Shown piece by piece: positions 1-64,000 of a stretch of DNA of 64,000 bases. Location of the stretch: contig CANQNS010000001.1 in assembly GCA_947625285.1 (NCBI GenBank), positions 186,001-250,000 on the forward strand, in the 5' to 3' direction. The position numbers were made by a program, and so were the translations under genes. Under the pieces are notes generated by a model. That model saw only the letters and a program-made list of their open reading frames with translations. It was not told the DNA's origin and searched no databases. How positions within the stretch are numbered: the stretch's first letter is position 1; each line of letters opens with the position of its first letter. The DNA comes from an uncultured Oscillospiraceae bacterium (GTDB taxonomy: Bacteria; Bacillota; Clostridia; Oscillospirales; Oscillospiraceae).

Positions 1-95
1 AGCAGTTTATATCAACGCGGGCAAAAACTTGTTTTTGACAAGCAATAGTAAAGACAGCGGACCGGGAGGTCCGCTGTTTTGCTTTCGGTGTTTTG

Positions 96-305
96 TTAAA
101 AGCCGATGTAGGCCAGCAGGCCCGCTGCGTCCTGCTTTAAGATGTCCCAGTTCATGGCAAGGCGTTCGCCGTACTCGGTCAGATTGCCATGGGCCTGCAG
201 GGCCGTGGGAGAGCTGCCGGTGAAGAAGCCCACGCCGATGGCGGCCACGCCCAGCAGAAAACAGATCAGCGCGATGCTGGTGATGAATCGCCAACCCTTA
301 TGCAC
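96..305 (-). CDS. small membrane protein, hypothetical
   Basis: 69-aa ORF with N-terminal hydrophobic segment ([21 protein letters not shown]); start overlaps the end of the upstream minus-strand gene. Confidence 0.6.
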
Positions 306-1371
306 GGACGTTCACCTTCTTTCCCAGCGTCAGATGGGCCAGGGCCTTCAGGCCACGGATATACAGCGACACGATGGCTACCAGCAGCCACAGGCCCAGC
401 CACAGCGTCACCAGCCCGGCGGCCAGCGCCACCAGCGCGAGGCCAAAGAGCATGACCGCGTCCGCGATGTAGCTGATGCACCACAGCCCTCCCACCGCGG
501 CCAGCCACGCGCCCAAAAGCAGCGCGGCGCCGGGCAGAAGCAGGATCGGCATCAGCGCCAGGCAGACCAGGGCCAGCGGCACGGCGATCACCAGCAGCGA
601 CAGGATGAAAAGCGGTATGCCCGCGCCCAGGGGCATGGTGCGCTCCACGGTGTAAGCGGGCGCGGCCGGGGCTTCGGCCGGTCCGGCGGGAGGCCTCACA
701 GGCTTGGGGAGAGGCTCACGCGCCGGCGCCGGGGGGTTCGACGCCGCCTCGGCGGGACTGGCCGGGGCCGGTCCGGCGGGGGGCGTTTCCTCCTCCGGGG
801 CCTCCGGGTCTGCGGTCTCCCGGCCGGACATCCAGTCGGGGAGGTCGTCCATCCCGGCGGGCCGGGCCGGCGTCTCCGGCTCCGGCTCGGGTTCGGAGTC
901 AGCTTCCGGCTCCGGCTCGGGCTCTGGCTCTGGTTCAGGTTCCGTCTCCGGCTCCGGCGTGGGTTTCGGCTCGTCCGCCACGAAGTTGGAGGGGATGGAC
1001 GGCGGCTCGAAGCCGGGCAGATCGTCCAAGAGCGCGTCCGGCGGCGTATAGGCGGGCACCGGCTCAGGCTCCGGGCTCGTTTCAGGCTCCGGCTCCTTCT
1101 CCGGCTCCGGCGCGGGCTCCGGCTCCGGGGCCTTCTCCGGGATGGGAAGCTCGTCCAGAACGCTGTCGGTGATGCTGCCGGGCTCATAGGTCCGGCTCAT
1201 GCGGATGGCCGCGGCCGTGGGAGAGCCGATGCGCCGCACAAGAGCGTCCACGCCCTCCGGGCCGGCCTGGTCGAACAGCGCGCCGTAGCGGGACAGGGTC
1301 TGGGCACGGTCCGCGCCGGTCATGAAGATCAGCAGCCGGTCCAGCTCCGCGAGGTATTGGGGTTTGTTCAT
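298..1371 (-). CDS. DUF1700-like membrane protein with long Pro-Glu-rich linker
   Basis: Start [37 protein letters not shown] (DUF1700-type N-terminus), (PEPE)n low-complexity centre, C-terminal TM segments; the longer 822-aa ORF runs antisense through proS and is not real upstream of 1371. Confidence 0.7.
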
Positions 1372-1554
1372 TATCGGTCTCCTTTCCAGGAGCGATGTGG
1401 ATAGATACCTGACTATTATAATAACAAATCGCCCGCAGGTCAAGCCGTGGCGGGAAAGTTCCGGCCCCCGCTCCCGGGGCGTTTGGGCTTGACAAGGGAC
1501 CGATACGTCTATAAAATGGATGGGCTGAAGTTTTATGCGAGAGAGGTCACGATC

Positions 1555-2985
1555 ATGGCTAAAAACAACCAGGTGACGCAGATCACCTCCATGGATCAGG
1601 ATTTCGCCCAGTGGTATACCGACGTGTGTACCAAGGCGGAGCTGGTGGATTATTCCGGCGTGAAGGGTCTTTTTATCCTGCGGCCTTACGGCTACGCCAT
1701 TTGGGAGAACATCATGGGCTTCCTGGATAAAAAATTCAAGGAGACCGGCCACCAGAACGTGTCCATGCCCATGCTGATCCCCGAGAGCCTGCTCCAGAAG
1801 GAGAAGGACCATGTGGAGGGCTTCGCCCCCGAATGCGCCTGGGTCACCATGGGCGGCAGCGAGCCGCTGCCCGAGCGGCTGTGCGTGCGGCCTACCAGCG
1901 AGACGCTTTTCTGTGACCACTGGAAAAACGTGCTCCACTCCTGGCGCGATCTGCCCCTGCTCTATAACCAGTGGTGCAGCGTCATGCGCTGGGAAAAGAC
2001 CACCCGGCCCTTCCTGCGGGGCCGCGAGTTCCTCTGGCAAGAGGGCCACACCCTCCACGCCACCGAGGCCGAGGCCCGGGAGGAGACGCTGCGGATGCTG
2101 GAGATCTACGCCGACTGCTGCGAAAATTACCTGGCCATGCCCGTTATCCGGGGCAACAAGACCGACAAGGAGAAGTTCGCCGGGGCGGTGAACACCTATA
2201 CCATCGAGTGCATGATGCACGACCACAAGGCCCTCCAGTCCGGCACCAGCCACTACTTCGGGGACGGCTTCGCCAGGGCTTTCGACATCACCTTCCAGGA
2301 TAAGAACAACCAGTCCGTCTATCCCCACCAGACCAGCTGGGGCATGTCCACCCGTATCATCGGCGGGCTCATCATGACCCACGGCGACGACCGGGGGCTG
2401 GCGCTGCCCCCCAGGGTGGCGCCGACCCAGGTGATCGTGCTGCCCATCGCCGCCCACAAGCCCGGCGTCACCGAGGCCGCCGAGAAGATCGTGGAGCGGC
2501 TGAAGGCCGCCGGCATCCGGGCCAAGGGCGATTTCTCCGACAACAGCCCCGGCTGGAAATACTCCGAGTATGAGATGAAGGGCGTGCCCCTGCGCCTGGA
2601 AGTGGGGCCCCGGGATCTGGAGAACGGCCAGGCCGTGGCCGTCCGGCGGGACAGCCTGGAAAAAACGTTCCTGCCCCTGGAGGGGCTGGAGAGCTCCGTC
2701 CCCGCCCTGCTGGAGACCATCCAGCAGGCCCTGTTCGACAAGGCCAAGGCCAATCTGGACAGCCACACCTGGGCCGCCTCCACCGTGGAGGAGGTCAAGA
2801 CCAAGGCCATGGACGGCTTCGTCAAGACCATGTGGTGCGGCGACGCCGCCTGCGAGGAGAAGATGAAGGAGCTGGCCGGCGTGTCCAGCCGGTGCATCCC
2901 CTTTGACCAGGAGGACCTGGGCGGCGTGTGCCCCTGCTGCGGGCGGCCCGCCAGGAAGATGGTCATATGGGGCGTGGCGTACTGA
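1555..2985 (+). CDS. proS: prolyl-tRNA synthetase (archaeal/eukaryotic-type ProRS)
   Basis: [38 protein letters not shown]...RPTSETLF...[12 protein letters not shown]; class II aaRS motifs. Confidence 0.95.
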
Positions 2986-3042
2986 ATGCGCTGAAAACCA
3001 AAAATGATAAAATCAAGAGACGATTTTTACCGTTCCCGGTGA

Positions 3043-3102
3043 TATACTGGGCACGATGAAAATGGGACCGACCCTGACAGAGCCTTCTGTCGGGGTCTTT
3101 TT
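3043..3102 (+). promoter_or_regulatory. extended -10 promoter-like sequence (TGATATACT) followed by an intrinsic-terminator-like hairpin in the phage-block leader
   Basis: 11-bp stem GACCCTGACAG/CTGTCGGGGTC (3070-3080/3087-3097) followed by TTTTT, upstream of the terminase small subunit. Confidence 0.55.
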
Positions 3103-3121
3103 ATTGGGGGGTGAGCGCAGT

Positions 3122-3469
3122 TTGGACAGGGCGGAAAGGTGGCTGCAGGACGAGGGGCTGACGCTGCTGGAGGGCTGGGCCAGGGACGGGCTCACCAGAG
3201 AGCGGATCGCCGGGCAGATGGGCATCGGGCTCAGCACGTTTTATAAGTGGCAGAAAAAGTACCCCCAGATCGCCCAGGCCCTGAAAAAAGGCCGGGAGCT
3301 GGTGGACTATCAGGTGGAGCAGGCGCTGCTGGACAAGGCTCTGGGCGGGGACCTGCGGGCGCAGATGTATTGGCTCAACAACCGGCGCAGCGACAAGTGG
3401 CAGGAGCATCCGAAGGAGAAGCCGGAGACCGGCGGCGACGAGGGAGTAACGGTGATCGTGGATGTCTGA
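3122..3469 (+). CDS. phage terminase small subunit-like (HTH)
   Basis: GLTRERIAGQMGIGLSTFYKWQKKYPQIAQALKKGRE...RRSDKWQE; probable TTG start at 3122 behind GGGGGGTGAG; ORF extends to 3056 but the first 22 codons are the terminator hairpin. Confidence 0.75.
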   Translation: MDRAERWLQDEGLTLLEGWARDGLTRERIAGQMGIGLSTFYKWQKKYPQIAQALKKGRELVDYQVEQALLDKALGGDLRAQMYWLNNRRSDKWQEHPKEKPETGGDEGVTVIVDV

Positions 3470-4700
3470 GGTGCGGCTGTCGGAGCTGCTGGGGCCCGCG
3501 TTCCATGACCTGGCGGGGGATGTGTTCCGCCACGGACACACCCACTACGATATCGCCGGGGGCCGGGGGTCGCTGAAGTCCTCCGCCGTCAGCCTGATGG
3601 TCCCGGCATTGCTGCTGCAAAACCCCGACGCCCACGCGCTGGTGCTGCGGAAGGTGGGCAATACCCTCCGGGACAGCGTGTTCGCCCAGTATCGGTGGGC
3701 GTTGGATATGCTGGGGATGGGCGGGATGTGGGAGGAGAGGACCGCCCCCATGGAGCTGGTGTTCCGGCAGACGGGACAGCGCATCCTGTTCAGGGGCGCG
3801 GACGACCCCATGAAGCTCAAATCCGTCAAGACCCCCTTCGGCTATATCGCCGTGACCCATTTTGAGGAAAAGGACCAGTTCGCCGGACGGGAGGAGATCC
3901 GCTCCATCCTCCAGTCCACCATGCGGGGCGGGGAGCGGTTCTGGAATTTCGAGAGCTACAACCCCCCGGTCAGCCGGGACCACTGGGCCAACCAGGACGC
4001 CGCCCGGGACCGGCCGGACCGGCTGTGCCACAAAAGCACATATCTTGACGCGCCGCGCCCCTGGCTGGGCGAGGCGTTTTTCGTGGAGGCGGAACGGCTC
4101 AAAGCCGCGGACCGGCGGGCCTATGAACACGAATACCTGGGCGTGCCCACCGGCACCGGCGGGAACGTGTTCCAGCGGCTGGAGGTGCGGACCATCACCG
4201 ACGGGGAGATCGGCCGGATGGACCGGATATTCCAGGGGGTGGACTGGGGCTGGTACCCGGACAAGTTCGCCTTTTTGCGGACCGGGTACGAGCCGGCACA
4301 GGAGCGGATATATCTGCTGGATGAATATTATGTCAACCAAACCAGCAACCGGGACACGGCCCGGTGGGTGTTGGAGCGGGGCTATGGGGATTACCCCATC
4401 GTGTGTGACAGCGCGGAGCCAAAGAGCGTTGCCGACTGGCGGGAGATGGGTCTGCCCGCCCGGGGCGCGGTGAAGGGGCCTGGCAGCGTGGAGTACGGCT
4501 TCAAGTGGCTCCAGTCCAGGACCATCGTCATCGACCCGGCCCGGACGCCGGGCGCGTGGCGGGAGATCGCCGGATATGAGTATGAGCGCGACGGCCAGGG
4601 GCGGGTGGTGAGCGGGTACCCGGATCGGGACGACCACGCCATCAGCGCCCTGCGCTACGCCTATGAGGCGATGTTTTTGCGCAGAGGTTCCAAAGCATGA
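3462..4700 (+). CDS. phage terminase large subunit (PBSX-type)
   Basis: GGRGSLKSSAVSLMVP Walker A-like, FRGADDPMKLKS, VDWGWYPDKFAFLRTGY, DRDDHAISALRYAYE nuclease motif. Confidence 0.9.
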   Translation: MSEVRLSELLGPAFHDLAGDVFRHGHTHYDIAGGRGSLKSSAVSLMVPALLLQNPDAHALVLRKVGNTLRDSVFAQYRWALDMLGMGGMWEERTAPMELVFRQTGQRILFRGADDPMKLKSVKTPFGYIAVTHFEEKDQFAGREEIRSILQSTMRGGERFWNFESYNPPVSRDHWANQDAARDRPDRLCHKSTYLDAPRPWLGEAFFVEAERLKAADRRAYEHEYLGVPTGTGGNVFQRLEVRTITDGEIGRMDRIFQGVDWGWYPDKFAFLRTGYEPAQERIYLLDEYYVNQTSNRDTARWVLERGYGDYPIVCDSAEPKSVADWREMGLPARGAVKGPGSVEYGFKWLQSRTIVIDPARTPGAWREIAGYEYERDGQGRVVSGYPDRDDHAISALRYAYEAMFLRRGSKA

Positions 4701-6055
4701 TGAAAAGGAGAGAGCAGACTATGTTGCTGGCAGACAGAGCGCGGGAGCAGTTCGGCGTGCGGCGGGCCCCCGCCTGGGAGACAGAGCGGCTGCTGCGCCG
4801 GTGCGCGCAGGTATACCGGGGCAGGCCCGACTGGCTGGACCCGGACCCGGACGGCGCGGTCCGAACGGTGGATCTGGCAAAGAGCATTTGCTCGGAGACC
4901 GCCAGGCTCGCCACCCTGGCCGTGGGCGTGACCATAAGCGGGTCGCCCAGGGCGGCGTGGCTCCAGGAGCAGATCGACAGGGCCTATTATTCCCTGCGCC
5001 ATTGGGTGGAGTACGGCTGCGCCTACGGCACCGTCATTTTGAAGCCCAACGGGGAGGGGATAGACCTTCTCGCGCCGGACCGGTTCCTGATAACGGACTG
5101 GACCGGCGGCGCGGTCAAGGGGGCCGTGTTCCAGAGCGGCCGGTTCGACCCGGAGCGGGGCCGGTATTTCACGCGGCTGGAATACCACCGCTTTCTGGCC
5201 GACGGCCGGTACGCCGTTTCCAACCGGTGCTTCGCGGGCGAGACCGCCCAGGACAGGGGAAGGCCCGTTCCCATCGAGGCAACGCCATGGGCGGAGCTGG
5301 CGGAGGATGTGATCGCTGAAAATGTGGAGCGGCCCCTGTTCGGGGTGCTGCGGATGCCCCAGGCCAACCACCTGGAGCCGGACTCGCCCATGGGCATGCC
5401 CATCTTCGCAGGGGCGCTGGAGGAGCTGCGGGATCTGGACGTGGCCTACAGCCGCAACGCGGCGGAGATCTTTGACAGCCGCCGCCTGGCCCTGCTGGAC
5501 GACCGGCTCACCGAACAGGCCGGCGCGCCGGTGGCCGCCGCCCGGCGGCTGAAGCTGCCCCGGTTCATCAAGAAAGCCTTCGGCGCGGGGCCCTCGGAGT
5601 ATTACCAGGAGATCGACCCGGCCCTCAACACCGAGGTGCGGCTGGCGGGCATCAACGCCCTGCTGGGCCAGATCGGGTTCAAGTGCGGCTACTCCAACGG
5701 CTACTTCGTCTTTAACCAGCGCACCGGCATGATGACCGCCACCCAGGTGGAGGCTGACGACCGGCGGACCGTGCAGCTCATCAAAGACGTGCGGGACAAG
5801 CTGGAAAACGCCCTGGACGGGGTCATATACGCGCTGGACCGGTTCGCGGACGCCTATGACTGGGCCCCGGCGGGGACCTATGAGATCACCTATGATTTCG
5901 GGGACATCACCTATAACCGGGAGGAGGACCGGGCCCGGTGGTACGGCTATGTGGCCGACGGGCGGGTCCCTTTCTGGTATTACCTGTCCAAATTCGAGGG
6001 CTGCTCCGTCCAGGAGGCAAAGGCCCTGGAAAGCGCCGCGGCAGCCGAACAGTGA
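4697..6055 (+). CDS. phage portal protein (SPP1 gp6-like)
   Basis: YNREEDRARWYGYVADGRVPFWYYLSKFEG C-terminus, ALEELRDLDVAYS; position after terminase. Confidence 0.85.
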   Translation: MMKRREQTMLLADRAREQFGVRRAPAWETERLLRRCAQVYRGRPDWLDPDPDGAVRTVDLAKSICSETARLATLAVGVTISGSPRAAWLQEQIDRAYYSLRHWVEYGCAYGTVILKPNGEGIDLLAPDRFLITDWTGGAVKGAVFQSGRFDPERGRYFTRLEYHRFLADGRYAVSNRCFAGETAQDRGRPVPIEATPWAELAEDVIAENVERPLFGVLRMPQANHLEPDSPMGMPIFAGALEELRDLDVAYSRNAAEIFDSRRLALLDDRLTEQAGAPVAAARRLKLPRFIKKAFGAGPSEYYQEIDPALNTEVRLAGINALLGQIGFKCGYSNGYFVFNQRTGMMTATQVEADDRRTVQLIKDVRDKLENALDGVIYALDRFADAYDWAPAGTYEITYDFGDITYNREEDRARWYGYVADGRVPFWYYLSKFEGCSVQEAKALESAAAAEQ

Positions 6056-6192
6056 CTGACGGCGGCCAACGGATCCGTTATATCGCCGGCTGCCGGGCGG
6101 AACAGGCAGACCCGCGCCGGGGGGCCGCACCCTCCGTGAGCCGGAACGCATACGCGCCGGCAAACAGCGTCAGCGGGGGAAAGGACACACAT

Positions 6193-6570
6193 ATGAAACG
6201 CGAATTTCTGGAGAGCCTGGACCTGGGCGGCGGCACAAAGCTGCCAAAGGAGGCGGTGGAGGCCATCATGGCCGAACACGGCAAGGCTAAGCAGGCGTTG
6301 GAGGGGCAGATCGGCACGCTTACCCGCGAGAGGGATGAATGGAAAGGCCGGGCCGAAAACGCCGAGAGCGTGGTAAACAGGCTGCCGGAGGGGTTCGACC
6401 CGGACGAGTATGCCGCCAGGCAGGCCGCCGGGCGGGCGCGTTTCACCGCCGGTATGGCCGGCGAGGAGGGCGGCCGGATGACCAGAGACGAGATCATGGC
6501 CATCCGGGACCGAAGCCTTCGCCGGGCCGCCATCGCACAAAACCTCAATCTATTTGAAAAGGAGAACTGA
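6193..6570 (+). CDS. phage scaffolding protein (GP20-like)
   Basis: Coiled-coil/acidic small protein LEGQIGTLTRERDEWKGRAENAESVV...TRDEIMAIRDRSLRRAAIAQNLNLF directly before MCP; ATG at 6193. Confidence 0.7.
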   Translation: MKREFLESLDLGGGTKLPKEAVEAIMAEHGKAKQALEGQIGTLTRERDEWKGRAENAESVVNRLPEGFDPDEYAARQAAGRARFTAGMAGEEGGRMTRDEIMAIRDRSLRRAAIAQNLNLFEKEN

Positions 6571-6573
6571 ATC

Positions 6574-7437
6574 ATGGCAGATGAAAACATCATCGTGACC
6601 GAGGATCTGGCCCGTGTGCGGGAGATCGAGTTCGTGAGCGCGTTCGCCGGTTCCATCACCAAGCTCATGGAGGCCATCGGCGTCGCCCGCAAGATCCCCA
6701 AGCAGGCCGGCGCGGTGCTGAAAGCCTATAAGGCCACCGGCACCCTGGGGTCCGGCGAGGTGGCCGAGGGCGAGACCATCCCCCTGAGCCCCTATCAGAC
6801 CCAGGCCGTGGATTTCGGTGAGATCACGCTGAAGAAGTGGCGCAAGGCCGCCTCCGCCGAGGCCATCATCGAACGGGGCTATGACCAGGCCGTGGATATG
6901 ATCACCGACGAGATGCTCAAGGACGTGCAGAAGAGCATCCGCAAGGACTTCTTCGCCTTCCTGGCTACCGGCACCGGCAAGGCCCAGGGCGATACCTTCC
7001 AGGCGGCCTTGGCCCAGGCCTGGGGCAAGCTGCAGGAGGCCTTCGACGACGACGGCGTGGCCTGCGTGTACTTCATGAACCCCCTGGACGTGGCCGATTA
7101 CCTGGCGACCGCGCCCATCTCCATCCAGACCGCCTTCGGGCTGAGCTATGTGGAGAATTTCATGGGACTGGGCACCGTTATCCTCAACAGCTCCGTCCCC
7201 AAAAAGACCATCTACGCTACCGCCAAGGACAATCTGGTCCTGTACTATGTCCCCGTGGGCGGCGGCGATCTGAACGAGGCCTTCGACTTCACCGCCGACG
7301 ATACCGGCTACATCGGCATCCATGAGCAGGCCGATTACACCAACATGACCGCCACCGACACGGTGGTGTGCGGTATGCGGATGCTGGCGGAGCGAGTGGA
7401 CGGCATCGTGACCGCCACCATCGGCGCGGGCGCGTGA
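6574..7437 (+). CDS. phage major capsid protein
   Basis: MADENIIVTEDLARVREIEFVSAFAGSITKLMEAIGV...; 287 aa, after scaffold; RBS AAGGAG. Confidence 0.8.
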   Translation: MADENIIVTEDLARVREIEFVSAFAGSITKLMEAIGVARKIPKQAGAVLKAYKATGTLGSGEVAEGETIPLSPYQTQAVDFGEITLKKWRKAASAEAIIERGYDQAVDMITDEMLKDVQKSIRKDFFAFLATGTGKAQGDTFQAALAQAWGKLQEAFDDDGVACVYFMNPLDVADYLATAPISIQTAFGLSYVENFMGLGTVILNSSVPKKTIYATAKDNLVLYYVPVGGGDLNEAFDFTADDTGYIGIHEQADYTNMTATDTVVCGMRMLAERVDGIVTATIGAGA

Positions 7438-7889
7438 TGGACTACGGGGCCTATGCCGCCCTGTACCCGGATGGGCCGGGCGAGGACCAGTTCGAGCGGC
7501 TGGACTGGCAGGCGCGGCGGATCATGGACCGGGCCACCACCGGCCCGGACGGCGTACACAAGCTGACCTTGGCCCCGCCGGTGGAGCCGGCCGCCGCCCA
7601 GGCGGTGCTCCGCTGCGAGGCCGCGCTGGTGCGGCAGTTGTGGCAGAGCGAGCAGGAACAGGGCTTCGTGGCCCGGCCGGACGGCACGGTGTCGCCCAGG
7701 GTGGCCGCGTCGATCGCCGCCGGGGGCGAGAGCGTCAGCTTCGTCCAGCCCCGGGCCGCCGGTGGGCCGGCAGACCGGGAGGAGCTGTACGAGGAGACGG
7801 TGCGAGACTGCCTGGCCGGTATCGCAGACGCCAACGGCGTGAGCCTGCTGTATATGGGCCGCTATCCGGCGGCGAAAGGACAGGCGTGA
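7437..7889 (+). CDS. phage head-tail connector-like
   Basis: MDYGAYAALYPDG...FERLDWQARRIMDRATTG; gene order. Confidence 0.65.
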   Translation: MDYGAYAALYPDGPGEDQFERLDWQARRIMDRATTGPDGVHKLTLAPPVEPAAAQAVLRCEAALVRQLWQSEQEQGFVARPDGTVSPRVAASIAAGGESVSFVQPRAAGGPADREELYEETVRDCLAGIADANGVSLLYMGRYPAAKGQA

Positions 7890-7890
7890 T

Positions 7891-8334
7891 ATGTACGGCG
7901 ATACGGTGACATTTTTTAATCGGAAGGCGACGGAAAACGGCCCGGTCTGGTACCCCACCCAGGCGGAGGGCGTGCACCTGGTATGGGACGCGGCCCCCGC
8001 CCCAGCCGGTTACGGCTGGAAGCAGGCGGACCGGGCGACGGTCTTTGTGCCCTACGTGACTACGGAGGGCGCGCCCCTGGTGGCCGGAAAGCTCTATCTG
8101 CCCCCGAAGATGTGGCAGAAAGCGGACCAGCCGGAGCTGTATGTCACCTTCGCCGGCGGCGAGGATCACGACTTCTTCATCCAGGGGCCCTGGCCGGGGC
8201 CGGACCCGGTGGAGGACAGCCAGTGGCCCGGCGGGTTTTACGACTATATGTGCCGGATCCATGACGGGGTCTTTGCCGTGACCGGCGCGCACAAGTACGG
8301 CGCGCTGCCCCATTTCGAGATCGCCGGGAGGTGA
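7891..8334 (+). CDS. phage head-tail adaptor/hypothetical structural protein
   Basis: gene order and size; MYGDTVTFFNRKATENG...VWYPTQ. Confidence 0.55.
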   Translation: MYGDTVTFFNRKATENGPVWYPTQAEGVHLVWDAAPAPAGYGWKQADRATVFVPYVTTEGAPLVAGKLYLPPKMWQKADQPELYVTFAGGEDHDFFIQGPWPGPDPVEDSQWPGGFYDYMCRIHDGVFAVTGAHKYGALPHFEIAGR

Positions 8335-8340
8335 ACGGCC

Positions 8341-8808
8341 ATGGAGGGACTTGCCATAAGGTTCAAGGGCTTTACCCTGCGAGAGAAGAATGTGACGGCG
8401 TACCTGTCCATGGACCGGCCCTCCGCCCTGGCGTCTCGGGCCTTTGCGCGGCTGCATGAGCAGATCGCGGACGATATGCTCCCCTATATGCCCGGCCGCA
8501 CCGGCGGCTTCCGGCAGAGGACCAGGGCGGCCAACGCCGCACTGACGGGCACCGGGACGCTGTACGCCGGCGTGGGGCCCATGGGGGCGTATCTTTACCG
8601 GGGCAGGACCATGGTGGACGCGGCGACGGGCAGAGGGCCGATGGCCATCCCCGGCGTGGGGCCCCGCTTCCGCAAAGGGGCCAAGCTGGTCCCCGGCTCC
8701 CGGCCCCTGCGCTACAGCGCCGGCGGGCCCGCCTGGTTCGAGACCGCCAAGGCCCGGCATCTGCAAAGCTGGCTGGACCAGGCGCAGGATATTCTGGACG
8801 GCAGGTGA
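8341..8808 (+). CDS. phage minor capsid/tail-completion-like protein
   Basis: DDMLPYMPGRTGGFRQRTRAANAALTGTGTLYAGVGPMGAYLYRG. Confidence 0.6.
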   Translation: MEGLAIRFKGFTLREKNVTAYLSMDRPSALASRAFARLHEQIADDMLPYMPGRTGGFRQRTRAANAALTGTGTLYAGVGPMGAYLYRGRTMVDAATGRGPMAIPGVGPRFRKGAKLVPGSRPLRYSAGGPAWFETAKARHLQSWLDQAQDILDGR

Positions 8809-9320
8809 CGGACATGGACGAGAAGGACAGAAAGGAAAAATACGACCCGGCGGGAGAACAGGCCCTGACAGCGGCTGTCAGCGCGCTGCTGAACGGCTTT
8901 CCCGGCCTGGAGGCGGGCCAGCGCGTCGCCTTCGCCACCCTGCGGGAGACGGGGGGCATGGCTATGTTCCCCGGCGGCGGCGCGGTGGTGGAGTCGGAGC
9001 GCAGAAGCGTCACCGGCCGGGTCCGGCAGGTGTGCCGGTACCCCTTCGCGGTGCTGTTCCGGCGAAACGGGCTTGGCGAGAACGACAGGGCCCGCGCCAA
9101 GGAGCGGCTGGACGATCTGGGCCGGTGGCTGGGCCGGCAGAGCGTCGTCATAGACGGCCGGGAATACCGGCTGGAGGCTTACCCGGCCCTGTCCGGGGGC
9201 CGGACGCTGCTGGATGTGTCCATCCAGGCTCCCGCCTATCTCTACGAGCGGGACGAGCATCAGACTGAGACATGGGCGGCGGAACTGGCCGCCCGGTATG
9301 AGAACATCTTTCAGACATGA
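8805..9320 (+). CDS. phage minor capsid/tail terminator-like protein
   Basis: gene order; AVVESERRSVTGRVRQVCRYPFAVLFR. Confidence 0.55.
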   Translation: MTDMDEKDRKEKYDPAGEQALTAAVSALLNGFPGLEAGQRVAFATLRETGGMAMFPGGGAVVESERRSVTGRVRQVCRYPFAVLFRRNGLGENDRARAKERLDDLGRWLGRQSVVIDGREYRLEAYPALSGGRTLLDVSIQAPAYLYERDEHQTETWAAELAARYENIFQT

Positions 9321-9339
9321 ACAAGGAGGTATATTTGCT

Positions 9340-9846
9340 ATGAAACTGGAGCGCGAGGCATTGGGCCACTACCTGGACACCGGGTTCCACACCAAAGTGA
9401 GCGACGCCGCCGAGGCCGTGTTCGAGATCATCGGTGACGACATCGAGGAGATGAGCGTGGAGCTCAACGCCGACACCGAGCAGATCAAAAACATCCTGGG
9501 CCAGACCAAGACCCGGGACAACGGCTATTCCCCCAGCATGAACGCCGACCCCTTCTATGCCGACCCGGACAAGAAGCTCTATCCCAAGCTGCGGGACATC
9601 GCCATGAACCGGCTGAAGGGCGACGACTGCAAGACCCTGATGCTGGAGGTCATCGTGGAGGACACCGAGGCCGAGACCCATAAGGCCTGGCTGCGGGAGG
9701 TCACCGTCAAGCCCCAGAGCTACGGCGGCGGCACCGAGGGCGTCAATATCCCCTTCGCCGTCAACGAGGACGGCGCGTGCGTGGAGGGCACCGTCACCGC
9801 CGAGAGCATGAAGGCCGGCAGCCCCGTTTTCAGCGCGGCTGCGTGA
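9340..9846 (+). CDS. phage major tail (tube) protein
   Basis: MKLEREALGHYLDTGFHTKVSDAAEAVFEIIGDDIEEMSVELNADTEQIKNILGQTKT; RBS AAGGAGG. Confidence 0.7.
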   Translation: MKLEREALGHYLDTGFHTKVSDAAEAVFEIIGDDIEEMSVELNADTEQIKNILGQTKTRDNGYSPSMNADPFYADPDKKLYPKLRDIAMNRLKGDDCKTLMLEVIVEDTEAETHKAWLREVTVKPQSYGGGTEGVNIPFAVNEDGACVEGTVTAESMKAGSPVFSAAA

Positions 9847-9905
9847 AAAGAGCGGCGGTCCCCTCGCCTGGAGGGGGCCGCCGTATCGGGAAGGAGATGT
9901 TTTTG

Positions 9906-10349
9906 ATGGCGGAGACCATGAAGCTGCGGGTGGAGACCGGCGCGGTCAACGTGGAGGTGGAGGACGAGCGGGGCGAGAAACTGGGCGCGTTCCAGTTCAA
10001 CCCCGCCGACTCCAATATCCTCAAACGCTACGGCAAGGTGGTGGACTTCTTCAACGCCGTGTCCTTTGACGATAAGGCGTCGGAGGAGGAGCAGCTGCGG
10101 CAGGTGGAGGCCCTGGCGGACGATATCGCCGGGCAGTTCAACTATCTGCTGGGCTACGACGTGTCGGAAGGACTGTTCGGCCGGTGCGGGCCCCTGACCG
10201 TGACGAAAAACGGCGACTTCTTCTTTGAACAGGCGTTGGAGGGCGTGGGCAGGCTCATCGAGCAGGTCACGAAAAAACGGCTGGATAAGAAGCTTGCCAA
10301 GATCAGAAAGGCGGCCGCCGCCGCGCCGGGCGTCCGTGCCAGGGCCTGA
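9906..10349 (+). CDS. phage tail assembly chaperone-like
   Basis: located between major tail protein and Gp15/tape measure; MAETMKLRVETGAVNVEVEDERGEKLGAFQFNPADSNILKRY. Confidence 0.6.
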   Translation: MAETMKLRVETGAVNVEVEDERGEKLGAFQFNPADSNILKRYGKVVDFFNAVSFDDKASEEEQLRQVEALADDIAGQFNYLLGYDVSEGLFGRCGPLTVTKNGDFFFEQALEGVGRLIEQVTKKRLDKKLAKIRKAAAAAPGVRARA

Positions 10350-10912
10350 TGGACGGCTGGGACCTGCCCACGTCGCTGACCGTGGGTGGGGCGCGGCGGC
10401 CTATCCGCTCGGATTTCCGGGACGCGCTCTACCTGATGGGCATCTTTGCCGACCCGGAGCTTGAGCCGGATGAAAAGGCCGCCGTGTGTTTGCGGGTGCT
10501 GTTCGTGGACGGAGAGGATATCCCGGCCGGGCAGGCGGAGGAGGCCTTCCAGGCGGCGGTGGATTTTTTGGACGGCGGCATCCCCGCCGGCGGACGGCGC
10601 GCCTCGCCCCGGGTGGTGGATCTGCAGCAGGACGCGCCTATCCTTATCCCGGCGGTCAACAAGGTCCTGGGACGGGAGATACGCGCCCTGCCCTATCTGC
10701 ACTGGTGGACCTTCCTGGCCGCCTATATGGAGGTCGGTGACAGCCTCTTTTCCACGGTGGTGGGGCTGCGGCAAAAACGCGCCAGGGGCCGGAAGCTGGA
10801 GAAGTATGAGCAGCAGTTCTGGAACGAAAACCGGGCTTTGGTGGAGCTGCGGAGAAAACAGACCCCCCAGGACCGGGCCAGGCGGGAGCAGCTGCGAGAG
10901 CTTTTTGTGTGA
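10349..10912 (+). CDS. Gp15-family phage tail assembly protein
   Basis: SDFRDALYLMGIFADPELEPDEKAAVCLRVLFVDGEDIP...FLDGG motif of Gp15 family. Confidence 0.75.
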   Translation: MDGWDLPTSLTVGGARRPIRSDFRDALYLMGIFADPELEPDEKAAVCLRVLFVDGEDIPAGQAEEAFQAAVDFLDGGIPAGGRRASPRVVDLQQDAPILIPAVNKVLGREIRALPYLHWWTFLAAYMEVGDSLFSTVVGLRQKRARGRKLEKYEQQFWNENRALVELRRKQTPQDRARREQLRELFV

Positions 10913-10925
10913 GGAGTGAGCGTCT

Positions 10926-13487
10926 ATGGCGGAAGACGGTTCCGTTATCATAAAAGTACGATTTGAGACTGGCGACGTGGAGCGGGGCGTGGACGCCATC
11001 CGGACCGGGTGCAAGCGGGCGGGCACGGCGGCGGCCAAGCTCCGCAGCGCGGCGGCCGGCGCATGGGATCTGCGGCCCTTGCGGAGCGCGCAGAAAACCG
11101 TGGCCGGACTGGACCAGAGCATCGGAAAGCTGGTCGGCGCGGCGGCGGACGAGCCTCTGGACGGCATGGACGAAGCCATGGCGGAGGCGGGCCAGAGCGC
11201 GGAGCGGACCGCCGCCGGTATCGGTCAGGCGGAGGCGGCGCTGGCGGGACTTACGGCGGGCATGGCCGGCGGGTATGCCGGGGCGGTCCGCTATGGGCTG
11301 GGCATACAGGCCCTGGCCGCGCTGCTGGCGGCGCTTGGCGGCACGATCAAGGACGGGATGACCGCCCTGGCGAAATACGACAGCGAGACGGCCGACGCCC
11401 TTAGCAGCCTGCGCGGCTCCCTGCGAAGCGTGCAGAGCGCGCTGGCGACCGCTTTCGCGCCCATCGCCACCGCGGTGGCTCCCCACCTTTCCAGCCTGTG
11501 CAATATGCTGGTGACGGCGGCCAACTATGTGGCTATGTTCTTCGCCGTGCTGGGGGGAAAGAGCACCTATAAGCGGGCGGTGGCCGGCGCGAACAGCTAC
11601 GCCGCCAGCATCTCCGCGGCGGGCTCCGCCGTGAAGGTCGCCACGGTGCAGACCGGCCAGTTCGGCCAGGCCGCCGCCACGGCGGTGACGGACGCCGGGA
11701 AAGCCGCCGCCATCGCGGCGGGCGGTATCTCCGACGTGGGAAGGGCCGTCAAGGACGCCCGCAACAACCTGTCCGGCCTGGACGAGCTGAACCTGTGGCG
11801 GGTGGAGGAGCAGACCTCCGGCGGCGGAGGCTCCGGCGGGGCCGGCGGCGGAGGAGGTCTGGACATAGAGGACGGGGGCTTCGCCTTTGAGGAGGTCCCA
11901 GTGGACGAGGCCTTTGCCAAGCGGATCGACTGGCTCAAAGAGCATTTTGACGGCCTTCTCACCGTGGCGGAGGCCATCGGCGCGGCGGTGCTGGCCTGGA
12001 AGATCGCCCGGGCCTTCGGCGCAAGCCTCAAAACAGCCCTGGGCCTGGCTACGGCCGTGGGCGGCGCGGTGGCGTTGGTGAAGGGCTATCTGGATGCCTG
12101 GCGGGGCGGCATCGATCCGAAAAATATGCGGCAGATGCTCCTGGGCCTGGCGGCCGCCGTGGGCGGCGTGAGCCTGGCGGCGGGACCGGCGGCCGGCGCG
12201 TTCACGGCTCTGGCCGGCGGCGCGGCCCTGGCGGCGGAGGCGTTCCGGGAGTGGGTCAGGACGGGCAAGCTGTCCGACAGCGCGCTCAAGACCCTGACGG
12301 CCGGACTGCTGCTGGCGGGCGGCGCGCTCAGCCTTCTGTCCGGGTCCTGGGTCCCCCTGGCCGTGGCCGCCGTCGCCACGCTGGCCGCCGCCGTGATGGG
12401 CCGGTGGGAGGAGATAAAAAAGCGGACGGGCAAGGTCTGGAAGGCCATCCAGAAATTCGTCCTGGACGCCTGGGACCAGATGAAAAAGGACGTCCGGGCC
12501 CGGTCTCAGGAGCTGCGCGGCAATATCGCCGGGAGCTTCGACGCCATTCGGGAGAAGATCGGCTCCGCCATAGGGGCCGCCGGAGAGGCGGTCCGGGAAC
12601 AGTTCGAGGCGATGCGCGCCCGCACGGCGGATACGCTGGGCCAGATGAAGGACCGGGTGAGCGGGGCGTTCGAGAGCATACGGGGGCTGATAGCGGAGCG
12701 GTCCCAGGCGGCGGCCCGGGCCGTTACCGGGGCGTTCGAGAGCATCCGCTCGGCCATCGCGGATAAGGCGTCCGCCGCCAGACAGACGGTCTTGAACATC
12801 TTTTCCGGGATCGCCTCCGGCATCGGTGAGCGCATCCAGTCCGCCGTCAGCGCGGTGAAAAACGCCGTGGACGCCATCCGGAACAGCCTCAACTTCTCCT
12901 GGAGCCTGCCCCATCTGAAGCTGCCGCACATATCCATCACAGGCGGGTTCTCCCTGAATCCGCCCAGGGTGCCGCGCTTTTCCATCAGCTGGTATGCCAG
13001 AGGCGGCATCGTGGACGGGGCCACGCTGATCGGCGCGGGGGAGGCGGGCCGGGAGGCCATCATCCCCCTGGAACGGCACACGGAGTGGCTGGACGAGGTG
13101 GCGAAGCGGCTGGCCGCACGGCTGGGCGGCATGAGGCCGACGCCGGATCTGGCGGAAACAGCGGAGCGGCTGGCGGGGCTGGCCGGGTCCATCGACCGGC
13201 TGGGGCTCGCCATATCCTCCTTCCGGCAGCCGGTGATGGCCGCCGGCACCGTGATCCCGCCCAAGGCCGTGTACGCGGCGGAGCGGGAGGACGCCGTCCT
13301 GGGCGGGTCCGGCCTACGGCAGCTTTTGGCGGGCCTGGCCGGGACCGGCGGGAACGGCGGTCCCCGATCCGAGGGCAGCTATACCTTCGTCGCCCAGCTG
13401 GACGGCCGGGAGATATTCCGCCAGACCATCCGGGAGGGTAAGCTGCGCCAGACCCAGACCGGGCGCAATCCCTTTGAACTGGGGTGA
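10926..13487 (+). CDS. phage tail tape measure protein
   Basis: 853 aa Ala/Gly-rich helical protein with hydrophobic segments, GRWEEIKK..., C-term [26 protein letters not shown]. Confidence 0.85.
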
Positions 13488-13493
13488 GAGGGC

Positions 13494-13880
13494 ATGAACA
13501 AATATCAGGACTATATCAAGATGAACGGCGTGGTGATCTACCAGCCGGACGAGGGCTTGGGTTATGACTTCGAGACCACCTATACCGAGGACAGCACCCG
13601 AGTCCAGAGCGGCGTGATGCACGCCACGCCCATGTTCACAGTGGAGGCGTTCAGCTACCGGGCCACCTGGGTGCCGGCGGCGCGGATGCGGGAGATATTA
13701 CAGATCGCGGCCAAGGGCTCGCCCTTCACGCTGCACTACTTCTCGCCCTATTACGGCTGCTGGCGGGACGACCGGTTCTATGTGGCAAAGGGGTCATTGT
13801 CCATCGGCCGGCTGGAGTACCGGGACGAGGTCTTTGAGAATCTGTCCTTCAATATGGTGGGGGTGAATCCGATCCGATGA
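13494..13880 (+). CDS. phage tail protein (distal-tail-like)
   Basis: MNKYQDYIKMNGVVIYQPDEGLGYDFETTYTEDSTRVQSG; gene order. Confidence 0.6.
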   Translation: MNKYQDYIKMNGVVIYQPDEGLGYDFETTYTEDSTRVQSGVMHATPMFTVEAFSYRATWVPAARMREILQIAAKGSPFTLHYFSPYYGCWRDDRFYVAKGSLSIGRLEYRDEVFENLSFNMVGVNPIR

Positions 13881-16015
13881 TAAACGTGAGCAAAGAGTTC
13901 CGCGAGACCATGAAGGAGCGGACCGATTTCAAGTGCTACGCGGAGGCGGCCCTGGCCGACGGCCGGGAGCTGGTCTTTACGGAGGATGATTTCGTGATGA
14001 GCGGCAACAGCCTCACCGACGGCGCGGCTGCGGGCGGCCTGCCCCTGGGGGCGGCGGTGTGCCGGACGGTGAAGCTGGCTCTGACCAACACGGACGGCCG
14101 CCTGGACGAGTGCGACTTCTATGGGGCCCGCATCCGGCTGTGGCTCACGTTCCGGCTGTCGGAGACGGTGGAACGGGTCCGGCTGGGGACCTTTACGGTG
14201 GCGGAGCCGGAGAGCCGGGGCGAGACGGTGACTATCACGGCCGGGGACGATATGATCCTGGCGGACCGGGACTTTGTCCCGTTCCAGACGGGAAGCGCGA
14301 CGCTGGGGCAGCTCTATATGGACGTGTGCGGCCAGTGCGGCCTGCACTACACCACGGCGGAGTTTCCCAATAGCGACATGACCGTGACGGTGCCGGAAGA
14401 GAGCTATACCTGCCGGCAGATGCTGGGGTATATCGCCCTGCTGGCGGGGGGCAACGCCCGGATCGACCGGCAGGGGGATATCAAGATCCTGACCTATGAC
14501 CGGCAGCGGCCGGCGGACCACGATCTGAGCGACTGGACCAGCCTCAGGACCGACACGGACGATATCATCATCACGGGCCTGCAGGTCCAGACGGAGGACG
14601 GCCCCGTCCGAGAGGGCGAGGAGGGGTATGTGCTGGAGCTGGAGGACCCGCTGATGGAGGGCCGGGAGGCGGAGGCCCTGCGGCGGGTGGGGGACCGGCT
14701 GCTGGGGCTGCGGCTGCGGCAGTTCGAGGGCAGCCACACCGGCTACCCCCTGGCGGAGTGCATGGACACCGTTGCCTTCACGGACCGGCGGGGCCGGCGG
14801 TACACGTCCGTGATGACAGACGTGACCTTTGCCTTCGGCGGGCTCACCAGCCTCTCCAACAGCGCGGAGGGTGTGGTCCGCAACGGCAGCCGGTATGTGT
14901 CCGGGGAGACGATGGCGAAGCTGGAAGCCCGGAAACTGGCGAAGAAGGAGCGGACCGCCCGGGAGCTGGCGGTGGAGGCTCTCCGCCAGGCTCTGGAGGA
15001 GTCCAGCGGGATGTACTGCACGGTCCAGAGGCAGCCGGACGGCTCGTCGGTGGTATATCTGCACGACAAGCCGGACCTGGAGGGCTCCGCCAACGTGGTG
15101 AAGATAACGGCGAACGCCCTGGGCCTGTCCACGGACGGGGGCCAGAGCTACCCCTTCGGCTTCGCCGTCAACGGCGAGATGATCATGGGCATCATCCAGG
15201 CGGAGGGCATCAACGCCGACTGGATCCTGACCGGGACGGTGGATCTGGAGCGGCTCACCGTATCGGGGGCGTTGGGCGGCATCAAGGAGGGACACGGCGC
15301 GGCCAAGGACGGCCAGACCACCAAGGGCATCCTGATATACGGCTCCAATGGGCTGGACGAGGACGGCAACGCCATACCGCCTTACATGATCCTGACTGAC
15401 GCCGGCTGGCGCGTGCAGACGGCGGAGGACGCCTATTTCTACGTATCGGGGCGAACGGCGAATATGGAGGGCAACATCGTTGCCACCGGCTCCCTCAGTG
15501 CGCGGGGCGGCATAGTGTATGTGGGCGGCAATACTGCGGTCAACTGGAACGCTGACGCCACGCTGATGACCTTTGGCAATAACGCCTATCGCTCCTGGCT
15601 GGCCGGCCGGCAGGTGTATGTGGGCGAGAATGTGAGCAGCTACGAGACCTATCTCCGCGGCGGCAGCATCTACGCCAGCAAAACCATCCAGATAAGCTCC
15701 GACAGGACGATGAAAAAGGACGTGGAGCCGCTGACGGCGGCCTATGCCGCCGCGCTGGACCGGGTAAAGCCGGTGCGGTACCGCTACAAGACGGAGCCGG
15801 AGGGCGCGCCGTTCCACCTGGGCTACGTCGCCCAGGACGTGCGGGCGGCCCTGGAGGCGGAGGGTCTGGGCGACGCCGCCGTGGTGGGCGAGTATGCCGG
15901 CGAGGACGGCCAGACCCGCCTGGCCCTGGCCTATGAGGAGCTGATCGCCCTGCTCCACTGCAAGATCGACCGCCTGGAGGCGGAGATAGAACGGGTAAAG
16001 GAGGCGTTGGCATGA
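13877..16015 (+). CDS. phage tail hub/tip protein with C-terminal S74 peptidase (intramolecular chaperone) domain
   Basis: N-term baseplate-like; C-term ISSDRTMKKDVEPLTAAYAAALDRVKPVRYRYKTEPEG...HLGYVAQDV. Confidence 0.75.
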   Translation: MINVSKEFRETMKERTDFKCYAEAALADGRELVFTEDDFVMSGNSLTDGAAAGGLPLGAAVCRTVKLALTNTDGRLDECDFYGARIRLWLTFRLSETVERVRLGTFTVAEPESRGETVTITAGDDMILADRDFVPFQTGSATLGQLYMDVCGQCGLHYTTAEFPNSDMTVTVPEESYTCRQMLGYIALLAGGNARIDRQGDIKILTYDRQRPADHDLSDWTSLRTDTDDIIITGLQVQTEDGPVREGEEGYVLELEDPLMEGREAEALRRVGDRLLGLRLRQFEGSHTGYPLAECMDTVAFTDRRGRRYTSVMTDVTFAFGGLTSLSNSAEGVVRNGSRYVSGETMAKLEARKLAKKERTARELAVEALRQALEESSGMYCTVQRQPDGSSVVYLHDKPDLEGSANVVKITANALGLSTDGGQSYPFGFAVNGEMIMGIIQAEGINADWILTGTVDLERLTVSGALGGIKEGHGAAKDGQTTKGILIYGSNGLDEDGNAIPPYMILTDAGWRVQTAEDAYFYVSGRTANMEGNIVATGSLSARGGIVYVGGNTAVNWNADATLMTFGNNAYRSWLAGRQVYVGENVSSYETYLRGGSIYASKTIQISSDRTMKKDVEPLTAAYAAALDRVKPVRYRYKTEPEGAPFHLGYVAQDVRAALEAEGLGDAAVVGEYAGEDGQTRLALAYEELIALLHCKIDRLEAEIERVKEALA

Positions 16016-16224
16016 TGGACCGGCGATGCGCCCAGTGCCGCTTCGGTGTACCGATCTATATTGGCGACGGGGACGAGCTTCTGACGGCGTGCGTATATAT
16101 CCTGCGGACCGGCCACAGACGGCCCTGCCCCGCCGGGGAGGGGTGCGGCGTGTTCCAGCCCGCCAGACCGGGCGACAGCCCCAGAATGGAGAAAATACTG
16201 TTCGGAAAGGAGCAATACATATGA
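16012..16224 (+). CDS. hypothetical phage protein, Cys-containing
   Basis: 70 aa, overlaps neighbours by ATGA-type junctions. Confidence 0.5.
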   Translation: MMDRRCAQCRFGVPIYIGDGDELLTACVYILRTGHRRPCPAGEGCGVFQPARPGDSPRMEKILFGKEQYI

Positions 16225-16649
16225 AAGATACCGTATGCGCCGCCATCGGCGCGGTGGGCGGCGTGCTGAGCGCAGCCTTCGGCGGATGGGACGGGGCCAT
16301 CGTGACGCTGGTGATCTTCATGGCGGCGGACTATGTGTCCGGCCTGCTGGTGGCGGGGGTGTTCCACGCCTCGGCCAAATCGGAGGGCGGCGCGCTGGAA
16401 TCCCGGGCGGGCTTCAAGGGCCTGTGCCGGAAGGGAATGATACTGCTGTTCGTGCTCATCGCCTGCCGGCTGGATATGCTGCTGGGCTGCCGGTATATCC
16501 GGGACGGCGTGATCATCGGCTTCGCCGCCAATGAGTTCATCTCCATCGTGGAGAACGCCGGGCTCATGGGTCTGCCGCTGCCGGCGGCGGTCAGCGGCGC
16601 GGTGGATATCCTCACCAGCAAGGCAAAGGAGGACCCGGACCATGAGTAA
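16221..16649 (+). CDS. phage holin (toxin-secretion/holin family)
   Basis: MKDTVCAAIGAVGGVLSAAFGGWDGAIVTLVIFMAADYVSGLLVA...GFKGLCRKGMILLFVLIACRLD. Confidence 0.85.
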   Translation: MKDTVCAAIGAVGGVLSAAFGGWDGAIVTLVIFMAADYVSGLLVAGVFHASAKSEGGALESRAGFKGLCRKGMILLFVLIACRLDMLLGCRYIRDGVIIGFAANEFISIVENAGLMGLPLPAAVSGAVDILTSKAKEDPDHE

Positions 16650-17442
16650 CGCGGCGCAGGTGGTGTCCATCGCCCTGGCCGAAGTGGGCTACCGGGAGAA
16701 GGCTTCCAACGCAAGCCTCGATCTGGCGGCCGCCAACGCCGGGTCCGGCAACTGGACCAAGTATGCCCGGGACCTCTATAACGCCGGGTACTACAACGGT
16801 AACAAGAACGGCTACGCCTGGTGCGACGTGTTCGTGGACTGGTGCTTTTATAAGGCCTTCGGCAAGACCGAGGGGCAGCTGGTGGAGTGCCAGACCGGGA
16901 CCCTGGGGGCGGCGTGCCCCTATTCGGCCAGCTACTACAAGGCCCAGGGCCGGTATGATACCACGCCCCGGGTGGGGGACCAGGTGTTCTTCCAGCAGGG
17001 CGGCGCGCTGGTGCACACTGGCATCGTGGCGGAGGTCACCGCCAGTCAGATCGTCACCGTGGAGGGCAATACCAGCGACATGGTGGCTAAGCGAACCTAC
17101 AGCCGGTCCAGCTCCTACATCGCCGGGTACGGCCACCCCCAGTACACCGAGGCGGCCAGCACTATTCCGGTGGAGAAGTACGGCGCGGAGCAGACCGTGA
17201 AGGTCCACCTGCTCCAGTCCGGCTCCATCGGCGCGGAGGTCAAGACCATCCAGCGCATCTGCTTTGCCCGGGGCTGTCTGGACGACGCCGGGCGGCAGAT
17301 CGACGTGGACGGGGACTTCGGCCCCGCCACCAGACAGGCGGTCGTCAAGCTGCAAAAGCAGTTGTTCCCCGCCGCCCCCGCCAAGTGGGACGGAGAGGTG
17401 GGCGTGGAGACCTGGACCGCCGCGCTGACTAAGCTCTGGTGA
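16642..17442 (+). CDS. endolysin: CHAP-type amidase/peptidase plus peptidoglycan-binding domain
   Basis: ALAEVGYREKASN...YAWCDVFVDWCFYKAF...GDQVFFQ...VHTGIVAEV, C-term PG_binding (IDVDGDFGPATRQAVVKLQKQ). Confidence 0.85.
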   Translation: MSNAAQVVSIALAEVGYREKASNASLDLAAANAGSGNWTKYARDLYNAGYYNGNKNGYAWCDVFVDWCFYKAFGKTEGQLVECQTGTLGAACPYSASYYKAQGRYDTTPRVGDQVFFQQGGALVHTGIVAEVTASQIVTVEGNTSDMVAKRTYSRSSSYIAGYGHPQYTEAASTIPVEKYGAEQTVKVHLLQSGSIGAEVKTIQRICFARGCLDDAGRQIDVDGDFGPATRQAVVKLQKQLFPAAPAKWDGEVGVETWTAALTKLW

Positions 17443-17453
17443 GCGAGGATATC

Positions 17454-17489
17454 AAAAAAACACCCTGCCTCTTGGCAGGGTGTTTTTTT
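17454..17489. terminator. bidirectional intrinsic terminator ending the phage block
   Basis: AAAAAAACACCCTGCCTCTTGGCAGGGTGTTTTTTT. Confidence 0.9.
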
Positions 17490-17500
17490 GTTGTCTTTTT

Positions 17501-19117
17501 TCAGTGGTTCTTGCCGGCCAGGCGCAGGTTGGACGTGGCGGCTTCATAGCCGGACATCTGCTCCTCCTGCCAGGCGCTGTAGGCGTCGGCGCGCAGGGCG
17601 TCGTCCGCCTGCCGGTGGGCGTAGGACATATCGTCCTTGCCGGCGAAGTAGAGCACATGGGTGCCGGTGTAGGCTCCCTCGTAGGAGACGATCTTGGTGT
17701 CGCCGGTCTTGCGGCCGCCGGCGAACAGCCACTGGTCGATGGGCTCCACCATGGTGCCCTTGGCGACCTTCTCATACAGACCGCCGTTGGTGTTGGAGCC
17801 GGTGTCGCCGGACCGCTCGTTGGCAAGCTCCGCGAAGGAGTCCTCCGTGGCGTCGCCGTCCTTCCACTCGTCATAAACGCTCTGGGCCTCGTCCGCGGCG
17901 GCCTGGATCTCCTCGTCGCTGAAGGAGCCGTCGCCGTCCGTGTCCTCCGCGTTGATCAGGATGTGCCGGAAGCTCACGGCGGGGTAATCGTTGGTGTCGC
18001 GGCCCAGGAACATGACTACATATTCGGAGCTGTCCGTGTCGATGCAGGTGGCGTCGCCGGGCTGACGGGCCTCGTCCAGCAGCCACTCGGCATAGTTGGA
18101 GTTCAGGCCGCTGCCGGCCGTGGACTGGACCGTGGGGGCCGCGTCCTCCGCCGCGTCAGCAAGCTCCTTGGCAAAGGCGTCCTCATCGGTGCCGTCCACC
18201 GCGTCGGCCAGAGCCTGCATATCCACCGCGGGCTCTTCTTCCTCGGCGGGGGCGTCTGTGGCGGCGGGCTCTTCCGTGGCCTCCGCGTCCTCAGTCTCGG
18301 CGGCATCCTCGGCGTCCTCCGTGGCTTCCGCGTCCTCAGTCTCGGCGGTGTCCTCCGTGGCTTCGGTCTCCTCGGCGGGCTTGGTCTGGGAGTAGAAGGC
18401 GTAGTCGATCACGTCCAGCTCGTCGGCGTGCTCGGCGTAGTAATCGTCCAGCTCGGCGTCGGAGTACTCATAGCCCTGGTAGACGCTGTCGGAATAGGCG
18501 GCGGCCAGGTGGGCCTTATAGAGCTCCTGCTCCACCAGCTCGATGGTGACGCCCTTGCCGTAGTTCAGGTTCAGGTACTGCTGGAGGTTCTCATAGTTCA
18601 GATCCTCCCAGCCGGTACGGATGGTCTCTATCTCCGCCTCATAGTCCGCCTGCTGCTCGTCCGACATGGTGAAGCCGGCCTCCTCGGCCTGGTCGCACAG
18701 CATCTGGATCTGGGTCATGTTGTCCACGGCGGTGTCCAGGAAGAACTGCCGCCAGGTGGTACCCTCGGCGTATTCCTGGTCTCCCAGGCTCTCGTCCGGG
18801 TCGAAGAACATACCGTAGCTGACGTACTGGGAATAGTTGCTGTAGAACGTCATGTAGGCGGCGGAATAGTAGTAATTCAGCTGGGCCACGGTGTAGTCCT
18901 GATCGTTGATGGTAACGGCGGTCAGGTGCTGGCTGGGCCAGGCGGAGTTGTAGATGAAGATGAAGGCGAAGAAGATCACCAGCACCACCGCCACCACGGT
19001 GTATGTGATAACGGTCTTGCGATGCTGGGCCTGCTCCTTGGCCTTGGCGGCGGTACGCTTGTCGGTGCCGGCCGCGATCTGCTCTCTGCGGTTGCGCTTG
19101 TCCTTTGATGCACTCAT
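17501..19117 (-). CDS. membrane-anchored PpiC/SurA-type peptidyl-prolyl isomerase with acidic low-complexity region and EF-hand-like loop
   Basis: N-terminal TM, SurA-N-like helices, VSFRHILINA...FAELANERSGDTGSNTNGGLYEKVAKGTMV parvulin signature. Confidence 0.8.
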   Translation of the reverse strand: MSASKDKRNRREQIAAGTDKRTAAKAKEQAQHRKTVITYTVVAVVLVIFFAFIFIYNSAWPSQHLTAVTINDQDYTVAQLNYYYSAAYMTFYSNYSQYVSYGMFFDPDESLGDQEYAEGTTWRQFFLDTAVDNMTQIQMLCDQAEEAGFTMSDEQQADYEAEIETIRTGWEDLNYENLQQYLNLNYGKGVTIELVEQELYKAHLAAAYSDSVYQGYEYSDAELDDYYAEHADELDVIDYAFYSQTKPAEETEATEDTAETEDAEATEDAEDAAETEDAEATEEPAATDAPAEEEEPAVDMQALADAVDGTDEDAFAKELADAAEDAAPTVQSTAGSGLNSNYAEWLLDEARQPGDATCIDTDSSEYVVMFLGRDTNDYPAVSFRHILINAEDTDGDGSFSDEEIQAAADEAQSVYDEWKDGDATEDSFAELANERSGDTGSNTNGGLYEKVAKGTMVEPIDQWLFAGGRKTGDTKIVSYEGAYTGTHVLYFAGKDDMSYAHRQADDALRADAYSAWQEEQMSGYEAATSNLRLAGKNH

Positions 19118-19299
19118 GTGTCCACACCTCTTGCGGTAGTTTTCTCGAAGTCCATGATATTATATTACAAGGTATGTCCCGTTTCAAGTTTTTTCTATGT
19201 CGGGCCGGGAATGTTTACAGACCGGACATAGAATTATGTTAACTTGGTTGCAAAATGGGACGGGTTCCTGTATACTGTCGGTGAATGGAGGGGATCGAA

Positions 19300-20181
19300 A
19301 TGCCCATGACCGACAACGACAAGAACCTGCGCCTGGCGGTGCTCATCGACGCGGACAACGCGCCCCGGGACTGTCTGCAGGGCATCATGGAGGAGGTAGC
19401 CATCTACGGCACGCCCAACCTGAAGCGAGCCTACGGGGACTGGTCCAGCCGGAACCTGTCCGGCTGGCGGCAGGCGCTGCTGGAAAACTCCGTCACCCCC
19501 ATGCAGCAGTTCGCCTACACCAAGGGCAAGAATTCCACCGACTCGGCCATGATCATCGACGCCATGGACATCCTCTATTCCGGCAACACGGACGGGTTCG
19601 TGCTGGTAAGCTCCGACAGCGATTTCACAGGCCTGGCCCGGCGGCTGCGGGAGGCGGGCCAGTTCGTCATCGGCATCGGTGAGCAAAAGACCCCGCCCCC
19701 TCTGATCGCGGCCTGCAGCAAGTTCATCTATATCGAGGTGATCCGGGGCCGGGCGGAAAAGACCGTGAGCGCGGCCCAGAAGACCCGGACCAGAAAGACC
19801 GAGCCCGCCAAAAAGGCCGAGCCTGTCAAGAAGGCGGAGCCCGCCAAAAAAGCCGAGCCCGCCAAGAGGCCCGAGCCGGAGCAGCCGGAGCCGGTCAACC
19901 GGCCCGCCGCCGGGGAGACCCGCCAGATCCCGGACAGCATCATCTGGCTCATCGCGGACTCCATTTTGGACCTTTCCGGGGAGCGGGACGACGACTATGT
20001 GCCTCTGGCGGCGGTGGGCAACCTGATCCAGAAAAAGCGGCCGGACTTCGACACCCGCAGCTACGGCTACTCCAAGCTGTCCGGCATGGTGAAGGCCATC
20101 GACCGGTTCAAGGTGGAGGAGCGGCAGGATAAATCCGATTCCCGCTCAAAGATCGTCTACATCAAAGATGAGGAAATGTAA
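19300..20181 (+). CDS. NYN-domain ribonuclease-like protein with C-terminal LOTUS/OST-HTH domain
   Basis: RLAVLIDADNAP...FVLVSSDSDFTGLARRLREAG; (KKAEPA)n linker; C-term IADSILDLSGERDDDYVPLAAVGNLIQKKRPDFDTRSYGYSKLSGMVKAI. Confidence 0.85.
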   Translation: MPMTDNDKNLRLAVLIDADNAPRDCLQGIMEEVAIYGTPNLKRAYGDWSSRNLSGWRQALLENSVTPMQQFAYTKGKNSTDSAMIIDAMDILYSGNTDGFVLVSSDSDFTGLARRLREAGQFVIGIGEQKTPPPLIAACSKFIYIEVIRGRAEKTVSAAQKTRTRKTEPAKKAEPVKKAEPAKKAEPAKRPEPEQPEPVNRPAAGETRQIPDSIIWLIADSILDLSGERDDDYVPLAAVGNLIQKKRPDFDTRSYGYSKLSGMVKAIDRFKVEERQDKSDSRSKIVYIKDEEM

Positions 20182-20189
20182 AAACACAA

Positions 20190-20221
20190 AAAGGCCCCGG
20201 ATCGTTCGATCCGGGGCCTTT
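20190..20221. terminator. intrinsic terminator (bidirectional)
   Basis: AAAGGCCCCGGATCGTTCGATCCGGGGCCTTT. Confidence 0.9.
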
Positions 20222-20224
20222 GAT

Positions 20225-21481
20225 CTATTTGGTGAAGGTCCGGTCCGGGTGGCTGTCGCCGTGGGAGTCGGCGCCGCCGGTGGTGTGGACTGCCGTCACG
20301 TTCTCCGGCTCCACCAACCGGTTGAACGCCTCCATGGTCCGCCACATGCCCTTGCACAGCTCCGGGTCCGGCTCCCCATAGGTGATGGTGTCGACCTTGC
20401 CGTCGCCGTCGGTGTCCTCTTCGATCTCTTCGCCGTACACGCCGAAAGAACCGGGATTGCACAGAGCCCCGAACTGGGTGTTGTCCACGTCGTCGCCCCG
20501 GACCACATATTCGGTCCCGTCGGCATAGTCCAGGCGCAGGCCATGCAGAGCGTCATACCAGTCGTCCAGCACCACGCCCAAGGGGGATACGGAGGCGGTG
20601 TGGCCGTCCTCAGCGGTGAAGGTCACGGCGGGGACCAGGTCCTCCACGGTGAAAGTCAGGTGCTCTTCCGTCTCCTCGATGGAGGGCTCGGTGCCCTCCG
20701 GCTGGCCGTCGTCGCCGATGATCTCAAGGGGCTCGTCGTAGTTGTAGGTAAACTTTTTCAGGGTCAGGCGAAGCTCGTCTCCCGGCTCCACGTCCCAGTG
20801 GTCCCAGAAGTAGGAGGTCAGGTGGAGTTCCGTATCGGTGGAGGCCGCGCTGTCCAGGTAGGTGTGGGGGAACAGGTACCGCTCCTCGCCGTCGTCGTTG
20901 TACACGGTCATCATGGGCACGCCGTTGTCGCCGTAATATCCCTCCTCCTCGTCCATCTCCATGATGGGCGGGAACACCTCGCCGCTGGCGCCCGACATAT
21001 CCGGGAAGCCATCGGGGTCGGACACGGTGTAAGTCAGCGCGCCGATGCCGTTTTCATCGATCACCATGCTCTCGGCGGTGAAGGTGACCCCGTCCAGGGT
21101 GAAGGACTTGTTCACGTCCTTGACCTGCGCGCCGATCAGGTCCTCGGCGGTCTCCGGGTCCACGCTCACCCGCTCATAGGCGGGGACGGTGACCATGCCG
21201 CTGTCGGGCTTGGTGTCGTCGGCCACGGTCTCGTAGGCGTCCCGGCTCTGAACGCCGGAGTCGCCGAACACCTGCTCGAAAAAGCCGGTGTGCTCGCTGA
21301 TGGCGTAGGCGGTGACGGACAGGGCCAGCACGCAGGCCGCCGCGATCAGCGCGGTCATGGCCCGGCGGCCGGGTCGTTTGTGGTTTGCAGTATGGTTTGC
21401 CATGTTCAATACCTCCGTTACGGTGTCGCCGGAGGCGTGCAGGTGGGAAAAGGTCTCCCGGTAAAGGTCGCGGTCTGTCAT
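20225..21481 (-). CDS. DUF4179-type membrane protein (putative anti-sigma/ECF partner)
   Basis: single TM after ~40 aa, HKRPGRRAMTALIAAACVLALSVTAYA; adjacent to ECF sigma factor. Confidence 0.7.
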   Translation of the reverse strand: MTDRDLYRETFSHLHASGDTVTEVLNMANHTANHKRPGRRAMTALIAAACVLALSVTAYAISEHTGFFEQVFGDSGVQSRDAYETVADDTKPDSGMVTVPAYERVSVDPETAEDLIGAQVKDVNKSFTLDGVTFTAESMVIDENGIGALTYTVSDPDGFPDMSGASGEVFPPIMEMDEEEGYYGDNGVPMMTVYNDDGEERYLFPHTYLDSAASTDTELHLTSYFWDHWDVEPGDELRLTLKKFTYNYDEPLEIIGDDGQPEGTEPSIEETEEHLTFTVEDLVPAVTFTAEDGHTASVSPLGVVLDDWYDALHGLRLDYADGTEYVVRGDDVDNTQFGALCNPGSFGVYGEEIEEDTDGDGKVDTITYGEPDPELCKGMWRTMEAFNRLVEPENVTAVHTTGGADSHGDSHPDRTFTK

Positions 21482-21482
21482 G

Positions 21483-21953
21483 TCATTGCGCCTCCGTCAG
21501 AAATGTTTTCAGCTGCGCCCGGGCCCGGGCCATCCGGGTGCGGATGGTAGCGGGGGGCGTGTCCAGAAGCTCTGCGATCTCGTCAGAGGAATAGCCCTCG
21601 AAGTAATATAGATGTATGACTACCCGGTACTTGGCCGGCAGGGCCATCACCGCCCGGAACAGGTCCTCATGCTCGTGGGAGGGAAGCTCCAGTTTCTCCA
21701 TATAGGGCTCCAGGGGCTCCACCCGCCGCCAGGGGGCGCGGAAAAGGCTCTTGCACTCGTTGGCCGTCACCCGGATCAGCCAGTAGCGCACGTGGTCCTC
21801 CGACCGAAACGGCTTTTCCGCCTGATAGAGCTTCAAAAGCACGTTCTGGGTCACGTCCTCCGCGTCAGAGCTGTTTTTCAGATAGCTGTACGCCAGGCGG
21901 AATACCGTGTCCATGTACCGGCGCGCCAGGCGGGTGAAGCGTTCCTCTGTCAT
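21483..21953 (-). CDS. ECF RNA polymerase sigma factor
   Basis: FRLAYSYLKNSSDAEDVTQNVLLKLYQ...ALPAKYRVVIHLYYFEGYSSDEIAELLDTPPATIRTRMARARAQLK. Confidence 0.95.
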   Translation of the reverse strand: MTEERFTRLARRYMDTVFRLAYSYLKNSSDAEDVTQNVLLKLYQAEKPFRSEDHVRYWLIRVTANECKSLFRAPWRRVEPLEPYMEKLELPSHEHEDLFRAVMALPAKYRVVIHLYYFEGYSSDEIAELLDTPPATIRTRMARARAQLKTFLTEAQ

Positions 21954-22071
21954 CGTCGTGTGCTCTCCTTGAAAGGCCTTTCGTTATTATAACGAATCTT
22001 TCGTGCAAAATGTTTCATCCCGCGAGAGAAATTTCGGCAAATGTCATGATGTGTTAGCCGGGGACCGGGGA

Positions 22072-22100
22072 TTGTAATTTTCTGGAAGTTGGGATATAAT
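22072..22100 (+). promoter_or_regulatory. sigma-A-type promoter TTGTAA-17-TATAAT
   Basis: TTGTAA 22072-22077, TATAAT 22095-22100. Confidence 0.6.
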
Positions 22101-22167
22101 ATACGCACGTAACGGACTGTGCAAGTGTGACATATTGTATCGGACCAGTCAAAGCGAGGAAACGGCC

Positions 22168-22275
22168 ATGAAGCTCGGCAAATTCGTCATCGCGCCGATG
22201 GGCGCGGCTTTTCAGCCCGGGGACGAGTATGTCCGCCACCATGTTCGGACCGGCGGCGGCGCCGTGGGCGGGTGA
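22168..22275 (+). CDS. possible 35-aa small ORF MKLGKFVIAPMGAAFQPGDEYVRHHVRTGGGAVGG
   Basis: ATG preceded by GCGAGGAAACG, downstream of the promoter above. Confidence 0.35.
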   Translation: MKLGKFVIAPMGAAFQPGDEYVRHHVRTGGGAVGG

Positions 22276-22284
22276 GGCAGTATA

Positions 22285-22320
22285 TGCGTCCCGTTCCTCC
22301 TGTGGGGGGAACGGGACGCA
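22285..22320. repeat. 13-bp perfect hairpin in the leader of the PPTase gene
   Basis: TGCGTCCCGTTCC / GGAACGGGACGCA, no T tract. Confidence 0.8.
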
Positions 22321-22363
22321 TCGCAGTCATAATAGAGCTATTTCAAATGGAGCGGTGATCGAA

Positions 22364-23029
22364 ATGACGGAGGTATACATTCTCAAAAACGACGCGGCGG
22401 CCTTGCCTGAGGAGGAGGCGTCCCGGCTGCTGCCCCGGTGGCGGAGGCGGCGGCTGGAGCGGCTGCGCTACGCCCCGGCCCGGGAGGCCAGCCTGGGGGC
22501 GGGCCTGCTGTGGCGGTACGTGATGGAGCGGCACGGCATCCGGCCGGAGGAGCCCGTTCGGTTCCTGCAGGCCGGCAAGCCGGTGTTCGCCCAGCGGGAC
22601 GATCTGCATTTCAGCCTTTCTCACTCCGGCCCCTACGCCATGTGCGCCATCAGCGACCGGGGCGTGGGCGTGGACGTCCAGCAGATCAAACCCGTCCATA
22701 TGTCCATCGCCCGCCGGTTCCACTTCAAGGAGCGGGACTGGCTGGCCGAGCAGCCCCATGAGGGGCAGAACCACGCCTTTTTCCGCATCTGGACCCGCAA
22801 GGAGGCCTGGGTGAAGGCCGTGAGCCACGACCAGCTCCTGGGTCTGGACGAGGAGGACGTGATCCACGGGGCCCCGGACTGGCAGTTCGGGGAATACCAG
22901 CTGGAGGACCAGTATGTGGCGGCGGTCTGCGCCCGAAAGGGAGAGACGCTGCCGGAGCCGGTGATCGTCCAGCCGGACGATCTGCTCCAGGCCCTGAGCG
23001 AAGCGGGGCCGGCGGAGCCGGAGGAATGA
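22364..23029 (+). CDS. 4'-phosphopantetheinyl transferase (Sfp type)
   Basis: LHFSLSHSGPYAMCAISDRGVGVDVQQI...FFRIWTRKEAWVKAV. Confidence 0.93.
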   Translation: MTEVYILKNDAAALPEEEASRLLPRWRRRRLERLRYAPAREASLGAGLLWRYVMERHGIRPEEPVRFLQAGKPVFAQRDDLHFSLSHSGPYAMCAISDRGVGVDVQQIKPVHMSIARRFHFKERDWLAEQPHEGQNHAFFRIWTRKEAWVKAVSHDQLLGLDEEDVIHGAPDWQFGEYQLEDQYVAAVCARKGETLPEPVIVQPDDLLQALSEAGPAEPEE

Positions 23030-23050
23030 TGTGAGCCGGCCTATATGGGA

Positions 23051-23085
23051 TAAGGAGCGCGGCCCCAGCGGGCCGCGCTCCTTAT
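23051..23085. terminator. bidirectional terminator between convergent genes
   Basis: TAAGGAGCGCGGCCCC AGC GGGCCGCGCTCCTTA. Confidence 0.8.
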
Positions 23086-23679
23086 TCATGTCTCGATGAA
23101 GGTCCCGTCCTGCCAGAGAAAGACCCGTTCCGCCAACGCCTCCGCCGCGTGGGGGTCGTGGGTGGTAACCAGCAGGGTCCGGCCGGCGGCGTGGGTCCGC
23201 AGCAGCGCGAGGACGTGGTCCCGCCGGGCCTCGTCCAGCTCCTTCAGGGGCTCGTCCAGCAGCAGCAGGTCCCCCTCATAGGCCAGGGCCCGGGCCAGGT
23301 TGGCCCGCTGGGCCATGCCGCCGGAGAGCTGATAGGGCAGCTTGTCCGCCGCCTCCTTCAGTCCCACCGCATCCAGGGCCCGCAGGGCCTTTGGCATGGT
23401 GTCCGGCCCGTCGGAGAGGACGGCGTTCACGTTTTGGGCCACGGTGAGCCGGGGCAGCAGCCGGGGCTCCTGAAAGGCGTAGGCCAGCCGTTTGGCGTTG
23501 GAGCTCACGAGCCCGGAGGAGGGCTTTTTCAGTCCCGCCGCCAGCTGTAAAAGGGAGGTCTTGCCGCAGCCGGAGGGGCCCATCAGAGCCACCCGGTCCC
23601 CCGGGCGGATGTGCAGCGTCACATCCCGCAGCACGGTCCGGCCGTCGTAGGCCAGCGAGACATTCTCAAAGCGGATCAT
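23086..23679 (-). CDS. ABC transporter ATP-binding protein (NitT/TauT/thiamine-precursor type)
   Basis: GPSGCGKTSLLQLAAG Walker A, YQLSGGMAQRANLARALAYEGDLLLLDEP. Confidence 0.92.
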   Translation of the reverse strand: MIRFENVSLAYDGRTVLRDVTLHIRPGDRVALMGPSGCGKTSLLQLAAGLKKPSSGLVSSNAKRLAYAFQEPRLLPRLTVAQNVNAVLSDGPDTMPKALRALDAVGLKEAADKLPYQLSGGMAQRANLARALAYEGDLLLLDEPLKELDEARRDHVLALLRTHAAGRTLLVTTHDPHAAEALAERVFLWQDGTFIET

Positions 23680-24443
23680 GGCTCCCGGTCCTCCCGCGCA
23701 TAGCGCAGCCGCGCCCGGCTGATGGCGGCGGTCAGCAGCTTTTCGATAGCCAGCGAGCACAGCACCACCACCACCGTCCAGGCGAACAGGTCCGCGGTCT
23801 CCAGATAGAGCTTGGATTCAAAAAGCCGCCGGCCGATGGACTTCTGGGGCACGGTCAGCACCTCCGCCGCCACCCCGGACTTCCAGGCCACCCCGAAGCT
23901 GGTCCGGCAGGCGGCCAGGAAATAGGGGGCTGTCTCCGGCGCGTACACCCGCCGGAGGGTCTGCCAGGGGGAGAAGCGGTAGACCCGGGCCAGCTCCAGC
24001 AGGGACCGGTCCGTCTGCTGGATGCCCGCCGCCACGTTCTGCCACACGATGGGCAGCACCATCAAAAACACGATCACCCCGGGCAGCACGTCCCGTCCCA
24101 CCCAGATCAGGGCCAGCAATATGAAGCTGGCTACCGGCACGGACTTGACGGCGGTCAGCAGGGGGGACAGCACCGCCTGCAAAAACCGGGACCGGCAGGT
24201 GGCCGCCGCCAACAGGACTCCCGCCAGCACCGCCGCCAGCGTCCCGCACAGGATGCGGATCAGGCTGGCCGCCGTGACGCGCCAGAAGTCCCCGGCGCCC
24301 ATCAGACGCAGGAGCCGCCGCAGCACCAGCCAGGGGCCGGGCAGCAGCAGCTCCCGGTCCACCAGCCGCGCCAAAAACGCCCACACGCCCAGCCAGAAGG
24401 CCAGGATGAGCATCCCTCTCAAAACGGTCTTCCAGCGGCGCAT
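23676..24443 (-). CDS. ABC transporter permease (NitT/TauT type)
   Basis: binding-protein-dependent permease EAA-like loop; overlaps ATPase gene. Confidence 0.9.
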   Translation of the reverse strand: MRRWKTVLRGMLILAFWLGVWAFLARLVDRELLLPGPWLVLRRLLRLMGAGDFWRVTAASLIRILCGTLAAVLAGVLLAAATCRSRFLQAVLSPLLTAVKSVPVASFILLALIWVGRDVLPGVIVFLMVLPIVWQNVAAGIQQTDRSLLELARVYRFSPWQTLRRVYAPETAPYFLAACRTSFGVAWKSGVAAEVLTVPQKSIGRRLFESKLYLETADLFAWTVVVVLCSLAIEKLLTAAISRARLRYAREDREP

Positions 24444-24447
24444 GATC

Positions 24448-25422
24448 TTATTTCCCTATATAGTAGAAGTCGTCCTCCGGCAGAGCCCCGCCCACGGATC
24501 CGGGGGCCACGTCCAGAAGGATCTGCAAAAACTGCTCCATGTCCCGGCGCATATCCTCCCCGGTGATGAAGCACACGTTGCAGCGGGGGATGGCCTTTTC
24601 CGCCACCGCCGCGTTGGAGAAAACGCCGGTCTGCTCGATGAGCCTGCCGGCCTCCGCCGGCTCCCGGGTCAGATAGTCGATGGAGGGGCCGTACTCGGCC
24701 AGAAAGGCGTCCACGGCGTCGGGACACCGCTGGACGAAATCCGTCCGGGCCACCACGCAGCCCTGGACCGGCGGGCTGTCGGGAAAGACCTCCGCCCACT
24801 GCTCCGTCAGGTCCAGCATCACGGCCAGATCCTCGTTGGCGGCGCAGGCGATGGTAACCATGGGCTCCGGCAGCACGGCCAGATCCACCTCTCCGGCGGC
24901 CAGGGCCGTACGCAGGTCGGCGGGCTGGGCGTAGGAGTCGTCCAGCGTCACGTCCACCCCCGCCGCTTCGCACAGGGCCTTCATCTGGTACAGGGGGTTC
25001 TGGGCCGGCACATACACGGTCAAGCCCGCCAGGTCCGCCAGGCTCTCCACGGAGACGGTCCGGGCGTTCGCCACCACATACAGCACCCCCAGGGTGTTCA
25101 AAGCCAGCAGGCGCACGCCCCCCTGGGACTTGTTGTACAGGGTGGAGGCGGCGTTGGTGGGCAGGGCGGCGATGTCACAGTCCCCGTTCACCAGCGCAGC
25201 GGTGACGACGGCGGCGTCCGACTCCACGGAAAAGGCGTAGTCCACGGCGGTGCCGCCCGCCTCCGCGTCCGCCATGAGCTTTGCCATACCGAAGCCGGTG
25301 GTGCCGTTCAGGACCATCACGTTCACAGGCCCGTCCGTCTCGATCCTGCCGGCGGCGGAGCCGCAGACGCCCAGACCCAGACATACCGTCAGGGCCAGCA
25401 GCGCCGCGATGATTCGCTTCAT
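24448..25422 (-). CDS. ABC transporter substrate-binding protein (NMT1/THI5-like)
   Basis: signal peptide, PVNVMVLNGTTGFGMAKLMADAE...LAGLTVYVPAQNPLYQMK. Confidence 0.88.
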   Translation of the reverse strand: MKRIIAALLALTVCLGLGVCGSAAGRIETDGPVNVMVLNGTTGFGMAKLMADAEAGGTAVDYAFSVESDAAVVTAALVNGDCDIAALPTNAASTLYNKSQGGVRLLALNTLGVLYVVANARTVSVESLADLAGLTVYVPAQNPLYQMKALCEAAGVDVTLDDSYAQPADLRTALAAGEVDLAVLPEPMVTIACAANEDLAVMLDLTEQWAEVFPDSPPVQGCVVARTDFVQRCPDAVDAFLAEYGPSIDYLTREPAEAGRLIEQTGVFSNAAVAEKAIPRCNVCFITGEDMRRDMEQFLQILLDVAPGSVGGALPEDDFYYIGK

Positions 25423-25450
25423 ATTGGGTTCAACTCCGTTTTCTGCGGTC

Positions 25451-25711
25451 TTACGACCGGGTTATCACATGAGAGTAAGCCGTTTTCGCGTTCACGCCCG
25501 GCAGCGTGCCGATCTCCCCGGCCATGGTGTTGATCACGTCCTGGGGCGCGTCCATGGCGATGGAGATGACGTTGATATCCCGCTCCCGGTACGGTATCCC
25601 CATCCGCCCAAGGATGTAGCCGGAATAGCGGTGCAAAATAGCGTTGAGCTGCTCGGTGCTGTCCAGATCCTCCACGATGATGCCGATCACGGCCACCCGC
25701 GTTACCATCAT
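25451..25711 (-). CDS. TM1266-family putative regulator (iron-only hydrogenase system)
   Basis: MMVTRVAVIGIIVEDLDSTEQLNAILHRYSGYILGRMGIPYRERDINVISIAMDAPQDVINTMAGEIGTLPGV. Confidence 0.85.
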   Translation of the reverse strand: MMVTRVAVIGIIVEDLDSTEQLNAILHRYSGYILGRMGIPYRERDINVISIAMDAPQDVINTMAGEIGTLPGVNAKTAYSHVITRS

Positions 25712-25738
25712 GATCGCTCATATCCTCCCTCTCGATAA

Positions 25739-25803
25739 TAAAAAGCCGCGCCGAAAGACGCGGCCAGGGCATGCGGAGCCTCGCTTCGCTGCCCGTGTCT
25801 TTC
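25739..25803 (-). promoter_or_regulatory. structured leader with intrinsic terminator and a competing upstream stem (candidate attenuator/riboswitch)
   Basis: terminator GCCGCG-TCTTTCGG-CGCGGC-TTTTT (25745-25764) overlaps GTCTTTC (25753-25759), which pairs with GAAAGAC (25797-25803); promoter TTGCAA-17-TATAAT just upstream on the minus strand. Confidence 0.55.
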
Positions 25804-25897
25804 GCTGTAACTCCCCGTTTTGGCGTCAGCCACATCCATATTATAAAACCGCCCCGCGCCGCTTGCAAGATTTTTCTCCCGGCCCGGGAAAAAGTTC

Positions 25898-25941
25898 TTG
25901 ACAAGCTGCATTATTTGCATTATAGTAAGTAATGCAAATAA
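25898..25941 (+). promoter_or_regulatory. TTGACA-17-TATAGT promoter overlapped by a 12-bp perfect inverted repeat (operator)
   Basis: TTATTTGCATTA (25911-25922) TAGTAAG TAATGCAAATAA (25930-25941). Confidence 0.85.
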
Positions 25942-25960
25942 GACAAAGGAGGCGCTGCCT

Positions 25961-26332
25961 GTGCTGTTGAAGCTGGATTTCGGGTCGGACCGGCCCATCT
26001 ATATGCAGATACGGGACCAGATCGTGCTGGCGGTGGCCCGGGGGGAGCTGGCGGCGGGGGATAAGCTGCCCACCATCCGGGCGTTGGCGGAGGAGTGCGG
26101 CGTCAACATGATGACCGTCAGCAAGGCCTACCAGCTTTTGAAGCAGGAGGGGACCATCACCACGGACCGGCGCAGCGGCGCGGCGGTGGCCGCCCGGAGC
26201 GGGGCGGTCGGACCCACGCGGGAAACGGTGGAGGGCCTGCGGCTGCGTCTGGGGGAGCTCCGTCTGGCGGGGCTCGATGTGGAGCAGGCCGTGGAACTGT
26301 GCCGGAGGCTTTATGAGGAGGGAACGGAATGA
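25961..26332 (+). CDS. GntR-family (YtrA-like) transcriptional regulator
   Basis: GTG start after AAAGGAGG; PIYMQIRDQIVLAVARGELAAGDKLPTIRALAEECGVNMMTVSKAYQLLKQEG. Confidence 0.93.
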   Translation: MLLKLDFGSDRPIYMQIRDQIVLAVARGELAAGDKLPTIRALAEECGVNMMTVSKAYQLLKQEGTITTDRRSGAAVAARSGAVGPTRETVEGLRLRLGELRLAGLDVEQAVELCRRLYEEGTE

Positions 26333-27675
26333 ACGCGCTGATCACATGGGGCCTGACGATTTGGCTGCCCGTTTTGATGTGTGGGTTGAATATCAACGAG
26401 GCGAAATTCAAAAAGAATCTGGCCGTAGGGGTGACCTTTCCCCGCCAGGCCCGGGAGGACCCGGCGGTGCTGGGGCTTTTGAAGGGCTTCAAGCGGGAGC
26501 AGATCGTCCTGTGTCTGGCGTTGATGGCGGCGGGGATAGCCTGCGCCGCGCTGACCTGGCGGTCGTTCGGCTTTGCGCCGTTTTTCCTGTGGATCGACCT
26601 GATGATCCTGGCCCAGTTCGTCAGCTATGCCCGCTGGAACGGGAAGCTGAAGAAGCTGAAAAAGGAGCGGGGCTGGACGGTGCCCAACCTCCGTGCCGCC
26701 AGCGTCACCATGGCGGCCGCGCCGGCCAGGCGGGTGAACGGGGTCTGGTTCGCGGCGGCGGCGGTGATCGCGGCGGTCCCGGCCGCGCTGGACCGGGGGC
26801 TGTGGATGATGTATTTTCTGGATGGAGCCATAGCCCTGGGCTGCTGGGCGGGGGCGAAGTACCTCTATCGGAACCGGGCGGAGACGGTGGACGAAAACGA
26901 CGCGGTGACGGCGGCCCTCACCCGTGTCCGCCGCCGGGCCTGGGACCGGGTGTGGCTGCTGTGCGCCTGGACGATGGCGGCCGTCAGCATCGGCATATGG
27001 CTGAGCACGGTGCTTTCTCCCGCCGCCGGCGGCGGGGCGATCCTGTTCACCGTGGTCCTGGCCCTGGGGGTGTGCGCCGTGGCTGTCGCGCTGGAATTTC
27101 GGGTCCGGCGGGTGCAGGAAAAGCTCACCGCCGGCAGCGGCGAGGGCTTTTATGTGGACGAGGACGACAAGTGGCTGTGGGGACAAATCTACTATGACCC
27201 CAACGACAGCCGCACCATCATCAACGCCCGCACCGGGGTCAACTCCACCGTGAATCTGGCCCGGCCCGGGGGCAAGGCGTTCATGGTCTTCGCCCTGATA
27301 CTGCTGCTGGGACTGCCCGTCATGGGCCTTTGCTTTGACGCCATGTTCGGCGCGCCCCAGCCCCTGCGGATCGAGGACGGGACCCTGCTGGCGGAGAGCT
27401 GGGGCAGGGACTACGCCCTGCCTCTTGAGGATATCGGGTCGGCGGAGCTCATCGACGCGCTGCCGAAGGGCATGGTGCGGGTCATGGGCACCGGCGCGGA
27501 CCAGCTTCTGAAAGGCAGATTCCGCACGACTTGGGGCGACGCGACGCTGTGCCTGGACCCCCGGAGCGGGCCCTGGCTGAAGGTGGAGATGGCGGACGGG
27601 ACGCTGTACATCCTGGGCGGGGGAGAGGCGTCTCAAACCCAGAGCGTATACGCCGCCCTGCGGGGGCCGGGATGA
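26329..27675 (+). CDS. multi-TM membrane protein (DUF1648/DUF5808-like), regulated with GntR
   Basis: KKNLAVGVTFPRQAREDPAVLGLLKGFKREQ; ATGA overlap with the gntR gene. Confidence 0.7.
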   Translation: MNALITWGLTIWLPVLMCGLNINEAKFKKNLAVGVTFPRQAREDPAVLGLLKGFKREQIVLCLALMAAGIACAALTWRSFGFAPFFLWIDLMILAQFVSYARWNGKLKKLKKERGWTVPNLRAASVTMAAAPARRVNGVWFAAAAVIAAVPAALDRGLWMMYFLDGAIALGCWAGAKYLYRNRAETVDENDAVTAALTRVRRRAWDRVWLLCAWTMAAVSIGIWLSTVLSPAAGGGAILFTVVLALGVCAVAVALEFRVRRVQEKLTAGSGEGFYVDEDDKWLWGQIYYDPNDSRTIINARTGVNSTVNLARPGGKAFMVFALILLLGLPVMGLCFDAMFGAPQPLRIEDGTLLAESWGRDYALPLEDIGSAELIDALPKGMVRVMGTGADQLLKGRFRTTWGDATLCLDPRSGPWLKVEMADGTLYILGGGEASQTQSVYAALRGPG

Positions 27676-27696
27676 GCCGAAACGGTACGAAACAGC

Positions 27697-27728
27697 AAAA
27701 ACGGGGGCGGGGATCCGCCCCCGTTTTT
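27697..27728 (+). terminator. intrinsic terminator
   Basis: AAAAACGGGGGCGG GGAT CCGCCCCCGTTTTT. Confidence 0.85.
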
Positions 27729-27874
27729 CGTCCCGCTGATTTTGGCGTTATCCGCGGGCGATGGTGCTTTTCAATCGCGGAAATATCTGCTATAATGGAC
27801 AAGGTCTACCAGTGTCGGGCCGCGGTAAATACGGCCGCCGCGCCCGGACATACTACAAAACAGAGGTGAAAGCA

Positions 27875-30256
27875 ATGACGTACCACAAGGAATTTGCCGC
27901 TACGCCGGAAATGCTCCACACCATGGATATGTACTGGCGTGCGGCCAACTATCTCGCCGCCGGACAGCTTTACCTGCTGTCCGACCCCCTGCTGAAGACC
28001 CCCCTGACGGAGAAGCACTTCAAGCGCAAGATCGTGGGTCACTGGGGCACCGTGCCCGGCCAGAACTTCATTTACACACACCTCAACCGTGTCATCCGGG
28101 CCTATGACCTAAACATGATCTACCTGTCCGGCCCCGGTCACGGGGGCAACGGCATGGTGGCCCAGGACTGGCTGGACGGCAGCTATACGGAGATCTATCC
28201 CAACATCACCCGGGACGAGGCCGGTATGGAGAGGCTGTTCAAGCAGTTCTCCTTCCCCGGCGGCATCCCCTCCCATGTGGCGCCGGAGACCCCGGGCTCC
28301 ATCCATGAGGGCGGCGAGCTGGGCTATTCCCTGGCCCACGCCTTCGGCGCGGTCAGCGACAACCCCACCCTGATCGCCGCCTGCGTGGTGGGCGACGGCG
28401 AGGCGGAGACCGGCCCGCTTGCCACCTGCTGGCATTTGAACAAATTCACCGACCCCCGCACCGACGGCGCGGTGCTGCCCATCCTGCACCTGAACGGCTA
28501 CAAGATCGCCAACCCCACCGTCCTGGCCCGCATCCCCAACGAGGAGCTGAAAAAGTTCTTCGAGGGCTGCGGCTGGACCCCCATCTTCGTGGAGGGCAGC
28601 GACCCCGAAAAGATGCACCCGGCCATGGCAAAGGCTCTGGACACCGCCATCCGCTCCATCCTGCGCATCCAGGAGAACGCCCGCGTCCACGGCGACGGCA
28701 GCCGGGTCCACTGGCCCATGATCGTGCTGCGCGCCCCCAAGGGCTGGACCGGCCCCAAGGTGGTGGACGGCCAGCCCATCGAGGGCACCTTCCGGGCCCA
28801 CCAGGTCCCCATCCCCGCGGATACGGACGAGCACCGCAAGATGATTGAGGAGTGGCTGCGGTCCTATCATCCGGAGGAGCTGTTCGACGAAAACGGCGCC
28901 CCCGTCCAGGCCCTGCTGGACCTGCCCCCCAAGGGCAGCGCCCGCATGGGCGCCAACCCCAACGCCAACGGCGGCCTGCTTTTGAAGGACCTGCGCCTGC
29001 CCGACTTCCGGGACTACGGCGTGGACCTGCCGGCCCCCGGCGCGGTGGAGGCGGAGGATATGCGTAAGCTGGGCGAGTTCGTCCGGGACATCTACTCCAT
29101 GAACGCCGACAGCCGCAACTTCCGGGTCTTTGGCCCGGACGAGACCATGTCCAACCGGCTGGGGCCCGTGTTCGAGGTCACCGGCCGTGACTGGAACGGC
29201 GACGTGCTGGAGGGGGACGAATTTCTCTCTCAGGACGGCCAGGTCATGGACTCCTTCCTTTCCGAGCACGTCTGCGAGGGCATGCTGGAGGGGTATCTGC
29301 TCACCGGCCGCCACGGCTTTTTCAACTCCTACGAGGCGTTCATCCGCATCGTGGACAGCATGGTGAGCCAGCACGCCAAGTGGCTGAAGGTCTGCAACCA
29401 GCTACCCTGGCGGCAGAAGATCGCCTCCCTGAACTATGTGCTGGCCTCCAACGTGTGGCAGCAGGACCACAACGGCTTCACCCACCAGGACCCGGGCTTT
29501 TTGGATCACGTTGCCAACAAGAAGGCGGACGTGGTGCGGCTGTACCTGCCCCCAGACGCCAACTGCCTGCTGAGCGTGTTCGACCACTGCATCCGCAGCC
29601 GGAACTATGTGAACGTGGTGGTGGCCTCCAAGCACCCCCGTCCCCAGTGGCTGACTATGGAGCAGGCCGTCAAGCACTGCACCGAGGGCATCGGCATCTG
29701 GCAGTGGGCCTCCACGGACGCCTGGTCCGAGCCGGACATCATCATGGCCTGCTGCGGCGACACGCCCACTTTGGAGACCCTGGCGGCGGTGACTATTTTG
29801 CGGGACGCCTTCCCGGAGCTGAAGATCCGGGTCATCAACGTGGTGGACCTGATGCGGCTCCAGTCCGACTCCCAGCACCCCCACGGCCTGCCCGACCGGG
29901 ATTACGATATGCTCTTCACCGTGGATAAGCCCATCGTGTTCGCCTTCCACGGCTATCCCAGCCTGATCCATGAGTTCACCTACAAGCGCAAGAACAAGAA
30001 CCTGCACGTACGTGGCTATATCGAGGAGGGCACCATCACCACGCCCTTCGATATGCGCGTGCTGAACAACATCGACCGGTACCATCTGGTGCTGACCGCC
30101 CTGCAGAACCTGGACTGCTTGGGCAACCGCAGCGCGGCCCTGGCCCAGCAGATGCGGGACAAGCTGGTGGAGCACAAGCAGTATATCGCCAAGTACGGCG
30201 TGGATCTGCCGGAGGTCGCTGAGTGGAAGTGGACGCCTAATGCATCGAAAGACTGA
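27875..30256 (+). CDS. xfp: phosphoketolase
   Basis: [65 protein letters not shown]. Confidence 0.96.
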
Positions 30257-30399
30257 CGTCTTTCGATGCGAAGGTCGCAGCCCGCTGCAGCGCACGGACC
30301 GCGAAGCGGCCCGCACGTTTGCGGGCTGAGAAGAATGATCTCCCAGGCGCGTGTCCTGGGAGATCATGATCTAAATCGATTCGCGTCTGCGGACGCGAA
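30242..30399. repeat. hairpin array 1 (intercistronic, xfp-prmA)
   Basis: GCATCGAAAGAC-TGAC-GTCTTTCGATGC; CAGCCCGC...GCGGGCTG; ATGATCTCCCAGG-CGCGTGT-CCTGGGAGATCAT; TTCGCGTC-TGCG-GACGCGAA. Confidence 0.85.
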
Positions 30400-30418
30400 C
30401 TCTGCGAGGCTGATAAAA

Positions 30419-31333
30419 TTGGCAAATTGGTTAGAAGTGACCGTCCCCGCCCATGGGGACCCGGAGGCCCTGTGCGAGCAGCTCTCCGGCATGGGGCTGG
30501 AGGGCTTCGTCATCGAGGACGAGAAGGACTTCAGGAGCTTTCTGGAAAACAACACCCAGTACTGGGATTTCGTGGATGAGGAGTTGGAGCGGTCCCTGTC
30601 CGGGGCCAGCCGGGTGAAGCTGTGGCTGGCGGACGACGACGCGGGCCGGGCCATCCTGGCGGAGATGCAGAAAAAGGGCCTGGCCCCGGAAAGCCGCCCG
30701 GTGGCGGATTCGGACTGGGAGAACAACTGGCGGGACTACTATAAGCCCGTGGAGGCCGGGGAGAAGCTGGTGATCGTGCCCCAGTGGCACGATTACGCCG
30801 GGGATCGGATCCCCGTGCGGCTGGACCCGGGGCTGCTGTTCGGCACCGGGGACCATCCCACCACCCGGATGTGCCTGGCGGCGGTGGAAAAATACGCCGG
30901 GCCCGGAAAAAAGGTCCTGGACCTGGGCTGCGGCAGCGGCATATTGAGTGTGGCGGCGGCGGTGCTGGGCGCGGGGCCGGTGGAGGCCGCCGACGTGGAT
31001 GAAAAGGCCCCGGAGGTGGTCCGGGACAACGCCAAACTGAACGGGGTGGAGGCCGCCATTTCCGTCCATGTGGGGGACGTGATCGCCTCGGCTCCGCTGC
31101 GGGCCCGCCTGGGCGGGGGCTACGACCTGGTGCTGGCCAACATCGTGGCGGACGTGATCATCCCTCTGGCCGCCTATGTGAAGGGCTTTCTGGCCCCGGA
31201 GGGGGTCTTTGTCTGCTCCGGGATCATCGACGGCCGCCAGGAGGACGTGAGAGCCGCCCTGGAAAAAGCGGGGCTTCGGATCGAAAACACGGACCACATG
31301 GACGAGTGGACCTGCTTTGTGTGCAAGGCATGA
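30419..31333 (+). CDS. prmA: ribosomal protein L11 methyltransferase
   Basis: probable TTG start (LANWLEVTVPAHGDPEALCEQL), DPGLLFGTGDHPTTRMCLAAVEKY, VLDLGCGSGILSVAA. Confidence 0.9.
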   Translation: MANWLEVTVPAHGDPEALCEQLSGMGLEGFVIEDEKDFRSFLENNTQYWDFVDEELERSLSGASRVKLWLADDDAGRAILAEMQKKGLAPESRPVADSDWENNWRDYYKPVEAGEKLVIVPQWHDYAGDRIPVRLDPGLLFGTGDHPTTRMCLAAVEKYAGPGKKVLDLGCGSGILSVAAAVLGAGPVEAADVDEKAPEVVRDNAKLNGVEAAISVHVGDVIASAPLRARLGGGYDLVLANIVADVIIPLAAYVKGFLAPEGVFVCSGIIDGRQEDVRAALEKAGLRIENTDHMDEWTCFVCKA

Positions 31334-31944
31334 TAAAAAACATCGTTTTTGACATGGGCAACGTGCTCATCCGTTTTGACCGGGAGCTGTTCATCCGGCG
31401 GCTGGGTCTGCCGGAGGCGGACGGGAAGCTCCTTATGGAGCAGGTGTTCCTTTCGCCGGAGTGGGTCGGGATGGACTGGGGGGAGCTGACCGACCAGCAG
31501 GCGGCGGACAGCGTGTGCGCCCGGCTGCCGGAGCGGCTGCACGAGGCCGCCCGGCGGCTGGTCCTGGCCTGGGAGCAGCCCATACTGCCCGTACCGGGGA
31601 TGCGGGAGCTGATAGGGTCGCTGAAGGCGGCGGGCTATGGGATATACCTGTTGTCCAACGCCAGCTTCCGCCAGCGGGAGTACTGGCCCGCCATCCCCGG
31701 AGCGGAGCTTTTCGACGGGGAGGTCATCTCCGCGGAGGAGGGCTGCGTGAAGCCGGAGCGGGCCATTTATGAGACGCTTTTGACCCGCTACGGCCTTGCG
31801 GCGGCGGAGTGCTTTTTCGTGGACGATCTGCCCGGCAACGTCCAGGGCGCCCGCCGGTGCGGCATGGAGGGAGCCGTGTTCACCGGGGACGCGGACGCGC
31901 TGCGCTTACATATGCGCCAGGCCGGAATAAGGATTGGGGCATAA
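31330..31944 (+). CDS. HAD-superfamily hydrolase
   Basis: MIKNIVFDMGNVLIRFD...GIYLLSNAS...CVKPERAIYETLL...FFVDDLPGNVQGA. Confidence 0.9.
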   Translation: MIKNIVFDMGNVLIRFDRELFIRRLGLPEADGKLLMEQVFLSPEWVGMDWGELTDQQAADSVCARLPERLHEAARRLVLAWEQPILPVPGMRELIGSLKAAGYGIYLLSNASFRQREYWPAIPGAELFDGEVISAEEGCVKPERAIYETLLTRYGLAAAECFFVDDLPGNVQGARRCGMEGAVFTGDADALRLHMRQAGIRIGA

Positions 31945-31954
31945 CGCCCCGCCA

Positions 31955-31997
31955 TAGAAAATACCGCCTCCCCCGGATGGGGAGGCGGTATTTTCTG
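31955..31997. terminator. bidirectional terminator
   Basis: GAAAATACCGCCTCCCCCGGATGGGGAGGCGGTATTTTC. Confidence 0.9.
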
Positions 31998-32020
31998 CAA
32001 AACAGGCGATTTTTATAAAC

Positions 32021-32929
32021 TTAATCCACTTCAAAGCGGAAGGCGCCGGCGGTGCCCTCCGGGGTGTCCGGGTCGTATCGGACGGTGACGTCATATCTGC
32101 CCGGCAGAAGGAACATGGTCTCGCGGGCCTGCAGGTCCTGGCCGCCGCCCATGCGGGCCAGCACGCTGCCCCGCTTGTCCGTCACGGTGATCTCCACGTT
32201 GGCGTCGGTTTTTACCTCCGCGTCCAGGGTGTAGTAGTCCGGCATGGGCACGCTCATCTCCCAGGTCCAGGGGCCCTGGTCCGGGTCGTAGACGTACTCG
32301 CTGTAGGAGGTCGCCTCAAAACGGATGAGGCCGAACACCAGCCCCAGCGCCAGCAGCGCGAGCACCACCCCAAAGCACCAGCGCATACTTTTCCGGGACC
32401 TGCCGGCTGTCTCCTGGCGGCGGATGCGCCAGGCTCCCACCAGGATCACAACGCCCAGCAGCAAACAGGCCAGGGAAACGAAGACGCCGGTCATGCTGGG
32501 ATGGCGCAGCAGGGCGAACAGATCCAGCGCCGCGCATATGAGCTCAACGGTGCCGAAGACATACCCCAGCCGGCTCCAGCGGCTGGCCATGTCCTGCACC
32601 GACTGCTCGTCGGTGTAGATGTCGTACTCCTCCGGGGGCAGGGCGGGGTCGTACTTCTTGCGGAAGAAGTGCCAGCCGTTGAAGGTGTCGCTGACGAACT
32701 GCCAGCCCTGCTCGGCAAAGGTGTCCCGGTAGCGGGCCGGGTCGTCGATATGCTGGTCGTAGTCCAGGGCGTAGCGGTAGCGCACGCTCTCGTCCCGGTA
32801 AAATACGCTGTGGAAGCATCCGCCCTTTTCCAGCTGCCAGCCCTTGTCCGACAGGGCGTTCAGGTCCTCTATCTCCCGCCGGTACTCCCAGGCGGGGTAC
32901 ATCACATAGCGCGTCTTTTTATTCCGCAT
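32021..32929 (-). CDS. DUF2812 membrane protein
   Basis: YPAWEYRREIEDLNALSDKGWQLEKGGCFHSVFYRDESVRYRYALDY; downstream of PadR gene. Confidence 0.8.
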   Translation of the reverse strand: MRNKKTRYVMYPAWEYRREIEDLNALSDKGWQLEKGGCFHSVFYRDESVRYRYALDYDQHIDDPARYRDTFAEQGWQFVSDTFNGWHFFRKKYDPALPPEEYDIYTDEQSVQDMASRWSRLGYVFGTVELICAALDLFALLRHPSMTGVFVSLACLLLGVVILVGAWRIRRQETAGRSRKSMRWCFGVVLALLALGLVFGLIRFEATSYSEYVYDPDQGPWTWEMSVPMPDYYTLDAEVKTDANVEITVTDKRGSVLARMGGGQDLQARETMFLLPGRYDVTVRYDPDTPEGTAGAFRFEVD

Positions 32930-33255
32930 TTTTCCTCCCTCTCTATCATCATGCTGTCTGCCGCCGCGGTCAGATGCCGCAGCCGGTCGATCTCGTCCAG
33001 CAGCGCCTGCCGGCCTGCCTCCGTCAGCCGGTACAGCCGCCGCCGGTCCGCTTCCTGAACGGGACACTCCTCGATCCAGCCCTTTTTCATCATGTTGCCG
33101 GTGGCCCCGTACATGGTGCCGGAGCCGATGCGTACATGGCCCTCCGACAGAGCCAGCGTCTGGCGCATGATGCCGTAGCCGTGGTTGGGCCCCCGGTACA
33201 GGCACAGCAGGATGTAAAAATAACTCTCCGTCAAAGGCTCCGCGCCCCGGTCCAT
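32902..33255 (-). CDS. PadR-family transcriptional regulator
   Basis: ESYFYILLCLYRGPNHGYGIMRQTLAL...IGSGTMYGATGNMMKKGWIE. Confidence 0.9.
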   Translation of the reverse strand: MDRGAEPLTESYFYILLCLYRGPNHGYGIMRQTLALSEGHVRIGSGTMYGATGNMMKKGWIEECPVQEADRRRLYRLTEAGRQALLDEIDRLRHLTAAADSMMIEREEKCGIKRRAM

Positions 33256-33281
33256 AGTCTCACCACCCTGTGTCGCGTCAC

Positions 33282-33341
33282 GATATGTCGTGTTCCGACA
33301 TATCATGACTATATCGTAGCACGACATATCCGCCCTGTCAA
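33282..33341 (-). promoter_or_regulatory. TTGACA-17-TACGAT promoter with ATATGTCG operator repeats
   Basis: GATATGTCG TGTTC CGACATATC (33282-33304) plus a third CGACATATC (33322-33330). Confidence 0.8.
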
Positions 33342-33396
33342 CCCCGGAGGCGAAAAAAGTTTATCCCGCCCCTTGCAAAAGGGGTGGGCCGGGGCG

Positions 33397-33421
33397 TATA
33401 ATAGGGGTTAGAAACAACTAA
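33397..33421 (+). promoter_or_regulatory. TATAAT plus TTAG-N6-CTAA box upstream of HMA gene
   Basis: TATAAT 33397-33402; TTAGAAACAACTAA 33408-33421. Confidence 0.6.
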
Positions 33422-33442
33422 TCAAGGAGGGGAAAACGGGAC

Positions 33443-33700
33443 ATGACGAAGGTGCTGACGGTGGAGGGCATGATGTGCGGCATGTGCGAAAGCCATGTGG
33501 CGGACGCCTTGCGGAAGGTGCCGGGGGTGGAGAAGGCCTCCGCCAGCCGGTCGAAGCGGGAGGCGCGGGTGGTGTGCGGGCCTGAGGTGACGGACGAGGC
33601 ATTGCTGGCGGCGGTGAACGCCACGGGCTATGAGGCGTCCAACGTCCGGGAGGAAGCGGACGGGCCCAAAAAGGGCCTGTTCGGTTTTCGGAAGAAGTGA
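33443..33700 (+). CDS. heavy-metal-associated (HMA/CopZ-like) domain protein
   Basis: TVEGMMCGMCESHVADALRKVPGVEKASASRSKREA. Confidence 0.88.
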   Translation: MTKVLTVEGMMCGMCESHVADALRKVPGVEKASASRSKREARVVCGPEVTDEALLAAVNATGYEASNVREEADGPKKGLFGFRKK

Positions 33701-33736
33701 AAAACGCGCCGCGGACAGCTGCGGCGCATCTCTTTA

Positions 33737-33976
33737 TTATGGCTCCAGGTCCTCCTCGTCAAAAAGCGGCGAGCGGAAAAATTCCTCCAGCCCGATCTCA
33801 AGGCCCTGGCAAAGCTCGTGGAGCACACGGAGCTTGACGGAATCATAGGCACAGTTGACGATGTTGCCGATGGTGGACTTGGGAACGCCGCTTTTCATGT
33901 AGAGCTGATACTGGGTCATATTTTTCTCCCGCAAAAGCTCCGTCAGCCGCCGGCTGACCGCCTGATTGAGCTGCAT
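33737..33976 (-). CDS. XRE-family HTH protein
   Basis: LTELLREKNMTQYQLYMKSGVPKSTIGNIVNCAYDSVKLRVLHELCQGLEIGLEEFF. Confidence 0.85.
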   Translation of the reverse strand: MQLNQAVSRRLTELLREKNMTQYQLYMKSGVPKSTIGNIVNCAYDSVKLRVLHELCQGLEIGLEEFFRSPLFDEEDLEP

Positions 33977-34095
33977 CCCATCACCGCCCCTGTAACTGTA
34001 CTGCCGTCATTATAGGAACGGCCCGGCAAAAATTAGTCCCTGTAGCTGGACCAATCAGGGTATTTACGATGTATATCTCGCAGGCGACGAAGATT

Positions 34096-34128
34096 AAAAA
34101 AGAAGCGGTCATAAGGCCGCTTCTTTTC
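34096..34128. terminator. bidirectional terminator
   Basis: AAAAAAGAAGCGG TCATAAGG CCGCTTCTTTTCT. Confidence 0.8.
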
Positions 34129-34195
34129 TGTACATTGCCCGCGTTCCGCGGGCGGGGCAAAGTGGAGGTATATAAGGTGATGCGAGATGATGCTC

Positions 34196-34348
34196 TTAAC
34201 TGTGGCCGCCGTGCATGGAGCAGTGCGCACAGTCGCCGTTGCAGCCGTCTATGCTCCGGCCAGCCTTTACGTTCCGAACCATGGCGCGGATGGAGAAGTA
34301 CAGCACCGCCGCCACGGGCACGCAGATAACGATATCGATCAGTTGCAT
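34196..34348 (-). CDS. FeoB-associated Cys-rich membrane protein (50 aa)
   Basis: MQLIDIVICVPVAAVLYFSIRAMVRNVKAGRSIDGCNGDCAHCSMHGGHS; not in the supplied ORF track (<60 aa). Confidence 0.85.
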   Translation of the reverse strand: MQLIDIVICVPVAAVLYFSIRAMVRNVKAGRSIDGCNGDCAHCSMHGGHS

Positions 34349-34366
34349 GAGCTTGGCTCCTTTCCG

Positions 34367-34642
34367 CTATTTGAAAAAGCCTATGATAGCCCGGACCGCC
34401 AGGATCATAATGATTATCTGATGGCGAAACGCCGTAAGGCGTTGCGCCGAGCCGCTTTGCGGCTCAGCAAAACAGCGTAGCTGTTTTGCCAGATATTCAT
34501 TGCAATGAGCATCGCGCAAATGATCCAAGGATCATTTGCCACCAAACGTGTCGTTTGGCGGCGAAAACATTCGTTTTCGCCTTGCGATGATCATTATCAG
34601 CGCGGTCACGGCCAGCAGGATCACGGCGTCGGCGGCGTTCAT
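34367..34642 (-). pseudogene. small TM peptide gene apparently split by hairpin array 2
   Basis: MNAADAVILLAVTALIMII- before the array and -IIIMILAVRAIIGFFK* after it; start overlaps the feoB stop (TGATG). Confidence 0.5.
34407..34597. repeat. hairpin array 2: six hairpins plus one 12-nt palindrome enclosed by a 12-bp outer stem
   Basis: outer ATAATGATTATC/GATGATCATTAT; inner AACGCC-GTAA-GGCGTT, GAGCCGC-TTT-GCGGCTC, GCAAAACAGC-GTA-GCTGTTTTGC, TCATTGCAATGA, GCAAATGATCC-AA-GGATCATTTGC, CCAAACG-TGT-CGTTTGG, GGCGAAAAC-ATTC-GTTTTCGCC. Confidence 0.92.
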
Positions 34643-36801
34643 CAGGCGCAGGCTGCCGCCGTCGCCAGCTTCCGGGCCGGGTCAGGCCGGAATAGGAAGT
34701 ACGCCAGCGCCGCCGCCACGGCCAGGGCCGCCACGGTGCCCGCGCCGAAGGTCAGCTCCCCCAGCAGCACGCCGCCCAGCTGATAGACCATCAGCGTGAC
34801 GCCGTAGGCGAAGGCGTTCTGGAAGATCAGGGTGAAGGCCACCCACTTGCCGGAGTGCTGCTCCCGGGCCATGGCGGAGATAGCCGCCAGGCAGGGGGAG
34901 TCCAGCAGGTTGAACACCAGAAAGCTGAAGGCCGCCAGGTTGGAGCCGTTGAAGAAGGCGGCGAAGGCGGTGTGCATCTCGGAGGCGTATTCCTCGATCT
35001 CGCCCAGGCCGGACAGCACCCCCATGGTGGACACGATGCCCTCCTTGGCAACGAAGCCGGACAAGGAGGAGGCCACGGCCCGCCAGGTGCCGAAGCCCAG
35101 GGGCTTGAAGATCCAGGCAATGGCCCCGCCGATGGAGGCCAGCAGGCAGCTCTCGGTCTCCACCATGCCGAAATGGCCGTTCTCAAATCCGAAGGTCGCC
35201 AAAAACCACATGACCGCGCAGCAGACGAACAGGACGGTCCCCGCCTTCTTCAAGAACGCCCATACCCGCTCCCAGACGTGCAGCAGCACCGTCCCGGCGG
35301 TGGGCATGTGATAGGCCGGCAGCTCCATGACAAAGGGGGCCGGATCGCCGGCGAAGGCCTTTGTCTTTTTCAGGATGATGCAGGCCACGATGACGCAGCC
35401 GATGCCCATAAAGTACATGCAGGGGGCCATCCACCAGGCGCCGCCCATCAGGTAGCCGGCGATGGTGGCGATGACCGGCAGCTTTGCGCCGCAGGGGATC
35501 CAGGTGTTGGTCATCATGGTCATGCGGCGGTCCTTCTCGTTCTCGATGGTGCGGGTAGCCATGATGCCGGGCACGCCGCAGCCGGAGGAGATCAGGAAGG
35601 GGATGAAGCTCTTGCCGGACAGGCCGAACCGGCGGAAGATACGGTCCATGATGAAGGCCACACGGGCCATGTAGCCGCAGTCCTCCAGCAGAGACAGGAA
35701 CAGGAACACCAGGGCCATCTGGGGCGCGAAGCCGATGGGGGCCGCGATGCCGCCCAGGATGCCGTCTACCACCAGCGACACCACCCAGTCGGACGCGCCG
35801 ATGTTGGTAAGCAGGGTCTCCGCGCCGCCCTGTATCCACTGGCCGAACAGTACGTCGTTGGTCCAGTCGGTGACAACGGTGCCCACGGTAGTCACGGAGA
35901 TATAGTACACCAGGAACATGACCGCCACGAAGATGGGCAGGGCCAGCCACCGGTTGGTGACGATCCGGTCTATCTTGTCGGAGGGGGTGAGCTTGCCCTT
36001 GCTTTTGCGGGTGAAGCAGCGGTCGATGATGGAGGTTATGTAGTCATACCGCTGGGCGGTGATGATGGATTCCGCGTCGTCGTCCATCTCCCGCTCGCAG
36101 TCGCGGATGTCCTGTTCGATGTGGGCGGCGTCCGCCGGGTCCAGATGAAGCTGGGCCAGCACCTTCTCGTCCCGCTCGAAGAGCTTGATGGCGTACCACC
36201 GCTGCTGCTCCGGGGGCAGATGGTGGACGGCCACCTCCTCGATGTGGGCCAGGGCGTGCTCCACGCAGCCGGCGAACCGGTGCTGGGGCACGGTCCTGCG
36301 TCCGCTCTTCGCCAGGGCCACCGCCGCCTCGGCCGCCGCCTTGACGCCGTCGCCCTTCAGGGCGGAGATCTCCATGACCTGGCAGTCCAGCTCCTGGGCA
36401 AGCTGCCGGGCGTTGAGCCGGTCGCCGGACTTGTATACCACGTCCATCATGTTCACGGCCACCAGCACGGGGATGCCCAGCTCCACAAGCTGGGTAGTCA
36501 GGTACAGGTTCCGCTCCAGGTTGGTGCCGTCCACGATGTTCAGTATCACGTCGGGCCGCTCCTGGACCAGATAATTGCGGGCCACCACTTCCTCCAGCGT
36601 GTAAGGGGACAGGGAGTAGATGCCGGGCAGGTCCGTGATAGTCACGTCCTTGTGGTCCCGGAGCTTGCCCTCCTTCTTCTCCACGGTGACGCCGGGCCAG
36701 TTGCCCACGTATTGATTCGCGCCGGTGAGGGCGTTGAAAAGAGTCGTCTTGCCGCAGTTGGGGTTGCCGGCAAGGGCGACAGTGATCGGTCTTTCTGCCA
36801 T
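34642..36801 (-). CDS. feoB: ferrous iron transport protein B
   Basis: ITVALAGNPNCGKTTLFNALTGANQYVGNWPGVTVEKKEG; C-terminal transporter domains. Confidence 0.97.
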   Translation of the reverse strand: MAERPITVALAGNPNCGKTTLFNALTGANQYVGNWPGVTVEKKEGKLRDHKDVTITDLPGIYSLSPYTLEEVVARNYLVQERPDVILNIVDGTNLERNLYLTTQLVELGIPVLVAVNMMDVVYKSGDRLNARQLAQELDCQVMEISALKGDGVKAAAEAAVALAKSGRRTVPQHRFAGCVEHALAHIEEVAVHHLPPEQQRWYAIKLFERDEKVLAQLHLDPADAAHIEQDIRDCEREMDDDAESIITAQRYDYITSIIDRCFTRKSKGKLTPSDKIDRIVTNRWLALPIFVAVMFLVYYISVTTVGTVVTDWTNDVLFGQWIQGGAETLLTNIGASDWVVSLVVDGILGGIAAPIGFAPQMALVFLFLSLLEDCGYMARVAFIMDRIFRRFGLSGKSFIPFLISSGCGVPGIMATRTIENEKDRRMTMMTNTWIPCGAKLPVIATIAGYLMGGAWWMAPCMYFMGIGCVIVACIILKKTKAFAGDPAPFVMELPAYHMPTAGTVLLHVWERVWAFLKKAGTVLFVCCAVMWFLATFGFENGHFGMVETESCLLASIGGAIAWIFKPLGFGTWRAVASSLSGFVAKEGIVSTMGVLSGLGEIEEYASEMHTAFAAFFNGSNLAAFSFLVFNLLDSPCLAAISAMAREQHSGKWVAFTLIFQNAFAYGVTLMVYQLGGVLLGELTFGAGTVAALAVAAALAYFLFRPDPARKLATAAACA

Positions 36802-36857
36802 ATTATCCACCTTTCATTTGACCTCGTTGCGTTCGCGCCCGGAGGCGCGGGGTTTGT

Positions 36858-37076
36858 TCAAGCGACTATTATCATCTCGCTGTCCGCTTTGCGCAGACTC
36901 AGCTCATAGCCCCGGACGGTGATCTCCACCGGGTCCCCCAGGGGGGCAACCCTGCGTACGAAGATGTCCTCGCCCTTGGTGATGCCCATGTCCATGATGC
37001 GCCGCTTCACCGCGCCGGTGCCCTCCAGCTTCAGGACCTTCACCGTCTGGCCCACCTTGGCCTCTCTTAAAGTCAT
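36858..37076 (-). CDS. feoA: ferrous iron transport protein A
   Basis: LREAKVGQTVKVLKLEGTGAVKRRIMDMGITKGEDIFVRRVAPLGDPVEITVRGYELSLRKAD. Confidence 0.92.
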   Translation of the reverse strand: MTLREAKVGQTVKVLKLEGTGAVKRRIMDMGITKGEDIFVRRVAPLGDPVEITVRGYELSLRKADSEMIIVA

Positions 37077-37117
37077 GTTCCTCCTCCTTTCTTTCCTTGT
37101 GCGATAACAGACTGCCG

Positions 37118-37327
37118 TCAGACGAATATCTTTTTAGCCATCTCCTCGCTGATGGCTACCCGGCTGTCCCGGACGCTGACGATCAGATTGCCGCCGATGT
37201 CGTTCACCACCGTCACGGGGCTGCCCACAACAAAGCCAAGACCCTCCAAAAACCGCCTGGTCTCCGGCTTGCCCCCGATGTGGGTGACAAGACTGCTGTC
37301 GCCCTTGTGCAGCATGGTGAGAAGCAT
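37118..37327 (-). CDS. feoA: FeoA-family protein (second copy)
   Basis: MLLTMLHKGDSSLVTHIGGKPETRRFLEGLGFVVGSPVTVVNDIGGNLIVSVRDSRVAISEEMAKKI. Confidence 0.85.
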   Translation of the reverse strand: MLLTMLHKGDSSLVTHIGGKPETRRFLEGLGFVVGSPVTVVNDIGGNLIVSVRDSRVAISEEMAKKIFV

Positions 37328-37359
37328 GTGGAATTCCTCCCCTGACCGGCCCACACACA

Positions 37360-37436
37360 TTAGCAAAAACTAACCACCGGGCCGAATAATAGGTGTTAGC
37401 CATCGCTAACGCCTATGTTATTTTAGTCACAACTAA
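37360..37436 (-). promoter_or_regulatory. three TTAG-N6-CTAA operator boxes upstream of the feo operon
   Basis: TTAGCAAAAACTAA 37360-37373; TTAGCCATCGCTAA 37396-37409; TTAGTCACAACTAA 37423-37436. Confidence 0.8.
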
Positions 37437-37664
37437 CTCATTTGTCAACCCCAAAGGGCGATTTTTTATTTTTTCGGCATCTTTGCATGGATCTGACAAA
37501 TTTAGCCCGCCCAAAATGTGCGGACAGCCGAAACTGACCCCCGGGAGAGGGGGCTTGTCATCCAGCTTTTGACAAGCGGCGGCAGGTATGCTAATATAAG
37601 TATGCAGATGTCCGCCGCCGGCGGATACATATATCGTGGAATATCACTTCAGGAGATTTGATAC

Positions 37665-37916
37665 ATGCTGGAATTTCGTTTTGACACGCAGCTGCTCATC
37701 GAGGGGCACGATCTGGACGAGGACGCCATCCATGATTACATCACGGAGAACATCCCCGGTGACTGCCTGCTGGCGGTGGGCGACGAGGATCTGATCAAGA
37801 TCCATTTCCACACCAACGTGCCCTGGAAGGTGTTGGAGTATGCCTCCTCTCTGGGGGACATCTTCGACGTGGTAGTGGAGAACATGGAGCGCCAGGAGAA
37901 CGGCCTGCAGGGCTGA
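37665..37916 (+). CDS. stand-alone FakA/DAK-phosphatase-like domain protein (83 aa)
   Basis: FRFDTQLLIEGHDLDEDAIHDYITENIPGDCLLAVGDEDLIKIHFHTNVPWKVLEYASSLGDIFDVVVENMERQ. Confidence 0.7.
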   Translation: MLEFRFDTQLLIEGHDLDEDAIHDYITENIPGDCLLAVGDEDLIKIHFHTNVPWKVLEYASSLGDIFDVVVENMERQENGLQG

Positions 37917-37930
37917 AGGACTCCGGGCGC

Positions 37931-37973
37931 AAAAGACCCGCGGCGAGCGCACAGCTCACCGCGGGTCTTTTTT
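37931..37973. terminator. bidirectional terminator
   Basis: AAAAGACCCGCGGCGAGCGCACAGCTCACCGCGGGTCTTTTTT. Confidence 0.85.
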
Positions 37974-37979
37974 GTGGGG

Positions 37980-38180
37980 TCATTTTCTTCCCAGTATCTC
38001 GTCTGCCGAAACGTGGTACAACTCACACAGCGCAATCAGGTGGCGCAAAGGCAGCTCGTTGGCGCCGCGCTCATACCGGGCGTACATCGTCTGCGACGTG
38101 CCCAAATACTCCGCCACCTGCTCTTGGGTCAGGTCATGGTCTTCCCGAAGCTCCCGGATGCGTTCCTGATAGCTCTTCAT
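37980..38180 (-). CDS. XRE-family HTH regulator
   Basis: RIRELREDHDLTQEQVAEYLGTSQTMYARYERGANELPLRHLIALCELYHVSADEILGRK. Confidence 0.93.
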   Translation of the reverse strand: MKSYQERIRELREDHDLTQEQVAEYLGTSQTMYARYERGANELPLRHLIALCELYHVSADEILGRK

Positions 38181-38319
38181 GACCTCACCCCCTCGATAGG
38201 GTGAGTATATCCTAGTAAAGAAGTTTACTATTGACTTTAGTAAATATATTTACTAAAATGGATTTCAGCCCTTCGTGGGGCAAATGTCAAGATAATAATC
38301 AGAATCGGAGGGAAACAAC

Positions 38320-39213
38320 ATGAAAAAGTGGTTCGCCATCATCCTTATGCTCGCATTGTTCCTCGCATTTGCAGGATGCGGAGGAGAAGCGAGCGTGCAG
38401 GATGCACCGGCTGACGAGAAGGTGATCGGCAGTTCAGAAACAGAAGCGAATATGACCGCAGAGCCGAAAAAAGTAACGGATTACCCCAAAATCGAGGAAC
38501 TATCGTGGACATTTAGAAATACTGTTCGTTATGAGGAACCCGTGGCCGCATTTGATTATACGAATAACTCTGACTTTACAATTGTCAGATTGGACCTAAT
38601 ATTTAAAATGAAAGAAGGCGTTACGTCAGAGCAATTGCAATTCGTGGACCCCATATCGGATTCCTTGATCTCTGACGAGGAGATTGCCGACTTGGAGCCC
38701 TATGTATTGGACTGGATTGTATGCGACCCTGGGGAAACGGCAGAGAATGCTGTCTGCTACATGACATACAACGCAGAACCCACTAATGCTGAACAATGTG
38801 CTCTAATGGAACTGGATTACGCTGATATATATTTTATTGGAGCGGATGGCAAAGAGCATAGCGTATCTTACAGTGCCGAAAATGGCGGCTACAGTGTTTC
38901 TGATGCCGCTGAAGAGCTTTTTGTTTGGTCGGACAGCGATTATGCAGGAATGATTCCCAAGCCCGAAACGAGAATAGCTACCGTGGAACGTGACGACGAG
39001 GAATGTTTCTACGCAGAAGCCTATGATATATCTTATGACTACTATTTGACATATATCGAAGAATGCGAGCAGATGGGTTTTGCAAACGACTATCCGGATG
39101 ATACTACGTCTATTTCGTTTTCCGGGACGAATGCCGAGGGTGTGAACGTGGACCTCCGTTTTATTGACTATATGCAGTATATGGAGATTACAGTTGAAAG
39201 GACAGAAAGTTAG
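38320..39213 (+). CDS. putative lipoprotein
   Basis: lipobox MKKWFAIILMLALFLAFAGCGGE; RBS GGAGGG. Confidence 0.8.
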   Translation: MKKWFAIILMLALFLAFAGCGGEASVQDAPADEKVIGSSETEANMTAEPKKVTDYPKIEELSWTFRNTVRYEEPVAAFDYTNNSDFTIVRLDLIFKMKEGVTSEQLQFVDPISDSLISDEEIADLEPYVLDWIVCDPGETAENAVCYMTYNAEPTNAEQCALMELDYADIYFIGADGKEHSVSYSAENGGYSVSDAAEELFVWSDSDYAGMIPKPETRIATVERDDEECFYAEAYDISYDYYLTYIEECEQMGFANDYPDDTTSISFSGTNAEGVNVDLRFIDYMQYMEITVERTES

Positions 39214-39304
39214 TTAAACTTACAACAGCCGTTGCAACCGAGAAAGAAGCCCTATATACGAATAATCATCGTGATCACAAGAACTATGAAGGGAGAGCAT
39301 AACG

Positions 39305-39511
39305 ATGCCCAAGTATAAAGTCATTTTTGATGGAGAAGAAGAGGACGAGGTTTTTGACACCAGAGAGGATGCCGAAGAGCACGCGCTCCAGCTTTGCGGT
39401 GACTGCGAGGCGGGAGCGGAAGTATTGCATTTATCCAACCCCGGCGACTATCCATACGACGAGAACACATATGAGTTCCCGGAATATGAGATAGTTGAAG
39501 TGGACGACTAG
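39305..39511 (+). CDS. small highly acidic protein, hypothetical
   Basis: MPKYKVIFDGEEEDEVFDTREDAEEHALQLCGDCEAG. Confidence 0.65.
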   Translation: MPKYKVIFDGEEEDEVFDTREDAEEHALQLCGDCEAGAEVLHLSNPGDYPYDENTYEFPEYEIVEVDD

Positions 39512-39550
39512 GATCCGAAATCTGCTAAAACTAAGAAAGAAAAGCAAAAA

Positions 39551-39754
39551 ATGTCGCTTGATGATTATGATCCGATAGATTACAAAGTCGTATGCTCAGT
39601 TGACGAAGACGTGAGTGTTTCCTGTCCTCGTTGCGGCTTTGAAGAGATTTTCTATCATAAGGGTGAGTATGTTTGCTTGAACTGTGAATGTACCCTTGAT
39701 GAACAAGAAATTATCGATTATTGCGGTACTGACATCTTTCCACTTGATATATAA
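39551..39754 (+). CDS. small Zn-ribbon-like protein, hypothetical
   Basis: CPRCGFEEIFYHKGEYVCLNCECTLDEQEI. Confidence 0.65.
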   Translation: MSLDDYDPIDYKVVCSVDEDVSVSCPRCGFEEIFYHKGEYVCLNCECTLDEQEIIDYCGTDIFPLDI

Positions 39755-39928
39755 TGAAGAGCTTTTTCCGATGGTTGAACGATAGGCACCGAATAATTAC
39801 ACGATAGCATCTGTCCCTCTCTGCTCCATTCAGCGAAAATGGGCCTGGAAAAGAGGACCCACGCGAGGAATCACCCGGCCGAGAAAAGCAAAAATCCCGG
39901 AATACCGGGCCTTTTAGGCTCATACGCT

Positions 39929-39961
39929 AAGAAACGGTGACCGTATCACGGTCACCGTTTC
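39929..39961. terminator. hairpin/terminator GAAACGGTGACC-GTATCAC-GGTCACCGTTTC
   Basis: perfect inverted repeat. Confidence 0.7.
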
Positions 39962-39964
39962 TAT

Positions 39965-40140
39965 TTGGTGGGGGAAGGTGGATTCGCCCGCCTGCGGGCG
40001 GGCCGGGTCGCGGGGAAAACGTGCCACCGGCACGTTTTCTAACGCCGCTCCCTTCTCATCCACCTTCCAAAACCCCATACCAAAGCGAAAGCACACCGCA
40101 GACGCGGTGTGCTTTCGCTTGGTGGGGGAAGGTGGATTCG
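39965..40140. repeat. hairpin array 3 between two 22-nt copies of the tRNA-Tyr 3' end
   Basis: direct repeat TTGGTGGGGGAAGGTGGATTCG at 39965-39986 and 40119-40140; outer stem GGAAGGTGGAT (39973)/ATCCACCTTCC (40058); inner CGCCCG-CCTG-CGGGCG, AAAACGTGCC-ACC-GGCACGTTTT; then AAGCGAAAGCACACCGC-AGAC-GCGGTGTGCTTTCGCTT. Confidence 0.85.
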
Positions 40141-40204
40141 AACCACCGAAGGCATTGCCAGCAGATTTACAGTCTGTCCCCTTTGGCCACTCGGGAATTC
40201 CCCC
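40120..40204 (-). tRNA. tRNA-Tyr (GTA)
   Basis: GGGGGAATTCCCGAGTGGCCAAAGGGGACAGACTGTAAATCTGCTGGCAATGCCTTCGGTGGTTCGAATCCACCTTCCCCCACCA. Confidence 0.95.
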
Positions 40205-40239
40205 ATGTATTCACTTTTCGCGCCTGCTCAGCGAAGCGG

Positions 40240-40315
40240 TGGAGCTGGTAGACGGACTCGAACCCCCGACCTGCTGATTACAAATCAGCTGCTCTACCGA
40301 CTGAGCTATACCAGC
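40240..40315 (-). tRNA. tRNA-Thr (TGT)
   Basis: GCTGGTATAGCTCAGTCGGTAGAGCAGCTGATTTGTAATCAGCAGGTCGGGGGTTCGAGTCCGTCTACCAGCTCCA. Confidence 0.95.
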
Positions 40316-40476
40316 CAATCTTGCCAGCCGTTGAACTATACCATAAATCGGCCCGCTTGTCAACACCTTTACGGACAACAGCCCGCCCGATCCGCGTTTT
40401 CGACCCGCTTCGGCTCCGCCGCATAGGACGGCCCCGCCGGGGCATAGGATGCAAAAACGACATCGGGAGGGATCAC

Positions 40477-41799
40477 ATGACGGAGCATCCATCCATCCGC
40501 CGGGCCTATGCCGCCGCCGCGGCCAGAGACCCGGGGGAGACCGGCTTTCTGCAGGCGTTGGAGACGCTGTACGACAGCCTGACGCCTTGCCTGGAGGAGC
40601 AGCCCCAGATCGCCGCGGAGGGGCTGCTGGAGCGGCTGGGGGAGCCGGAGCGGACGGTGGCTTTTCCCGTGCTGTGGCAGGACAGCCGGGGCCGCCGCCG
40701 ACAGGCGCGGGGATTCTATATTCAATACTGCACCGCCCTGGGCCCATGCCGGGGCGGACTTGTCTTTCGCCGGGGCATGGACATGGCCGCCGCCAAGGCG
40801 CTGGCGTTGGAGGACACCCTGGAAAAGAGCCTGGCGGGCCTGCCGCTGGGCGGCGGGCTGGCGGGGGCGGACGCGTCCACCGCCGAGATGGGGGAGGGGG
40901 AACGCCGCCGGTTTTGCCGGAGCTTTCTGGAGGGGCTGTATCCCTTTCTGCCCGGCGGCTTCCGGCCCGGCGACTGGGCCGGCCTGGTCCCCCGGCGGGA
41001 GCTGGACCTGCTGACCGGGCAGTACGAGCGTCTGCGGTCCATGGGCCCCGCCGGCGAGGCGGACAGGGGGGCGGAGGACCCGGTCATGACCCGCCAGCAG
41101 GCGGCGGGCCACGGCCTTTGCCGCTTTGCGGAGCTGGCCCTGGGCCAGAGCGGCTGTCCCGGACTGGACGGCCGGACCGTGGTGGTCTCCGGCATGGACG
41201 GACCCGCCCCCTGGGCGGGCGAGCGGGCGGCCCGGGCGGGCGCCCAGGTGCTGGCCGTCGGGGACGAGACCGGCTGTCTGTACGCCGCCGGCGGCCTGTC
41301 GGTCCCGCTGCTGCGGAGCATGGCGGCCCAGCCGGGGCTGCCGCTGCTGCTGTGGGCCATCCGCGCCCCCGGCGTGGAATACCGCCCCGGACCGAGCCTG
41401 TGGGACATCCCGGCGGACGCGGTGTTTTTGTGCGACAGCCACAGCCGCCTGAACGGTTCGGATGCCCGCCGGCTGGCTGCCCTGCGCCCGGCGGGGGTCT
41501 TTGAGGGGGTGCCCCGGGCCTGTACCGCCCTGGCGGGCCGGGTCCTGGCCGGCAGCGGCGTGCTGTACGTACCCGCCATAGCCGCCGGGGCCGGCGGCGC
41601 GGTCATGGCATACCGCCAGCGGGATGCGGTCCTCACCCGCTGGGAGGCCGACCGGCAGCTCCGCGCCGCCATGGAGGCGGTGTTCCAGACCGTGGAGGAG
41701 GCCTGCGCCGACCAGGGACAACGCCGGGATATGGCCCGCGCCGCCCATGCCGCCGCCTTCCGCCGTATCGCCGCCGCCATTCTGGATAAGGGCCTGTAA
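40477..41799 (+). CDS. glutamate dehydrogenase-like protein lacking catalytic residues (pseudoenzyme candidate)
   Basis: RGFYIQYCTALGPCRGGLVFRRGMDMAAAKALALEDTLEKSLAGLPLGGGLAGADAS versus GDH GYRVQFNSAIGPYKGGLRF...LPIGGGKGGSDFDPKGKS; Rossmann-like GRTVVVSGMDGPAPWAGERAARAGAQVLAVGDETG. Confidence 0.75.
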   Translation: MTEHPSIRRAYAAAAARDPGETGFLQALETLYDSLTPCLEEQPQIAAEGLLERLGEPERTVAFPVLWQDSRGRRRQARGFYIQYCTALGPCRGGLVFRRGMDMAAAKALALEDTLEKSLAGLPLGGGLAGADASTAEMGEGERRRFCRSFLEGLYPFLPGGFRPGDWAGLVPRRELDLLTGQYERLRSMGPAGEADRGAEDPVMTRQQAAGHGLCRFAELALGQSGCPGLDGRTVVVSGMDGPAPWAGERAARAGAQVLAVGDETGCLYAAGGLSVPLLRSMAAQPGLPLLLWAIRAPGVEYRPGPSLWDIPADAVFLCDSHSRLNGSDARRLAALRPAGVFEGVPRACTALAGRVLAGSGVLYVPAIAAGAGGAVMAYRQRDAVLTRWEADRQLRAAMEAVFQTVEEACADQGQRRDMARAAHAAAFRRIAAAILDKGL

Positions 41800-41931
41800 G
41801 GGGCCGAAAGACCCTGTTTTGGCGAATTAATAACTTTTTAATGAAAATTTAATAACAAATTTGAATCAAAAGATTGCAAAAATTACAAACATATGTTATG
41901 ATAGGCTCGTCATGGAAAGGAGGCTGCTGTC

Positions 41932-43239
41932 ATGACACGATATACACGCGCCCAAAAGGCCCGCCGCTGGACCGGTTTTGTGCTGGCGTTTGCGATGGTG
42001 ATGAGCCTGTTTGCCGGGATGCCCGGCGTGGAGGCGTTCGCCAAATCCAGCGCGGACATCCAGGACGAGCTGGACGAGCTGAACAGCCAGAAAAGCGAGA
42101 TACAGGGCCGGATGAACGCCCTGCAGGATGAGATCGACAGTCTGGATTACGAGAAGGCCAACACCCTGCAAAAGAAGCTGATGTTGGACCAGAAGAACCT
42201 TCTGTCCCAGGAGGAGCTGGATGTGATCCAGGAGCAGATCGACATCATCGACAACAAGCTGGCGAACCTCCAGGCGGACTTGGACCAGGCCCGGGAGGAG
42301 GAGGCTTACCAGCGGGAGCGGTTCCTGACCCGCGCCCGCGCCATGGAGGAGAACTCCAGCGCGGGATATATGGACGTACTGTTTGACGCCAGCAGTCTTT
42401 CGGACCTGCTCACCAGGCTGGACCTGGTGAACGAGGTCATGAGCTATGACGAGGGGCTGGAGGCGGAGTACATCGCCGCCCGGGAGAAGGTGGAGACACT
42501 GGAAGCCGAGGCGGAGGTCATGTACGACGACAACGAGACCCACCGCCAGGAGCTGGAGACCAAGAAGGCCCAACTGCAGGCGGATATCGACGCCGCCTGC
42601 GCTCTGATGGCCCAGATCGACCAGAGCACCGCCGATTATGAGGAGGTCCTGTCCCAAGAGGCGGCCACCGAGGCGGAGCTGGAGGAGACCATCGTCGCCA
42701 AGGAGAAGGAGCTGAAGGAGGCCAAGGCCCGGGAGGAGGCAGCCCGACTGGCGGCGCTGGCCGCTCAGCAGGCAGCCCAGGCCGCGGCCGCTGCCGCCGC
42801 CGGAGCCGCCGGCACGGCGTTCGCCGCCTCCGGCGGCACATGGATGCGCTGGCCCAGCTATACCTCCGTCCTCACCTCCAGCTACGGCATGCGGACCGAC
42901 CCGGTCAGCGGCAAGATATACCGTCTCCACGCCGGCTGCGACGTGGGAGCCAGCTACGGCACCGCCATCTGGGCCGCCGCCGGCGGCACGGTGATCTCCG
43001 CCGGCTGGAACGGCGGCTATGGCAACTGCGTCATGATAAACCACGGCAACGGCTATACCACTGTCTACGGCCACATGTCCCGCATCGCCGTCAGCTACGG
43101 CCAGACCGTGAGCATGGGCCAGGTGATCGGCTATGTGGGCTCTACCGGCAACTCCACCGGCCCCCATCTGCACTTCGAGATACGGGCCAGCGCCACCGGC
43201 CAGTCCATCAACCCCATGGCGTTTTCCTACTACTATTGA
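41932..43239 (+). CDS. murein hydrolase activator / M23 metallopeptidase with coiled coil
   Basis: signal peptide, long coiled coil, C-term SYGMRTDPVSGKIYRLHAGCDVGASYGTAIWAAAGGTV...HGNGYTTVYGHMS...GPHLHFEIR. Confidence 0.93.
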   Translation: MTRYTRAQKARRWTGFVLAFAMVMSLFAGMPGVEAFAKSSADIQDELDELNSQKSEIQGRMNALQDEIDSLDYEKANTLQKKLMLDQKNLLSQEELDVIQEQIDIIDNKLANLQADLDQAREEEAYQRERFLTRARAMEENSSAGYMDVLFDASSLSDLLTRLDLVNEVMSYDEGLEAEYIAAREKVETLEAEAEVMYDDNETHRQELETKKAQLQADIDAACALMAQIDQSTADYEEVLSQEAATEAELEETIVAKEKELKEAKAREEAARLAALAAQQAAQAAAAAAAGAAGTAFAASGGTWMRWPSYTSVLTSSYGMRTDPVSGKIYRLHAGCDVGASYGTAIWAAAGGTVISAGWNGGYGNCVMINHGNGYTTVYGHMSRIAVSYGQTVSMGQVIGYVGSTGNSTGPHLHFEIRASATGQSINPMAFSYYY

Positions 43240-43247
43240 TGTTGGTA

Positions 43248-43287
43248 CAAAAAAATACCGTGCCCCCAGAGGGGCACGGTATTTTTT
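43248..43287. terminator. bidirectional terminator
   Basis: AAAAAAATACCGTGCCCCCAGAGGGGCACGGTATTTTTTC. Confidence 0.9.
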
Positions 43288-43297
43288 CTTTTTCGGA

Positions 43298-43816
43298 TCA
43301 GTCCGCCGCGCCGATGGTTTGCAGCCGCCGGGCGATAAAGTCCTGAACGCTGTCCTTCGTGATGCCGAGGGCCACGGCCAGCTCCCCGTACAGCAGGTTC
43401 TCCGCCCGCTCCATATACCGGCGGTCCACCGCGCCGAACTTCAGCTTCTTGCCCTCCCGCTCCACTTTCTTGCGGTAGGCGGACATGGTGACCCGCAGCA
43501 GAGACAGGCAGTCCAGCGCGTTCATCTGGGCCCGGTAGTGGTTTTCCAGCTGCTGCAGGTTCTGATTGTGGTAGGGCTCCGCGTGGATGGTGGGGATCTG
43601 GTCGATGAGGTCCATGGCCTCGTCCCGGGTGATGACCGGCCTGGTGAGCACCTTGTCGTTGTCCACCGGCGTCATGATCGTGCCGGACTGGTAGAGCGGG
43701 GCCAGCACATAATACTGCCGCTCCGGGTCCGTGCGGTTCGGCTTCCTTGTGATCACGTCCTGCACGCGGCACACGCCGGTGCCGCCGTATGAAATGAGAT
43801 CTCCCTGCTGGTACAA
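43298..43816 (-). CDS. CarD-family transcriptional regulator
   Basis: YQQGDLISYGGTGVCRVQDVITRK...YYVLAPLYQSGTIMTPVDND; likely TTG start after AAGGAG (ORF open to 43900). Confidence 0.88.
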   Translation of the reverse strand: MYQQGDLISYGGTGVCRVQDVITRKPNRTDPERQYYVLAPLYQSGTIMTPVDNDKVLTRPVITRDEAMDLIDQIPTIHAEPYHNQNLQQLENHYRAQMNALDCLSLLRVTMSAYRKKVEREGKKLKFGAVDRRYMERAENLLYGELAVALGITKDSVQDFIARRLQTIGAAD

Positions 43817-44290
43817 AATGACACGCTCCTTAGAAATCCGCGGCCTTCTGCGGCCGCTGAAAAAGTGCATATTACTCCTAACTATATAATATTGTAGCAC
43901 ATTTTCTCGTTAAATGTAAGGATAACTTGCAAATACTGGAATATTTTTTGCATTTTTCACAGTTTTACGGCCGTTGCTTGCATCTCGCCGTGCAAAAATT
44001 TGTCAAAAGTCCCCGCCGTCGGCAAAAAAAACCGTGCCTGCGCGGGAGGGACGGGAAGACATATCTTTGAAAATGTGTCCACGGCCTGGAAAAAGCATCT
44101 GCTCGCCCGGAGGTACGCGCCGGTCACGGTGAATGGAAAGCTGGCGGTGGGCGCCATGAAAAAGGTACAGGAAAGGAGAAAGCACTTGTACGGCCGACGG
44201 AAATATGGTATCATTATCACCGGCAAAATGGTAATTCAAGGCAAAAGACTGATTATAATTATATTTTTCGATAAGGCATAAGTGGAAAGG

Positions 44291-45709
44291 ATGCATGTGT
44301 CGATGTGGAGACGTACAAATAGCGCGGGAAACGAGATAGAGAACATCCGCAGGGTCACCTCCTGGAAACAGGTGCTCTGCCTGGATATCAGCGTCATTCG
44401 TGCGGCGTGCATTTTGCTTTGCGCGATCCTTATCGGCAGCCTGCTGATCGTGGCGGTGTCCGCCATCCCCGACGACGCGATAGACGCGAATATCGCCCTG
44501 TCCTCGGACAAGATGTCCCAGGAGGGGAACTATCCCTCCCTGGTGCCCAATAAGGTCTATTTTCAGCTGGATAACTGGACGGAAGCCGCCATGCTGAATA
44601 TGCTCTATAACGGCGACAGCGGGCATCCGCTGCGGTCGGCATTTGTACAGCGGGAATATGCGCCGAATGATTGGGAAGATGAAGAGGGCCTGTCCGGCGT
44701 GGTCCGTTTAGCCGCGGCGGTCAACGATGGAACGGAGGAAAACGGTACTTTCTGGGTCCGGTCCACTTACTGGCTGGGTATGCGGATATTTCTGCTGCCT
44801 CTGCTTTGTCTGGCGGACTATTTTTCGATCCGATATATGCTTCTTTTTGTCAATCTTCTCGTTGTGGCCCTGTGCACGCTGATCATAGGCAGGCGGTTCG
44901 GTCTAAAGAGCGGGATGCTGTTTTTTACGTCGCTCATCATGCTGAACTGGTATATCCCGATGGTCCAGTGGTGCAACGGGGCGCTGTGCCTTTGGATCTG
45001 TACCGCGGCGATATGCCTGCTTATAAAGCGATATGAAAAGATCAACTTTTTCTATTTGTATTTGCTCATTGGCGCGGCGACCAGTTATTTTGACTGGTTT
45101 TCCGCTCCGCTCATCACGTTCGGCTTTCCGGCGATCATCTCGGTGCTTTGCCTGGAGCGGGATGAAAAAAAGACCAGTGTTTTACAGTACTTCAACCTTC
45201 TCTTCCGCAGCGGGCTGGGATGGTGCGTCGGCTATGGCGGGATGCTGGTCGGGCGCGTGCTGATCAGCTCGATCGTCGGTGGCGATGAATCGCTGGATGT
45301 TTTCCTGGCAAGAGCGACTCAGGACATCGCGAGCAGCGGACAAGAGAGCAATATTTTCTTCGAGATGGCTAAGACGGTCCTCAAGGGGTTCCGCGGCGTC
45401 TTTCCGCTGGCGGGCTTTTCGTATCCTGTGGTGGCGGCTGTTCTGGCCGTCGGCTTTGTGTCGATCAGCGCGGCGGTGCTCATACTCTGGAAAAAGATGC
45501 CCCATCTGGTACCGCTGTACCTGATCTCGCTTCTGCCGTTCCTGTGGTTCATTGTTTTTAACGGATATTGCGTCGCCCACTATTGGATCGCGTTCAGAGT
45601 GTTCGCGGTGACGATCTTTGCCTGGATGCTGATAGCGATCGACACGATCGGATATATGCGCGGCGGGAAGCGGCTGGGCGCGGGAGGGGAATGTCGTGCC
45701 CAGAGCTGA
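44291..45709 (+). CDS. multi-TM membrane protein of glycan cassette
   Basis: about 10 hydrophobic segments; first gene of 6-gene operon. Confidence 0.7.
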   Translation: MHVSMWRRTNSAGNEIENIRRVTSWKQVLCLDISVIRAACILLCAILIGSLLIVAVSAIPDDAIDANIALSSDKMSQEGNYPSLVPNKVYFQLDNWTEAAMLNMLYNGDSGHPLRSAFVQREYAPNDWEDEEGLSGVVRLAAAVNDGTEENGTFWVRSTYWLGMRIFLLPLLCLADYFSIRYMLLFVNLLVVALCTLIIGRRFGLKSGMLFFTSLIMLNWYIPMVQWCNGALCLWICTAAICLLIKRYEKINFFYLYLLIGAATSYFDWFSAPLITFGFPAIISVLCLERDEKKTSVLQYFNLLFRSGLGWCVGYGGMLVGRVLISSIVGGDESLDVFLARATQDIASSGQESNIFFEMAKTVLKGFRGVFPLAGFSYPVVAAVLAVGFVSISAAVLILWKKMPHLVPLYLISLLPFLWFIVFNGYCVAHYWIAFRVFAVTIFAWMLIAIDTIGYMRGGKRLGAGGECRAQS

Positions 45710-46118
45710 CCGAACAAGGCTGGAAAAGCTGATGAGCGGCTCTGCTTTTCGATTTCTGCTGGTTGGCGGAGCGTCCACGGCGCTGGATTTTGCGATCTAC
45801 ACCGTGCTGGGCCTGTGGATCCCGGCAACGCCCGCAAAGCTCATATCCATGCTGTGCTCCACGCTGCTGGCGTTTTTCCTCAACAAGAACTGGACGTTCC
45901 GGGATAAGGAGCAGGGCCTGCTGGTGAGCCTGGGCAAGTATTATCTGGCTCAGGCGGCGAACATCGCGACCAACGTGACCGTAAACGCCGTGTTGCTGCG
46001 CCTTACAGACAGGCGGGTACTGGCGTTCGTCGGGGCCACGGGCGTGGCTATGTGCGTGAACTATCTGCTTCAGAGGCTGTTCGTGTTTCGCAGAAAGAGC
46101 ATAGGAGGCAAGCAATGA
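45696..46118 (+). CDS. GtrA-family membrane protein
   Basis: RFLLVGGASTALDFAIYTVLG...FFLNKNWTFRDKEQG. Confidence 0.9.
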   Translation: MPRADRTRLEKLMSGSAFRFLLVGGASTALDFAIYTVLGLWIPATPAKLISMLCSTLLAFFLNKNWTFRDKEQGLLVSLGKYYLAQAANIATNVTVNAVLLRLTDRRVLAFVGATGVAMCVNYLLQRLFVFRRKSIGGKQ

Positions 46119-46852
46119 GATATTCGGTCATTGTTCCGTGCTACAACGAGGAGAAAAACCTGGACAGGCTCATGGACCGGTTCGACCCCATCCAGGAGAA
46201 GCTGACGGCGGCGGGCAAGGAGCTGGAGCTTGTGCTGGTGGAGAACGGGTCTGTGGACGACAGCCATGAGAAGATCGCATCCATCGTGCAGGCGCGCACA
46301 TATGTGAAAGAGGTCCGGGTCAAGGTGAACCAGGGCTATGGCTATGGCATCCTGCGGGGGCTGGCCGCCGGCACGGGTGAGTTCCTTTTCTGGCTCCATG
46401 CGGACCTGCAGCTGCCGCCGGAGGCGATCTTGGACATGATCGCCATCCTGGATGCGAGCGATAGGCCGGACAGGCTGTTCATCAAGGGCTCCCGCCAGAA
46501 CCGCCCCCTGAGCGACCGGTTCTTCACCTTTGGCATGGGCATATTTGAGAGCCTGTATCTGGGCGTCCGGCTGCGGGACATCAACGCCCAGCCTACCTGC
46601 ATACCCCGGGCGTTTTATGAGTCCTGGTCCGACCCTCCCTACGACTTCTCTCTGGACCTGTATACGTATTATATGGCGATGAAAAGCGGCCTGGAGCTGC
46701 GGCGGGTGCCGGTGATCCAGCAGGAGCGGCAGGAGGGCGAGAGCAGTTGGAACACCGGGATGGCATCCCGGATCAAGCTCGTCAAACGGACGCTGGCATA
46801 CAGCAGACTATTGAAAAAGCAGCTGAACAACGGCAAAAACCAGAGAGGATGA
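46115..46852 (+). CDS. glycosyltransferase family 2
   Basis: YSVIVPCYNEEKNLDRLMDRF...GELVLVENGSVDDS, FLFWLHADLQLPPE. Confidence 0.92.
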   Translation: MRYSVIVPCYNEEKNLDRLMDRFDPIQEKLTAAGKELELVLVENGSVDDSHEKIASIVQARTYVKEVRVKVNQGYGYGILRGLAAGTGEFLFWLHADLQLPPEAILDMIAILDASDRPDRLFIKGSRQNRPLSDRFFTFGMGIFESLYLGVRLRDINAQPTCIPRAFYESWSDPPYDFSLDLYTYYMAMKSGLELRRVPVIQQERQEGESSWNTGMASRIKLVKRTLAYSRLLKKQLNNGKNQRG

Positions 46853-46859
46853 AAAGCAT

Positions 46860-48515
46860 ATGCGGGCGTTGTTGATACCCAGCGCGACCCTGATCCCCAA
46901 TGATATGCGCAGCAAGATGGGCGCGATACCCAGCTGCCTTTTCCCGCTGCATAACGTCACGATGCTGGAGCGGATCTGCGAGCAGTACAAAAACGCGGCG
47001 GATGAAGTATACGTCGTGGCGGGGCATAACAGGGAGCGTCTGCATGAATATGCCGCGCTCAAGAGCCTCGATGTGCACGTTATAGATATCGACGCGATCC
47101 GCAACCTGGGCTACACGATCTGGTTTGGCGTAAGCTCCATACTGCGGGAGCGTCAGGATGTGGAGCAGATATACATCAATTATGGCGATACGTTGCTGTC
47201 CAATCAGCCTGCGGCGGAGCGCAGGGATGTTTTGTATTACTCCCGGGAGAGCATCTCCAAGGAGTGGACGTTTTTTGAGCATGATAACGGGCGCATCCGC
47301 GACGTTGTGGACAAGGGATATGCCGTTGCCAGTGGCGCGGCCTTTGGGAACGCCTTCCCGGGCGTCTTTGAGATCGCACGGCCGGACAGCTTTTTGCGTG
47401 AGCTTGAAAAGGCCCTGCGCGCCCCGGCGGGCGATCTGGACCCGTTTTATCAGGCGGTCTGGCAGTACAGCGCCACGCGGCCCTTTGCGTGCGTTCTGGC
47501 GGAGGACTGGTTCGACGTGGGCCACAGCGACCGCTATGCCCAGGCCAAGACCATGGTCGCCGCCAGGCTGTTCAATTCCATAGAGATCGACCGTGACCGG
47601 GGACTTCTGACGAAGAGGAGCCGCAACCGGGAAAAGCTCATTGACGAGATCAAGTGGTATCTGCGTATGCCGAGCCGGCTGCAATATCTGACGCCGCGGA
47701 TATACAGCTATTCGCTGGATTGGAGCGACCCCTATGTGACCATGGAGTATTACGGCTACAACACGCTCCACGAAATGCTGGTCTATGGCGATATCACGGA
47801 GCCTCAGTGGCGGAAGATATTTCGGAAGCTGCTCTTCATATTAGAGGATATGCGGTGCTTTCAGGTCAACGACGGCGCGGCGACGCGGCGGGAGGTGCTG
47901 GAGCAGATATACGTCAGCAAGACGATATCGCGCCTGGAGGAGCTCAAAAAAGACGAACACTTCACGCCGTTTTTTGAAAACAGGATCACAGTTGACGGCG
48001 CCGTTTTCCCGTCGCTGGAGGAATATATCGGCTTTCTGCCGCCGCTTCTGCGGAGCAGGCTGGTGGAGGATGCGCCGGCGTTTTGCATTATCCATGGGGA
48101 CCTGTGCTTTTCCAACATCCTGGCGGAGAACGATTTCGGCTTTTTGCGCCTGGTGGACCCCCGGGGCAGCTTTGGCGGGTATGATATCTATGGGGACCAG
48201 CGTTATGAGATAGCAAAGCTGATGCACAGTCTGGACGGCCAGTATGATTTTATCATAGAGGATATGGTCCATGTGGCGGTCGAAGGGGCGTGCATCCAGC
48301 TTCGCAGGCCGCCCAGGAAACAAAAGGTGTCGGGGATCTTTCAGGATGTCTTTCATGACTACATGAGCGACTGGGAGGATCTGAAACTGATCGAGGGACT
48401 GCTGTTCCTCAGCATGATACCGCTGCACAGCGACCATGTGAACAGACAGTACGCGATGCTGGCAACGGGACTGCAGCTGCTGCGGGAGGCAGGGATAGGA
48501 GAGAGCGATGGATGA
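46860..48515 (+). CDS. fused sugar nucleotidyltransferase-phosphotransferase (APH/choline-kinase-like)
   Basis: N-term nucleotidyltransferase-like; C-term AFCIIHGDLCFSNILAENDFGFLRLVDPRGSFG. Confidence 0.75.
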   Translation: MRALLIPSATLIPNDMRSKMGAIPSCLFPLHNVTMLERICEQYKNAADEVYVVAGHNRERLHEYAALKSLDVHVIDIDAIRNLGYTIWFGVSSILRERQDVEQIYINYGDTLLSNQPAAERRDVLYYSRESISKEWTFFEHDNGRIRDVVDKGYAVASGAAFGNAFPGVFEIARPDSFLRELEKALRAPAGDLDPFYQAVWQYSATRPFACVLAEDWFDVGHSDRYAQAKTMVAARLFNSIEIDRDRGLLTKRSRNREKLIDEIKWYLRMPSRLQYLTPRIYSYSLDWSDPYVTMEYYGYNTLHEMLVYGDITEPQWRKIFRKLLFILEDMRCFQVNDGAATRREVLEQIYVSKTISRLEELKKDEHFTPFFENRITVDGAVFPSLEEYIGFLPPLLRSRLVEDAPAFCIIHGDLCFSNILAENDFGFLRLVDPRGSFGGYDIYGDQRYEIAKLMHSLDGQYDFIIEDMVHVAVEGACIQLRRPPRKQKVSGIFQDVFHDYMSDWEDLKLIEGLLFLSMIPLHSDHVNRQYAMLATGLQLLREAGIGESDG

Positions 48516-48921
48516 GAAATATCGGCTGACATTCGTCTTTGACATCGATGGGACGATCTGCCCCATCAAGCGATCGGACCAGCGGTATGAGGATCTCGTG
48601 CCGTTTCCGGAGATGGTGGAGCGCATCCGCGCCTATAAGGCGCAGGGGGCGAAGATCGTGCTGCTGACGTCACGGAATATGAATTCCTACAACGGGAACA
48701 TCGGCCTTATCAACGTCAAAACGGCGCCGATCCTGCTGGAGTGGCTGAAGAAGTGGGATATCCCCTATGACGAGGTCGTGTACGGCAAGCCCTGGCCGGG
48801 CCATAACGGCTTTTATGTGGACGACAGGACCATCCGGCCAGACGAGTTTTTGCACAAGAGCGTGGAGGAGCTGAACGCCATCTGCGAGGCGAGCCGGTGC
48901 GGGACGGAGGATAAGGCATGA
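48508..48921 (+). CDS. HAD phosphatase, capsule-biosynthesis type
   Basis: LTFVFDIDGTICPI...IVLLTSRNMNSYNGNIGLIN...VVYGKPWPGHNGFYVDDRTI. Confidence 0.85.
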   Translation: MDEKYRLTFVFDIDGTICPIKRSDQRYEDLVPFPEMVERIRAYKAQGAKIVLLTSRNMNSYNGNIGLINVKTAPILLEWLKKWDIPYDEVVYGKPWPGHNGFYVDDRTIRPDEFLHKSVEELNAICEASRCGTEDKA

Positions 48922-49634
48922 CGATCGTGATCACGATGGCGGGGCTGGGCAGCCGCTTTCGCAAGGCCGGGTATACGGTGCCCAAGTACCGGATCGAGGT
49001 GAAGGGCCATACGCTGTTCTATTGGAGCATGCAGAGCCTGAGAGGATTCGCGTCGAAGAAATATGTGTTCATCGTGCGCAAAGAGGACGACGCTTCGGCG
49101 TTCATCAAGGACGCCTGCGGGGAGCTAGGCATAGCCGACCCGGTGGTCCTGGAGATAGACCGCCTGACGAGCGGTCAGGCGGAAACGGCCGCGCTGGCGG
49201 AGCCCTATTGGGACGAGGACGAACCGTTGCTCATCTATAATATCGACACCTATGTGGAGGCCGGGCAGATGAGCGACAAAGACCTGCGCGGCGACGGTTT
49301 CATCCCGTGCTTTGCGGGCGAGGGGGATCACTGGAGCTTCGTGCGGCTGGATGATAGCGGGAAAGCGGTGGAGATACGGGAAAAGACGCGGGTCTCCGAC
49401 CACTGTACGGTGGGCGCTTACTACTTCAGGACGGCGAAGCTCTATATGGAGCTGTATAGAGAATATTATTTGAGCGGGGACCGGCCGCTGGAAGCGGGGG
49501 AGAGATATATCGCGCCGCTGTATAACTATCTTGTGCGGGAGAAGCACGGCCAGGTGTTCATATCCGATATCCCGCCCCGGTGCGTCCATGTTCTTGGTAC
49601 GCCGGAGGAGGTGGAGGCGTTCCGGGACGCCTGA
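48918..49634 (+). CDS. sugar nucleotidyltransferase-like protein
   Basis: MTIVITMAGLGSRFRKAGYTVPKYRIEVKGHTLFYWSMQSL. Confidence 0.85.
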   Translation: MTIVITMAGLGSRFRKAGYTVPKYRIEVKGHTLFYWSMQSLRGFASKKYVFIVRKEDDASAFIKDACGELGIADPVVLEIDRLTSGQAETAALAEPYWDEDEPLLIYNIDTYVEAGQMSDKDLRGDGFIPCFAGEGDHWSFVRLDDSGKAVEIREKTRVSDHCTVGAYYFRTAKLYMELYREYYLSGDRPLEAGERYIAPLYNYLVREKHGQVFISDIPPRCVHVLGTPEEVEAFRDA

Positions 49635-49846
49635 CCCGGAACGGCGCCCGCTTTGGCGGCCGGCATTTGGTTTTATATTGGAATAGCTTGCAAACGGTGC
49701 CAACATCCCGCGAGAGCCAGGAAGGCCAGTGGGCAGAAAGACACCAAGGCATAAATAACGCCAGCGGCGGCAGTCACTCGACTGCCGCCAATATTATCTC
49801 TTTTTACTATAGTCCTCTTGGCTTCGACTCCGGTCTCTTTCTCGCC

Positions 49847-50083
49847 CCATTCCTAAAATGCGTGGCCTCATAGGGCTCAAACCAAAACACAGATCCGAAC
49901 CCGCGGCCTGTTCATCCAGCGCCGCTTTCATCTCGTCAAAGGTGACGGTCTTTGTCTCGTTATTATAGTTGATGTGAAGCGTCAGTTTGTATCGAATAAG
50001 TACACCGGGTTGGCGAATGTATCTATGAGCTGCTGTCGGTGTTCTTCTGCTCCTGCAGGTCCATCACCATGGAAACAATGGCC
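49847..50083 (-). pseudogene. decayed 3' fragment of a serine recombinase gene
   Basis: near-identical to 62807-63480 region (CAAAGGTGACGGTCTTTGTC, GTTGATGTG(A/G)AGCGTCAG, TCCATCACC(A/G)TGGAAAC(A/G)ATGGCC) with frameshift and internal deletion. Confidence 0.85.
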
Positions 50084-50216
50084 GCGATCCTTGGACTTCA
50101 GTATACCGGTAACAGGCCGAAACTGCTGACAGTTGTGGGCCCCGCTCTTTCCGAAAGGCCCGGGCGCAAAATGGCCCCCGTTCTCCCGAAAGGAGAACGG
50201 GGGCGTTCCTATGGAC

Positions 50217-51239
50217 TCAGGCGGAGGCCGGGGGCTGATAAAGCAGGTTTTTCTCGATACATTGCTGCTCCAGGCTCGCGATGACTGCGGGCGGGATGCT
50301 GTAATCGTAGGTCTTGTCCAACCACATGAGCACTGTCCCCAGGATCGGACGCCGGTACGACAGGATATAGGAGGCGTCGGGCAGTTCCGGGTGCAGCAAT
50401 TCCTGGCAGAGCTCCGCCAGACTTGGACAGAGCCCGAAGATCCCGCCGGAAAAAACGACCTGAAGGTTTTCGCGGGCATTCAGCTTTTTGGCGCCCAGGA
50501 CGATAAACTGCACCAGCTCCTGGCACAGCGACCGCAGGTACTGCTTGGCCAGGGGATCGTTTCGACGATATGCCTCCAGCATGATCCAGGCATAGTGCTT
50601 GTACTGTACAGGCCACGGTTTTTCATATTTGTTGCGTCCGGTGGTCACTGCCATCATCAGCTCCTGCACAGAGTCGAATCCCGTCGCGTTCAGGAGCAGG
50701 CCGGTCATCTCGGACTTTTCATAGAGTCCGATATCGACCGCGAACACCAGCTCGAACACCCGCTTCCCGATCGCGGCGCCGCCCTGCAGCGCGTCCCGCA
50801 TATAGTACCCAAAAACGATAGTCTCTCCATCCTTGGACTGCACGGCCACATTGCTCCCGGTCCCGATGCACAGGACCGCCACGTTGCGTTGATGGATCTC
50901 AGTGCCGCACCGCATGGCGCCCACCACATCGTTGACGGTCAATACCTTTTTGACGCCGAGCAGCTGCTGTATGCTGTCGGAGCGGAGCCCGCGCTCGAAC
51001 TCCCAATCCACCCCGTTGCAGGCGCCCACCACCATGTCGACATCGCTGCCGGACACATTCAGCTCCGACATGGCGGCCCGCGCAGCGTAGGCCAGCCGCT
51101 TGTCCCGCAGCTCCCTTCTTCCGCCGGTCCAGTCTGTGAAGCCGCTGTCATTGCTGACGGCCAGGATCGAACCGGCTGCGTCGGCAATGACGACGTCTGT
51201 TTTTGTGCCGCCCTGGTCAATTCCTATCATCAAACTCAT
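50217..51239 (-). CDS. BadF/BadG/BcrA/BcrD-type ATPase, putative N-acetylhexosamine kinase
   Basis: LMIGIDQGGTKTDVVIADAAGSILAV...VLCIGTGSNVAVQ...VVFSGGIFG. Confidence 0.88.
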   Translation of the reverse strand: MSLMIGIDQGGTKTDVVIADAAGSILAVSNDSGFTDWTGGRRELRDKRLAYAARAAMSELNVSGSDVDMVVGACNGVDWEFERGLRSDSIQQLLGVKKVLTVNDVVGAMRCGTEIHQRNVAVLCIGTGSNVAVQSKDGETIVFGYYMRDALQGGAAIGKRVFELVFAVDIGLYEKSEMTGLLLNATGFDSVQELMMAVTTGRNKYEKPWPVQYKHYAWIMLEAYRRNDPLAKQYLRSLCQELVQFIVLGAKKLNARENLQVVFSGGIFGLCPSLAELCQELLHPELPDASYILSYRRPILGTVLMWLDKTYDYSIPPAVIASLEQQCIEKNLLYQPPASA

Positions 51240-51302
51240 ATATGATGTTCCTTATTTTTTGATCGATATGGGTAAAGCAGCGAACGGGCCCGGCGCCGCG
51301 GT

Positions 51303-52622
51303 CTATTTTGCGTTTTCTACCGCTTTGATGATGCTCTCCTCCGCATCCTTGAGCGCGGTAGCGACGTCTTTCTCACCGAAGATGATGCTCTGGACCTCTG
51401 CCTCTACCGCCTGCCGGGCGGCGTTGCCGCTGACAGCTTCCGCGGGCGTCCCCACCGCGTACTTGCCGGCATCGATATACACGGAGAAGTTCATGTCCGC
51501 ATACTCCTCTTCCATCTTGCTGGTGATGCCCTGGTAGGCAGGGATGATGATATCGCTCTGGGGCTCCTGTCCCTCACGGGAAGCAAGATAGGTCAGGAAG
51601 ATCTTGGCGGCCTCCAGATTCTTTGTGCCTGAGGGAATGCCGTAGCCCAGATTGTTGGAGATCGTGGACTGCTGGGTCATATACGGGAACGAAGCGACAC
51701 CGATGGCATCCTCGCCCAGCATCTCGACGTAGTTGGCGATCTGGGACGGAACATAGGTGATCATAGCGACCTTGTTGTTCATAAAAAGCTCATCCGGGGT
51801 GGTCTCGGCGGTCACGCTGCCATCCGGCGCCACACCATACTTGAAGATCAGGTCAGCCGCGTTCTGGAATGCCTCGCGGTTGGCGTCCGTGTCGATATAC
51901 TTGCCGCCGTTGTTGTCCGGGTCAAACAGCTCGCCGCCGTTGACATAGCAGTACACGAACCAGGAGCTCATCACGGACGAGTTGTGGACATACCCCCACT
52001 GCACGGTCTTTCCGTCCTCGGTCTTGGTGAGGGCCTGTGCATCGGAGAGCATCTGCTCCCAGGTGTAGTCGTTGCCGGGATAGGGGAGGTTCGCCTCATC
52101 AAACAGGTTTTTGTTGTAGATCAGGCAGACGGTCTGGAAGTCCTTCGGGACGCCATACATCGCGCCGTCCGGTCCGGTATAGCTGTCAAGAGCCGCCTGC
52201 ACGAAATTAGCGCTGTCGATGTCCTTGCTGTCATACAGGTCCTGTACGTTCACCAGCTGGCCGGCGTTCATCATGGATACGGCATAGGACGGGTTGATCC
52301 AGCACACATCGGCACAGGGAGAGCCCGACGCGATGGACGTCAGCAGCTTGGTCCAATACTGGTCGTTGGGAACTTGGGTGAGGTTAACTTTGATCTCGGG
52401 ATGCACGTCCATGAAATCGTTGGCGATCGTCTCCATGGCCTCCTTCTGCTCAGCGCCCCAATACATGAATTCTACGGCGCCCTGTTCGGCGGTATCTTCC
52501 TTGGAGCCGGTCTCGCTGCCGGACGACGCGTCCTTGCCGCCGCTGGTCCCGCCGCTTCCGCAGCCGGATGCCATCGTAAGCAGCGTTACGAGGCAAAGGA
52601 TCATTGCCAGGATCTTCTTCAT
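51303..52622 (-). CDS. carbohydrate ABC transporter substrate-binding lipoprotein
   Basis: lipobox LVTLLTMASGCGSGG; extracellular SBP family 1 features. Confidence 0.92.
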   Translation of the reverse strand: MKKILAMILCLVTLLTMASGCGSGGTSGGKDASSGSETGSKEDTAEQGAVEFMYWGAEQKEAMETIANDFMDVHPEIKVNLTQVPNDQYWTKLLTSIASGSPCADVCWINPSYAVSMMNAGQLVNVQDLYDSKDIDSANFVQAALDSYTGPDGAMYGVPKDFQTVCLIYNKNLFDEANLPYPGNDYTWEQMLSDAQALTKTEDGKTVQWGYVHNSSVMSSWFVYCYVNGGELFDPDNNGGKYIDTDANREAFQNAADLIFKYGVAPDGSVTAETTPDELFMNNKVAMITYVPSQIANYVEMLGEDAIGVASFPYMTQQSTISNNLGYGIPSGTKNLEAAKIFLTYLASREGQEPQSDIIIPAYQGITSKMEEEYADMNFSVYIDAGKYAVGTPAEAVSGNAARQAVEAEVQSIIFGEKDVATALKDAEESIIKAVENAK

Positions 52623-52668
52623 GTTGATATCCTCCTTTAATTAATAAATTTTTCAGCGTTATTATGGG

Positions 52669-53511
52669 TCACCCTTTGATCCCGGACAGCGCCATGCTTT
52701 CGATCAGCTTTTTCTGTCCAAAGGCAAACACAAGGATGAGCGGGAACGTGGAGATGACGCCGGCTGTCATCATCAGGTGACGCGCCACGGTATGCTCGTC
52801 CCGCATGGATGCGATACCGATCGCCAGCGTCCGCAGTTTTTCCGAGTTCAGGACCAGCAGCGGCCACAGCAGGTCGTTCCAGTTAAAGACGACGGTATAC
52901 ACCACCAGCGCAAGGCAGGCATTGGTCATCAGCGGCATCAGGACCTGCAAAAAGATCTGGATATACCCGCAGCCATCGATCTTTGCCGCGTCCTCCAGGT
53001 CCCGCGGCAGGGCCATGAAATACTGCCGAAGCAGGAACGTGCCGTATATGCTGATAAAATGGGGAATGATCAGCGCGGCATAGGAGTCCAGCCAATGGAA
53101 CTTCACCATCATGATATAGCGGGGGACGATCAGCATCTGCGTCGGGACCATCAGTAGGCAGATAAAGCCAAAAAAGATCGCGTCTCTCCCCGGAAATCTC
53201 AGTCTGGAAAACCCGTAGGCTGTCAGCGCACAGAATGTCAGCTGGATGGCGGTGGTCAAAAATGTCACCACCAGCGTGTTGAAGAAATACCGCCCGAAAT
53301 GCATGTTCCCCAACACTTCCACATAGTTGTCAAGGTTCCAGCTGCTCGGCAGCCAGATGATCGGGATATGCATGACCTCCTGATAGGTTTTGAAGGAAGC
53401 CAGCAGCATCCAGAGGAACGGCAACAGCATCGTGACGGTCCCCAGGAGCAACACCGCGTGGATCAGCACCGATCGCGGTCTGATCCTTCTTCGCTTTAAC
53501 TTCTCAGTCAT
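52669..53511 (-). CDS. carbohydrate ABC transporter permease (MalG-like)
   Basis: EAA-type motif MALPRDLEDAAKIDGCGYIQIFLQVLMPL. Confidence 0.93.
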   Translation of the reverse strand: MTEKLKRRRIRPRSVLIHAVLLLGTVTMLLPFLWMLLASFKTYQEVMHIPIIWLPSSWNLDNYVEVLGNMHFGRYFFNTLVVTFLTTAIQLTFCALTAYGFSRLRFPGRDAIFFGFICLLMVPTQMLIVPRYIMMVKFHWLDSYAALIIPHFISIYGTFLLRQYFMALPRDLEDAAKIDGCGYIQIFLQVLMPLMTNACLALVVYTVVFNWNDLLWPLLVLNSEKLRTLAIGIASMRDEHTVARHLMMTAGVISTFPLILVFAFGQKKLIESMALSGIKG

Positions 53512-54463
53512 AATGCACCCACCTGTTCTGAAGCTTGAACTGCACAAACGTCAACACAAGGATGATCAGGAATAGGATCACCGCCTCCGCCGCGGCATAG
53601 CCCATCCGCAGCTCGATAAAGCTCTTTTCATAGATGCCGTAGACGGCGGTGCGGGACGCGTTGGCCAGCGGCCCTCCGCTGGTGATGGCGTGGGCGCCGA
53701 CGATCATATAGACGATGTCGAACGCCTTGAAGGAGTTGATGAACGAGATGATCATCAAAAAGAAGATGGTGGGAGATACGATAGGGATCGTGATGGTGAA
53801 GAACTGTTTGACGCCGCCGGCGCCGTCGACCTTGGCCGCGTCGAAATAGGTCTGCGGGATATTTTGCAGCCCGGCCAGAAGGATCACCATATTGTACCCG
53901 ATCATCTGCCAGATGCTGATAAAGATCATGACCGGCATGATCAGCTTCGGATCGGACATGAATGCCACTTTGTTGAAGCCGAGCGCGCCGAGCGCCGCGT
54001 TAACGATGCCGGTGTCCGAGTTCAGCATCCACTGCCAGACGATCGTGATGGCCGCCGGCATGCTGACGTACGGCAGAAAATACGCCACCCGGTAAAAGGA
54101 CCTGCCGCGGATCTTCGTGCTCATCAGCGTCGCGAGGACCAACGATATAAAAACGCCGATGGGCGCGGTCCCGAAGGCATACAGGAACGTATTCTGAAAC
54201 TCACGCCGGACGGTCTTGTCCTGAAACAGCTCCCTGTAGTTTGCCAGACCCAGAAAATGCGGCGTATTCAGCATGCTCCAATCCGTCATCGACATCACGA
54301 AGGAAAACAGCAGCGGGATCAGCGTGAAGACGATGACCCCCAATGTGCCCGGGGCGATGAACAGGTAGCCCCACATGGCCTCCCGGCGTCCCATGGCGTT
54401 GAGTTTGCGCCGGCGGCGCTTGTGTGCCGGCTCTGCGAGGATCGCTTCTGTTGTTTCTTTCAC
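53504..54463 (-). CDS. carbohydrate ABC transporter permease (MalF/UgpA-like)
   Basis: GLQNIPQTYFDAAKVDGAGGVKQFFTITIPIVSPT; GTG start. Confidence 0.93.
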   Translation of the reverse strand: MKETTEAILAEPAHKRRRRKLNAMGRREAMWGYLFIAPGTLGVIVFTLIPLLFSFVMSMTDWSMLNTPHFLGLANYRELFQDKTVRREFQNTFLYAFGTAPIGVFISLVLATLMSTKIRGRSFYRVAYFLPYVSMPAAITIVWQWMLNSDTGIVNAALGALGFNKVAFMSDPKLIMPVMIFISIWQMIGYNMVILLAGLQNIPQTYFDAAKVDGAGGVKQFFTITIPIVSPTIFFLMIISFINSFKAFDIVYMIVGAHAITSGGPLANASRTAVYGIYEKSFIELRMGYAAAEAVILFLIILVLTFVQFKLQNRWVHYD

Positions 54464-54492
54464 TTCTGCAGCCTCCCTTTCCTGCTGTATTT

Positions 54493-55596
54493 TCACCTCA
54501 CAGACTGCGCCTGTGCATCTGCGATGGTCCGGGGCCCGTCCGCTCCCGGAACGGACCGGAACACGCTCCGGATCTCCAAAAGCCGCGCCAGCGTGCTGTG
54601 ATACGGTTCGGCCCGCTCCGGACACCGGCGCAGACATTCCGCCGAGCGCTCGATGTACTCCAGGCATCGCTCCGTGTGTACGGGATGCGGCACGCCAAAC
54701 AGCTTTTCCGCGTTCCCGGAATATATGGCGGCAAGCATATCCTCCCGGGGAAACACCGACGCCATCGTCTGTATATGCCTTTTCCCCTTGCGGACCACGG
54801 CATCGCTGTCGGCACACACGCCGGTACAGGCAAAAAGCAGACGGTCCTGATACCTCAGCAGCAGATCCCGCAGGGGCTGCCGCGGGCCGCTCAGATCACG
54901 ATACATCTCCGGGGTGGGTCCCAGATCATATCGCAGCTCCGAGAACCGTTCCAGCCATTCCGACAGGACCTCCGGCGTATGGGTCAGATACCCCAGCTGA
55001 GGGATGATCACGCGCAGCCCCGGATGTCTGCGCATCACCTCGAACACCTCGCGCCGAATGGTATCCGCCGGCGCGTAGCTGCTGTCCCCGAAGAACCAGC
55101 CGCTTTGAAAAACATCTTCGGCGCACTTCGCCGGATCCCAGTTGTCGTCGGGATCCGCCAAATGGATGGATACCGGTACACGTTCCTGCTCCAGCCACGC
55201 GAAGAAGCTTTCATAAGAGGGGTCCAGCAGTGAACGGCCGCCGATCAGCTTGCGGGCGTTTGGCTTTCCCTCATACATTTTAAAGCCGTCGGCCCCGCAT
55301 GCCATCAGTGCTTTTGCCTGGTCCCGAAATGTGTGCAGGCCGATCTCTTCTCCCGGCAGATAGTATTCCAGGCCGGCCATCACATAAACAGTATCTGACG
55401 GATAAAGCCGCTTATACAGCAGCGCCAGCGCATTCTTCGCCAGCCCGTGGATCCCCGCCGCCGTATCGCACACCAGGCATACGCCTGAATAACCGGCCTC
55501 CCGGTAGGCTGCCCGCTTCCGGTCCAGCATGGTGAGGAGGCTGCCGCCCGTGTCGTTCATGTGGATATGGCTGTCCAGTATGGCCGGCTCACCCAT
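54493..55596 (-). CDS. amidohydrolase-family (TIM-barrel) metal-dependent hydrolase
   Basis: AILDSHIHMNDTGG, VSIHLADP, RVIIPQLGYLTHTPEVLSEWLERFSELRYDLGP. Confidence 0.8.
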   Translation of the reverse strand: MGEPAILDSHIHMNDTGGSLLTMLDRKRAAYREAGYSGVCLVCDTAAGIHGLAKNALALLYKRLYPSDTVYVMAGLEYYLPGEEIGLHTFRDQAKALMACGADGFKMYEGKPNARKLIGGRSLLDPSYESFFAWLEQERVPVSIHLADPDDNWDPAKCAEDVFQSGWFFGDSSYAPADTIRREVFEVMRRHPGLRVIIPQLGYLTHTPEVLSEWLERFSELRYDLGPTPEMYRDLSGPRQPLRDLLLRYQDRLLFACTGVCADSDAVVRKGKRHIQTMASVFPREDMLAAIYSGNAEKLFGVPHPVHTERCLEYIERSAECLRRCPERAEPYHSTLARLLEIRSVFRSVPGADGPRTIADAQAQSVR

Positions 55597-56338
55597 CGGC
55601 AGCCCTCCCCTCCAGTTTGGCCGCGGCCGCGCGGTCCAGCAGCACGGTCACATGGGGGTGCTCCCGCAGGATGGAGGCGGGCACTTCCTCTGTGACCGCG
55701 CCCGTCAAAGCCGCGCGGACGATATCCTGCTTTTCCCGGCCCTTGACCGCCAGTACAAGGTGGCGGACGGACAGGATGTTCTTTATGCCTACGGTGATCC
55801 CCCGGGTCGGGACGTTCTCATAGCCGCCGAACACTGCGGCCTTGGACCGCCGCGTCTGCTCGGAAAGGACAGTCAGATGCGAAACGGACGCGAAGCTCGT
55901 TCCCGGCTCGTTGAACCCCAGGTGCCCATTTTTGCCCAATCCCAAAAATGCGAGATCCAGCCCGGCGGAAAACCATTTTTCATCATATTTTCGACACGCC
56001 TCGTCCGTATCGGCAGCGCAGCTGTCAAAAAGGGAAACGGCAGCCTCGTCAAAAAGCTGGTCCAGGATCTGTGCCTTCAGCCGCCCGGCTACCCCACGGG
56101 GGTCGCTGCTGGGGACCCCATAGTATTCGTCCAGAACGAACGCCCGGGCCTGGGAAAACGCCTGTCGGCTCCCCTGAAGATCCTCCACGATCCTGCGGTG
56201 GATGCTCTTGGTGGTGTCCCCGCCGGCAAAACAGAAGGCGGAGTCCCTTTTTTCCCTGAGCTGCTCCCGGATCAGCCAGGACGCGTAGCGATCCACGGCG
56301 TCGGGCGTATCCAATATAAGGACCCTCATCTTTACCAC
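55589..56338 (-). CDS. nagB: glucosamine-6-phosphate deaminase-like
   Basis: AFCFAGGDTTKSIHRRIVEDL, FVLDEYYGVPSSDPRG, LGLGKNGHLGFNEPGTSF. Confidence 0.92.
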   Translation of the reverse strand: MVKMRVLILDTPDAVDRYASWLIREQLREKRDSAFCFAGGDTTKSIHRRIVEDLQGSRQAFSQARAFVLDEYYGVPSSDPRGVAGRLKAQILDQLFDEAAVSLFDSCAADTDEACRKYDEKWFSAGLDLAFLGLGKNGHLGFNEPGTSFASVSHLTVLSEQTRRSKAAVFGGYENVPTRGITVGIKNILSVRHLVLAVKGREKQDIVRAALTGAVTEEVPASILREHPHVTVLLDRAAAAKLEGRAADG

Positions 56339-58074
56339 CCCATCGCGTATGCCTGCCGCTCCTCCTTGGGCGAAGCGGCGCCCTCAATGAAACCGTTCCT
56401 GTCGTTGAGCCGTACGACACAGACCTCCCCGCTGCTATAGGGCTCGAGGGGGACCATCTTGTGGCCCCGGCGGATCAGATCGTTGACGACCGCCGGTGAA
56501 AGCGGCTCGTAAAACACGTACCCGGGCATCGCTTCATGCGGATAAAAGGAATCCCGGAAGTGACATGTATATACCGTGGCCGCGTCCACCGCATCCTGCA
56601 GGTACATATCAAACTCCGCTATATTCAGAAATGTCTGCAGGCTCCACTGGTCCTGATTGTCGCCTCCGGGCGTCCCGAAGGCCATGTACGGCTTTCCGTT
56701 TTTCAGGGCCAGCGTGGGCGTGAGCGTGGTCCGCGGCCGCTTTCCGGGCTGGAGGCTGTTGGGGGAATGCTCGTCCATATAGAACATCTGTCCCCGTGTG
56801 GTAAGCTGCAGCCCGACCCCCGGCACCCGGGCGCTGGAGCGGATCCATCCGCCGCTGGGCGTTGCCGACATCATAAAGCCTTCGGCGTCGACGGCATCCA
56901 GATGGGTCGTATCTGTTTTGTCCCGCTCGCCGCAGGCGTCGAACAGATCGTCCTGCCACATGACCCGGTTGTTGGCCGTGTCCGCGGATATCTCCCTGCG
57001 TCGTTCCTGTGCATATTCGGCGGACAGAAGACGGTCAAAGGGCACGTGCACGAACCGGGTGTCTCCATAGTAGCGGTTCCGGTCGTTATAGGCGATCTTG
57101 GAGCACTCGATGAGCGTATGGAGATAGGCGGCGGAGTTGTGTCCCATCTCCTTAAGCGGGAATGTCCGCAGCAGCCGCAGATTCTGAAGCAGGACCGCCC
57201 CCTGGGACCAGGGGCCGCATTTATAGACCGTATACGCGCCGTAGGGCACGCACAGCGGCTCCTCCACGGCCGTCTGATACGCGGCAAGATCCTCCATCGT
57301 GAGAAGGCTGGTGTGTATGCCAGTGGAGTCCTCCACGGGAAAGGACCGTACATGGTCCACGATCTCCCGGGCGATATCGCCTCGGTAAAACCGCTCGACC
57401 GCCCTGTCTATCCCGTCCTCGCGGTCCTGTCCGCCGCCGGCGGCCTCGGCCAGACGCAAAAATGTGCGTCCAAGATCCTTTTGGATGACCGGCGTGCCGC
57501 AGGGAGGGGCTTTCCCATCCCGCAGGAACACATTCCCGTTTTCCGGGAGCGTCTTGGTAAACAGGCCGTCCTCCGTGGTGCTGAGGAATTCACGCAGCCC
57601 CTCGTACATCGGGAAACCATCCAGGCAGAGCTCGATCGCCGGCTCCAGGACCTTTTCCAGCGGGAGCGTTCCAAAGTACTTGAGCGCTGTGCAAAACGCG
57701 CCCACCTGCGCCGGTACCAGCGCGCCCAGATAGCCGAAGCCCGGGATCGCCGGTATGCCCTGCTCGCGCAGGTATCGGATGCTCAAAGCGGCCGGCGCCA
57801 CCCCTACGCCGCTGATGGCAAAGACCTTACGGCGCTTGGGAGAATAGATCAGGATAGGGCATTCTCCGCCGATCCCGTTTTTGTGCGGCCTGACCACCGC
57901 GAGGGCAAACGCCGCGGCAACGCCGGCGTCCACCGCGTTCCCGCCCGCCGCAAACATCTTCATGCCTGCGGCAGTAGCGGCCTGGTGCCCGGAGGCGACC
58001 ACCCCGTGTTTGCCCGATACCATCGGCCGGGAATGGAACGCCGGCCAGATATATGTGTTCAGTGTGATAGGCAT
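56332..58074 (-). CDS. gamma-glutamyltransferase family protein 1
   Basis: GVVASGHQAATAAGMKMFAAGGNAVDAGVAAAFAL...DTTHLDAVDAEGFMMSATPSGGW. Confidence 0.92.
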   Translation of the reverse strand: MPITLNTYIWPAFHSRPMVSGKHGVVASGHQAATAAGMKMFAAGGNAVDAGVAAAFALAVVRPHKNGIGGECPILIYSPKRRKVFAISGVGVAPAALSIRYLREQGIPAIPGFGYLGALVPAQVGAFCTALKYFGTLPLEKVLEPAIELCLDGFPMYEGLREFLSTTEDGLFTKTLPENGNVFLRDGKAPPCGTPVIQKDLGRTFLRLAEAAGGGQDREDGIDRAVERFYRGDIAREIVDHVRSFPVEDSTGIHTSLLTMEDLAAYQTAVEEPLCVPYGAYTVYKCGPWSQGAVLLQNLRLLRTFPLKEMGHNSAAYLHTLIECSKIAYNDRNRYYGDTRFVHVPFDRLLSAEYAQERRREISADTANNRVMWQDDLFDACGERDKTDTTHLDAVDAEGFMMSATPSGGWIRSSARVPGVGLQLTTRGQMFYMDEHSPNSLQPGKRPRTTLTPTLALKNGKPYMAFGTPGGDNQDQWSLQTFLNIAEFDMYLQDAVDAATVYTCHFRDSFYPHEAMPGYVFYEPLSPAVVNDLIRRGHKMVPLEPYSSGEVCVVRLNDRNGFIEGAASPKEERQAYAMGW

Positions 58075-58101
58075 CGCCCGATCCCCCTCTCTGTACGCTC
58101 C

Positions 58102-59757
58102 TCAATATGCGGCGGCGGCGCCATCGGCCCGGGGCTCTGTAGCGCCCATATAGCTGCCATGGCCTGTGCGGAAAATGATCTGTCCGCGGCCAAATTTCTC
58201 ATGTGCGTCGCTGACGGTGATCTCATGGCCCATATGAGCCAGCTCGTCCAGCAGCTGACGGTCATACGCCGGTTCCACCCAAAAACGCTTATCCTTTTCC
58301 CACTGCCAGCGGGGCACATCCAGCGTCTGCTGGATATCCAGTCCGAAATCGAACATATTCATCACCATCTGGACATGCCCCTGCGGCTGCATAAAGCCCC
58401 CCATCATGCCGAAGGGACCCAGAGGCTCGTCCCCCTGTGTGATAAAGCCGGGGATGATCGTGTGGTACGGCCTTTTCCCGCCTGCCAGGCAGTTATAGTG
58501 GCCCTCCTCCAGAGTGAAACAGGCGCCGCGGTTCTGCATGGCGATCCCCAGCCCCGGCACGACGATCCCTGAGCCGAACCCGGAATAATTGCTTTGGATA
58601 TAGGAGACCATATTCCCGTCCCGGTCAGCGGAGCAGAGATAGACCGTATTGCTGCCTCCGTCGGGGGACAGGACGGGAACGCCGGCGGCATCCCCGATCT
58701 GCCGGCGGCGTTTTGCCGCGTGTTCCTCAGACAGCAGTTCCTCCACCGGGATCGGCTTGCAGTCCGGATCGGCCACATAGCGTGCCGCGTCGGCAAAGGC
58801 GAGCTTCATAGCCTCCCACTGCAGGTGGAGCGTCCGGGCGGCGTCCCTGTCGCGGAAAGAATACGGCTTCAGGATGTTCAGCGCTATGAGGGCGGCGATC
58901 CCCTGGCCGTTGGGGGGCAGCTCCCAGATGTCTCTGCCGCGGTAGCGGGTCGAGATGGGCCGGACCCACTCGGGCTGAAAGGCCGCCAGGTCATCCTCGC
59001 GGAGATACCCGCCGAGCTTCCGAAAATGGTCGGCTATCCGTGACGCCAGCTCGCCCCGGTAGAAATCCTCGCTGTTTGTCCTGGCGATCTGCTCCAGCGT
59101 CCGCGCATGGTCCGGCAGACGGAAGATCTCTCCCGCCGCGGGGGTCCGTCCGTCCCGCGTGAACACCCGGAACCATTCCTCAATTCCCGGCTCGCTGCGG
59201 ATCTTCGCATATTTGGCGGCTGCCGCTCCCCACAGCTTGGATACGACGGGCGATACCGGGAAGCCCCCGTCCGCATAAGCGATGGCACCCTGCAGCAAGC
59301 GCTGCAGAGGCCGCGACCCGAACCGGCTCTGCAGGGCGGCCCACATGCCGGGAATGCCGGGGACCGTAACAGGAAGCGCGCCGAACTCTGGCATGGCGGT
59401 ATATCCCTGGGCGCAGACCGTCCGCCTGTCCAGCAGGCGCGGGCTGCGTCCGGAGGCGTTGATCCCATAGAGCTTGCCCTTGTACCAAATGATAGCAAAG
59501 GCGTCGCCGCCCAGACCGTTGGAGCAGGGCTCCACCACCGTCAGCGCGGCAGCTGTGGCTATGGCGGCATCGACGGCGTTTCCCCCTTCGCGCAGGACGG
59601 CGAGGCCCGCCTGCGCTGCCAGAGACTGTGATGTGGCGACCATGCCGGAGGCTCCATAGACGATGCTGCGTCTGGATAGAAACTTCACGGGCCGATTCTC
59701 CTCCCATCCTGGATTGTTCAAATTATACAGGAGAACTTCCCGGGCTAAAATGTGCAT
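58102..59757 (-). CDS. gamma-glutamyltransferase family protein 2 (YwrD-like)
   Basis: GMVATSQSLAAQAGLAVLREGGNAVDAAIATAAALTVVEP...GGSNTVYLCSADRDGNMVSYIQSNYSGFGSG; true start uncertain. Confidence 0.92.
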   Translation of the reverse strand: MHILAREVLLYNLNNPGWEENRPVKFLSRRSIVYGASGMVATSQSLAAQAGLAVLREGGNAVDAAIATAAALTVVEPCSNGLGGDAFAIIWYKGKLYGINASGRSPRLLDRRTVCAQGYTAMPEFGALPVTVPGIPGMWAALQSRFGSRPLQRLLQGAIAYADGGFPVSPVVSKLWGAAAAKYAKIRSEPGIEEWFRVFTRDGRTPAAGEIFRLPDHARTLEQIARTNSEDFYRGELASRIADHFRKLGGYLREDDLAAFQPEWVRPISTRYRGRDIWELPPNGQGIAALIALNILKPYSFRDRDAARTLHLQWEAMKLAFADAARYVADPDCKPIPVEELLSEEHAAKRRRQIGDAAGVPVLSPDGGSNTVYLCSADRDGNMVSYIQSNYSGFGSGIVVPGLGIAMQNRGACFTLEEGHYNCLAGGKRPYHTIIPGFITQGDEPLGPFGMMGGFMQPQGHVQMVMNMFDFGLDIQQTLDVPRWQWEKDKRFWVEPAYDRQLLDELAHMGHEITVSDAHEKFGRGQIIFRTGHGSYMGATEPRADGAAAAY

Positions 59758-59888
59758 AATTGACCTCTATAATGTCTTAAATTGACCAACTTAGCCAAAT
59801 CTATTGCGGGTTTTGAAGGCGCTGTGGTATATTGCATACAAACTGTTAGGCGCTGATAGTGATAGGGTGTATTTATTTGATGCCGCTG

Positions 59889-60800
59889 TATGGGGAACTA
59901 GATATGTTTGACAAAAAAACCGAATATGTATCCAATTCCTATCGAAACGTACAGATCCACTATGTGAGCTATGAGTATTACAGCTCTCTCAATCTTCTTC
60001 CGTCCCATATGCACCCTTTTCCCACCATCATGATCGTCGACAAGCTGGTCGGTACATGCGAGTACAGGATCGGGAAAAGCAGCCTTTTTGTCCAGCCGGG
60101 AGACATCCTGCTCATCAATCCGGGCGTATACCATCAGAAGCTCCTGGGGGTGGGTTCGGAGATCCACGAGGTCCATCTGGCCTTTGAGGAACTGCAATTT
60201 GAGGGGCTTCCCTCCAATCACGTCGTTGCCAACGGGGATTTTCGGATCGGCAAGGTCTGCAGCGGCGAGAGCCAGCTGTACCAGCTGGCTGTGAACGCGC
60301 TGAACTGTGAAGCGGATCTGGAGGGGCGGTACGGCGACCTGGTCGCGTGCGCGCTCTTTTATCAGTTTCTGGCGGTGGTCCTGCGGAGCGTGTCGGAGGA
60401 ATTGACGCCAAATGAGCAGGAAACACGTATGCTCGCGTACTGCAGCGGCAACCATGACACGGTCGTCCGCTCGCTGCGGGAGTTCCTGATCGAGAACTAT
60501 ACCAGCAACGTCACAGTGTCAGTAGTGGCCCGGCGGATGTATCTGAGCGCGGAATATCTCAGCCGCCTTTTTAAAGCGGAGGTAGGAAAGAGCCCCTATA
60601 CCTTTTTGATCGAACTTCGCATCAATAAGGCCAAAGAGCTCTTGGAGAACACGTCCATGCCCATACACGCCATTGCCCTCCGGGTAGGATACAGCGACGC
60701 CTATCACTTCAGCAAACAGTTCAAAAAGGCCACATCCATGTCTCCCAGTGAGTATCGGAAAACGGTCAATCAAGCAAAGGAGCCGGACAAAGAGCCATGA
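59889..60800 (+). CDS. AraC-family transcriptional regulator
   Basis: two HTHs: VVARRMYLSAEYLSRLFKAEVGKSPYTFLIELRINKAKELL / IALRVGYSDAYHFSKQFKKATSMSPSEYRK; exact start uncertain (ORF opens 59859). Confidence 0.92.
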   Translation, partial: YGELDMFDKKTEYVSNSYRNVQIHYVSYEYYSSLNLLPSHMHPFPTIMIVDKLVGTCEYRIGKSSLFVQPGDILLINPGVYHQKLLGVGSEIHEVHLAFEELQFEGLPSNHVVANGDFRIGKVCSGESQLYQLAVNALNCEADLEGRYGDLVACALFYQFLAVVLRSVSEELTPNEQETRMLAYCSGNHDTVVRSLREFLIENYTSNVTVSVVARRMYLSAEYLSRLFKAEVGKSPYTFLIELRINKAKELLENTSMPIHAIALRVGYSDAYHFSKQFKKATSMSPSEYRKTVNQAKEPDKEP

Positions 60801-61342
60801 AACAGTTGTTCACGATCTACTGCGTCTTTATGAAGATCGGAGCCTTCACGTTTGGGGGCGGCTATGCGATGCTGCCGCTGCTGCAAAAGGAAGTCGTGGA
60901 AAAACACGGGTGGGCCACCAGCGAGGAGCTGCTGGACTATTACGCGATCGGGCAGTGCATCCCCGGCATCATCGCTACCAACACGGCGACCTTCATCGGC
61001 CACAAGCAGAAGGGCGTGCCGGGAGCCGCCGCAGCGACGCTTGGGATGATCACGCCGTCCTATATCATCATCTCCATTATCGCGGCGTTCATACAGAACT
61101 TTGCCGAGCTGCCGGTCGTTCAGCACGCGTTCGCGGGGATCCGGATCGCGGTCTGCGTCCTGATCCTTTCTGCCGTTATCCAGATGGGCAAAAAGAACAT
61201 CAAAACGATCCCCTGTTTTCTGATCGCTGTAGCGGTATTTGTTCTGCTGCTTCTGTTTTCGCCGTCGCCGGTGTGGATCATACTCGGGGTATCGCTGATC
61301 GGTCTGATATGGCCGAAGTATAAGAAGGACGAAAACGGCTGA
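60797..61342 (+). CDS. chrA: chromate transporter subunit
   Basis: FMKIGAFTFGGGYAMLPLLQKEVVEKHGW...YAIGQCIPGIIATNTATFIGHK. Confidence 0.92.
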   Translation: MKQLFTIYCVFMKIGAFTFGGGYAMLPLLQKEVVEKHGWATSEELLDYYAIGQCIPGIIATNTATFIGHKQKGVPGAAAATLGMITPSYIIISIIAAFIQNFAELPVVQHAFAGIRIAVCVLILSAVIQMGKKNIKTIPCFLIAVAVFVLLLLFSPSPVWIILGVSLIGLIWPKYKKDENG

Positions 61343-61396
61343 GGCGGGCAAAATGATCCTGCGCGCCGGATAAAGGCGGCGGAAAGGTGGTTATCA

Positions 61397-61948
61397 ATGA
61401 TATATTGGGAGCTGTTTTACGAGTTTTTCATCACCGGGCTTTTCTCGATTGGCGGAGGCCTCGCGGCGCTGCCGTTCCTCTACAAGATCGCGGAGAGGCA
61501 TGACTGGTTCTCCGCCGCGTTTCTGCCGAATATGGTCGCAGTCTCGGAGTCAACGCCGGGGCCGATCGGCATCAACATGGCCACATACGCGGGATTCCAC
61601 GCAGCCGGCCTGCCGGGAGCGCTGATAGCCACCATCTCGCTGGCGCTGCCTTCTTTTTTGATCATCATTTTCATATCCGGGCTCCTTGGTCGTGTCAAAG
61701 AGCACCACATCACAAGATCTGTGCTGTATGTGCTGCGTCCCGCGGTCACCGGACTGATCGCCGTATCCGCCTGGGAGGTCATCAGCATCACTCTGCTGCG
61801 GCTTCCCGCCGCGTCGTTCACATCCATGTTCCAGTGGACATCCATCGCTGTTTTCTGCGTCGTTTGGGTCCTGTATCACAAATTGAAAGCGCACCCCATT
61901 TTTTACATCATCGGGTGCGCTGTCGTAGGCGTGTGCTTGAAATTATAG
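61397..61948 (+). CDS. chrA: chromate transporter subunit
   Basis: FFITGLFSIGGGLAALPFLYKIAERHDWF...VAVSESTPGPIGINMATYAGFH. Confidence 0.92.
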   Translation: MIYWELFYEFFITGLFSIGGGLAALPFLYKIAERHDWFSAAFLPNMVAVSESTPGPIGINMATYAGFHAAGLPGALIATISLALPSFLIIIFISGLLGRVKEHHITRSVLYVLRPAVTGLIAVSAWEVISITLLRLPAASFTSMFQWTSIAVFCVVWVLYHKLKAHPIFYIIGCAVVGVCLKL

Positions 61949-61960
61949 TGAGGCTGTGTC

Positions 61961-62605
61961 ATGAAGCATAATGGTGGCTTTTCCAGTTTTCTGGAACATT
62001 CCGGCCAGATCATCATTCTGAGCGTCCTGTGGACCGTGAGCTGTCTGCCGGTCATCACGCTGGGAGCGGCTTCCGCCGCCTTATATCACGCTGTGGTGAA
62101 ATCCGTGCGCTGCGAAAGGAGCAGTCCGTTCAAGGTATATGCAAAAGCTCTCAGGACCGATCTGGCACAGGGGGCGGTCCTGACCCTGATCCTGGTCGTC
62201 TATGCGGTGCTGGCGGTCAACGCGCTGTATTTTTCCCGTGTTTATCCCGGCGTCCCCACGATCCTGCGCGCAATCGTTTCATTGGTGGGAGGAGCATCGC
62301 TCTTTTTGATCCTTTTGGCGGCTCCGTACGCGCATATTTTCCTGTCCAGGTTCCGGATGTCAGCGCTGCAGTGCCTGAAAGCCTCGCTGTATTGCGCGGC
62401 AGGCAACGTCAAGTGTACCGCACTGATGCTTCTGACCTCGGCCGTCGGCGGGCTGCTGCTCTACCTGATACCGCTCTTTTTTGTATGGATCCCCGGCACG
62501 GTCTGCTACATCCATTCATTTCTGTTTGAACCGTTGTTTAAAAAATATCTCTCCCAGCTCCCGGACGGTTCCGGCCCGGACGACCCCTGGTACATGGAGC
62601 TATAG
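61961..62605 (+). CDS. DUF624/YesL-family membrane protein
   Basis: LSVLWTVSCLPVITLGAASAALYHAVVKSVR. Confidence 0.85.
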   Translation: MKHNGGFSSFLEHSGQIIILSVLWTVSCLPVITLGAASAALYHAVVKSVRCERSSPFKVYAKALRTDLAQGAVLTLILVVYAVLAVNALYFSRVYPGVPTILRAIVSLVGGASLFLILLAAPYAHIFLSRFRMSALQCLKASLYCAAGNVKCTALMLLTSAVGGLLLYLIPLFFVWIPGTVCYIHSFLFEPLFKKYLSQLPDGSGPDDPWYMEL

Positions 62606-62622
62606 CCCTGCGGCGGTCTGTT

Positions 62623-64000
62623 TTACGGCGTACAGCGCAAGCGCCGGCATGGATATGCCCTTTGTGCGGACTCTTCATTTGATGCGGCTTCCAGCTCTAT
62701 GATCCTTTGATGAGTGAGGAGCATAGGATCTGCATCATAGCTGGGTGTTGATTTCCGTGCTTTTTTCTTCGAGCCCCGCAGCTTCGATGTTGCCCGCTTG
62801 ACCACGCCATTCCTAAAGTGCGTGACCTCATACGGCTCAAACCAAAACACAGATCCGAACCCATCCCCTACGGGGTATGAGTTCGGATCTGTTCTACCGG
62901 GGTCTCCAAAGGGCATGCCTGCCCTTTGGGGAGAAGGAAGAATGGCCTCGACCGATGTCTGGCGCCTTGCTCGCAAGGGGCTGGAATCTTCGGGGCCATT
63001 CCGACGTGATGGTGCACCACGGCAATCCAAATCCGAACCCGCGGCCTGTTCCTCCAGGGCCGCCTTCATTTCATCAAAGGTGACGGTCTTTGTCCCGTCC
63101 TTGTAGTTGATGTGGAGCGTCAGCTTGTCATCGAATAGGTACACCGAGTTGACGAACGTATCTATAAGCTGCTGACGATGCTCCTTTTTCCGCATGTCCA
63201 ACTTGCGGAACCGCTCCAGCCACATGGTCACGAACTCCGCCGTCAGTTTCGGCTTCGCCAGTTTCTCGTTGGCGATTTTAATCTCCAGGTCCTCTTTCGT
63301 GGCCTCCAGTTCCTCCAGGCGGCTCTTGGTAGATGGCGTCAGGATGCCCTGCTGGATGGCGTTGAGCAGATTGTTGATGCCGGTCTCTGCCTCTTTCAAC
63401 TGCTGTTCATACAGCGGTAGTAGGGTGTTCTCTTGCTCCTGTAAGTCCATCACCGTGGAAACGATGGCCTGGATTACCTTGTCGTCCCGTATCTCCTTCA
63501 TCGTCTCGTGGATGACGAAATCCTCGATGAACGCTTTGTTGACCGGCTTCTTGTGACAGTCCCCACGCTTCTTTTTCACCGTGGCGCACTTGTAGTAATG
63601 GTGGACCTTTCCCGTGTGGCTGGTGCCGCTCTCGCCACACATATAGCTGCCGCAGTAGCCGCAGAACAGCTTTGTGGTCAGCAGATAATCGTCTTCAGCC
63701 TTATGCCGGGCTGGGGCCTTTTTGTTCTTTGCCAGCTTTTCCTGAACTCTCTCAAACAAATCTTTGGGCACGATGGCCGGGATGCCGTCGGGGATGACCG
63801 TATCACGATAGCGGAACTCTCCCATATACCGGCGATTGTTCAGCAGATGCTGGATGCTATTATAGGAAAACGGCTGCCCGCGGGTATTCTTCACGCCTTT
63901 CTCGTTCAGCCAACTGCAGATCTGCGTCATGGTGTACCCGGCGTCGTATTTCTTGAACGCCTCCAGCACATACGGTGCCGTCAGCGGGTCGATTTGAAAG
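62623..64000 (-). CDS. large serine recombinase, N-terminus outside the window
   Basis: recombinase domain YVLEAFKKYDAGYTMTQICSWLNEKGVKNTRGQPFSYNSIQHLLNNRRYMGEF; Zn ribbon LFCGYCGSYMCGESG...HYYKCATVKKKRGDC; coiled coil; 3' part altered by hairpin array 4. Confidence 0.93.
   Translation of the reverse strand, partial: FQIDPLTAPYVLEAFKKYDAGYTMTQICSWLNEKGVKNTRGQPFSYNSIQHLLNNRRYMGEFRYRDTVIPDGIPAIVPKDLFERVQEKLAKNKKAPARHKAEDDYLLTTKLFCGYCGSYMCGESGTSHTGKVHHYYKCATVKKKRGDCHKKPVNKAFIEDFVIHETMKEIRDDKVIQAIVSTVMDLQEQENTLLPLYEQQLKEAETGINNLLNAIQQGILTPSTKSRLEELEATKEDLEIKIANEKLAKPKLTAEFVTMWLERFRKLDMRKKEHRQQLIDTFVNSVYLFDDKLTLHINYKDGTKTVTFDEMKAALEEQAAGSDLDCRGAPSRRNGPEDSSPLRARRQTSVEAILPSPQRAGMPFGDPGRTDPNSYPVGDGFGSVFWFEPYEVTHFRNGVVKRATSKLRGSKKKARKSTPSYDADPMLLTHQRIIELEAASNEESAQRAYPCRRLRCTP
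62853..63040. repeat. hairpin array 4, ~178-bp insertion between 10-nt direct repeats ATCCGAACCC
   Basis: direct repeats 62853-62862 and 63031-63040; hairpins AGATCCGAAC..GTTCGGATCT, CCAAAGGGCA-TGCC-TGCCCTTTGG, GAATGGCC..GGCCATTC, CCTTG-CTCG-CAAGG; single continuous CAGATCCGAACCCGCGGCC in the paralogous 49.9 kb fragment. Confidence 0.9.

Follow-up and report, generated by a model that had tools for sequence, protein, structure and literature searches.

A hairpin-rich segment at the 3' end of a serine recombinase gene probably combines the native gene end, a non-autonomous mobile element and a repeat palindrome

The window, that is, the whole stretch of 64,000 nucleotides analyzed here from an uncultured Oscillospiraceae bacterium, ends within an open reading frame encoding a serine recombinase (Pfam matches PF07508, E 5e-21, and PF13408, E 3.6e-9). 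A decayed copy of this gene located at 49.9 kb lacks 178 bp that are present in the 62.8 kb copy between ATCCGAACCC repeats. Both copies have CTCAAACCAAAACACAGATCCGAACCC at one side of the difference and ATCCGAACCCGCGGCCTGTTC at the other. The direct repeats surrounding the extra sequence are CAGATCCGAACCC (position 62850) and CAAATCCGAACCC (position 63028), and their start-to-start distance of 178 agrees with the original prediction of about 178 additional bp bounded by direct repeats. Identity between the two recombinase copies amounts to 94.6% on the tail side (56 bp) and 84.7% on the recombinase side (176 bp), indicating that they do not result from a recent duplication. The segment harbors three inverted repeats (62849-62868/62873-62892, 62903-62915/62920-62932, and 62940-62951/62990-63001) and folds at -103.2 kcal/mol versus -71 +/- 4 for shuffled sequences (z -7.8), as expected from its predicted richness in hairpins. 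The following features were delineated.

62623-63999, minus strand: serine recombinase open reading frame, from the list of open reading frames, cut by the window end and open through the element
63010-63040, minus strand: native 3' end of the serine recombinase (GGGTTCGGATTTGGATTGCCGTGGTGCACCA), a motif present in 44 relatives and followed there by unrelated flanks
62900-63006, plus strand: candidate two-hairpin mobile element, defined by covariance model R1, consisting of GGG, hairpin 1, a AGAAGGAAG linker, the long stem 2, and CGACG
62904-62932, plus strand: hairpin 1 (TCTCCAAAGGGCA / TGCCCTTTGGGGA), an inverted repeat corresponding to family helices 1-2
62940-63002, plus strand: stem 2, with a conserved CC/U asymmetric bulge (GACCGATG ... 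AATCTTC) and an inner hairpin, from the fold, corresponding to helices 4-5
63002-63006, plus strand: CGACG end (CGTC on the gene strand), which abuts gene 3' termini (45 of 97 copies at tRNA or tmRNA ends)
62849-62892, no strand assigned: palindrome ACAGATCCGAACCC...GTTCGGATCTGT, an inverted repeat that opens the downstream tail repeat and also occurs at locus L004
49853-50080, minus strand: decayed recombinase copy, from alignment, its 3' end probably lost through deletion between ATCCGAACCC repeats

Searching public genomes for the recombinase yielded 74 loci, mainly from rabbit-gut Oscillospiraceae. In 44 of these relatives, the 3' end of the gene consists of GTTCGGAT...CACCA, reached via GTTCGGATTTGGATTGC, and homology stops abruptly thereafter. 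The window contains this native end at 63040-63010 (minus strand), indicating that the proximal 30 bp or so of the segment belong to the recombinase and not to an insert. The same native end is missing from the 49.9 kb copy. Alignment of the recombinase relatives, which had been proposed as a check for empty and filled sites, thus revealed the native end followed by unrelated flanks, and the 49.9 kb junction, in which the recombinase is joined to the tail at ATCCGAACCC, was present in none of the relatives compared. The 49.9 kb copy had been regarded as an empty, pre-insertion site. Since its junction occurs in no relative, it is best read as the product of a later deletion across the ATCCGAACCC repeats, the simplest account and one that the original prediction had mentioned as its alternative.

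Two other readings of the locus were considered. The direct repeats and the full/empty pair had suggested that one 178-bp element was inserted into a recombinase resembling the 49.9 kb copy. This is highly improbable because the supposed insert would include the native end found in 44 relatives and because near-identical copies of the element are bounded by GGG and CGACG instead of ATCCGAACCC. The 49.9 kb junction might also be an attachment-site product, formed by site-specific joining of the recombinase end and the tail at GGGTTCGGAT instead of by deletion. The GGGTTCGGAT sequence is indeed common to both partners, but homology in the relatives ends at CACCA, 20 bp further, and never at GGGTTCGGAT, which makes site-specific joining improbable.

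The remainder of the segment appears to be a composite of the two-hairpin element, 107 nt in length, and the palindrome of the tail repeat. At locus L046, which comes from a close relative and is 88% identical over the query, the recombinase, an element, the palindrome, and the tail are found in the same order as in the window, with a different element sequence. The palindrome unit is also present in the window's own genome after a tRNA-Leu gene without any recombinase (L004). The tail repeat, which combines a CCGAAC palindrome with an open frame (PVGDGFGFVFWFEPYEATHFRNG..), occupies positions 62741-62862 and 49847-49902 of the window. It adjoins tRNA-Leu and in many relatives occurs without the recombinase (L002, L004, L005, and L104-L119). 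Its open frame had no match in Pfam.

The middle part of the segment was found elsewhere in the same genome with a conserved fold and different stems. A covariance model, R1, was built from nine copies and matched many independent copies in relatives. The window copy, itself one of the nine model-building sequences, scored 102.9 bits over positions 1-107. In the nine-copy model, 26 of 36 pairs displayed double compensatory changes. Among 99 distinct copies, standard pairs occupied 96.6% of the paired cells (78% for shuffles; no more than 52% for slid controls), and double changes were detected at 29 of the 36 pairs (758 cells with double changes versus 215). In this set, helices 1 and 2 were paired in 99.0% and 97.6% of the cells, respectively, and helices 4-5 displayed compensatory double changes at 22 of 26 pairs. 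Even closely similar copies often showed compensation; close pairs contained 55 double, 40 one-sided, and 39 broken changes, a pattern possibly due to selection or to template switching within palindromes. The conserved unpaired features are the GGG end, an AAGGARGAA-like linker, the CC/U bulge in GRCCGAYG/CRTCTYC, and the CGACG end. Thus, the stem sequence of the element drifts with compensation and its shape, comprising two hairpins, a purine linker, a CC/U bulge, and GGG and CGACG ends, is kept. The notion of a hairpin-rich insertion held for the element, which has neither an open reading frame nor conventional terminal inverted repeats and belongs to a multicopy family; it had to be amended in that the recombinase frame remains open through the segment. 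The extent of one element had been set at 178 bp, which proved too large since part of that sequence is the native recombinase end. A GCCGCC hairpin located upstream was rejected as a part of the unit since near-identical copies begin at GGG. Rfam returned no family above the gathering score, only chance microRNA hits, for the window element or for five other copies from the same genome.

R1 matches were detected in at least 28 of 35 genomes of the same genus, with up to at least 58 per genome, and, among the matches listed, in none of 25 genomes from other genera. Loci L165 and L166, both from genome G021, match over all 106 nt and their flanks agree at chance level only, indicating that the element moves. 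Near-identical copies in unrelated flanks, such as the L228 pair, were likewise found in G026 (two copies) and in G008 (a similar pair). Such copies indicate that the unit spans GGG to CGACG. Empty orthologous sites were also identified. At one protein gene end, the element is present in G021 and G001, and the site is empty in all 21 other orthologues read. A tRNA-Ala site is filled in G000, G001, and G009 and empty in G003, G012, G015, G028, G030, and G031. The end of a gene located upstream of a lysine riboswitch is filled in G000, G009, and G011, and most orthologues read lack the element there; in the filled alleles, about 24 bp of the gene end are present as a direct repeat. With near-identical copies in unrelated flanks and empty orthologous sites, the element has the attributes of a non-autonomous mobile element. 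From these comparisons we infer that it probably forms a genus-level mobile family that has moved between species and between loci. Collections of phage, plasmid, and viral contigs contained no match to the element.

Target sites were analyzed with a model restricted to stem 2, which retrieved 97 copies in eight genomes. For 45 of these, the CGACG end was located at most 6 nt from the 3' end of a tRNA or tmRNA gene in convergent orientation. About 20 further copies abut TGG, the complement of CCA, at truncated or undetected tRNAs, the recombinase end, or the ends of other repeats. The remaining 31 copies (about one third) were at neither a tRNA or tmRNA end nor a TGG. By raw count, about 10 copies not at a tRNA were located 0-5 nt past the stop codon of a long open reading frame. 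Distal junctions were irregular, with deletions, filler, or, in a few sites, direct repeats of 12-28 bp that extend into the tRNA T-loop. Judged by analogy, this irregularity is unlike a typical IS200 insertion. In older tandem copies, parts of the CGACG end were lost on entry of a new copy. Hairpin 1 was absent from 11 of the 97 copies, all of which retained the CGACG end, although some of these may belong to another subfamily. Several copies of this type (L291, L323, L332, L329, and L327 lack hairpin 1) have an upstream TTGACAACTG.TCTCTTGGGGA-like sequence and perhaps form a different subfamily. In the window's own genome, subtype-1 elements sit in a long intergenic palindromic repeat (..CGGGCGCGAAGCGAGCCGCGAGCGGGCGGAAATGCTGTCGGGCTGG..), from which 9-12 bp are missing (L009, L020, L027, L038, L040, L041, L043, and L044).

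As the best overall explanation, to which we assign a probability of roughly 0.78, the segment would be a composite including a mobile element that lands at gene 3' ends, and the 49.9 kb copy would result from a deletion. The element would move as a discrete unit and insert in reverse orientation directly behind the 3' end of a gene, upstream of the terminator already located there. The gene end would be a stop codon, the CCA of a tRNA or tmRNA, or the CACCA in which the recombinase element ends. An enzyme acting in trans would recognize the folded strand and join the CGACG end behind gene 3' termini. The 49.9 kb copy would later have lost an equivalent segment by deletion between the repeats. 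By analogy with REP and IS200-type elements, we tentatively favor recognition of folded single-stranded DNA over an RNA-mediated copy. The candidates considered for the mobilizing enzyme did not clearly fit. An IS200 or RAYT parent was discarded since Y1_Tnp is absent from the window's own genome, is scattered in 12 of 35 genomes of the genus, and showed no association with the element: among six Y1 loci searched, a copy was found near only one, an IS200 located beside a tRNA copy. Hits to IS110 transposase were confined to element-carrying genomes, but no examined IS110 locus was flanked by the element. Reverse transcriptase, detected in 15 of 35 genomes, was rejected since its loci are not flanked by the element and its presence does not track copy number; none was found in G018 (at least 53 copies) or G033 (at least 48 copies), and G003 contains one reverse transcriptase and no copies among the matches listed.

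This last observation argues against retroposition, in which an RNA copy would be reverse transcribed from a nick located after the CCA or the stop codon, leaving a precise 3' and a sloppy 5' junction. The precise CGACG junction, the variable distal junction with its deletions, filler, and, occasionally, target duplications of 20-28 bp, the copies that lack hairpin 1 and keep the CGACG end, and the RNA-like compensatory evolution of the element are all consistent with such a process. However, there was no promoter-like site near the window copy, and some of the apparently truncated copies may represent another subfamily. Retroposition is therefore unlikely. A specific form of it is slightly more doubtful still. 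In this version, a bacterial SINE-like retroposon would consist of a structured RNA of about 107 nt, recognized by its shape and not its sequence, and a reverse transcriptase acting in trans would copy this RNA into DNA, using nicks located precisely after a tRNA CCA end or a stop codon. The location of copies directly 3' of tRNA and tmRNA genes and stop codons, together with the pairing maintained between copies at one tRNA site across species, might alternatively point to host functional elements, for example terminators or tRNA 3' trailers, whose copies would have been dispersed by recombination and not by transposition. Such an origin has a low probability given the near-identical copies in unrelated flanks, the seven genomes of the same genus without a match among the matches listed, and the ordinary terminators already present downstream in many cases. 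In addition, a simple scan revealed no terminator or promoter-like site in or near the window element, and a simple terminator or promoter role was rejected on this basis.

Mobility of the element being the preferred reading, it was compared with known systems. Most of what is known about short palindromic repeats in bacteria concerns the REPs of Proteobacteria, which are small and conserved in sequence. The present element, larger and formed of two hairpins, would represent in gut Oscillospiraceae a type whose fold is kept, whose stems change freely, and which is placed precisely after tRNA CCA ends and after stop codons, thereby offering a testable system for enzyme recognition of shape and of gene ends. 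It is also a warning that 'empty sites' and C-terminal tails located near such repeats are easily misread. CGTC-tagged REPs are small palindromes dispersed in intergenic regions. One end carries an unpaired CGTC and the far end a short unpaired tail, usually CCA; the stems measure 8-9 bp and the loops 4-5 nt. These REPs are found mostly downstream of genes in five phyla, Firmicutes not included, and have no known dedicated transposase (Di Nocera et al., 2013; PMC3733652). The CGACG end (CGTC on the gene strand) is similarly an unpaired tag, invariant or nearly so. In contrast to CGTC-REPs, the element is 107 nt long and has two hairpins, an outer stem of 11-13 bp, a CC/U bulge, an inner hairpin, and free stem sequence; its far end consists of the linker and hairpin 1, and CCA lies outside the element, before CGTC. 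GTAG REPs (RAYT) and palindromes derived from IS200-IS605 are likewise non-autonomous and hairpin-based, without terminal inverted repeats or regular target duplication. However, the window's own genome lacks RAYT and Y1, and those Y1 genes that were read in relatives are IS200-like and not repeat-flanked, unlike in RAYT-mobilized GTAG REPs. The element also differs from DNA-transposon MITEs, as its GGG and CGACG ends are not inverted repeats and direct repeats occur in a minority of sites, with variable length. Integrative elements use tRNA 3' ends as attachment sites. The precise junction, the intact tRNA, and the tRNA 3' fragment displaced to the far side at L176 and L225 resemble this situation, but the element has no integrase gene, is only 107 nt long, and is found at many tRNAs and at stop codons, most copies having no second fragment. 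By analogy, the element may thus work as a REP- or MITE-type element with a CGTC-like tag, its features placing it in none of the described families. A literature search, in which most subscription papers and preprints were outside coverage, returned the paper on CGTC and GTAG REPs and no earlier description of the element family.

Further observations concern the recombinase element. Its insertion at tRNA genes was rejected, as no tRNA was found at its left side. In 38 of the 44 relatives, the recombinase CACCA is directly followed by a hairpin that folds strongly. Most of these hairpins are intrinsic terminators, unrelated in sequence. The recombinase element gives the impression of inserting immediately 5' of terminators (window 63010-64000, minus strand; L046-L105). 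A third hairpin arrangement at the recombinase end, CGTCGGAGCAAAG..CTTTGCTCCGACG followed by AAGGAGGCGCAAGGAAGCGGGCGGATGACG and a further hairpin, was observed at L056, L062, L064, and L092; it is found partly in other genera and is possibly a distant relative of the element.
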